Of a stretch of 34,542 bases of DNA, positions 1-34,542 are shown piece by piece. The position numbers were made by a program, and so were the translations under genes. The stretch lies in the NCBI GenBank assembly GCA_029225085.1, contig JAQXVU010000025.1:1-34542 (forward strand), given 5' to 3'. Each line of letters opens with the position of its first letter. Position 1 is the stretch's first letter. The notes beneath the pieces are model-generated. The model saw only the letters and a program-made list of their open reading frames with translations. It was not told where the DNA came from and did not search any database. The stretch comes from Eggerthellales bacterium (GTDB taxonomy: Bacteria; Actinomycetota; Coriobacteriia; Coriobacteriales; Eggerthellaceae).

Positions 1-45
1 CTGGGGGTCAAGGGGTCGCAGGTTCAAATCCTGTTCACCCGACCA
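1..45 (+). tRNA. tRNA-Pro (GGG), 3' part only
   Basis: The window opens inside the anticodon loop. Bases 1-7 read as the loop with T33 and anticodon GGG (3-5). They are followed by the 3' anticodon stem (8-12), a 5-nt variable loop (13-17), the T stem-loop GCAGG-TTCAAAT-CCTGT (18-34, one G-U pair), the 3' acceptor strand (35-41), A73 and an encoded CCA (43-45). Position 72 is G, as expected for the C1-G72 pair typical of bacterial tRNA-Pro. The 5' half lies outside the window. Confidence 0.85.
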
Positions 46-54
46 GCTTGTACA

Positions 55-82
55 GCGGCTTGCATACGCAAGCCGCTTTTTT
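55..82 (+). terminator. Rho-independent terminator after tRNA-Pro
   Basis: A perfect 9-bp stem GCGGCTTGC/GCAAGCCGC (55-63 and 68-76) with a 4-nt loop is followed by six T residues. It lies 10 nt after the tRNA CCA end. Confidence 0.9.
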
Positions 83-121
83 GTTGCACAATAGTTGCAG
101 TCGCTGTTTCAGTTGCATAAG
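83..121 (+). promoter_or_regulatory. Possible nnrD promoter with GTTGCA repeats
   Basis: GTTGCA occurs three times (83-88, 94-99, 112-117); the first two are exactly 11 bp apart. TTGCAG at 95-100 and CATAAG at 116-121 could form a weak -35/-10 pair with a 15-nt spacer. The arrangement is suggestive only. Confidence 0.25.
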
Positions 122-204
122 ACGGGCCTGATGCTTTCGCGCGTCTTGAGACATGCCCGATCAGCGACCATTTGCGTAATCGCGGTCCGGTAAGGAGACC
201 TTCT

Positions 205-1074
205 ATGTTGCAGCGCGTCTGTTGTTCGGTGCAGGACTTCGCCGCTCTTCTTCCACACCCTAAGGCGGGGAGCCATAAGTACTCTCGAGGCATTTTGCAT
301 GTGATCGGCGGCAGTGCCGAATATCCTGGTGCGGCGGCTATGGCGGCATCGTCGGCTCAGCGCATGGGTGCCGGCTATACTCAGGTCTGGTGCGCGCCCG
401 AGTCCGTGCATGATGTGCGGTGCGGTCGACCTTCTCTGGTTGTGAGGGCTTGGGATGAGGCTGCGGTGACAAAGGCGCTAGAAACCGATTCCCAACGTCA
501 GGCTGCCGTCCTGTTTGGTCCCGGCATTGGCGTTGCGGGCAGCAGGGAAGCCTCACTTCTGCGTGCTGTTCTTAGGTTTGACATTCCCCTCGTGGTAGAT
601 GGGGGAGGACTGAAGCTCCTCGCCGATTATGCTGAAGAATGCGGCGTCTCATCTCGCTTGTCATGCTCGAGCCCAATGGTTCTAACACCTCATGCAGGTG
701 AGGCCGCCACGCTGTGCAAAGCGGTGGGTATCGCAGAGCGCGACCCCAAGTCGCAGGCATCTCTGCTAGCTGACGCCTATGGCGCTACGGTGGTTTTGAA
801 GGGTCCTGACACCTATGTGTCTGATGGCAGCGGCGTTTACGAAATGACGGCGGGCTCAGCTGCTCTTGCCAAGGCGGGAACCGGCGATGTGCTTGCTGGC
901 ATCATCGGGGCGCTTCTTGCTCAGGGTCTTGGCGGGTTCGACGCGGGTTGCATCGGATCCTATCTGCATGCAGAAGCCGGAAATTGCGCGGCTCACGAGC
1001 TGACGGATATCTGCGTCATCCCCGAGGATGTCATAGCCCATATCCCCTCCGCTATTCGCAAGATGGAAGGTTAG
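205..1074 (+). CDS. nnrD: ADP-dependent NAD(P)H-hydrate dehydratase
   Basis: This enzyme of the ribokinase-like CARKD family dehydrates the damaged cofactor NAD(P)HX back to NAD(P)H in the cytosol, using ADP. The 289-residue protein shows the family signatures in order: a glycine-rich GAGYTQV segment, LTPHAGE, VLKGPDT, and the AGTGDVLAGII stretch carrying the catalytic Asp of the GTGD motif. Only the dehydratase domain is present; the N-terminal epimerase domain (NnrE) found in many fused bacterial proteins is absent. An upstream in-frame TTG at 172 exists, but ATG 205 is chosen because AAGGAG (192-197) sits 7 nt before it. The gene stands alone between a tRNA terminator and a convergent terminator. 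Confidence 0.9.
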   Translation: MLQRVCCSVQDFAALLPHPKAGSHKYSRGILHVIGGSAEYPGAAAMAASSAQRMGAGYTQVWCAPESVHDVRCGRPSLVVRAWDEAAVTKALETDSQRQAAVLFGPGIGVAGSREASLLRAVLRFDIPLVVDGGGLKLLADYAEECGVSSRLSCSSPMVLTPHAGEAATLCKAVGIAERDPKSQASLLADAYGATVVLKGPDTYVSDGSGVYEMTAGSAALAKAGTGDVLAGIIGALLAQGLGGFDAGCIGSYLHAEAGNCAAHELTDICVIPEDVIAHIPSAIRKMEG

Positions 1075-1085
1075 TACCCATAAAG

Positions 1086-1109
1086 AGAAGCTCCCCGAGG
1101 GGAGCTTCT
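1086..1109. terminator. Bidirectional terminator between nnrD and degV
   Basis: An almost loop-free inverted repeat AGAAGCTCCC/GGGAGCTTCT lies between the convergent ends of nnrD and the DegV gene. The T-tracts are short and interrupted on both sides, so efficiency is uncertain. Confidence 0.7.
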
Positions 1110-1147
1110 TTGCGTTGCTGCTTAATCTGTGGCGGCGTCTTTGGCTA

Positions 1148-1999
1148 CTAGGCGCGGAAGGCGGAGATGCCGAAGGAGCCGGGGCCGCAATGGGAGGAGA
1201 TGACGCATCCCGTATCGATCCAGGTGATCTCCTTGAATCCCTCTTCTTCAAGGCGCTGCTGCACCATATCCTGAATCTCCTGGCTTAGACCCTCGGAGCG
1301 AATCATCGCAACGCGGCTGCGATCCCAGTTTTCGCTGGCCAGGAAGTCGGTCAGCAGGGAATTGACGCATTTTTCCATGGTGCCGCGACGCTTCTTGGTG
1401 GCCACCAGCTTGCCATCGATGATTTCGATGGTGGGCTTAATCTTCAGCAGGGAAGCTCCTAGGAAAGCTGCGTTGCTCAGACGGCCACCAGCGTGAAGGA
1501 ACTCGAGTTCGCCGGGGATGAAGGCCATGTGGGTGCGGTCGATGCAGTTCTGGGCAAACGCGCGAACCTCATTTTCAGTGCAGTCGGGGTTGTTCTTGAT
1601 GTAGCGAGCAACCTCAGTGACCACCAGGAACTGGCCTGCGGTGACCTGCTTGGTGTCGAGGCTGATCATGGGAGGGTACGCAGCGGAAACGGAGCGTGCC
1701 GACTGATAGGAGCAGGTGGTTACGGAAGAATAGGCAAGGTACACGACCTTGGCATCAGGATCTTCCTTGTAGATCTTAGAGAAAGCGGTATCGAAGTCTG
1801 CAGGGGTGCAGCCGCTGGTCTTGGGCAGCTCACCGGTCTTCTTATAGTGGTCGAAGACGACTGAAGCAGGGAACTGGCCGTCGTCGTGGCTCTCGCCACC
1901 GAATTGCACGTGCATGGGCACGATGCGGAGATCAAGCTCGTCGACGAATCGCTGGGGGATATCGGCACCCGTCTCAGCGACTACAACATAATGGTTCAT
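1148..1999 (-). CDS. DegV family fatty acid-binding protein
   Basis: DegV/FakB-type proteins hold a long-chain fatty acid, and some present it to the FakA kinase for phospholipid synthesis. The 283-residue protein has the family layout: an N-terminal strand with a DIPQ-like segment after VVVAETGA, the TSGCTP element in the position of the usual TS-x-PS lipid-head-group motif, and the C-terminal HAGGRLSNAAFLG...KIKPTIEI signature around residues 165-195. ATG at 1999 has a strong AAGGAGGG ribosome-binding site. It is a single gene with its own promoter region and no fakA next to it. The fold assignment is firm; the ligand is inferred from the family. Confidence 0.9.
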   Translation of the reverse strand: MNHYVVVAETGADIPQRFVDELDLRIVPMHVQFGGESHDDGQFPASVVFDHYKKTGELPKTSGCTPADFDTAFSKIYKEDPDAKVVYLAYSSVTTCSYQSARSVSAAYPPMISLDTKQVTAGQFLVVTEVARYIKNNPDCTENEVRAFAQNCIDRTHMAFIPGELEFLHAGGRLSNAAFLGASLLKIKPTIEIIDGKLVATKKRRGTMEKCVNSLLTDFLASENWDRSRVAMIRSEGLSQEIQDMVQQRLEEEGFKEITWIDTGCVISSHCGPGSFGISAFRA

Positions 2000-2029
2000 G
2001 GGACCCTCCTTGTTTATTTGTCGAACAAG

Positions 2030-2056
2030 CTTATAGGAGTAGCCATACGTTTACAA
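2030..2056 (-). promoter_or_regulatory. Possible degV promoter
   Basis: On the minus strand TATAAG (2030-2035) resembles a -10 box and TTGTAA (2051-2056) a -35 box. The 15-nt spacer is short, so this is weak. I see nothing else in the rest of the 2000-2224 stretch. Confidence 0.25.
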
Positions 2057-2224
2057 TGTGAACTTTATGGAATCTGTTACAGTTTTCCGTGAAGTGCAAC
2101 TCCTAACGCCACATAAGCGTACCTGATGTGCGGTTGAATATGCGTCACAACATAAGCATTTGTTGGAATTTACAGGCTGCACGGTGAAGATGCGGATTCA
2201 ACGTAGGGGGAGGGCTCATTACGC

Positions 2225-2255
2225 AAAAGGTCCGCCAACGTATGCTGGCGGACCT
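2225..2255 (-). terminator. Rho-independent terminator of mscL
   Basis: A perfect 10-bp stem AGGTCCGCCA/TGGCGGACCT (2228-2237 and 2246-2255) with an 8-nt loop is followed on the minus strand by TTTT. It lies 28 nt after the mscL stop. Confidence 0.85.
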
Positions 2256-2282
2256 GCTTGGTGTACCTATTTTTTGTGCTGC

Positions 2283-2753
2283 TTACTTTTCTACGGGCGT
2301 AGGCTTAGCGGGTTCATCGAATGCGCCTGCGCAGTGGGGACAGCGGGTGGCGCCTTCCTTTACCTCCTCAAGGCAGAATGGGCACGTGGGAGGGTTGAAC
2401 TGAGGCTCTTCCGCCTTATCGGTCTTCTTCAGCTTGCTGCCAACGTTCTGCAGGGAGTTGATGCCCTTCACCAGCATGAAGACTACGAAGGCGATGATGA
2501 GGAAGTTGATGCAGGCGGAGATGAAGCTCGAGAAGTTGATGCCATCGGTGCCGGCTACGGGGATCACCAAAGCGGACAGAGCCTCTTCGCCGCCGCCCAT
2601 GGGGCTGGTGACAAGCTGAATGAAGGGGTTGATGAGATCGCTGGTCAGCGAGGTGACGATGGCGGTAAACGCACCGCCGATGATGACGCCAACGGCCATG
2701 TCCATGGCGTTGCCGCGGTTGATGAACTCTTTGAATTCGTCAAGGAGTTTCAT
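2283..2753 (-). CDS. mscL: Large-conductance mechanosensitive channel with zinc-ribbon tail
   Basis: MscL is the pentameric inner-membrane pore that opens under hypo-osmotic membrane tension. The 156-residue protein has the family N-terminal amphipathic helix (KLLDEFKEFINRG), pore helix TM1 (about 16-45, with AVGVIIGGAF), a periplasmic loop, and TM2 (about 75-98). E. coli MscL is about 136 residues and ends in a helical bundle; here residues 121-145 instead form a CPFC-x10-CPHC zinc-ribbon-like knuckle (C124, C127, C138, C141) on the cytoplasmic side. The start at 2753 follows GGAAGGAG on the minus strand. It appears to be transcribed alone, between its own TATAAT box and a terminator. Confidence 0.93.
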   Translation of the reverse strand: MKLLDEFKEFINRGNAMDMAVGVIIGGAFTAIVTSLTSDLINPFIQLVTSPMGGGEEALSALVIPVAGTDGINFSSFISACINFLIIAFVVFMLVKGINSLQNVGSKLKKTDKAEEPQFNPPTCPFCLEEVKEGATRCPHCAGAFDEPAKPTPVEK

Positions 2754-2788
2754 GGGGAGTCTCCTTCCGTTGGTTACATGTTGGTTAC

Positions 2789-2794
2789 ATTATA
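2789..2794 (-). promoter_or_regulatory. mscL -10 box
   Basis: A perfect TATAAT lies on the minus strand 35 nt before the mscL start. No convincing -35 hexamer is visible 16-18 nt further upstream. Confidence 0.5.
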
Positions 2795-2859
2795 GTTCGT
2801 GCCGGCGTCGTTGTTTCTACTATGAGATACATTCTGTGATTCATCGGTTAGCTCTAGGG

Positions 2860-3169
2860 CTTGCGGGTGTTGGCTGATGGGGGGCGATTTATACCGCCGA
2901 TTATTTGCGCGGATTTTACCTGAGAGCCATTTGTGAATCCGCAATTTTCTTCCTTTGTGGAAGAATGAAAATTCCACAAACCGTCCACCAGAAATAGTCG
3001 CCATTCGATTAGGGTAGCTTTCGGACTAATTCCCATTTACCGAATTAGCTGGGCAATTATTTCTGCTTGTGAATTTTCTATTTAGTTTGGTCATACATTC
3101 GGATAGCAGCCTTTGCTCCCCGAGGGGGTGAAGGTAGGAAGAGTCAGTCGAACGGAAAGAGGGTAGTCT
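2860..3169. other. Gene-free, inverted-repeat-rich leader upstream of the hydrogenase operon
   Basis: No credible gene is present between mscL and echA (2754-3169). The stretch is AT-richer than its surroundings and carries three spaced inverted repeats: GCGGATT/AATCCGC (2909-2915 and 2936-2942), TTTGTGGAA/TTCCACAAA (2954-2962 and 2972-2980, 9-nt gap), and CTAATTC/GAATTAG (3026-3032 and 3042-3048, 9-nt gap). A weak promoter could lie near TTGTGA and TCATAC around 3068-3098. The most likely role is transcriptional control of the ech operon, but the regulator is unknown. Confidence 0.5.
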
Positions 3170-5101
3170 GTGGAACTCATCGGTTTCCTCATCTGCTTCC
3201 CGTTGATCGTGGCTTTGCTCCTTTTCGTCATCAACAACAACGTGGCGAGAAAGATCATCACCATTGTCGGCGGAATCGTCATCGGCGTCGCATCCTGCGT
3301 TCTCTGCGTTACGTACCTGGGAACTAGCGGCGTCTACTTCAATATTTCCTCTGAGATTCTCGATGGCATTGCCATCACCATCGACTTGGCCATTACGGCC
3401 GTGGTGATTGGTTTCGGCCTGAAGTACAAGAACGTGCTTGCCCTGGTTCTCGCCGCCATTCAGCTGGTCCTGACCCTGGTCTTCGCTTTCGGTGGCGTCA
3501 CTGAGGGAGTGGAAGTTCAGCAGGGACTGTACGTAGATTCCCTCTCCGTGCTCATGACCTTCATCATCGGCGTCATCGGCTCCGGCATCTGCATCTATGC
3601 TCTTGGCTATATGGACGATCACCACGAGCATCACACCGACATCAAGGATCGCCGTTCCTTCTTCTTCGGCATCATGTTCCTGTTCCTGTCGGCTATGTTC
3701 CTCATCGTCTTCGCCAATAACATGGATTGGCTGTTCACTGCCTGGGAGGTCACGACCCTGTGCTCCTTCCTGCTCATCGGCTATGACCAGACTGAGATCG
3801 CCATTGCGAACTCCTTCCGTCAGATCATCATGAACATGGTTGGCGGCATCGCCTTTGCCGTTGCGCTCATCTACTGCGCCGCGTTCCTGGGCACGCTGAG
3901 CCTGAACCAGTTCATCGCAATCGGCCAGTTCTACAGCGGTTTGGTGCTGGTACCTCTGGTTTGCCTGTCTCTGGCCGGCATGACCAAGGCTGCTCAGATG
4001 CCTTTCCACAGCTGGCTGCTGGGCGCCATGGTTGCTCCTACGCCAACCTCCGCACTGCTTCACTCTTCTACCATGGTTAAGGCAGGTGTGTTCCTGCTGG
4101 TGAAGCTTGCTCCTCTGTATGCAGCGAGCTTCGTCGCTTCCACCATGGTTATCCTGGTGGGCGGCGTCACCTTCTGCCTCTGCTCCTTCCTGGCGATCTC
4201 CCAGACCAACGCCAAGCGCGTGCTGGCATACTCAACCATCGCCAACCTGGGCCTGATCGTTGCCTGTGCCGGCATCGGCACCGCTGAGGCTGTTTGGGCC
4301 GCATGCTTCCTGATCATGTTCCATGCAGCAGCTAAGTCCCTCCTGTTCCTCTGCGTTGGTACCGCCGAGCATCACATCGGCAGCCGCGACATCGAGGACA
4401 TGGACCTGCTCTTCGAGCGCATGCCCAAGCTGGCTCGCTTCATGATGCTGGGCATCATGGTCATGTTCATCGCGCCATTCGGTATGCTGATCGCAAAGTG
4501 GGGCGTGCTGGTATCCATCCTGTACGCAAGCCTGCCCAACATCATCTTCCTGGCGCTGCTGGCCTTCGGCTCTGCTGCCACCTTCATGTTCTGGGCAAAG
4601 TGGCTGGGCAAGCTCTCCGGCATCGCCGGCACCCAGAAGGACATCGAATGGGCTTGCCATCCCTCCGAGTGGTTCGCTCAGGGCATCATGGTTGTCCTCT
4701 GCGTCCTTGGCTGCGTGCTTATGCCGCTGGTCTCCGACGCGGTTGTCTGCCCCTACCTGTACAGCACCTTCGGTACCTACGGAGCGGCAATCTCCTCTGA
4801 CAACCTCTGGATTGCAGCCATCTGCTCTGTCTTCATCATCGTGGTTCTCTTCGGCGCTCTGAATAAGGGCACCAAGGCCAAGAAGGTCGATATCTACCTG
4901 TCCGGCGTATCCGTCGACAACGCCGAGCGCATGTTCCGCAACTCCCTCACCGGTTCTACCGAGGCAACCGCCCGCAACTGGTACATGGACAACTGGTTCG
5001 GCGAGTCCCGCCTGACCATGCCGGGCAATGTGGTATCTACCGCCATCATCGTGTTGGGCTTCGCCATGGCTATCCTTGGCATGTTCGGATTCGTTCTGTA
5101 G
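3170..5101 (+). CDS. echA: Ech hydrogenase subunit A, NuoL-like proton-translocating subunit
   Basis: This is the large antiporter-like membrane subunit of an energy-converting [NiFe] hydrogenase, expected to move protons or sodium ions as ferredoxin is oxidised. The 643-residue protein is almost entirely hydrophobic helices. It keeps the ion-channel residues of the NuoL/MrpA family: a Glu in the AWEVTTL helix (E193), K273 in GMTKAAQMPFHSWL, H280, H298 in ALLHSSTMVKAG, and K304. EchA proteins are of similar length. The start is GTG 3170, with AAAGAGGG 6 nt upstream. It is the first of six hydrogenase genes in exactly the echABCDEF order, with the next gene 16 nt away. Confidence 0.88.
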   Translation: MELIGFLICFPLIVALLLFVINNNVARKIITIVGGIVIGVASCVLCVTYLGTSGVYFNISSEILDGIAITIDLAITAVVIGFGLKYKNVLALVLAAIQLVLTLVFAFGGVTEGVEVQQGLYVDSLSVLMTFIIGVIGSGICIYALGYMDDHHEHHTDIKDRRSFFFGIMFLFLSAMFLIVFANNMDWLFTAWEVTTLCSFLLIGYDQTEIAIANSFRQIIMNMVGGIAFAVALIYCAAFLGTLSLNQFIAIGQFYSGLVLVPLVCLSLAGMTKAAQMPFHSWLLGAMVAPTPTSALLHSSTMVKAGVFLLVKLAPLYAASFVASTMVILVGGVTFCLCSFLAISQTNAKRVLAYSTIANLGLIVACAGIGTAEAVWAACFLIMFHAAAKSLLFLCVGTAEHHIGSRDIEDMDLLFERMPKLARFMMLGIMVMFIAPFGMLIAKWGVLVSILYASLPNIIFLALLAFGSAATFMFWAKWLGKLSGIAGTQKDIEWACHPSEWFAQGIMVVLCVLGCVLMPLVSDAVVCPYLYSTFGTYGAAISSDNLWIAAICSVFIIVVLFGALNKGTKAKKVDIYLSGVSVDNAERMFRNSLTGSTEATARNWYMDNWFGESRLTMPGNVVSTAIIVLGFAMAILGMFGFVL

Positions 5102-5117
5102 GAAGGGGAGTGGAATA

Positions 5118-5990
5118 ATGAGCACTGCATTGATCACCATCATTGGCATCATCGCCTTCGCCGTACTGGCTCCCGTCCTTGGCTGTCTGTTGGCGGGTCT
5201 CGACCGCATCATTACCGCAAAGATGCAGGGTCGTGTGGGACCCCCATTGCTGCAGCCCTACTACGATGTCCGTAAGCTCATCGAGAAGGACAACGTCAGC
5301 GTTAATTCCACCGAGGGCGTGTACATCACCTGCGCTCTGGTGTTCACCATCATCGCCGGCGGTATCTTCTTCAGCGGCGGCAACTTCCTTCTGTGCGTCT
5401 TTGTGATCACCCTGTCGGCCCTGTTCTTCATCATGGCCGCCTATTCCACCCGCTCTCCCTACGCCGAGCTGGGTGCTCACCGCGAGATCGTGCAGGTCAT
5501 GGCCTATGAGCCCATGGTGCTGTTCCTCTGCGTGGGCTTCTATCTGGCAACCGGTTCCTTCAACACGTCTTCCGTGTTCTATATGAACCAGCCCATTCTG
5601 TTTGCCACCTGGGGTTTCTTTATCGGCCTGGTGTTCGTGCTGACCATCAAGCTGCGCAAGTCCCCCTTTGATCTGAGCTACTCCCATCATGCTCACCAGG
5701 AGCTGGTAAAGGGCATCACCACGGAGATGTCCGGCAAGACCCTGGCCAAGGTCGAGGTTATGCATTGGTGCGAGAACGTGCTGTTCCTGGGTTGGTGCGG
5801 CATCTTCTTCGTCACCGGTAACTGGGTGTCTCTCATCGTGGCCGTTCTGGTCTGTGTGGTCCTGTACCTGTTCGAGATCTTCATCGACAACAACTTCGCT
5901 CGTGTGAAGTGGCAGGTCATGCTGAAGAGCGCCTGGGCTGTGGCTCTGGTGGCCGGCGTCATTAACACCCTCGTTCTCATCATGCTGTAA
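5118..5990 (+). CDS. echB: Ech hydrogenase subunit B, NuoH-like membrane anchor
   Basis: EchB is the NuoH-type integral membrane subunit that links the hydrogenase module to the ion-pumping module. The 290-residue protein has about eight hydrophobic helices. It carries the conserved first-loop segment GRVGPPLLQPYYDVRKL (residues 38-54) and the acidic/basic loop RSPYAELGAHREIVQVMAYEP (112-132) typical of NuoH homologues at the quinone-chamber/hydrogenase interface. ATG 5118 is chosen over upstream in-frame starts because GGAAGGGGAG lies 7 nt before it and extension would overlap echA. It sits 16 nt after echA and 11 nt before echC. Confidence 0.88.
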   Translation: MSTALITIIGIIAFAVLAPVLGCLLAGLDRIITAKMQGRVGPPLLQPYYDVRKLIEKDNVSVNSTEGVYITCALVFTIIAGGIFFSGGNFLLCVFVITLSALFFIMAAYSTRSPYAELGAHREIVQVMAYEPMVLFLCVGFYLATGSFNTSSVFYMNQPILFATWGFFIGLVFVLTIKLRKSPFDLSYSHHAHQELVKGITTEMSGKTLAKVEVMHWCENVLFLGWCGIFFVTGNWVSLIVAVLVCVVLYLFEIFIDNNFARVKWQVMLKSAWAVALVAGVINTLVLIML

Positions 5991-6001
5991 GGAGAGCGTC
6001 T

Positions 6002-6448
6002 ATGTCTTTTGCAACAAAATCCCCTTGGGTCATTCACTACGATGGAAGTAGCTGCAATGGCTGCGATATCGAAGTGCTGGCGGCCCTGACCCCCGCCTAT
6101 GACGTAGAGCGCTTCGGCATCATCAACACTGGTAACCCCAAGCATGCCGACATCTTCCTGGTTACGGGCAGCGTGAATGAGCGCAACATCGATGTCGTGA
6201 AGGAGATCTACGATCAGATGGTAGAGCCTAAGGTCGTGGTGGCCTGCGGTACCTGCGCTTGTTCCGGTGGCGTCTTCCACGATTGCTACAACGTCATCGG
6301 CGGCGTAGACAAGGCTATCCCCGTCGATGTCTACGTTCCTGGTTGCGCCGTGCGTCCTGAGGCCATCATCGACGCTGTTGTGCAGGGTTTGGCCGTTTTG
6401 GAAGAGAAGAGCAAGGTCCTTCAAGAGCGTAAGAAGGAGGGAAAGTAA
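6002..6448 (+). CDS. echC: Ech hydrogenase small subunit (NuoB-like)
   Basis: EchC carries the proximal [4Fe-4S] cluster that passes electrons to the [NiFe] site. The 148-residue protein is short like other group 4 small subunits and has no Tat signal. Probable cluster ligands are C18 and C21 (SSCNGCD), C85 in CGTCACSGG, and C115 in VPGCAVRPE; the last two match NuoB/hydrogenase small-subunit signatures. The C-terminal 20 residues are highly charged. Its stop codon overlaps the start of echD (TAATG), indicating translational coupling. Confidence 0.92.
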   Translation: MSFATKSPWVIHYDGSSCNGCDIEVLAALTPAYDVERFGIINTGNPKHADIFLVTGSVNERNIDVVKEIYDQMVEPKVVVACGTCACSGGVFHDCYNVIGGVDKAIPVDVYVPGCAVRPEAIIDAVVQGLAVLEEKSKVLQERKKEGK

Positions 6449-7170
6449 TGGCTCTCATCACCACCTTTGAAGACATCACCATCGCCGACCTGGATGCTCT
6501 GAAGCATCAGAAGCAGGCCGAAGGTTGGCGCTGCGTGCAGATTTTCACCACCCATAACGATGACGATGGTTCCAACGACCTGACCTACACCTTCCATAAG
6601 GATGATACGCAGGCCAACTATCGCATTAAGGGCATCACCGACAAGGACGTGATCCCCTCTATCACCGACGTTTACTTCTCTGCCTTTGTGTATGAGAACG
6701 AGGCCCACGACCTCTTCGGTGTGAACTTCGAGGGCATCGCCATCGACTTCAGCGGTCATTTCTACGACTTGGCCATGAACGAGCCCATGACCATCATGAG
6801 CCCTGAGAAAAAGGCTGCTCGCGAAAAGGCCGCTCGTGTTGCCGCGGCAAAGGCCGCTAAGGCAGCTAAGGAGAAGGCAGCTGCTGAGGCTGCCGCCGCT
6901 CCTGCAGCCCCTGCTATCGATGAGTCTAAGTTGGCCGGTCTCGACCCTGAGAAGGCCGCTAAGGTTCGTGCGGCTATGGAGGCAAAGGCTAAGCGCGAGG
7001 CTGCGAAAGCCGCCGAGGCCGCTGCTGCAGCTGCCCCAAAGCCTGCTCCCGTCATTGATGAGGCAAAGCTGGCTGGCATGGATCCCGAGAAGGCCGCTAA
7101 GGTCCGAGCTGCTATGGAGGCAAAGGCCAAGCGCGAGGCTGCGAAGGCAGCAGAGAGGAAGGGTGAGTAG
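6448..7170 (+). CDS. echD: Ech hydrogenase subunit D, NuoC-like, with Lys/Ala repeat extension
   Basis: Residues 1 to about 112 match the NuoC/EchD subunit, with the diagnostic segment FVYENEAHDLFGVNFEG (80-96). This would cover the whole of a standard EchD. The rest (about 113-240) is an unusual Ala/Lys/Glu-rich tail predicted to be helical. It contains two nearly identical 34-residue units (157-190 and 203-236) beginning ID-E-x-KLAG and continuing DPEKAAKVRAAMEAKAKREA. The tail roughly doubles the protein and is strongly basic. The start overlaps the echC stop, and the stop is 1 nt before echE. The core function is firm; the tail's role is unknown. Confidence 0.88.
   Translation: MALITTFEDITIADLDALKHQKQAEGWRCVQIFTTHNDDDGSNDLTYTFHKDDTQANYRIKGITDKDVIPSITDVYFSAFVYENEAHDLFGVNFEGIAIDFSGHFYDLAMNEPMTIMSPEKKAAREKAARVAAAKAAKAAKEKAAAEAAAAPAAPAIDESKLAGLDPEKAAKVRAAMEAKAKREAAKAAEAAAAAAPKPAPVIDEAKLAGMDPEKAAKVRAAMEAKAKREAAKAAERKGE
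6916..7155 (+). repeat. Coding tandem repeat in echD (46-codon period)
   Basis: Two copies of a 102-nt unit (6916-7017 and 7054-7155) repeat with a 138-nt period. They encode 34-residue segments differing at only two positions (S/A and L/M), and are separated by an Ala/Pro-rich linker. Synonymous differences are present, so the copies are not a very recent duplication. Confidence 0.85.
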
Positions 7171-7171
7171 C

Positions 7172-8260
7172 ATGAGCAAGGCAACCGTCATTCCCTTCGG
7201 TCCCCAGCATCCCGTTCTGCCTGAGCCTCTTCATCTCGATTTGGTGGTAGAGGACGAGACTGTTCTTGAGGTCATCCCTCAGATTGGCTTCATTCATCGT
7301 GGCCTCGAAAAGCTGGTGGAGACCCGCGATTATAACAGCTTCATCTACGTTGCCGAGCGTATCTGCGGCATCTGCAGCTTCGGTCACAGCCTCGGCTATG
7401 CAGAGACCGTCGAGAAGCTCATGGGCATCGAGGTTCCCGAGCGCGCTGACTACATCCGCGTGATCCTGCACGAGCTCTCTCGTATTCATTCCCACCTGCT
7501 GTGGCTGGGCCTTGCGGCTGACGCCTTTGGCTATGAGGCGCTGTTCATGCACACCTGGCGCCTTCGCGAGCGCATCCTCGACATCTTCGAGCTCACCACC
7601 GGCGGTCGCGTTATCCTCTCCGCTGTTTGCGTTGGCGGTGTGAACCGCGACTTCGACGCCCAGGTTCTTTCCACCATCAAGGAGAAGATGGATTCCATCC
7701 GCTCCGAGTACAAGCAGATCTGCAATGCCTTCCTGAAGGACTCTTCCGTGAAGAACCGTCTGGTTGGCGTTGGCACTCTCACCAGGGAAGAGGCCATTAA
7801 GTACGATTGCGTGGGCCCTTTCGCTCGCGCATCTAACGTGGCTATCGACTGCCGTATGCAGGCATCTGGCGCTTACTCTCGCCTCAGCGACTTCCAGCCT
7901 ATCGTCGAGAAAGACGGCGACTGCTACGCACGTCTGAAGGTTCGCCTCCTCGAGGTCTTGCAGTCTATGGACATCATCGAAGAGCTCATTGCCACCATGC
8001 CCGCCGGCGATATCGCCGTGAAGGTGAAGGGAGCCCCTGTCGAGGGTGCTCAGGCCAGCAATGCCCTCGAGCAGCCTCGCGGCGAGTGCTACTACTACGC
8101 ATTGGGCAACGGCACCAAGAACCTTGAGCGCATGCGCATGAGGACCCCAACCACCGCAAATCTTGCCGGCATGACCATGGCTATGAAGGGCTGCGATCTG
8201 GCCGACGTGAACATGATCGTTCTGTCCATCGACCCTTGCATCAGCTGCACTGAAAGGTAG
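7172..8260 (+). CDS. echE: Ech hydrogenase large subunit ([NiFe] catalytic)
   Basis: EchE holds the [NiFe] active site that reduces protons or oxidises H2. The 362-residue protein has the two metal-binding pairs: RICGIC-x3-H (C65, C68) and DPCISC (C356, C359). This is consistent with a functional hydrogenase rather than a NuoD-like relative that has lost the cysteines. It ends just three residues after the last cysteine (TER), so there is no C-terminal peptide to be removed by a maturation protease. The start is ATG 7172, 1 nt after the echD stop, with GAGGAAGGG upstream; a longer frame open from 6836 merely overlaps echD. Hyp maturation genes are not in this window. Confidence 0.93.
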   Translation: MSKATVIPFGPQHPVLPEPLHLDLVVEDETVLEVIPQIGFIHRGLEKLVETRDYNSFIYVAERICGICSFGHSLGYAETVEKLMGIEVPERADYIRVILHELSRIHSHLLWLGLAADAFGYEALFMHTWRLRERILDIFELTTGGRVILSAVCVGGVNRDFDAQVLSTIKEKMDSIRSEYKQICNAFLKDSSVKNRLVGVGTLTREEAIKYDCVGPFARASNVAIDCRMQASGAYSRLSDFQPIVEKDGDCYARLKVRLLEVLQSMDIIEELIATMPAGDIAVKVKGAPVEGAQASNALEQPRGECYYYALGNGTKNLERMRMRTPTTANLAGMTMAMKGCDLADVNMIVLSIDPCISCTER

Positions 8261-8264
8261 GAAC

Positions 8265-8615
8265 ATGGGAGCATTCAAACTGGGAGGCATGACGCTTAAG
8301 TCGGTCTTCAAGAAGCCGGAGACCATTCAGTACCCTGCTGAGACCAAAACCCTGCCTGAAGGCATGAAGGGCCACATCGTCTGCGATATCGAGGACTGCA
8401 ATCTCTGCAGCCTGTGCGCAAAGCGTTGTCCTGCTAAGACCATCCAGATCGACAAGGCTGCGCAGACCTGGTCAATTAATAGATTTCAATGTGTTCAATG
8501 CGGGGCTTGTGTGAGAGAATGCCCTAAAGGCTGCCTCACTATGGAGCCCACCTATACGGCTCCTTCAACGAGTATTAGTGTTACGACGTATGCGAAGGAG
8601 GACGCAGCCTCGTAA
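8265..8615 (+). CDS. echF: Ech hydrogenase ferredoxin-like subunit (NuoI-like)
   Basis: EchF is the electron entry subunit, a polyferredoxin that receives electrons from soluble ferredoxin. The 116-residue protein has two classic [4Fe-4S] motifs: C45-x2-C48-x2-C51-x3-C55-P and C76-x2-C79-x2-C82-x3-C86-P. It also has extra cysteines at 40 and 90. It starts 4 nt after echE with AGGTAGGA upstream, completing the six-gene operon, and ends 5 nt before pgsA, so the operon probably continues. Confidence 0.92.
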   Translation: MGAFKLGGMTLKSVFKKPETIQYPAETKTLPEGMKGHIVCDIEDCNLCSLCAKRCPAKTIQIDKAAQTWSINRFQCVQCGACVRECPKGCLTMEPTYTAPSTSISVTTYAKEDAAS

Positions 8616-8620
8616 AGCTT

Positions 8621-9283
8621 ATGGATCTTATTGACGTTACACCTCAGGGGAGCGATGACCAGGAGCCTGTCTCCGACAAGATTCTCACCGCTCCCAACAT
8701 CATTACCTTTATCAGACTGCTCATGATTCCAGTCTTCTTTGTGCTGCTCATGAACGGTTATGACGTTATGGCTGCCATCGTCTTCGGCGTTACCGCAGCA
8801 ACGGATTTTCTAGACGGATTGGTGGCTCGCAGCACTCATCAGGTGTCGCGTCTCGGTCAGCTGATGGATCCCTTCGTCGATCGTCTGCTCATCATCACCG
8901 TGGTCCTTGCACTGCTTCTGGTTGGCAGGCTTCCTCTTTGGACGGTGATCCTGGTGGTGGCGCGCGATGTGTACATGCTCATCGGCGGTGCCTATCTGGT
9001 TGGTAAGTGGAAGGTACGCGTCGCGGTTATCTATCCCGGCAAGGTTGCAACTGCCCTGCTTATGGTGGGTTGCGCGGCCCTGCTGCTGAACATCCCCCTC
9101 ATTCCCGGTCTGGGCATTTGCGATTTCTCGTGGCTACCTGGTTTCAACGCCGATCCTGTTGGCTGGGGTATCTGGTTCATCTACGCCGGCATCGTCATGG
9201 TGATCTTCACCACCATCTATTACACGGTGAAGGGCTTCGAGGGCATCCGCCTGGCTAAGGCTAAGATGGAATCCGAGGCCTAA
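8621..9283 (+). CDS. pgsA: CDP-diacylglycerol-glycerol-3-phosphate phosphatidyltransferase family
   Basis: This membrane enzyme probably makes phosphatidylglycerol-phosphate from CDP-diacylglycerol and glycerol-3-phosphate. The 220-residue protein has the full CDP-alcohol phosphotransferase motif: D62, D65-G66-x2-A69-R70-x8-G79-x3-D83-x3-D87, with several hydrophobic helices after it and a polar 20-residue N-terminus. PgsA is the likeliest family member, but cardiolipin- or inositol-phosphate-type relatives cannot be excluded. The nearest strong ribosome-binding site (AAGGAGG at 8594) is about 20 nt upstream, so initiation at ATG 8621 probably depends on coupling to echF, which stops 5 nt before it. 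Confidence 0.85.
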   Translation: MDLIDVTPQGSDDQEPVSDKILTAPNIITFIRLLMIPVFFVLLMNGYDVMAAIVFGVTAATDFLDGLVARSTHQVSRLGQLMDPFVDRLLIITVVLALLLVGRLPLWTVILVVARDVYMLIGGAYLVGKWKVRVAVIYPGKVATALLMVGCAALLLNIPLIPGLGICDFSWLPGFNADPVGWGIWFIYAGIVMVIFTTIYYTVKGFEGIRLAKAKMESEA

Positions 9284-9284
9284 T

Positions 9285-11759
9285 ATGGCGACCGGTGCTC
9301 CATCCCGACGCGGGAAGTCGGGGTCTTCGAGGGGCTCTTCTCAGGCTTCTTCGGGATCCTCTCGTTCCGCTAACTCAGGCTATCGCAAGCCGAAAGAGTC
9401 TACCTGGGAAAACAGTTCATTCTTGCGTTCTGACGGCTCCTCCTCTGTACGGGGAGGGGCCTCTGGTCGTTCTCGCACTGGTTCCTCTGCTGGTGCGCAT
9501 TCTTCCGCGAAGCCCCCTCGTTCGGGGGCGCAAAATCGTGGGACAGGTGCCGGTCGTAGTGGCGGTTCTCGTACCGCGCAGGCTGGGAACGGCGTAAGCT
9601 CTCGCATGGCTCAAGGACGATCTTCTCAGGCTGCCCCTCAGGCATCGAGGCGCTCGGCTTCTTCTTCCTCTGTGCGCTCGGCTTCTTCTGGCAGGCCTTC
9701 CTCCGCTCGGAATTCTCGTGGCGTTCGGGAATCGAGCTCGTTTGGGCACGAACAGCTTTCTGCCGGCATCTACAGCAAGGGGAAAGGCGGTTCGTCTCGC
9801 AACGGCTCTGGTCGTGGGGCCTCCGGTCGTAACGGGGTCGGCGGCGGTGCCTCTGGTCGCGGCGGTTCTGGTCGCGGTGGCTCTCCCCGTAAGCCTGGCT
9901 TCTTTTCTAACGGCAAGGTTCGCCTGGTTGCGGGCCTTCTGGTTGTCTTGTTGGCGGTTGGTCTGGTAGATACGGGCCTGAACTGGGGCAAAGTATATCC
10001 CGGCGTTTCCGTTGGCGATGTAGAGGTGGGCGGCATGCCCGTCGAGGACGCCCAGAAGACCATCGACACGACCTATAACAAGCGCCTGTTTGGTTCCGAT
10101 GTGACCATCTGTCGCAGCGATGAGGTGCTCACCGCCGTTCTGAACGGCGAGAAGGTCGAGGATCTTGAAGGCGAGGACGTCTCCGTCGACGAGGCGGCGG
10201 CTGCTCAGCAAACCTGGAAGACTGACGCTACCACTTTGCAGGCCAATGTTAACGCCGAAGAGCTTGCCTATGAGGCGTTGGAAGTTGGTCGAAGTGATGG
10301 CGGCATCTTCAAGCGCGTTGGCGCTTTCCTCTTCGGAAACACCGTTTCCCCCAATCTGAACTTCAACGATTCCGCCATCGAGGAGCTTGCCAAGGACATC
10401 GACAAGACCATGGGCGATGTTCGGGTGAACTATGGCGTGAAGGTCTCCGATGGTGTTGCGGCGGTCACTGAGGGCCACGATGGCAATATGGTAAGTCGCG
10501 TTTGGCTGAAGCGGACCCTTAACGATCAGTTCACCTCTGCGGATTCCTCTCATGCCTTCGTGGCGGAGATTTCCTATGCGCCTTTGCAGATAGACCAGGA
10601 GCAGGCTCAGGCTTGCGCTGACACGATCAATACTGCCCTGAACAGGGGCGCTACCCTGACTTTCGAAGGCACCAGCTACGATATCGATGCTGCTTCCTTG
10701 GGCAAGTGGGTGAAGACCAGCGTGAACGAGACTTCCGATGAGGCTACGCCCGAGGAAGAGAAAACCTATGAGATCGTTCCGTACCTGAATGTCGACAAGG
10801 CTCGGAGCGCCATCTTAAAGCACCTCACGCCTTCCATGGACAAAGAGAAAGCCCAGGTGAAGATAAAGGTCTCCGGTGACACTGCTACGGTGTACCCCAA
10901 CGCTGAGGGCACCATGCCCGTCTTGGCAGATGCGGTGGAATCCCTCGATGCGGCCCTCTTCCAGAACGCTGAGGAATCTTCTGACCCCGTGACCATCGAG
11001 GTGCAGGGTACCGAGATCCCTGAGAGCATGTCCTTCGACGATGCCCTTGCTTATGGCGTGATCGAGAAGGTGCAGAGCTACACCACGGAGTACACGGCGG
11101 ATAACGAGAATCGCAACATCAACATTCATCTGGCTGCCGATCTGCTGAATAACTCGGTGTGCGAGGGCAATGGCGGTACCTGGTCCTTTAACGGGACGGC
11201 AGGGGAGTGCAACGAGGAGAAGGGCTTTGTGGGTGCTGGCACCATTGTGAACGGTGAGACCGTCGACGAGATTGGCGGCGGAATCTGCCAGGTTGCCACC
11301 ACGGTGTTCAACGCGGTGTATGAGGGCGGTTACGGCGTGGTGACGCGTCACAACCACACGCTCTACATCACCAGCTACCCCGCTGGTCGCGATGCTGCGG
11401 TCAGTTGGCCCGACCTCGATTTTGTCTGGGAGAACGACACCAGCAGCGATGTGTTGCTTCGTACCAGCTATACTGATACCACGGTTACCGTCACCCTGTA
11501 CGGCATCAATCCTAACTATCGGGTAGAAACCGAGACGGGTAATTGGAAGGCCGGCAAGAAGCACAAGACCGTAACCGAAAAGGACGATACGCTTGCAAAG
11601 GGTACGGAATACGTGAAGCAGAGCGGCTGGGATGGCTCGAAGATCACGGTGAAGCGCACGGTGTACGACGATTCCGATACTATTGTGTATAGCGATACCT
11701 TTGCCTCGGTGTATGACCCGAGAAATGAGATAGTGGTAAAAGGCACTGCTACCAGCTAA
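9285..11759 (+). CDS. VanW family membrane-anchored cell-wall protein
   Basis: An 824-residue envelope protein of unclear biochemical role. Residues 1 to about 205 are a disordered, Ser/Arg/Gly-rich cytoplasmic segment. A single transmembrane helix follows (about 211-233), after which the protein lies outside the cell. It then has a region resembling the peptidoglycan-binding repeats found before VanW domains (about 240-590), a VanW domain (about 605-740, with RNINIHLAADLLN, GGGICQVATTVFN and HNHTLYITSYPAGRDAAV), and a C-terminal G5-like segment (about 750-820). VanW is named after a gene in some vancomycin-resistance clusters, but resistance is not implied here. The start follows the pgsA stop by 1 nt and lacks a strong ribosome-binding site, suggesting coupling. 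Confidence 0.85.
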   Translation: MATGAPSRRGKSGSSRGSSQASSGSSRSANSGYRKPKESTWENSSFLRSDGSSSVRGGASGRSRTGSSAGAHSSAKPPRSGAQNRGTGAGRSGGSRTAQAGNGVSSRMAQGRSSQAAPQASRRSASSSSVRSASSGRPSSARNSRGVRESSSFGHEQLSAGIYSKGKGGSSRNGSGRGASGRNGVGGGASGRGGSGRGGSPRKPGFFSNGKVRLVAGLLVVLLAVGLVDTGLNWGKVYPGVSVGDVEVGGMPVEDAQKTIDTTYNKRLFGSDVTICRSDEVLTAVLNGEKVEDLEGEDVSVDEAAAAQQTWKTDATTLQANVNAEELAYEALEVGRSDGGIFKRVGAFLFGNTVSPNLNFNDSAIEELAKDIDKTMGDVRVNYGVKVSDGVAAVTEGHDGNMVSRVWLKRTLNDQFTSADSSHAFVAEISYAPLQIDQEQAQACADTINTALNRGATLTFEGTSYDIDAASLGKWVKTSVNETSDEATPEEEKTYEIVPYLNVDKARSAILKHLTPSMDKEKAQVKIKVSGDTATVYPNAEGTMPVLADAVESLDAALFQNAEESSDPVTIEVQGTEIPESMSFDDALAYGVIEKVQSYTTEYTADNENRNINIHLAADLLNNSVCEGNGGTWSFNGTAGECNEEKGFVGAGTIVNGETVDEIGGGICQVATTVFNAVYEGGYGVVTRHNHTLYITSYPAGRDAAVSWPDLDFVWENDTSSDVLLRTSYTDTTVTVTLYGINPNYRVETETGNWKAGKKHKTVTEKDDTLAKGTEYVKQSGWDGSKITVKRTVYDDSDTIVYSDTFASVYDPRNEIVVKGTATS

Positions 11760-11812
11760 AAAGGCAGCAAGGGCGTTTGCCACGGAAAGAGTAATGAGGG
11801 AAGGAGACCCAC

Positions 11813-13117
11813 TTGTATTATCAGGAGGATCTAGAGACGATGTCTCGTCCTGAGCTCGAGAAGCTGCAGCTTCAGCGACTTCAGGACTTGGCCCAGTACG
11901 TTTACGATCGCATTCCTTTCTACAAGGAGGCGTTCGACAAGGCTGGTGTAACCCCTGCGGATATCACGAGCCTTTCCGATCTTACGAAGCTCCCCTTCAC
12001 GGTGAAGCAGGATCTACGCGATGCCTATCCCTTCGATATGTTCGCGGTTCCTCGTGAGGAAGTCTCCCGTATTCATTGCTCCTCCGGCACCACGGGCACG
12101 GCCAGCGTTGTTGGCTACACTAAGCACGACCTCGATGAGTGGTCCGACTGCTTTGCCCGCTGGATCCATGCCGCTGATTGCGGTAAGGGCAGCGTTTTGC
12201 AGGTTGCCTATGGCTACGGCCTGTTCACCGGTGGTCTTGGCGCCCATGCTGGCGGCGAGATCGCAGGTTGTGCGGTGCTGCCTATGTCTACCGGCAACAC
12301 TAAGCGCCAGGTGCGCCTCATGAACGACTTCCGCACCGATATCTTGGCCTGCACTCCTTCCTACGCCCTCGTTATCGCCGATGAGGCCATTAAGGAAGGC
12401 TATCGTCCAGCTGTCGATTTCAACCTGAAGGCTGCCATTCTGGGTGCAGAGCCCTGCTCTGAGGGAATGCGCGCTGAGATCGAGGAGAAGCTGGGCTGTA
12501 AGGTCTTCGACATCTATGGCCTGTCTGAGGTCATGGGTCCTGGCGTCGCCTGCGAATGCGAGTATCATGACGGCCTGCACATCTGCGAGGACAAGTTCAT
12601 CGCCGAGATCGTCGATCCCGTCACCCTCGAGCCCGTTCCTGACGGAGAGTACGGTGAGCTGGTGTTCACTACCCTCACCAAGGAGTGCTCGCCTCTCATT
12701 CGCTATCGTACCCGCGATATCACCCGCTTCATCCCTGGCGATTGCGCTTGCGGTCGTACCGGCAGGCGCATCGATCGCATTCGCGGTCGTTCCGACGACA
12801 TGCTCATCATCCGCGGCGTGAACGTATTCCCCATTCAATTTGCCCAGGTCATCTCTGAGTTCCCTGAGGTTACCTCCTACTATCAGATCGTTCTTACCAC
12901 TAAGAACCATCTCGATCAGGTAGAGCTGCAGGTAGAGACCGTCAGCGATTTCCCCTTCGATGAGATCCGCAAGCTCGAGAGCCTCACTTCTCGCATCAAG
13001 CACGCTCTTAAGAACAACCTGCAGATTGCCGTCGACGTGAAGATCGTAGAGCCCATGACCATCGAGCGTTCCGAGGGCAAGGCCCGTCGTATCATCGATT
13101 TGCGAGGTGAGAACTAA
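11813..13117 (+). CDS. PaaK-type aryl-CoA ligase (phenylacetate-CoA ligase family)
   Basis: An AMP-forming ligase that joins an aryl acid such as phenylacetate or indoleacetate to coenzyme A in the cytosol. At 434 residues it is full length. Visible motifs are SSGTTGTAS (90-98, ATP binding), YGLSE (adenylate contact), YRTRD, the hinge region GRSDDMLIIRGVNVFP, and the C-terminal GKARRI with a candidate catalytic Lys. The start is TTG 11813, supported by GGAAGGAG 7 nt upstream. Its stop overlaps the ATG of the ACT-domain gene. Together with iorAB 2.4 kb downstream it suggests aryl-pyruvate/aryl-acetate interconversion; the exact substrate is inferred. Confidence 0.88.
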   Translation: MYYQEDLETMSRPELEKLQLQRLQDLAQYVYDRIPFYKEAFDKAGVTPADITSLSDLTKLPFTVKQDLRDAYPFDMFAVPREEVSRIHCSSGTTGTASVVGYTKHDLDEWSDCFARWIHAADCGKGSVLQVAYGYGLFTGGLGAHAGGEIAGCAVLPMSTGNTKRQVRLMNDFRTDILACTPSYALVIADEAIKEGYRPAVDFNLKAAILGAEPCSEGMRAEIEEKLGCKVFDIYGLSEVMGPGVACECEYHDGLHICEDKFIAEIVDPVTLEPVPDGEYGELVFTTLTKECSPLIRYRTRDITRFIPGDCACGRTGRRIDRIRGRSDDMLIIRGVNVFPIQFAQVISEFPEVTSYYQIVLTTKNHLDQVELQVETVSDFPFDEIRKLESLTSRIKHALKNNLQIAVDVKIVEPMTIERSEGKARRIIDLRGEN

Positions 13118-13542
13118 TGCTGAGCCAACTTACCGTTTTCATGCAGAACAAGGAGGGCCGTCTCGCCAGCTTGTGCCAGGCCCTCGCCGATGCTGACATT
13201 AACATGCACTCCCTGTATGTAGCCGACACCTCCGACTACGGTGTGGTGCGTATCTTCTGCGACTTCCCCCAGAAGGCCCGCAAGGTTCTGAACCAGGAGG
13301 GCTTCCGCGCCAGCATCATCCCCGTCATTGGCGTAAAGGTCCCCAACGTGAAGGGCGGCCTTGCCAACCTCCTGTCCTTCCTCGATAAGGCCGAGGTGAA
13401 CATCGAGTACGGCTACTGCTTCGCCGTGAACAACGAGTACGCCATCGACGTTTTGAAGGTAGATGACCCCGATTTCGAGGTGCAGCTGGTGAACGCCGGC
13501 TACGAGATCGTCGAGAAAGAAGAGATCTATCAGCGTGATTAG
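13117..13542 (+). CDS. Tandem ACT-domain protein
   Basis: A 141-residue protein made of two ACT folds (about 3-70 and 72-137), the small ligand-binding module that senses amino acids. The first shows the usual NKEGRLASLCQALADADINMHSL turn and helix; the second has VKGGLANLLSFLDKAEVNIEYGY. There is no catalytic domain. It overlaps the PaaK-type ligase gene by 1 nt (TAATG). Such ACT proteins recur beside PaaK-type ligases, so a regulatory role responding to aromatic amino acids is reasonable inference. The downstream carboxypeptidase starts inside its last codons. Confidence 0.88.
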   Translation: MLSQLTVFMQNKEGRLASLCQALADADINMHSLYVADTSDYGVVRIFCDFPQKARKVLNQEGFRASIIPVIGVKVPNVKGGLANLLSFLDKAEVNIEYGYCFAVNNEYAIDVLKVDDPDFEVQLVNAGYEIVEKEEIYQRD

Positions 13543-14953
13543 AGAGTCTTTCTTAACCTGTAGTTCCCGAAGGACGCAGATTTTCCTCTGCGTCCTTCTG
13601 TCGTTGGCCCTGTATCTGGGCCTTGCGCCGCAGTTTGCCCAGGCAGATGTTCGTTCCACGGATATCATCTGCGGCCAAACTGTCGAGCAGAAGAGCCTGC
13701 CTACCTCTGCGTGTCCTGATGTCAGCGCCGATTACGCCATCCTGCTCGATGGCGACGGCAACGTGCTCTTCCAGCGCGATTCCTATAATCCCGTGCAGAT
13801 CGCATCCATTACCAAGGTCATGACCGCTATCGTGGCCTATGAGTACAACCCGGACCTCGATGCCACCATTAAGGTGACCAAGAAGGCTGCGGAGGTGGGT
13901 GAGTCCTCTGCTGGTCTGAAGGCGGGTGACACCATGAACCTGCAGACTGCTCTGAAGGCCCTGCTCATTTCCTCGGGAAACGATGCGGCTGTCTCTATCG
14001 CGGGTAGTTTGGGTGCGAAGATGCTGAAAGATGACGGTGAGTCCTCGGACGACGAGGATGCCTGCATCGCTCGTTTCGTGCAGGCCATGAACGATAAGGC
14101 ATCCGAGATGAACCTGAAGGACACCGTTTTCACCAATCCTCATGGCCTCGACTACGATGAGTTCTCCGGCGACCTGCACAGCTGTGCTTCGGACGTTGCT
14201 ACTGAGGTGGCCTACGCCATCTCTATCGATCCCATTGTCGCCATTACGTCTACGGATGCCACCACCATTACGGTGAGCAGGGACAACAAGAAGGTCGGCA
14301 TCGACCTTGAAAGCACGGACCAGCTGCTGAGCACCTATAAGGGCGCTGTTGGCGTGAAGACCGGTTTCACCGATCTTGCCGGCGCTTGCTTTGCCGGCGC
14401 CTATAAGGGCAAGGACATGACGCTTATCTCCGTGGTACTGCATGCCCCCGACGAGTCCGCTCGCTTCACCGATACCCAGAACCTGTGGGATTGGGCCAAG
14501 GAGCACACGGTCGATTACCAGCTCATCAACAGTGATTCCACGGTGAACGCCACCATTAACGAGGTGACCGCTGATTATCCTGTAGTGGCCAAGGTCTCCC
14601 ACAAGGACTGGCCCGATAAACGAGTGAAGGCCACCGTGGCTGACTACAAGCAGACGGTGACCCTCTTCGATATGGAAGGCAACGTCTCCCAATCCGTCGA
14701 ATATCGCGATCTTTCTGGCGACATTCATGTCGGTGATGTGGTGGGAACCATCGTCTTCAAGCAGCGCAACGAGGAGATTGCCCGCGTAGATATGGTTGCC
14801 GCTGAGGACGTGGCTGCTCCTGGTATAGTTGAAGGCATCGGAATCTGGTGGTCTCGTCTGACTTCCGGCTGCTTCGGTAGCGATGAAGCTCGGTACGCAG
14901 ATAGCGTACTGGTTAATGAGACCCCGCTTCTTCTAGATAAAACCGCAGCGTAG
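13535..14953 (+). CDS. D-alanyl-D-alanine carboxypeptidase (PBP5-like)
   Basis: A secreted serine peptidase that trims the terminal D-Ala from peptidoglycan stem peptides. A Sec signal lies at residues about 14-37, with an AQA cleavage site. The three active-site motifs are intact: S91-ITK94 (SxxK), S147-GN149 and K275-TG277. A C-terminal beta domain typical of low-molecular-weight PBPs follows. At 472 residues it is somewhat longer than DacA relatives. No clear C-terminal amphipathic anchor is seen, although a GIGIWWSRL segment could touch the membrane. The start is GTG 13535, 8 nt inside the ACT gene, with AGAAAGAAGAG upstream. Confidence 0.9.
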   Translation: MIRESFLTCSSRRTQIFLCVLLSLALYLGLAPQFAQADVRSTDIICGQTVEQKSLPTSACPDVSADYAILLDGDGNVLFQRDSYNPVQIASITKVMTAIVAYEYNPDLDATIKVTKKAAEVGESSAGLKAGDTMNLQTALKALLISSGNDAAVSIAGSLGAKMLKDDGESSDDEDACIARFVQAMNDKASEMNLKDTVFTNPHGLDYDEFSGDLHSCASDVATEVAYAISIDPIVAITSTDATTITVSRDNKKVGIDLESTDQLLSTYKGAVGVKTGFTDLAGACFAGAYKGKDMTLISVVLHAPDESARFTDTQNLWDWAKEHTVDYQLINSDSTVNATINEVTADYPVVAKVSHKDWPDKRVKATVADYKQTVTLFDMEGNVSQSVEYRDLSGDIHVGDVVGTIVFKQRNEEIARVDMVAAEDVAAPGIVEGIGIWWSRLTSGCFGSDEARYADSVLVNETPLLLDKTAA

Positions 14954-15004
14954 CGTGGGTGCGCGGCGCTGCGTAGAGCTCTATATGAGAAGGTTGTGAT
15001 TGTT

Positions 15005-15454
15005 ATGACTACTGTTTGCCCTGTTTGCAACGGTCCGGTTTCCGAGACGGAGACCGTGTGCCCTTCCTGCGGCTTTAAGCTGAACGGCGCAACCCAGCAG
15101 TTCAAGCCAGTCGGTGACGGCTACAACTTCGACGTTGCTCCTGTTCAGACCCCTGAGGTGCCTTCTACGCCTTTCAAGGTGCGTGTCGTTCGCGGTCCTC
15201 AGGCCGGCATCGAGCTCTCCTTCGAGCGCAAGCCCATGTTGGTTGGCCGCAGCCCGCAGTGCGATATCTTCCTGAACGATATGACGGTTTCCCGTCACCA
15301 TGCCCAGATCGTGCCTGAAGGCGACGGCTATACCATCATCGACAACCATAGCTTCAACGGAACGTGGGTTAACAACCAGTCCGTTTCTCGCTGTGCCCTG
15401 AAGAACAACGACATCATTCAGATCGGTACCTTCTATCTGCAGGTCATCTGTTAA
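15005..15454 (+). CDS. Zinc-ribbon FHA-domain protein
   Basis: A 149-residue cytosolic protein with an N-terminal zinc ribbon (CPVC-x11-CPSCG) and a C-terminal FHA domain (about 60-145) that binds phosphothreonine. The FHA signatures LVGRSPQCDIFL, VSRHHAQI and SFNGTWVN are all present, so the phosphopeptide pocket should work. No Ser/Thr kinase is encoded in this window. ATG 15005 is preferred over an in-frame GTG at 14996, because GAGAAGG (14987-14993) is well spaced only for the former. It sits between a peptidoglycan carboxypeptidase and iorA; a link to wall control is possible but unproven. Confidence 0.87.
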   Translation: MTTVCPVCNGPVSETETVCPSCGFKLNGATQQFKPVGDGYNFDVAPVQTPEVPSTPFKVRVVRGPQAGIELSFERKPMLVGRSPQCDIFLNDMTVSRHHAQIVPEGDGYTIIDNHSFNGTWVNNQSVSRCALKNNDIIQIGTFYLQVIC

Positions 15455-15512
15455 TTCGAGACCTGTCTCTTTCGCAAACGACAAGCATCCTAGTAATTAA
15501 AGGGAGTTATTC

Positions 15513-17252
15513 ATGGAACTTCTGTCCGGAAACGAGGCGGTGGCCCAAGGCGCTTGGGAAGCCGGCTGCACTATCGGCGTGGCCTATCCTGGCACTCCTT
15601 CCACGGAAACGATGGAAGAGTTCGCGAAGAAGCCCGATGTGTATGCCGAGTGGGCTCCCAACGAGAAGGTAGCCTTGGAAGTTGCTGTTGGTGCCTCTGC
15701 TGGTGGAGCACGCGTGCTCTCCACCATGAAGCACGTGGGTCTGAACGTGGCGGCAGACCCTCTGTTCACCGCAGCCTATACCGGTGTAAACGGTGGCTTG
15801 GTTGTCATGGTGGCCGATGACCCCGGCATGCATTCCTCTCAGAACGAACAGGATTCCCGCAACTACGCTCATGCCGCTAACATCCCCATGTTCGAGCCCT
15901 CCGATTCCCAGGAGGCCCACGATTTCACTCGTGACGCCTTCGGCCTGTCCGAGGAGTTCGACATCCCCTTCATGGTTCGCGGCGCTACCCGCGTAAGTCA
16001 CAGCAAATCTCTGGTTCAGGTGGGGGAGAAGACCCCTCACGAGCTGGTGCCCTATAGCAAGAGCGCTGACAAATGGGTGATGATGCCCATCTTCGCGAAG
16101 CCTCGCCGTCGCGATCTGAATGAGCGTCTTGACCGTCTCAGCGCATGGGCAGATGAGTGCCCCTACAACCGTATGGAGCTCCGCGATACGAAGGTCGGCA
16201 TCGTGTGCTCCGGCGCTTCCTATCAGTATGTGCGTGAGGCTCTGCCTGAAGCCAGCGTTCTGAAGCTTGGTGTGGTGTGGCCACTGCCTGCTGGTCTGCT
16301 TGCGAAGTTCGCCGCCGAGGTCGATTCTCTGTATGTGATCGATGAGGCCTCCGACTACCTGAGCTTGCAGGTGAAGGCTTCTGGTGTGGAAGTTGCCCAG
16401 ACCCCCGAGCCTCTTCCTCGCAACGGCGAGCTTTCTCCTGCGGCTATTCGCGCCGCCTTCGGCCTTCAGGGCTTCGATCATGAGTACGCACCCACCGATG
16501 TGCCCGCTCGTCCCCCCGCATTGTGCCCTGGCTGCCCTCATCGCCTGGTGTTCAAGGAGCTGGCGGCTATGCGCGCCATCGTTACCGGCGACATTGGCTG
16601 CTACAGTTTGGGTGGCATGCCTCCCCTGAACGGCATCGATACCATCCTCTGCATGGGTGGTTCTGTTTCCATGTCCCATGGCTTCGAGCTTGCCATGGCT
16701 GGCACAGAGCATAGGCCCATCGTGGGTATCATCGGTGATTCCACCTTTGCTCACTCCGGTCTTACCTCGTTGCTGGGCACCGCCTACAACAAGGGTGCGG
16801 GCACCATCTGCATTCTAGACAATCGTACTACGGCCATGACCGGTAAGCAGGGTAACCCTTGCAACGGTGTGACCCTGCAGCATCGACCAAGCCGCGAGAT
16901 GAACATCGAGGCTCTGATAGCTGCTATGGGCATCGAGGACATTCGCACGGTAGACCCCTATGATCGTCAGGCGGTTCGCTCGGCCCTGAAGGAGGCCACT
17001 GCAAACACCGACGATCTGAGTGTCATCGTGTTCCGCCATCCCTGCGTTCTGCTGACCAAGGAGAAGCCTGCGAAGGTGTGCATGGTCGATGGCAACTGCA
17101 GCGCTTGTGGCGTCTGCATCACCATTGGCTGCCCTGCTCTCGCCAAGAACCCCGTGACCGGTCAGGCCGAGATCGACCCTGACCTGTGCATTGGCTGCGG
17201 CTGCTGCGAGCAGTACTGCAAGAGCGGCAACATCACGAGGGAGGCTCGATAA
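15513..17252 (+). CDS. iorA: Indolepyruvate:ferredoxin oxidoreductase, alpha subunit
   Basis: IorA is the thiamine-diphosphate catalytic subunit that oxidatively decarboxylates indole-, phenyl- or hydroxyphenyl-pyruvate to the aryl-acetyl-CoA while reducing ferredoxin. The 579-residue protein has the N-terminal pyrimidine-binding domain (AYPGTPST, PNEKVALE, HVGLNVAADPL). Its TPP-binding motif is around 406-440 (GDSTFAHSG...DNRTTAMTG). Two C-terminal [4Fe-4S] motifs follow: C529-x2-C532-x2-C535-x4-C540, and C559-x2-C562-x2-C565-x3-C569. ATG 15513 follows AAAGGGAG. The stop overlaps iorB (TAATG). Confidence 0.93.
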   Translation: MELLSGNEAVAQGAWEAGCTIGVAYPGTPSTETMEEFAKKPDVYAEWAPNEKVALEVAVGASAGGARVLSTMKHVGLNVAADPLFTAAYTGVNGGLVVMVADDPGMHSSQNEQDSRNYAHAANIPMFEPSDSQEAHDFTRDAFGLSEEFDIPFMVRGATRVSHSKSLVQVGEKTPHELVPYSKSADKWVMMPIFAKPRRRDLNERLDRLSAWADECPYNRMELRDTKVGIVCSGASYQYVREALPEASVLKLGVVWPLPAGLLAKFAAEVDSLYVIDEASDYLSLQVKASGVEVAQTPEPLPRNGELSPAAIRAAFGLQGFDHEYAPTDVPARPPALCPGCPHRLVFKELAAMRAIVTGDIGCYSLGGMPPLNGIDTILCMGGSVSMSHGFELAMAGTEHRPIVGIIGDSTFAHSGLTSLLGTAYNKGAGTICILDNRTTAMTGKQGNPCNGVTLQHRPSREMNIEALIAAMGIEDIRTVDPYDRQAVRSALKEATANTDDLSVIVFRHPCVLLTKEKPAKVCMVDGNCSACGVCITIGCPALAKNPVTGQAEIDPDLCIGCGCCEQYCKSGNITREAR

Positions 17253-17833
17253 TGAACAACCAGGCTACTACGGTTCTCATGTGCGGCATTGGTGGTCAGG
17301 GAACCATCACCGCTGCCAGTCTGCTTGCCTCTACCGTCACCGAGTACGGTTTGCAGGTGAAGATGAGCGAGATTCACGGCATGTCTCAGCGCGGTGGTGC
17401 TGTGACCACCATCGTTCGCTTCGGCGAAGAGGTGCACAGCATGGTCTGTGACGAGGGTCAGGCTGACTGCATTCTGTCCTTCGAGACTACTGAGGCTCTG
17501 CGCAACGTCTCCTTCCTGAAGAAGGGTGGAGCACTGCTGGTGAATCAGGAGAGCATCAAGCCTCAGAGCGTGCTCACCGGCCGTGCTCAGATGCCCCACA
17601 ACATGCAGCAGCGCCTGCAGAATTACGGCGCCAAGCTTATCCCCGCTACCGAGCTTGCTCGTAAGGCGGGCACTACCAAGTGCGCAAACGTGGTGTTGCT
17701 GGGTGCTTTGGCTTCTACCTTGCCTTTCGAGGTGGAAGTATGGGAGCGAGTCATCGCCTCGAAGGTTCCGCCTAAGACGGTGGACATCAACTTGCAGGCC
17801 CTCCATCTTGGTATGGAAGCGGCTCGGAGTTAA
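17252..17833 (+). CDS. iorB: Indolepyruvate:ferredoxin oxidoreductase, beta subunit
   Basis: IorB is the gamma-type subunit that completes the aryl-pyruvate:ferredoxin oxidoreductase with IorA. The 193-residue protein shows the family signatures GIGGQGTITAASLLA (12-26), SEIHGMSQRGGAVTT (39-53) and a C-terminal LGALASTLPF helix. It starts at ATG 17252, overlapping the iorA stop by 1 nt; upstream in-frame starts would overlap iorA deeply. No clear terminator follows. The next 116 nt hold two overlapping palindromes near 17848-17864 and an imperfect direct repeat. Confidence 0.93.
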   Translation: MNNQATTVLMCGIGGQGTITAASLLASTVTEYGLQVKMSEIHGMSQRGGAVTTIVRFGEEVHSMVCDEGQADCILSFETTEALRNVSFLKKGGALLVNQESIKPQSVLTGRAQMPHNMQQRLQNYGAKLIPATELARKAGTTKCANVVLLGALASTLPFEVEVWERVIASKVPPKTVDINLQALHLGMEAARS

Positions 17834-17870
17834 GTGCAAACGCGTTTCTTCGGCCGAAGCTTCGTCGGGC

Positions 17871-17943
17871 TGATTCTGCGGAAAGCCTTCGCTTAACTTG
17901 CGGCGATCTTGCTCTGATTCCACGGAAAGCTTTCGCCGAACCT
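17871..17943. repeat. Imperfect direct repeat between iorB and gluQ
   Basis: Two related segments starting at 17871 and 17915 (44-nt period) share TGATTC, CGGAAAGC and TTCGC in the same order, with a few substitutions. Function unknown; this could be chance or a decayed duplication. Confidence 0.4.
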
Positions 17944-17949
17944 ACCTCT

Positions 17950-18903
17950 ATGCCTTCACTATCGCAACAACAGACTTCTCAGATTGTTACCCGCTTGGCT
18001 CCTACGCCCAGCGGGTATCTGCATAAGGGGAATATCTTCTCCTTCTTGGTTTGTTGGCTCTACGCTCGTCAGAACCAGGGGCGCGTGTTGCTGCGCATCG
18101 AGGACCTCGATGCTCCTCGCTGCAAGCTCGAGTTCATCGATGCCACCATCAGAGACCTGCAAAACTTGGGTCTCACCTGGGATAACGAGAAGATCATGTA
18201 TCAGAGCCAGCGTAGCGATGCCTACGAGGAAGCTCTAGAAGCGCTGAGGAATCTGAGTGTTGCTGACCTCATCTACCCCTGCTTTTGCTCGCGGGCGGAT
18301 CTTCTTGCGGCTAGCGCCCCTCATGCGGGGGAGCGCCAAGTGTATGCCGGTACCTGCAGGGGCCTTTCTGCCGATGAGCGTGAGCATCTCATGCAAGAGC
18401 GCCCCTATGCGCTGCGCTGTGGGGTTCCTGATGAAACGGTTGCGATCAGGGACCTGTGGCAAGGATGCTACGAGCAGAACCTGGCCACGGAGTGCGGCGA
18501 TTTCATTGTGCGGCGCAAGGACGGTCTCTTCGCCTATCAGTTGGCGGTAACGGTCGATGACCTTACGCAGGGGGTGAACACCGTCATTCGCGGGGTCGAC
18601 CTCCTAAGCAGCGCTCCCCAGCAGCTGTATCTTCGTGGGCTGTTAGGTGGGGGAGACGAGCCTCTGCGCTTTGGGCATGTTCCCCTGTTCGTCATGCCCG
18701 ATGGGCGCCGCCTTGCGAAGCGCTCTGGGGACAAGGGTGTCTCTACTTTGGTACAGGAGTATGGCTCCGTGCAGGCTTTTCTGGGAGATTTGGCTTATTC
18801 TACCGGGCTCATTTGTGAGAACGAGCCCATTACCGCCGATGAGCTCATCGCTGAAGCCGACCTTTCCGTGCTGCGGGGGCGTGACGAGATTCTGTGCCGC
18901 TAA
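17950..18903 (+). CDS. gluQ: Glutamyl-Q tRNA(Asp) synthetase
   Basis: GluQ-RS is a shortened glutamyl-tRNA synthetase paralogue that attaches glutamate to queuosine at the wobble base of tRNA-Asp rather than to the tRNA end. The 317-residue protein has the class I signature variant PTPSGYLHKGN (HIGH region), the zinc site C-x-C with a downstream YAGTC, and RRLAKRSGD in place of KMSKS. It lacks the anticodon-binding C-terminal domain of true GltX, which supports GluQ. No ribosome-binding site is visible before ATG 17950, so the start is the least certain part. Confidence 0.87.
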   Translation: MPSLSQQQTSQIVTRLAPTPSGYLHKGNIFSFLVCWLYARQNQGRVLLRIEDLDAPRCKLEFIDATIRDLQNLGLTWDNEKIMYQSQRSDAYEEALEALRNLSVADLIYPCFCSRADLLAASAPHAGERQVYAGTCRGLSADEREHLMQERPYALRCGVPDETVAIRDLWQGCYEQNLATECGDFIVRRKDGLFAYQLAVTVDDLTQGVNTVIRGVDLLSSAPQQLYLRGLLGGGDEPLRFGHVPLFVMPDGRRLAKRSGDKGVSTLVQEYGSVQAFLGDLAYSTGLICENEPITADELIAEADLSVLRGRDEILCR

Positions 18904-19005
18904 GGTGGCTGGGTTCGGGCTGATTCTTCCCTGAGTTTCTTGATGGTCTTTTTATCTGTTAATTCGCCTAGCTCGCCCTTTATAGCCTTAGTTCGCAACC
19001 CGGCT

Positions 19006-20010
19006 CTACAGCGTGATGACGCAACCGCAGTGGAAGAAGATGGCCGCTACGTAGAATGCGCACAGCAGTACCGTGAAGGTGGTGACCTGACCCATGGCAG
19101 GGCCACGGGATGAGCTGATGAGGGGGTTACCCAGCAGCGCTTTGAACTGCCCGATGCAGGCCAAGGCCATGAACAGGCAGATCAGCAGTCCGCGGGGGAA
19201 GTACACGCCAACCAGGATCACGGTGAAGAGCACGGCAACGATCATGATGCCGTGATACAGGGCTACTGAGCGCTCGCGGCCAAGGACGACGGAGAGGGTC
19301 TTGCGCTGGGCTTCGATGTCCTTCTCGATGTCACAGGTGTTGTTGGTGAACATGATGAGGCCGATGCTCAGAATGACGGGCACGGCGAACAGCAACACGG
19401 ACCAATCGAGCACCAAGGTTAGAGCCTGATAGCTTGCCAGAGTAATCAGACCGCCCATGGTAATGCCGCTAACCAGCTCGCCAATGGGCAGGTAGGAGAT
19501 AGGGGTGCGACCTCCAGAGTACAGGAACACGATGATGGCGCCCACGATGGCAATGACCAGGGGCACCCATCCTGCTCGGAAGATGATGTACAGACCCAGA
19601 ATGAAGGCGCCGGCTAGGAAGGCGATGGCCAGGTTACGGGCTTCCTTGGGGTCTACGTCGTTGTACACCAGCACCGCATCGGTGGGATCGTCCTGGTTCT
19701 CCTCGGTGTCGGTGCCCTTCACGTAGTCGAAGTAGTCGTTGATGGTGTTCACCGCCGATTGCATGAGCACGCTGATGGCTAGGAGCACACAAACGGTGAT
19801 GACGGAAAGCTTACCCGTGGTTCCTACGGCCAGAGCTGCTGCCAGCAATACGGGGGTGACAGAGGCGGGCCAGGTATGGGGAGCCGCCAGCTGCACCATG
19901 AGCAACGGCGTGAGCTTGCCGGAGTAGGTCTTCTTGGCCTGCGGTTTAGAGTTTGCGCGTGAACGCGACTGGTCAGGTGAGGTTGAAGGCTGGTCGGAGG
20001 TGAAGGGCAT
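19006..20010 (-). CDS. menA: 1,4-dihydroxy-2-naphthoate polyprenyltransferase
   Basis: MenA prenylates dihydroxynaphthoate in the membrane, giving demethylmenaquinone. The 334-residue UbiA-family protein has about eight or nine transmembrane helices and both Asp-rich motifs: N88-TIND92-YFD95 followed by YVKGTD, and NNTCDIEKDIEA with the RKTL that follows in MenA. A polar, Ser/Pro/Lys-rich N-terminal tail of about 28 residues precedes the first helix. Minus-strand ATG 20010 has AAGGAA upstream. No other men gene is in the window. MenA is likelier than other UbiA prenyltransferases from the motif spacing, but heme-O type enzymes are related. Confidence 0.85.
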   Translation of the reverse strand: MPFTSDQPSTSPDQSRSRANSKPQAKKTYSGKLTPLLMVQLAAPHTWPASVTPVLLAAALAVGTTGKLSVITVCVLLAISVLMQSAVNTINDYFDYVKGTDTEENQDDPTDAVLVYNDVDPKEARNLAIAFLAGAFILGLYIIFRAGWVPLVIAIVGAIIVFLYSGGRTPISYLPIGELVSGITMGGLITLASYQALTLVLDWSVLLFAVPVILSIGLIMFTNNTCDIEKDIEAQRKTLSVVLGRERSVALYHGIMIVAVLFTVILVGVYFPRGLLICLFMALACIGQFKALLGNPLISSSRGPAMGQVTTFTVLLCAFYVAAIFFHCGCVITL

Positions 20011-20100
20011 CGTTATTCCTTGTGTGATTGGCTCTTTTGCTGAGCTATTGCGGGAAGTTGCAAACAGCGTTGGTTCGGGATGCGTGCTTAAAGCGTCTGG

Positions 20101-20910
20101 TTACAGAATCGATGTGGTCATATGCTGGTATGCATGGTACACCATTGGGCTGCCTAAGGACTCCTGGGCCCCCTGTGCGACAGCGTCGAAAGCCATGTCG
20201 TAGGTGTTGTTGTTCTCCGAAACGTGCATAGCGGCGATGGCGCGGGTCCGCAAGCCGCAGAGAGCTCGAGCCGCATCGGTGGCTTGCTGGTTTGAAAGGT
20301 GCCCATCCTTCGAGGCGATGCGTTGCTTCACTGGGTACGGGTAGGGCCCTTCTTTCAGCATGCGGGGATCGTGGTTCGCCTCGAGGGCGAGAATGCCTGC
20401 ATTGCGGCAGCATCGCATGACAGGCTCGGTGACGAAGCCGGTATCGGTAATGAGTGCAAGGGAATCTCTCGCTCCGCCTTCGTCTACTTCCACAAGAATA
20501 TTGGCCGGAGAGGCGGCATCGTGGGAGGAGGGGAGCAAAGTCACGTGAAAGGAGCTGCACGCGATGGTTTCCTCGGGGGCGGGGAAGATGTGATGCAGGG
20601 GAACCTTGGGGTCCTGCAGCTCCCTACTGGCTTCGTAGGTTCCTTGGAAGGTGACCAGGGTGGGTAGGTTTTCGGCGCCCAGGGTTTTTGCGAAGTAGCG
20701 CATGTTCACGCCGAACCCTTTTACGTGGTCGGTGTGTTCGTGGGTAATGAGTACATGAGAGATCTTGGAAAGAGGGCATCCCACATCCTGCAGCCCAGCT
20801 GTCAGGGCTTTTTTGGTGATTCCGCAATCGATGAGAAGAGCACCTGCATCGGTTTCTACAACCGTGGCGTTGCCTTTAGATCCGCTGGCGATGATGTGGG
20901 CTTTGAGCAT
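20101..20910 (-). CDS. YycJ/WalJ-type metallo-beta-lactamase-fold hydrolase
   Basis: A 269-residue metallo-hydrolase of the YycJ family, a group of 5'-exonuclease-like proteins proposed to link replication and cell-wall control. Metal-binding motifs are intact: T56-HEHTDH62 (H57, H59, D61, H62), SSHDAASP around residue 125, and ITDTG further on. The N-terminal ASGSKGNATVV signature is typical of the YycJ branch. ATG 20910 follows GAGGAG on the minus strand. There is no walKR two-component pair nearby, so assignment rests on sequence only. Confidence 0.85.
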   Translation of the reverse strand: MLKAHIIASGSKGNATVVETDAGALLIDCGITKKALTAGLQDVGCPLSKISHVLITHEHTDHVKGFGVNMRYFAKTLGAENLPTLVTFQGTYEASRELQDPKVPLHHIFPAPEETIACSSFHVTLLPSSHDAASPANILVEVDEGGARDSLALITDTGFVTEPVMRCCRNAGILALEANHDPRMLKEGPYPYPVKQRIASKDGHLSNQQATDAARALCGLRTRAIAAMHVSENNNTYDMAFDAVAQGAQESLGSPMVYHAYQHMTTSIL

Positions 20911-20935
20911 GTGTCTCCTCGTGGTGCGTAGCGCG

Positions 20936-20973
20936 TAAAAATGAGCTCGCAGACCCGGGTGGTTCTGCGAGCT
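20936..20973 (-). terminator. Rho-independent terminator upstream of the YycJ gene
   Basis: A perfect 10-bp stem AGCTCGCAGA/TCTGCGAGCT (20944-20953 and 20964-20973) is followed on the minus strand by ATTTTTA. It could end transcripts from the small membrane gene at 21125, or act as an attenuator in the YycJ leader. Confidence 0.8.
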
Positions 20974-20974
20974 G

Positions 20975-21012
20975 TACGCTCCCCTGTAATCCGTTTCATT
21001 ATAGGGGAGCGT
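20975..21012 (-). promoter_or_regulatory. Possible YycJ promoter inside an inverted repeat
   Basis: On the minus strand a perfect TATAAT (20998-21003) lies within an inverted repeat ACGCTCCCCT/AGGGGAGCGT (20975-20984 and 21003-21012). No good -35 is seen. If used, transcription would start about 15 nt before the terminator hairpin that precedes the YycJ gene. Confidence 0.4.
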
Positions 21013-21124
21013 GGTGTCTTAGGGGCAAAGCGCTAGTTTTCGAGGTGATAGTTGTGATGTTGAGTTGTGGGTTCTGTGCGGACCCGAATAGGGCGAACAG
21101 CCCGTTAGTAGTAGGAGGCTGACG

Positions 21125-21334
21125 CTACATTACGGTCAGGGCGACGGAGATGATGTTCACCAGAAGGGCGCCGATCATGATGGCGTACACCACGGGAAGG
21201 TTCTGGGGTTGGCCATCGCAGAGATGGTTGTCGTGATCCTCCAGAATCTTGGGCTGGGGGATAGAGGGAGCGCTAACATTCTGAGCGTTGTCTACGTAAC
21301 CGTGCTGAACTGCTTCGTTGAATGTGACTGCCAT
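21125..21334 (-). CDS. Small single-pass membrane protein, unrecognised
   Basis: A 69-residue protein of unknown function. Residues 1 to about 46 are polar with several Asn/Gln/Pro and one Cys. Residues about 47-67 form one hydrophobic helix at the very C-terminus (VVYAIMIGALLVNIISVAL), so it resembles a tail-anchored or single-pass protein. ATG 21334 has AAAGGA 7 nt upstream on the minus strand; an in-frame TTG at 21367 is less likely. The coding call rests on the good ribosome-binding site, plausible composition, and a leader with a promoter and an attenuator-like hairpin. It is not recognised from any family I know. Confidence 0.6.
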   Translation of the reverse strand: MAVTFNEAVQHGYVDNAQNVSAPSIPQPKILEDHDNHLCDGQPQNLPVVYAIMIGALLVNIISVALTVM

Positions 21335-21365
21335 GATGTTTCCTTTGTCTCGGTTCTCTGGGAAC

Positions 21366-21405
21366 AAAACAAAACGCCAGCATGCTGTTCGCGGTCTGCT
21401 GGCGT
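21366..21405 (-). terminator. Attenuator-like hairpin in the leader of the small membrane gene
   Basis: On the minus strand a 9-bp stem ACGCCAGCA/TGCTGGCGT (21374-21382 and 21397-21405) is followed directly by TTTTGTTTTG. It sits about 30 nt before the ATG of the 69-residue gene and about 50 nt after the presumed transcription start. Confidence 0.7.
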
Positions 21406-21444
21406 AGGAAGCAATCTTGCGTCGGTGATCGTGAGCGGTTAACG

Positions 21445-21485
21445 CTTGTTTTGCAAGAACAAGTATAAGACCGCTGCATCAGTTT
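21445..21485 (-). promoter_or_regulatory. Promoter and possible operator of the small membrane gene
   Basis: On the minus strand TATACT (21462-21467) is a good -10 box. TTGCTT or TGCTTC lies upstream as a weak -35 with a spacer of 18-19 nt. A CTTGTT/AACAAG inverted repeat (21445-21450 and 21458-21463) covers the expected start point. Confidence 0.45.
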
Positions 21486-21535
21486 GAAGCAACATTTAGC
21501 TCATTCGTGCATGCTTTGCATAGGTTAATGATTTT

Positions 21536-21609
21536 CCGAACTCTGTAAGCGCCCTTCGAGCGGGTTCATGAGTTCCCGAACTCTGTAAGCGCCCTTCGAG
21601 CGGGTTCAT
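21536..21609. repeat. Two identical 34-nt direct repeats, 40-nt period
   Basis: Copies at 21536-21569 and 21576-21609 are identical over 34 nt, starting CCGAACTCTG and ending GCGGGTTCAT, with the 6-nt gap GAGTTC. The gap and the start of copy two form an inverted repeat GAGTTC-CC-GAACTC. They lie between the tetR 3' end and the promoter of the small membrane gene. Confidence 0.9.
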
Positions 21610-21644
21610 AGCTTGCGGCTCTTCTTGCCAGACGTGCATGACTT

Positions 21645-22271
21645 TTACTTCTTGCCCAAACCCATCGTTTCCGCTGCGGCTATGAGGGCGTTGATTCCGC
21701 CGAAGGTGGTGGCCACGGCCAGCTCCGAGAGCTGCTCCGCCGGCAACTCGGAATCTCCTTCAAGCCATTGCGTGTAGAGCTGCAACAGCGCTGCACAGAA
21801 GTAGGCTACGAACAGATCGAGGTGGGGCCCCAAGGACTTTCCCAATCCCAGTGAATCATCTTCAGCCAGAACCTTTGTCAGCAGGGGCTTCAGGCGCATT
21901 ATCAGATCGCTGGTCTTTACGTGCTTCAGCAGGGCGGATCGTTCGTTCAGCCTCCTTACAATCTGATCGCCCAATACCGTGTAGAGCTTATGCACATCTA
22001 CCAGCCCATCGGAACCAAGGGAGAACTGCCGGATGATAGCCACCTCTTCCTCAGCTTCCTCCTGCAAGATCTCATCTATCAGGTCGTCGATGCAACCGTA
22101 GTGCAGGTAGAAGGTCTTGCGGTCCCTGTCGGCGCGATCGGCAATTTCCTTCACAGTGATCTCGCTCAGGTCCTTTTCGCTGAGAAGCTGCAGGAAGGCC
22201 TGGCGAATGGCAATCTTGCTGCGTCTTTGCCGTCTGTCTTTACCCGGGCTTTTTGCGATTTCTGCGCTCAT
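21645..22271 (-). CDS. TetR/AcrR family transcriptional regulator
   Basis: A 208-residue repressor-type protein. The N-terminal three-helix DNA-binding domain spans about 15-62, with the helix-turn-helix at ITVKEIADRADRDRKTFYLHYGCIDDL (38-64). The C-terminal half is an all-helical ligand/dimer domain resembling the DhaS-type branch. ATG 22271 is preferred because GGGAGG lies just upstream on the minus strand; the reading frame stays open beyond it, but through the operator region. It is divergent from a radical SAM gene, and two matching palindromes lie between them, so it probably controls both genes. The ligand is unknown. Confidence 0.9.
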   Translation of the reverse strand: MSAEIAKSPGKDRRQRRSKIAIRQAFLQLLSEKDLSEITVKEIADRADRDRKTFYLHYGCIDDLIDEILQEEAEEEVAIIRQFSLGSDGLVDVHKLYTVLGDQIVRRLNERSALLKHVKTSDLIMRLKPLLTKVLAEDDSLGLGKSLGPHLDLFVAYFCAALLQLYTQWLEGDSELPAEQLSELAVATTFGGINALIAAAETMGLGKK

Positions 22272-22348
22272 GGTTCCTCCCTGCTCGGTCTTCATTCGCG
22301 TAATTTCAACAGGACTACAGGAAGGTGTCGCCACACGTTTCAGCGAAG

Positions 22349-22364
22349 TGTGGAATATGCCACA
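22349..22364. promoter_or_regulatory. Palindromic operator 1 for the TetR-type regulator
   Basis: TGTGG-AATATG-CCACA, with 5-nt arms and a 6-nt centre, lies in the tetR leader/promoter region. It has the same TGTGG-N6-CCACA form as the second site 70 bp away. Confidence 0.6.
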
Positions 22365-22406
22365 TTGGCAAAATACCTGGTCATAGCCCCGTTTTCTCTC
22401 TGTTCC

Positions 22407-22434
22407 TATAATAGACACTGTGGATTTTTCCACA
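22407..22434 (+). promoter_or_regulatory. Radical SAM promoter with operator 2
   Basis: A perfect -10 TATAAT (22407-22412) is followed 6 nt later by TGTGG-ATTTTT-CCACA (22419-22434), which covers the expected start of transcription. This is a classical position for repression. No good -35 is seen. Confidence 0.6.
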
Positions 22435-22544
22435 ACGTAGAATTTGTAAAAAATCACTGCGGTTCGGAAAAGGATTGCGGAGGAGACGCGAGTTCCCCCT
22501 ACGGAACGTGTCTTCTTCCGCATGGTGAAGATGAGGAGTGAAGC

Positions 22545-23963
22545 ATGAAGGCGACTGATCAGATTAAGCGTGCAGCGCTGATGAAAACCATGGATTACCT
22601 TTTGGAAGACCCCGAGGCAAACGTCACGAAGATCATGGGGATGCTTGACAAGGTGGCACCGGCCGATCTATTTCCCTCTCAGCGTGAGGCGTTCCGCAAC
22701 GCCATCGATAGCAAGAACAATTGGTATCAGCTCATCATGCGCGTTCTCGATCTGAATCCCGAGATTCGCGATGACCTGATTAAGAACTTCGTGGTAGATG
22801 GCAACCTTATGGCATGGCCTCGCCAGGAGGAGATGCGCAGAGAGCACCAATGCAACATTCCCTGGGCGATTCTGCTCGACCCAACTAGCGCCTGTAATCT
22901 GCATTGCACCGGTTGCTGGGCTGCGGAGTACGGCCATAGCCTGAACCTTACTTACGATGACATCGACAGCATCATCAATCAGGGTAAGGAGCTGGGTATT
23001 CGCTTCTACATTTATACGGGTGGCGAGCCCATGGTGCGCAAGAAGGACCTCATTCGCCTGTGCGAGGCCCATCCTGACTGCAGCTTTCTGTGCTTCACCA
23101 ACGCAACCCTCATCGATGAAGCCTTCTGTCAGGATCTTCTGCGGGTGAAGAACTTCGTCCCAGCCATCAGCGCCGAGGGATCCCGTGAGACCACCGATGA
23201 ACGCCGTGGTGAGGGAACCTACGATAAGGTTCTCGCGGCTATGCGGCTGCTGAAGGCACATGGGCTGCCTTTCGGCGTGTCCACCTGCGTGACCAGGGCG
23301 AACTGCGACACAGTTGGCAGCGAGGAATTTGTAGACTGGATGATCGAGCAAGGGGCCCTGTTCTGCTGGATGTTCACCTACATGCCCGTTGGCCACGGTG
23401 CCCCTACCGATCTGATGCTTACGGTGCAGCAGCGACAGCGCATGTACGACTTCGTACGCCGTATGCGCAACGAGAAATCCCTGTTCATCATGGACTTCCA
23501 GAATGACGGTGAGTTCGTCGGCGGCTGCATTGCCGGTGGTCGACGCTATCTGCATATAAACGCTGCGGGTGATGTGGAGCCCTGCGTTTTCGTGCACTAC
23601 AGCAACGCGAACATCCACGACAAGACCCTGCTTGAATGCCTGCAGTCACCCCTGTTCATGGCTTATTACGAGGATCAGCCCTTCAACGGTAACCTTCTGC
23701 GTCCGTGCCCCATGCTCGAGAACCCCGATTGCCTTCAGCGAATGGTGGAAGGAACCGGAGCGGTTTGCACAGATTTGGAAAGCGACGAGCCTGTGGAAGA
23801 ACTGTGCGACAAATGTCGCCCCTTCGCTGAGGAGTGGGCCCCTGTTGCCCAGGAGATGTGGGAGAACCCCGACGATCCTCGTAGGCCTTGGCGTGAGGAT
23901 ATCACCAAGAACATGGCTGAGACCGACAAGGAGAAGTTTGCTCGACAGGGTAGAACCTTCTGA
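22545..23963 (+). CDS. Radical SAM/SPASM-like protein, substrate unknown
   Basis: A 472-residue radical SAM enzyme. Residues 1-105 form a family-specific helical N-terminus. The S-adenosylmethionine cluster motif is C117-x3-C121-x2-C124 (CNLHCTGC), followed by YTGGEP (about 162) and the ISAEGSRE strand. The C-terminal third has SPASM-like cysteines (GGCIAGGRRYLHI, EPCVF, RPCPML, NPDC, LCDKC) that may bind one or more auxiliary [4Fe-4S] clusters. Close relatives appear to be widespread in anaerobic Firmicutes and Actinobacteria without an assigned reaction. No precursor peptide was seen beside it. ATG 22545 follows GATGAGGAG. Confidence 0.88.
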   Translation: MKATDQIKRAALMKTMDYLLEDPEANVTKIMGMLDKVAPADLFPSQREAFRNAIDSKNNWYQLIMRVLDLNPEIRDDLIKNFVVDGNLMAWPRQEEMRREHQCNIPWAILLDPTSACNLHCTGCWAAEYGHSLNLTYDDIDSIINQGKELGIRFYIYTGGEPMVRKKDLIRLCEAHPDCSFLCFTNATLIDEAFCQDLLRVKNFVPAISAEGSRETTDERRGEGTYDKVLAAMRLLKAHGLPFGVSTCVTRANCDTVGSEEFVDWMIEQGALFCWMFTYMPVGHGAPTDLMLTVQQRQRMYDFVRRMRNEKSLFIMDFQNDGEFVGGCIAGGRRYLHINAAGDVEPCVFVHYSNANIHDKTLLECLQSPLFMAYYEDQPFNGNLLRPCPMLENPDCLQRMVEGTGAVCTDLESDEPVEELCDKCRPFAEEWAPVAQEMWENPDDPRRPWREDITKNMAETDKEKFARQGRTF

Positions 23964-24031
23964 GTTCGGTTTGCAAATCAGCCGGTTAGTTTGATACCAG
24001 AAACAATTTAAAAATCTGGCAAGTGAATAAT

Positions 24032-24070
24032 AGAGCCCCCATCCCGAACCGGTGATGGGGGCTCTCATTT
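24032..24070 (+). terminator. Terminator after the radical SAM gene
   Basis: A 12-bp stem AGAGCCCCCATC/GATGGGGGCTCT (24032-24043 and 24054-24065) with a 10-nt loop is followed by CATTT. The hairpin is strong but the T-tract is short. Confidence 0.8.
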
Positions 24071-24444
24071 GCGCAAAATCCCAGGTAAAGCGCCTGTTCA
24101 TTGGAAAATAATTTCTAATCAAACCCCATCTGTTCCTGATACAACTTTTCATACACTTTTCGCAAAATATATAGTGTTTTCCCAGGCCAGAGACCAATTG
24201 TTGCTAATCGAAAACATTGTTTCTGATAAGGGGCTAAAAATGAATAAATGTGCAAGTAATTTCACATATTTGCCTTTTCTGAGGACTTTTGTCCCAAAAA
24301 GGTGTGGAATCTTTTTTGCCAAGCGGTATCGGGTCTTATTTACGTTTCACCTGATGCCGTGACAGTTTGAAGCGCATCTGACTACGTATAAGCACGAAAT
24401 TCTGATCAGTTTTCTATTACGTAAGATTTCGTGAGGTGTCGGAT
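24066..24444. other. AT-rich gene-free stretch before the surface protein
   Basis: This region is clearly AT-richer than the rest of the window. One 97-codon frame starts at 24069, but it has an alternative start codon, no ribosome-binding site and a composition unlike neighbouring genes, so I do not call it. The last 60 nt hold two TACGTA copies (24383-24388 and 24418-24423) and an inverted repeat CACGAAAT/ATTTCGTG (24393-24400 and 24426-24433). A weak promoter GTGACA-N18-TACGTA (24359-24388) is possible. Confidence 0.5.
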
Positions 24445-25620
24445 ATGCTGTTCAAGCGGAACAATTCCAATGCTCACCTGAATAAAGCTGCTATCTGTCT
24501 CGCTGCTCTTTTGCTTGCTGTGGGACTTGTTCCTCTTTCCGCTATTGGCGAGAATCTGGTGAACACCGCAGGTATGCAGGTTACTGCTGCAGGTGTTGCG
24601 TCTCTCGAGGATGAGGGCCTTTCCCCTTTGGCCGATGACGGATCTTCTTCCGATTCCGTTGATGATTCTGCGGCCTCTGATGCCCCCGAGGATGGCACCG
24701 AGAATGCTGCCGATTCTAATGTGAATTCTTCTGCTGGCAACTCTGGCGATAACGGTTCTTCTGGCAATTCGGGCGTCTCTAACGACTCCAGTTCGTCTTC
24801 TGATGGCTCTGCAGGTTCCGATACTTCTAAGGATTCCGCTGCAGCGAACAGCTCTTCTAAGGACAAGAGCACCTTCGCAGTCCGTAATTCTACCTATCCC
24901 GAATCTGTGCAGATCAATATCGATCCCAACAATCCTGAAAAGGGAACCATCACCTTCACCGTTGGCAGCGTATCTGTCACGGCTGGTAAGAGCAGCACGG
25001 CAACACTGACGGTAACGAATGGGACCTCATCTGACTCTAAGTCTTTTAACCTTACCCCTGGCTCTGTAAGCGCTAACCCCACAGGTTCCATCACTGCTGA
25101 ATCCGCACTCACGAAGGAGTCCGTGAAGAAGGGGAGCGAGGGCACCTTCTCCTTTAAGATTTCCGTTCCTAAGGCCACTATGTCCGGTACGTACTACGTG
25201 CCTATCGACATCACCTATCCCGATAACGGTAGCACTGTCTATACCGTGTACGCTGAGGTGAACGTAACCGCAGCTTATAGCGGCGTTATCTGCTCGAAGG
25301 GCCGCAATAACGGTTCCCAGCTCTCTGGCTACGACAACAAGTTCAGCGATGAGTTCCTGTCGCTGGCCTTTGATCTCGCTAACTACGCCGAGTCTGGCGC
25401 CAATTACGATTGGAAGCTGAAGATCGAGGCTGCTGAGAGTGCAACGGGCGACTTCGTAGACGTCACCGATCAGCTCTCCTGCCAGTGGACGACCCCTCTC
25501 TCCGGTAGCGTTGCCTCTGGTTTCTCCGGCTCTGGAGCCATGAGCGCTCAGGATGTGTACACCGGTGAAGCTAAGATTTCCTTGAATGATCTGGATCCCG
25601 ACCATAAGTACGTGGTGTAA
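24445..25620 (+). CDS. Secreted surface/pilin-like protein, apparently truncated at its C-terminus
   Basis: A 391-residue exported protein. A Sec signal peptide (about 12-36, CLAALLLAVGLVPLSAIG) is followed by a Ser/Asp/Asn-rich low-complexity stalk (about 55-140). One or two beta-sandwich domains of bacterial Ig-like character come next (about 145-390, including a SVTAGKSSTATLTVTNGTSS segment). It stops abruptly at HKYVV without the LPxTG-type motif, hydrophobic helix and positive tail expected of a sortase substrate. The downstream sortase coding begins out of frame across its end. ATG 24445 is chosen because GTGAGGTG lies just upstream; GTG 24436 is an alternative. Confidence 0.75.
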   Translation: MLFKRNNSNAHLNKAAICLAALLLAVGLVPLSAIGENLVNTAGMQVTAAGVASLEDEGLSPLADDGSSSDSVDDSAASDAPEDGTENAADSNVNSSAGNSGDNGSSGNSGVSNDSSSSSDGSAGSDTSKDSAAANSSSKDKSTFAVRNSTYPESVQINIDPNNPEKGTITFTVGSVSVTAGKSSTATLTVTNGTSSDSKSFNLTPGSVSANPTGSITAESALTKESVKKGSEGTFSFKISVPKATMSGTYYVPIDITYPDNGSTVYTVYAEVNVTAAYSGVICSKGRNNGSQLSGYDNKFSDEFLSLAFDLANYAESGANYDWKLKIEAAESATGDFVDVTDQLSCQWTTPLSGSVASGFSGSGAMSAQDVYTGEAKISLNDLDPDHKYVV

Positions 25621-26311
25621 GAAGCTGCACGAGTGGTTGGCTAGCTACAATGAGAGCTTAGCCAGTGGGGAAGTGACTCCTGCGGCCGACCCCTTCTCCT
25701 TCCAGGAGGCGGAAGATCAGTTTAACGGAAAGGGTCTCCAAAACGGGCTTGTGGGCTTCATCAAAATTCCCGCCATGAAGTGCAACATGCCCCTGTACTT
25801 GGGGTCGAGCTATGAGCACATGGCTTTGGGTGCCACGGTGGTTGGCGGCACCTCCGCGCCTATTGGCGGTGAGAGCACCAACTGCGCCATCGCTGCACAT
25901 CGTGGCTGGCAGACCTCGGCCATGTTCCGGGATATCGAGACCCTGAAGAAGGGCGATAAGGTGATCATCGGCAACCCCTGGGAGACCATGGAGTACCAGG
26001 TCACGAAGATTCGCGTCATAGATCCTTCCGATACTGATGCTATTGCCATTCAACCTGGTCGTGATCTGGTGTCCCTGCTGACCTGTCACCCCTATGGCTA
26101 CAACTACTCTCGTTATCTGGTTATCTGCGAGCGCGTAGACGCCGATAGTGTCGCGATCGAAGCCGACGCAAATGAAGACTCTGGCATTGCAGGTGAGCTC
26201 TCGTTGGTGCAGGTAGAAGACGTGCTGCGCATTGTGGGGCTGGCTGGCATCGCAATTTGCGCAGTGCTGCTGATTATGCGCCTTCGTAAGCAGAAGAAGA
26301 ACGGCCGGTAA
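25586..26311 (+). CDS. Class C sortase lacking its N-terminal membrane anchor (possible pseudogene)
   Basis: A sortase domain with catalytic H105 (AAHRGW), C167 (LLTCHPYG) and R176 (SRYLVICER). It has a DPF lid motif (35-37) and a C-terminal transmembrane helix with an RKQKK tail (about 213-241). All are class C features, so it should be a pilin polymerase. Class C enzymes normally have an N-terminal helix before the lid; here the frame instead begins inside the end of the surface-protein gene, 35 nt before that gene's stop and in another frame. The first 10 or so residues are not sortase-like and there is no good ribosome-binding site. It is probably a deletion remnant, possibly translated by coupling. 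Confidence 0.75.
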   Translation: MIWIPTISTWCKKLHEWLASYNESLASGEVTPAADPFSFQEAEDQFNGKGLQNGLVGFIKIPAMKCNMPLYLGSSYEHMALGATVVGGTSAPIGGESTNCAIAAHRGWQTSAMFRDIETLKKGDKVIIGNPWETMEYQVTKIRVIDPSDTDAIAIQPGRDLVSLLTCHPYGYNYSRYLVICERVDADSVAIEADANEDSGIAGELSLVQVEDVLRIVGLAGIAICAVLLIMRLRKQKKNGR

Positions 26312-26338
26312 ACTGTTGGTTGCCAGTGGGTCGTTATA

Positions 26339-26382
26339 TGTCAGCACCTGGCTGGCTGATGGCTAATCAGTATGTGCTGACA
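26339..26382. repeat. Nested inverted repeat after the sortase gene
   Basis: Outer arms TGTCAGCAC/GTGCTGACA (26339-26347 and 26374-26382) enclose an inner CTGAT/ATCAG hairpin (26356-26360 and 26366-26370). No T-tract follows, so this is not a standard terminator. Confidence 0.6.
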
Positions 26383-26481
26383 CGTAACCGGTCGCCTGCG
26401 AATGGTCACATGTCGGTGAATGAGCCGAAATCTGCATTGTCCCTGCTGTTCGCGGACTTTTCCTGCTCCCTTATGTCTGTG

Positions 26482-26490
26482 TGTGATAAT
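26482..26490 (+). promoter_or_regulatory. Extended -10 promoter of the metallo-beta-lactamase gene
   Basis: TGTGATAAT (26482-26490) fits an extended -10 box (TGn before GATAAT), which would compensate for the poor -35. It lies about 110 nt before the ATG at 26601. Confidence 0.4.
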
Positions 26491-26540
26491 ACAACCTGAA
26501 CGAAAGAACAAGGAATCTCTAGGCAGCACGTCTGCGAATC

Positions 26541-26581
26541 CGAACATCGCTTGGCGGAGCGTTGTTCGACGGTCAGACCGT
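26541..26581. promoter_or_regulatory. Two hairpins in the leader of the metallo-beta-lactamase gene
   Basis: CGAACATCGCT/AGCGTTGTTCG (26541-26551 and 26558-26568, one mismatch) is followed at once by ACGGTC-A-GACCGT (26569-26581). They end 19 nt before the start codon. Either an operator or an RNA structure is possible. Confidence 0.45.
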
Positions 26582-26600
26582 GCTGGGTAATCGGGGGATT

Positions 26601-27629
26601 ATGAACAAGAAGCGTATGTTTCCACAGGCTGATAGGTATTGCGTGCGCCTTCTCGAAGAAGTGCGTCCCAACATCTACCAGACCACCTATGAGCTCAGCA
26701 GCTTTCCCTTTGCACCCCGCGTCGATATGTTCTGCGTGGTGGAGCCTGGCGAGCGCGCGATGCTCATAGACACCGGCTGGTGGGAGATTACCGGCGTTGG
26801 CGCCCTGAATGAGATGGTGCGTCGCTTCAACGTGCCCTGGGAGAACGTGCAGGTGTTCCTGACCCACTTCCACAATGACCACGCTGGCAATCTCGACTTC
26901 TGTCTGGAAAACGGCGCTCATCTGGTGATGCACGGCCCTGACGATCCCCTTACCAAGGAGGACTACGCCCAATTCCTACGCAAGACCGGTGCGGACCTGG
27001 TAGGCGAGCGCGGCGACGAGCTGGCTGCCCTTGCCGCTATGGCTGGCCGCCCCGACCTCACCGCTCATGGCTCTCGCGATGTTCCCCTTACCGGCTCTGA
27101 GCATATAGACATCGCTGGCTACTCCTTTAAGCCCATTCTCACCCCAGGCCACGCCCCTGAGCACGTGTGCTTGCAGGAGGAACGAGAGGGCATCCTCTTC
27201 GCCGGCGATCACATCGTAGAAAAGGTGCCTCTTGCCTCGCAGTACAAGGCGGATAGCCAGGTTTTGCTGCGCTATCTGGAAGGCTTGCAGACCGTTGGCG
27301 ACATGAACCTTACGGAGATGTACATGAGCCACTGCAGGTCTCGACGCGATGAGGAGATTCCCGCCGAAGTGCAGCGCATCATCCATTTCTACGAGCGCCC
27401 GCTGCGCAAGACCCTCAACCTCCTCATAGAGGCTTCCGGCGAACCTCTGAGCATCTATGAGCTGGCATGCCGCTACTACGCCTACCGCAAGGAGCGCATC
27501 GCGGACCTCGACTCCATTACCAGAATGCGTCGTCTGTCCGGCGTCTTCCTCTTCGCTGAGTATCTGCACGACATTGGTCTTGTGCAGCGCGTAGAGGACG
27601 CCGATGGAGTCTTAAGGTATTTTGCCTAG
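26601..27629 (+). CDS. Metallo-beta-lactamase-fold hydrolase
   Basis: A 342-residue MBL-fold protein with the zinc motif T88-HFHNDH94, a further His in LTPGHAPEH, and FAGDH. The last 90 or so residues form a helical C-terminal domain like that of LACTB2/GloB-type relatives that contact nucleic acid or thioesters. Substrate cannot be told from sequence; glyoxalase II-like thioester hydrolysis is one option. ATG 26601 has a modest GGGGG-containing site upstream, and an in-frame TTG at 26562 would run through the leader hairpins. It stands alone with its own promoter-like box. Confidence 0.85.
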   Translation: MNKKRMFPQADRYCVRLLEEVRPNIYQTTYELSSFPFAPRVDMFCVVEPGERAMLIDTGWWEITGVGALNEMVRRFNVPWENVQVFLTHFHNDHAGNLDFCLENGAHLVMHGPDDPLTKEDYAQFLRKTGADLVGERGDELAALAAMAGRPDLTAHGSRDVPLTGSEHIDIAGYSFKPILTPGHAPEHVCLQEEREGILFAGDHIVEKVPLASQYKADSQVLLRYLEGLQTVGDMNLTEMYMSHCRSRRDEEIPAEVQRIIHFYERPLRKTLNLLIEASGEPLSIYELACRYYAYRKERIADLDSITRMRRLSGVFLFAEYLHDIGLVQRVEDADGVLRYFA

Positions 27630-27774
27630 CGAATAGCCCTATTCCTGTTACCCCGGCAAACGCCTCGTCGGAATCGAAGCTTTAGTTCATCGAAGATCCG
27701 TTCATTAGCGGCTCCGCTGGTTCTATGCGCTAAACTGAATGAAGCAACGTGAATTGTCTGGAAGGGGCTCCGCC

Positions 27775-29304
27775 GTGGAAGATTCCTCTAAGAAAACTCA
27801 GAAGCGCTTTTGCTCTCAGTGCGGAACTCCCGTGCGCGACAACGAGAAATTTTGCCGTGAATGCGGAGCTCTATTGAAGTCTGTCCCCGTTTCTGAAGAG
27901 TCAGCCTCTAAGGAGCATACCTCCGCGCAGAATGAATCTTCCGAGCAGCAGACCGCGGCTTCATCGTCTGGTCCCGCTTCCGCCACTGCAGCAGCTTCCG
28001 CTGGCACTGCGTCTGCGAAAACCGAGTCCGCTTCCACCTCTGCGACATCTGAGACAGCCTCCACATTTACTCCCTCAGATCCTGCTCCTGCCAAAGAGCC
28101 CGAGAACGTCTTCGAGGCCCTCGGCTGGGATGCTCCTGACCCTCAACAGCTAAAGAGCATTCAAGCCGGCAAGCGCAAGAAGCTCAGCCCCCGCACCTTC
28201 ATCATTTTGGTTGTCGTGGCCGTTATCGCACTGCCAATGGCCCTTTTCGGCGGATGTACTGCCTGCGGCGTCTTCGATGACGACATTACCTACGAGGACG
28301 ATTCACCTCACAAGCTGTATTGGCCCTACAGCGGTCTTGCCCAGATGCTCCCGGAGCCTGATGCGGAGTACGGCGATATCGAGAAAGACAAGAATTCCGA
28401 CTTCCGCGCCACGTTAGAGGAAGTGCAGCCTGAGTACTTCGCCGACTATGCAAAAGAGTGCCAGGCCTACGGCTTCTCCCTGAACGTAACGCAGGATGAG
28501 ACCAGCTTCTCGGCGGAAAACGACGAGGGCTGCGCTCTGCACCTGACCTACAGCGAAGATAACATGCGCATGAAGATCAAGCTTACGGCTCCTACGGTGC
28601 GCGTTCGGGTTGAGGTGGAATGCGACGAGGCTTCCTCTGAGGACTACGATATCTGGGTTGTCATCGATGACGATTGGCAGGGCACTATTCGCAAGGGCGA
28701 GAGCGACATCTACGACCTCGACCTCACCTCTGGCAAGCACACTCTGCGCATCGAGAGCGAAGATAACTACGAGGTCTACGGAACCATGCCCTTCACGGTG
28801 TCCGGTGAGTGCGCTCTGACTTTCAGCGCTAATTGCAAGAAAGATCGCGTGAAGATCACCTTGGTACAGGAGTCTGGTGACGCAACGGTTGGCGACGAGG
28901 TTGCTGCTGGCGATGAGACTGCGGCCGAGACGACCAATGGTGCTTCTGCTTCGTCGTCTGCATCTAAGCCTGCTGATCCCGATATGGTCACCTACACCAA
29001 GGTTAATGCTAAACAGCTCATGGATGACGTGGCAAACGATGCCGACAAGGCAAAGCAGGACTATTACTTCGAGTATGTGGAAGTAACCGGTGTCATCGAC
29101 TCCATAGACTCTGATCTGTCCTACGTCACCATTGTTCCGAAGAAGGGAACCTACTTCTACAACGTCATGGGCTTCACGCAGGATAAGGACCAGGAGAAGG
29201 CCCTGAAGAAGTACGCGGAGGGCGACGAGATAACTCTTCGCGGTCAGATTACTTTGGTGAGCCAGCTTCTTGGCTACAGCATGGATATCTACGAGATTCT
29301 ATAA
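27775..29304 (+). CDS. Zinc-ribbon membrane protein with DUF6591-like and OB-fold domains
   Basis: A 509-residue protein of unknown role. It has an N-terminal zinc ribbon (C13, C16, C27, C30: FCSQCG...FCRECG), a Ser/Ala/Thr-rich disordered linker (about 40-115), and one transmembrane helix (about 141-160). An extracellular region starting YWPYSGLAQMLPEPDAEYG resembles DUF6591 (about 182-275). A beta-rich segment and a second linker lead to a C-terminal domain like the tRNA_anti-like OB-fold (about 410-509, with YYFEYVEVTGVI). GTG 27775 is chosen because GGAAGGGG lies 8 nt upstream; ATG 27739 has no such site. It lies between two sortase regions but has no sorting signal. Confidence 0.8.
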   Translation: MEDSSKKTQKRFCSQCGTPVRDNEKFCRECGALLKSVPVSEESASKEHTSAQNESSEQQTAASSSGPASATAAASAGTASAKTESASTSATSETASTFTPSDPAPAKEPENVFEALGWDAPDPQQLKSIQAGKRKKLSPRTFIILVVVAVIALPMALFGGCTACGVFDDDITYEDDSPHKLYWPYSGLAQMLPEPDAEYGDIEKDKNSDFRATLEEVQPEYFADYAKECQAYGFSLNVTQDETSFSAENDEGCALHLTYSEDNMRMKIKLTAPTVRVRVEVECDEASSEDYDIWVVIDDDWQGTIRKGESDIYDLDLTSGKHTLRIESEDNYEVYGTMPFTVSGECALTFSANCKKDRVKITLVQESGDATVGDEVAAGDETAAETTNGASASSSASKPADPDMVTYTKVNAKQLMDDVANDADKAKQDYYFEYVEVTGVIDSIDSDLSYVTIVPKKGTYFYNVMGFTQDKDQEKALKKYAEGDEITLRGQITLVSQLLGYSMDIYEIL

Positions 29305-29392
29305 CCGCTCTGAAGTTGCGCTTGGTAGCCGGGATTTGAGCCCTGGTGATTAAGCGACTCGATGCTCGCTCATGATGCCCGCAAGTTGGCCC

Positions 29393-30181
29393 TTAAAGCT
29401 CGACGTTATCTTCTACATAACCCACAATGAGATAACGGGTTTCTGCAGCTGCGTCTACGCAGGTCACAAGCTGAATAAGCTGTTCTGGCGATGCGGGGAC
29501 GTCGTTGAGCTTTACTTGGGCGGTCGCGGACAAATCCGTAGCATAGTCTTGTAGGGCTGCGGGGGAGGAGTAGCTCCTGCGCATAACACCCGTATCCTGT
29601 GAGGAGATTTTGCTCACGGCGAAAAGCTTTACCTGGTAGTTTGCGCTAGGCGTCAGCACGTATAGCGTGTCGTGATCTTGAAAGTCCCCCTCGTCGGCCA
29701 TTTGAGCAAGCTGGCCGAACATGCTGCCGTCCTGCATGTTGTGACCGAAGATGGTGCTCACCATATCGGAATAATCAGCAGCGTTTTCGCAGTTCAGGAA
29801 TATACATCCAGTGTGCACTACGCCGTCCTCATCGCCAGAGAAATTCTTATGCAGGTACTCCTCGTTATCGTCGCCTTGCACGATTGGATAGTTCACGTTG
29901 GTGCCCGGCATATACACCCAACCCACCACATCAGGATTCTCATCGCGAAGGTGCTCCCAATCAGCCGTCATATCCTGCAGGGATAGATGAGCATCAGAAG
30001 AGTTAAGGTCCGTAACGTTGCGAGCCAAATCGTCATATTTTGATCCAGCCTGCAGGTAGGAGCAGCCTATGAATGCGAGGCCCATAACGGAAACTGCGAA
30101 GACCACGGAGCACAGGGCCACAAGAACTCGGTGCGTTGCGTTCCCTCGATGGGTCTCGCCGCTCTGCTTCTTTTCGCCCAC
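29393..30181 (-). CDS. Class B sortase
   Basis: A membrane-anchored transpeptidase that cuts a sorting signal and joins the protein to the wall. The 262-residue protein has an N-terminal transmembrane helix (about 18-40) and the class B core: GWVYMPGTNVNYPIVQ (87-102), IFGHNM with H147, LYVLTP, QLVTC with C241, and R249 in ETRYLIVGY. All three catalytic residues are present. The start is GTG 30181, with AGGAGG 5 nt upstream on the minus strand. No substrate with an NPQTN-like or LPxTG-like motif is visible next to it. It is convergent with the zinc-ribbon/OB-fold gene. Confidence 0.9.
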   Translation of the reverse strand: MGEKKQSGETHRGNATHRVLVALCSVVFAVSVMGLAFIGCSYLQAGSKYDDLARNVTDLNSSDAHLSLQDMTADWEHLRDENPDVVGWVYMPGTNVNYPIVQGDDNEEYLHKNFSGDEDGVVHTGCIFLNCENAADYSDMVSTIFGHNMQDGSMFGQLAQMADEGDFQDHDTLYVLTPSANYQVKLFAVSKISSQDTGVMRRSYSSPAALQDYATDLSATAQVKLNDVPASPEQLIQLVTCVDAAAETRYLIVGYVEDNVEL

Positions 30182-30294
30182 GGTTCCTCCTGTGTCCGCC
30201 TAGTCTCCCAATGCGTTGCTCCTGCAACTGTTCGCCTTACAAAACGCTGCCTGCAAGGCATGGTACCACGCCGGCATGGTGGGAACTCGCGACG

Positions 30295-30324
30295 CAAAAA
30301 AGGGGAGCGCATACCGCGCTCCCC
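30295..30324 (-). terminator. Terminator of the choice-of-anchor I gene
   Basis: A 9-bp stem GGGGAGCGC/GCGCTCCCC (30302-30310 and 30316-30324) with a 5-nt loop is followed on the minus strand by TTTTTTT. It lies about 120 nt after the stop at 30442. Confidence 0.9.
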
Positions 30325-30346
30325 AGCGAGAAAGAGAGAAGTTTCT

Positions 30347-30398
30347 CGGTAATCGCCGCGGGTATCGGTACACCTGCAGCCTTGCGGTGATTACCGCA
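30347..30398. other. Mutually exclusive hairpins in the 3' region of the choice-of-anchor I gene
   Basis: A long 13-bp pairing CGGTAATCGCCGC/GCGGTGATTACCG (30347-30359 and 30384-30396) competes with a compact hairpin TGCGGT-GATT-ACCGCA (30383-30388 and 30393-30398). Its one irregular pair is G-U on the plus strand but A-C on the minus strand. Confidence 0.5.
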
Positions 30399-30441
30399 GG
30401 CCGCAAACATTGGGAGTCCGCAAGCCCGCAGCATCAATCGC

Positions 30442-32721
30442 TTAAGCGCCCACAACCTTCACGGTCTTGCCGCAGTTGCTCTTGGTGAAGTACTTGCTGT
30501 AGGTCTTCACCTTGCTCTTGGCAACGACAACCTTGGTAACAGAAGAGCTCTTCAGGCTGCCAGAAACAGAGGACTTGGTGAGCTTGCCGCTCTTCACCAC
30601 CAGGGTCTTCACACCCGTGTGATACAGGGCGTTCTCGCCAATCTTGGTGACGTTGGTGGGGATGGTGAGCTTGGTAAGGCTGGTGCACTTAGAGAATGCG
30701 GAGCGCTCGATGGTCTTCAAGCTAGAAGGCAAGGTCACGGTCTTCAGCTTGCTGCAGCCGCGGAAAGCGTACTTGCCAATAGTGGTCACGGTAGAAGGAA
30801 TGGTGACTTTGGTGAGCTTCTTGTTGTTCTCGCAAGCGCTGCTCTTAATGCTGGTCACCTTGTAGGTTGCGCCCTTAATCTTCACCGCAGAGGGAACGTA
30901 GGCGTAGCTGGTGTTCTTTGGGCAAGCTGCATAAGAAACTACACCGCCCTTGCCGTTCTTGTCGGCGGACTTCACTACCTGCACGGAGGCACCGGCGGAC
31001 TTGCCGGAGATGATCTTCACCACGGTACCTGCTTTGGGAGCGGTAGAGGTTGTAGGTGCTACAACTTCAGGAGCATTGGGGTCTTCTAGCTCGTACACTG
31101 CCAACGTGCCGGAAACTTCGCAGGCTGCCAGAAGCTGAGCCTTGCCGGAAGCGTTGCTTTCAGCTGGGACGAAGCACAGGCCCTCGGGAGAAACGTCGCC
31201 CTGAATGGCGGAATCGAACTCACGGGAGTTGATGTAGTTCACGTAGGAAACGTTGGAGGGGTCGGTGATGTCGTAGACCATGACGCCGCCGATGCGCTCG
31301 AGGGCGGCGAATGCATAGGTCTTGCCGTTCACCGTACCGGTAACGACGGTTTCAGGCTCGGGACCCTTCTTACCGGAGCGGTTGTCGGCATCCAACTTGT
31401 CGTTAGAGCAGTTAAAGTTTGCGGGCAGCGTGGCGAGGGTGGTCTCTTCCATAGTGCTGCCAGAGTCATACACCAGGTTCAGGCCGGAATCGGTAACCTC
31501 ATACATGCTGATGGAACGACCGCCAAACATGTAGTCCTTGGTGGTGTCAAGGCCGTCCCACATCTCGGAGTTAAACCATACGACCTTCTTGCTGAACGTA
31601 ACGTTGCCGGTAGGGGAGGTCTTGCTCTCGTACTCGTTGCTCATGCCGGACCAGTCGGCGCGGCTGTCGCCCTCGTTGGCGGTGAGAAGGTAGGTCTTGC
31701 CGTTAATGGCGGTGGCGCTGATGCCGTCTGACATCTTAATGCCGTAGATGCCCTCGTAGTTCTTCAGCTCGCACACGCCGTCCTTTTCCAGATCAGCCTT
31801 AGTGGTGCCGAAGTCCTGGAAGCCCAAGGGATATACGCCGGTGAAGGTCTCATCGGCGATGTTCAGCACGGCGATGGAGTTTGCCTCCTGCAGGGAGACA
31901 TAGGCGTTGTTGCCGCTGACGGCGATGTACTCGGGCTCAAAATCAGTGGAAGGCATGATGCCCTTCTGAATGAGCACGCCAGATTCGGTGAGCTGATCGC
32001 GTTGGGCATCGTACTGGTCGAAGTAAACGCTGGTGACAGACAGTGCATTGTCCTGTCCGATCTTCACTACGCTCACAGAACCCTTGGGATCGGTGCCCTC
32101 AGTGCCCAGACGGGGCTCGCCCTCGTCAGCAGTGAGAATGGCAGACTCGCCAGCGAAGGTCACCATGTCGGGCTGTACGCCAACCTGAGCGGTGGAAAGC
32201 AGGTTCAGGGAGCCATCGGCGTTGCAGGCGAAGAGGGCAACCAAGCCTGCTGCTGCGTAATTCTCGGCTTGTACGGCAACTGCCAGCTTAGAACCGTCAG
32301 GAGAGACGGCCACCGAGGTCATGTCGCCGTAGGTGAAGGAGTCGGAGGTCAGGAGGTCCTTCAGGTCGTACTCCGTGCCAGCAAGGTTGCTGACCGTTTC
32401 AGCATCCATCTTCTGGGAGGTTTGTACGGCGATGAGCTTGCCCTTTACGCCGCTGACAGCGTAGGAGTACCCATTTGCAGCGTTGTACTGCACGATTTCA
32501 AGGCTGCCGCCATCGGCGGACTGAGCGCCGGAATTGTAGCGGCCAGCCAGCTGCATCTTTAGGCTTGCGGCCTCGTTGTTGAATCCGGCCACCTTCGCAT
32601 CGCTGGTGGTGGTAGGGGTGAACTGTTCGGAACCGGGATCTGCGGTTTCCGCAAGCGCTGCAGGAGCAAGGGCCGTAGAGGCCAGTGCGCATGCAAGGAA
32701 GCAGCTCAGTACGCGTTTCAT
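30442..32721 (-). CDS. Secreted choice-of-anchor I protein with BspA-like leucine-rich repeats
   Basis: A 759-residue exported protein with a Sec signal peptide (1-24, ending APAALA). A beta-propeller-type choice-of-anchor I region follows (about 45-545), with SPDGSKLAVAVQAENY, LTADEGEPR, LTANEGDSRADW, GPEPETVVTG and SPEGLCF segments. After an Ala/Pro/Thr linker come BspA-type leucine-rich repeats (about 615-759, KLTKVTIPSTVTTIGKYAFRGCSKL and similar). Related propellers are often described as phytase- or phosphatase-like, but no catalytic site can be asserted. BspA repeats usually bind host or bacterial surfaces. No sorting signal or wall-binding repeat is seen. ATG 32721 follows AAAGGAG on the minus strand. 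Confidence 0.85.
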   Translation of the reverse strand: MKRVLSCFLACALASTALAPAALAETADPGSEQFTPTTTSDAKVAGFNNEAASLKMQLAGRYNSGAQSADGGSLEIVQYNAANGYSYAVSGVKGKLIAVQTSQKMDAETVSNLAGTEYDLKDLLTSDSFTYGDMTSVAVSPDGSKLAVAVQAENYAAAGLVALFACNADGSLNLLSTAQVGVQPDMVTFAGESAILTADEGEPRLGTEGTDPKGSVSVVKIGQDNALSVTSVYFDQYDAQRDQLTESGVLIQKGIMPSTDFEPEYIAVSGNNAYVSLQEANSIAVLNIADETFTGVYPLGFQDFGTTKADLEKDGVCELKNYEGIYGIKMSDGISATAINGKTYLLTANEGDSRADWSGMSNEYESKTSPTGNVTFSKKVVWFNSEMWDGLDTTKDYMFGGRSISMYEVTDSGLNLVYDSGSTMEETTLATLPANFNCSNDKLDADNRSGKKGPEPETVVTGTVNGKTYAFAALERIGGVMVYDITDPSNVSYVNYINSREFDSAIQGDVSPEGLCFVPAESNASGKAQLLAACEVSGTLAVYELEDPNAPEVVAPTTSTAPKAGTVVKIISGKSAGASVQVVKSADKNGKGGVVSYAACPKNTSYAYVPSAVKIKGATYKVTSIKSSACENNKKLTKVTIPSTVTTIGKYAFRGCSKLKTVTLPSSLKTIERSAFSKCTSLTKLTIPTNVTKIGENALYHTGVKTLVVKSGKLTKSSVSGSLKSSSVTKVVVAKSKVKTYSKYFTKSNCGKTVKVVGA

Positions 32722-32799
32722 GCTTCTTGTATCTCCTTTCAGAAACGAGTGAAGACAAGGGTCTCGGTCACCTTGTCCTGCACCCATGCTAGAAAGGCT

Positions 32800-32838
32800 G
32801 ATACAGATGCTCATCACCTGCATGCAAAATGAATGCAA
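32800..32838 (-). promoter_or_regulatory. Possible promoter with 11-bp direct repeats
   Basis: On the minus strand TTGCAT occurs twice, 11 bp apart (32833-32838 and 32822-32827). The nearer copy could be a -35, 16 nt from TGTATC (32800-32805). An 11-bp period is typical of OmpR/PhoB-family response-regulator sites. Confidence 0.35.
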
Positions 32839-32895
32839 AGCGCGGGTTGCCTCCTTTCTGAACCTCGGAGCCACTCCACACATCTTCCATATAAA

Positions 32896-32923
32896 TTGAC
32901 CTTATAAGCCTCTCAGGTATAGT
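32896..32923 (+). promoter_or_regulatory. Promoter of the MATE gene
   Basis: TTGACC (32896-32901) and TATAGT (32918-32923) are separated by 16 nt. GTGCC-CAC-GGCAC (32932-32944), a short inverted repeat, follows at the expected start of the transcript. Confidence 0.55.
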
Positions 32924-32970
32924 GGCGTATCGTGCCCACGGCACAATACGTAAACGGGAGGGAAGCCCTT

Positions 32971-34353
32971 ATGGCGCTAAAGCGCGAAAAATCAGAGAAG
33001 CAACCAGTAGACATGTCGGCTCATTTCAGCATCCCAGCGTTGCTGAAATACACTGCGCCCTCTATTGGCATGATGATCTTCATGGCGATCTACGAGATTG
33101 TCGACGGCTTCTTCGTATCGAATTTCGTGAGCTCTACCGCTCTTGCCGCCGTGAACATGGTCTTTCCGGTGTTCATCATCCTGGGAACCATCGGCTACAT
33201 GATGGGAACAGGCGGCAGCGCCATTGTGGCAAGGACCTATGGCGAAGGCCGCAAGGAACGCGCCAATGAGTACTTCTCCCTCTTCGTGTATGCGAGCATC
33301 GCAGGCGCTGTGATCCTCACTGTCGCTGGCATGCCCCTGCTTCCTTATGCGTTCAGCCTCATGGGTGCGCAAGGGGAGCTCCTGAAGCTCTGCGTTGCCT
33401 ACGGCAACATCCTCATGATCGGCCTGGTGTTCGACGTGCTGCAGTACATCTTCCAGAGCCTTACCATGGCGGCGGGAAAGCCGAAGGTGGGCTTCTGGGC
33501 AACCGTTGCAGCCGGTGTCACCAACATGGTTCTCGATGCGCTCCTCATCGGCGTGTTGGGTTGGGGCATTCAGGGAGCTGCCATTGCAACGGTGATTGGC
33601 TTTGCACTGGGCGGCATGATTCCCTTCGTATACTTCGCTCTTCCTAACTCTTCTGTGCTCCGTCTGGGCAAATGCCATCTGAACTGGCGTGCCCTGGGTG
33701 CGGCTGCCGCAAACGGAAGCTCTGAGATGGTGAGCAACATCGCCATGTCTGTGGTCACCGTTGTGTATAACGTGCAGCTCCTTCGCTTCATCGGCGAGAA
33801 TGGCGTCGCCGCCTATGGCGTCATCGGCTATGTGGCCATGGTCTTCGCAGCCATCTTCCTAGGTTACGCCACCGGTGCAGCGCCCCTTATGAGCTTTCAG
33901 CACGGCAACGAAAACAAGAAGGAGATGCGCAGCCTCTTCCAGAAGGGCGTCCTCATCATGGGCGTATGCGGCGTTCTCATGTTCATCCTTACGCGCATTG
34001 CGGCAGAGCCCTTGGCGTTCCTGTTCGTGAGCTACGACGAGGGCCTCATGGCCCTTACGGTGCATGCTTTTAGCATCTATTCCATGGCGTTTTTGCTCAT
34101 GGGCTTCAACATGTTTGCATCGTCCCTGTTCACGTCCTTATCTAACGGCGTGGTAAGTGCGGTGCTGTCCTTCGTGCGTACACTCATCTTCGAGGTGGGC
34201 TGCGCCATCATCTTGCCTTTCGTTGTCGGGGCAGACGGCATCTGGTTTTCCGTCATCGTCGCCGAGGTTCTGGCGCTGATCATGAGCGGAATTGCCGTCG
34301 CTTGGTTTGGCCCCCGTTACGGAATAGTGGGGAAGAAGAGCCTCGAGGCGTAG
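32971..34353 (+). CDS. MATE family multidrug/organic cation exporter
   Basis: A 460-residue membrane transporter with twelve predicted helices in two similar halves. It should export drugs, dyes or metabolites in exchange for Na+ or H+. The N-terminal half has PSIGMMIFMAIYEIVDGFFVSNFV and GTGGSAIVART (about 70-85), and the second half repeats these as NIAMSVVTVVYNVQLLRFIGENGVAAYGV and GYATGAAPLMSFQHG. These are typical of the NorM/DinF-related branch. ATG 32971 follows GGGAGGG. Substrate is not predictable. It is divergent from the large secreted protein, with separate promoter-like elements in the 250-nt gap. Confidence 0.92.
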   Translation: MALKREKSEKQPVDMSAHFSIPALLKYTAPSIGMMIFMAIYEIVDGFFVSNFVSSTALAAVNMVFPVFIILGTIGYMMGTGGSAIVARTYGEGRKERANEYFSLFVYASIAGAVILTVAGMPLLPYAFSLMGAQGELLKLCVAYGNILMIGLVFDVLQYIFQSLTMAAGKPKVGFWATVAAGVTNMVLDALLIGVLGWGIQGAAIATVIGFALGGMIPFVYFALPNSSVLRLGKCHLNWRALGAAAANGSSEMVSNIAMSVVTVVYNVQLLRFIGENGVAAYGVIGYVAMVFAAIFLGYATGAAPLMSFQHGNENKKEMRSLFQKGVLIMGVCGVLMFILTRIAAEPLAFLFVSYDEGLMALTVHAFSIYSMAFLLMGFNMFASSLFTSLSNGVVSAVLSFVRTLIFEVGCAIILPFVVGADGIWFSVIVAEVLALIMSGIAVAWFGPRYGIVGKKSLEA

Positions 34354-34440
34354 ACGGACGATAGGGAGGTTTGCGATCTGATTTCCCAGCTGTCCTCCTG
34401 AATCGTTGTGTTAGACCACTTTGGATACTGGGACTTTTCC

Positions 34441-34446
34441 TATAAT
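34441..34446 (+). promoter_or_regulatory. -10 box of the gene at the window end
   Basis: A perfect TATAAT lies 40 nt before the ATG at 34487. No good -35 is visible. Confidence 0.5.
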
Positions 34447-34486
34447 CTTTCTTGCTTAAATAGCAGGCGAAAGCGAAGGAGCTCCT

Positions 34487-34542
34487 ATGGTCACCAAGGA
34501 TGATGCGTGTTGGATAATCGGCCTTTCCGCAGGTGCGGGCAT
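34487..34542 (+). CDS. Start of an unidentified gene, cut by the window end
   Basis: ATG 34487 is preceded by AAGGAG (34476-34481) and a TATAAT box, so a gene very probably begins here. Only 18 complete codons are visible. They begin MVTKDDACW and run into a small hydrophobic, Gly/Ala-containing stretch (IIGLSAGAG). That is too little to name a family. Confidence 0.65.
   Translation, partial: MVTKDDACWIIGLSAGAG

Follow-up and report, generated by a model that had tools for sequence, protein, structure and literature searches.

Stumps of a tip-protein gene and a class C sortase gene adjoin in an Eggerthellales genome, very probably through a single deletion within a pilus operon

The window analyzed here is the whole 34,542-nucleotide stretch of contig JAQXVU010000025.1 from an Eggerthellales bacterium (assembly GCA_029225085.1, positions 1 to 34,542, forward strand). 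It contains two forward-strand open reading frames (ORFs) that abut in different frames: a surface-protein ORF, called at 24436–25620 (+; 394 amino acids from GTG 24436), and a sortase ORF, mechanically called from ATG 25586 to 26311 (+; 241 amino acids), which lies in the +1 frame relative to that of the surface protein (Table 1). Upstream of the pair, 22545–23963 (+) encodes a radical SAM/SPASM protein. The product of 27739–29304 (+) is a zinc-ribbon protein that matches DUF6591 and has a tRNA_anti-like domain. Another sortase, presumably of class B by its appearance, is encoded on the opposite strand at 29393–30181 (−; Pfam Sortase, 6e-11) and adjoins a large choice-of-anchor I/BspA-type leucine-rich-repeat protein at 30442–32883 (−). 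The dyad just 3′ of the first sortase is possibly the terminator of its operon, although a terminator scan did not pick it; signals in the promoter and terminator scans are close to background, and an Rfam search of the window gave no match to an RNA element.

The likelier start of the surface protein is ATG 24445, which is preceded by AGGTG and gives a product of 391 amino acids. This start is suggested by the 1248-amino-acid tip protein of genome G094, which begins with MLFK and matches the window protein there. The N-terminus carries a signal-peptide-like helix, the sole hydrophobic stretch of the protein (residues 19–37), and the C-terminus (…KYVV) has no LPXTG-type sorting signal, no C-terminal helix and no basic tail, the three C-terminal features of an LPXTG-type pilin or surface protein. 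Pfam yields only weak matches, under the cut-off (best E 0.0017), and the NCBIfam search of this protein yields no match. The protein resembles residues 77–376 of the 1262-amino-acid tip protein of genome G047, a member of the same family (27% identity, E 2e-17), with homology that stops at its own residue 384 of 394, corresponding to base 25587; the match to the G094 tip (25% identity, E 4e-19) extends from the start to residue 371. Four matches besides the protein itself were found among 138 genomes of the family at E ≤ 0.001, of which those in G047 and G094 are the strong ones, and only these two were found besides it among 396 genomes of the class at E ≤ 1e-12. The surface-protein frame closes with a TAA at 25618 and has three further stops by 25723. 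The tip stump, if expressed, would be exported yet not anchored.

Table 1. Positions of features at the window locus and of the intact operon in G047
Feature	Sequence	Position	Strand	Basis or remark
Tip pilin/adhesin stump, with the signal peptide and the first N-terminal region but without a sorting signal	Window	24445..25617	+	Homology to G047 and G094 tips
Putative deletion junction (seam somewhere within)	Window	25588..25619	.	End of tip homology 25587, start of SrtC2 homology 25619
TAA stop closing tip stump, at seam	Window	25618..25620	+	Sequence
SrtC2 stump, class C sortase without N-terminal membrane helix	Window	25619..26311	+	46% identity to G047 SrtC2; NF033745
Lid motif DPF	Window	25688..25696	+	Alignment with relatives
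His105 (numbering from ATG 25586), catalytic by alignment	Window	25898..25900	+	Alignments
Cys167 in TCHP, catalytic by alignment	Window	26084..26086	+	Alignments
Arg176, catalytic by alignment	Window	26111..26113	+	Alignments
C-terminal membrane helix, then basic tail	Window	26231..26278	+	Hydropathy peak after Cys
Dyad just 3′ of sortase, 15-nt arms, 87% complementary	Window	26333..26388	.	Repeat/dyad search
G047 tip	L033	7063-10851		
G047 backbone pilin	L033	10975-12402		
G047 SrtC1	L033	12502-13374		
G047 SrtC2	L033	13378-14310		

The sortase is homologous to residues 76–310 of G047 SrtC2, that is, to the end of that protein (E 4e-72), and the homology begins at codon 25619, residue 12 of the ORF counted from ATG 25586. 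It matches the NCBIfam class C sortase model NF033745 with 177.8 bits (cut-off 160) over model positions 48–220 of 220; intact G047 SrtC2 spans positions 2–220, and positions 1–47 are thus lacking from the window sortase. The closest solved structures include several class C and pilus sortases. A DPX-type lid precedes the barrel, and His, Cys and Arg residues are present at positions set by alignment, which we take to be catalytic in this enzyme as well. The C-terminal membrane helix, which is absent from the SrtC2 proteins of several relatives, has a hydropathy peak of 2.65 (1.68 in a calculation with other handling of runs). A hydropathy search for an N-terminal signal or membrane helix found none (peak 0.33), and no further stops interrupt the sortase frame. 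The original prediction had described a surface protein that ends without a sorting signal, followed in a different frame by a sortase that has lost its N-terminal helix and keeps its lid, catalytic triad and C-terminal helix, and the two ORFs agree with it on each of these points.

A search of the 396 class genomes with the sortase (E ≤ 1e-40) found 31 places in 28 genomes, including its own; 30 of the places are in other genomes. Seventeen relatives' loci were compared, of which 15 come from these 30 places and the other two are those of G094 and G019. In every one of the 17, the sortase reaches a hydrophobic peak of 1.87 or more in the stretch 115–230 residues ahead of the catalytic Cys. 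With its catalytic core complete and its C-terminal helix in place, the truncated sortase might be translated alone and work as a tail-anchored or cytoplasmic enzyme, and the available text of one study of class C sortases reports that recombinant forms from which the leader and the hydrophobic N-terminal region are missing show activity when assayed for peptide cleavage (PMC3493515). We regard this as very improbable, however, as the window sortase has no export signal, all 17 relatives examined keep the N-terminal helix, and the first ATG of the sortase frame (25586) lies within the surface gene, out of the tip-gene frame, and lacks a clear ribosome-binding site. This ATG is preceded in its own frame by a stop at 25583, and the next start codons of the frame fall inside the sortase. 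On grounds of topology, loss of the N-terminal helix would leave the SrtC2 stump, for which neither a plausible start nor an export signal is seen, inactive. The same text also states that class C sortases without the C-terminal membrane domain are unable to polymerize pili in vivo (PMC3493515).

In G047, one operon on contig C17 encodes the 1262-amino-acid tip, an LPVTG backbone pilin, SrtC1 and SrtC2. The two window stumps match the first and last genes of this operon in the same order, including the C-terminal helix of SrtC2; in contrast to the window locus, the G047 operon is intact, and it is a distant relative, with the stumps only 27% and 46% identical to its products. Another sortase lies directly upstream of SrtC2 in 15 of the 17 relatives' loci, and the remaining two (L068, L071) have none within the stretch covered. 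Four of six tabulated loci from other genomes (G047, G085, G055 and Robinsoniella peoriensis) have a large surface protein, an LPXTG pilin and two sortases, in that order; in the other two (G099, G094) a pilin is likewise followed by two sortases, and the large protein has another position. These intact relatives define a four-gene type of pilus operon in these bacteria. A scan of genome contigs for relatives gave a single match, to R. peoriensis of the phylum Bacillota (L032, 2434–8510), in which the same four-gene order occurs and SrtC2 shows about 50% identity, a hint of transfer from one phylum to another.

The genes that are missing between the stumps were sought in the organism's own genome, a draft of 91 contigs in which the window query occurs at one place. 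With the G047 tip as a query, only the window stump was matched; the tips of G047 and G094 are 48% identical over 1214 columns, so the missing part of the tip should be recognizable elsewhere if present. The window sortase has no backbone pilin beside it, and the locus thus lacks the isopeptide/K2N pilin with an LPXTG motif that is expected of a functional pilus operon. A search of the own genome with the G047 backbone pilin gave no match, which is a weak test: it missed even the pilin encoded on contig C61, and the pilin model TIGR04226 was therefore relied on instead. The sole match to this model is in C61. The Sortase family PF04203 matches four places, namely C61, the SrtC2 stump, 29420–29914 (−) of the window and C85, none of which is a candidate SrtC1 for the window locus, judged by place; the matches at 29420 (−) and in C85 are weak and lie away from any pilin found. 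Contig C61 (L043, 3819–9862) carries a 1161-amino-acid surface protein, a 515-amino-acid LPVTG pilin and a 285-amino-acid class C sortase, a second, separate pilus operon that is apparently intact. The missing genes may be located on a contig that is absent from the draft.

A single internal deletion has very probably joined the front of a tip gene to the back of SrtC2, leaving two stumps of a pilus operon, and the observation is not a matter of chance, as the stumps match two genes of one G047 operon in the same order. The ancestral locus would have been tip adhesin–backbone pilin–SrtC1–SrtC2, of which the window would keep both operon ends. One deletion would have taken out the distal two thirds of the tip gene along with its cell-wall sorting signal, both middle genes (backbone pilin and SrtC1) in full and, from SrtC2, the coding sequence for the N-terminal membrane helix. 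The points equivalent to the two stump ends lie 5412 bases apart in G047, with the remainder of the tip gene, the genes for the backbone pilin and SrtC1 and the beginning of SrtC2 in between; by analogy, the deletion may have been about 5.4 kb in size. The seam is placed at 25588–25619 because the tip match ends at base 25587 and the SrtC2 match begins at base 25619. The loss of one stretch accordingly accounts for both stumps, as had been proposed for the interval 25560–25660, which is now narrowed; the proposal of a broken pilus locus is likewise upheld by the comparison with intact relatives and by the failure to find the middle genes elsewhere in the own genome.

The alternative that had been offered, a ribosomal frameshift that yields a surface-protein/sortase fusion, fared differently. 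The two frames abut and the sortase core is complete, as such a fusion would have it, but the ribosome would have to shift by +1 (or −2) at a point where a stop closes the surface frame, and inspection of GTG GTG TAA by eye revealed no slippery sequence. In addition, the seam falls inside a single long tip gene in both G047 and G094, and none of the relatives examined has a fusion of this kind. A literature search for natural sortase/pilin fusions listed nothing relevant; the one paper that came up concerns a vaccine, by its title and abstract. Recoding at the seam is therefore extremely improbable.

An error of assembly or library would leave the organism's operon intact, its middle having been lost by the assembler, by a chimeric read or through a minority strain. 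The draft state of the genome favors this explanation, as does the appearance of the stumps, both of which still look intact, the sortase frame being free of further stops. For a repeat-collapse error, the two joined genes, here the tip gene and SrtC2, would have to share a sequence as long as a k-mer. The two homologies, which lie in different frames, are separated by at most 32 bases, which probably leaves little room for such a repeat and favors a real deletion; no long exact repeat was found around the seam. An artefact is further opposed by the single place of the window query in the genome and by the lack of the missing genes on any other contig, and we consider it unlikely.

If a deletion is accepted, the sortase frame, in which no further stops have accumulated, suggests that the event was recent, and the locus most likely makes no pilus. 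The process is one of ordinary gene decay. It is highly improbable that the secreted tip fragment or the sortase lacking its N-terminal anchor is kept as a recurrent or selected "off" state of the pilus that acts with the C61 operon; were it so, the one or the other might, for example, trim or cap C61 pilins. For annotation, the 394- and 241-amino-acid ORFs should be labelled as what is left of a pilus operon instead of a small new surface protein and a soluble sortase, and the locus adds one case in which a genome has lost one of its two pilus operons.

A literature search on pili of Eggerthellaceae listed nothing relevant. Besides the G047 operon, the closest known systems come from other bacteria. 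The pilus cluster on plasmid pSH74 of Lactococcus lactis NCDO712 has the gene order spaCB-spaA-srtC1-srtC2, and in clones its tip gene spaCB had undergone an internal deletion, according to the portion of the report available (PMC5152845). By this description, the operon proposed for the window shares the gene order, whereas the pSH74 deletion is confined to spaCB. Decayed pilus clusters are also described, in the corresponding portion of PMC3744422, for SpaCBA of Lacticaseibacillus rhamnosus, in which remnants occur in strains that bind mucus poorly. Decay of a non-essential pilus cluster is probably common to the L. rhamnosus and window loci, but the genes and the phylum are different, and the L. 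rhamnosus region is flanked by many insertion sequence elements. For class C sortases, the available text of PMC3493515 describes the DPX motif and the lid, and SrtC1 and SrtC2 of group B Streptococcus pilus island 1, as presented there, share the lid, catalytic barrel and C-terminal helix with the window sortase, whereas the window copy is without the leader and the N-terminal helix.
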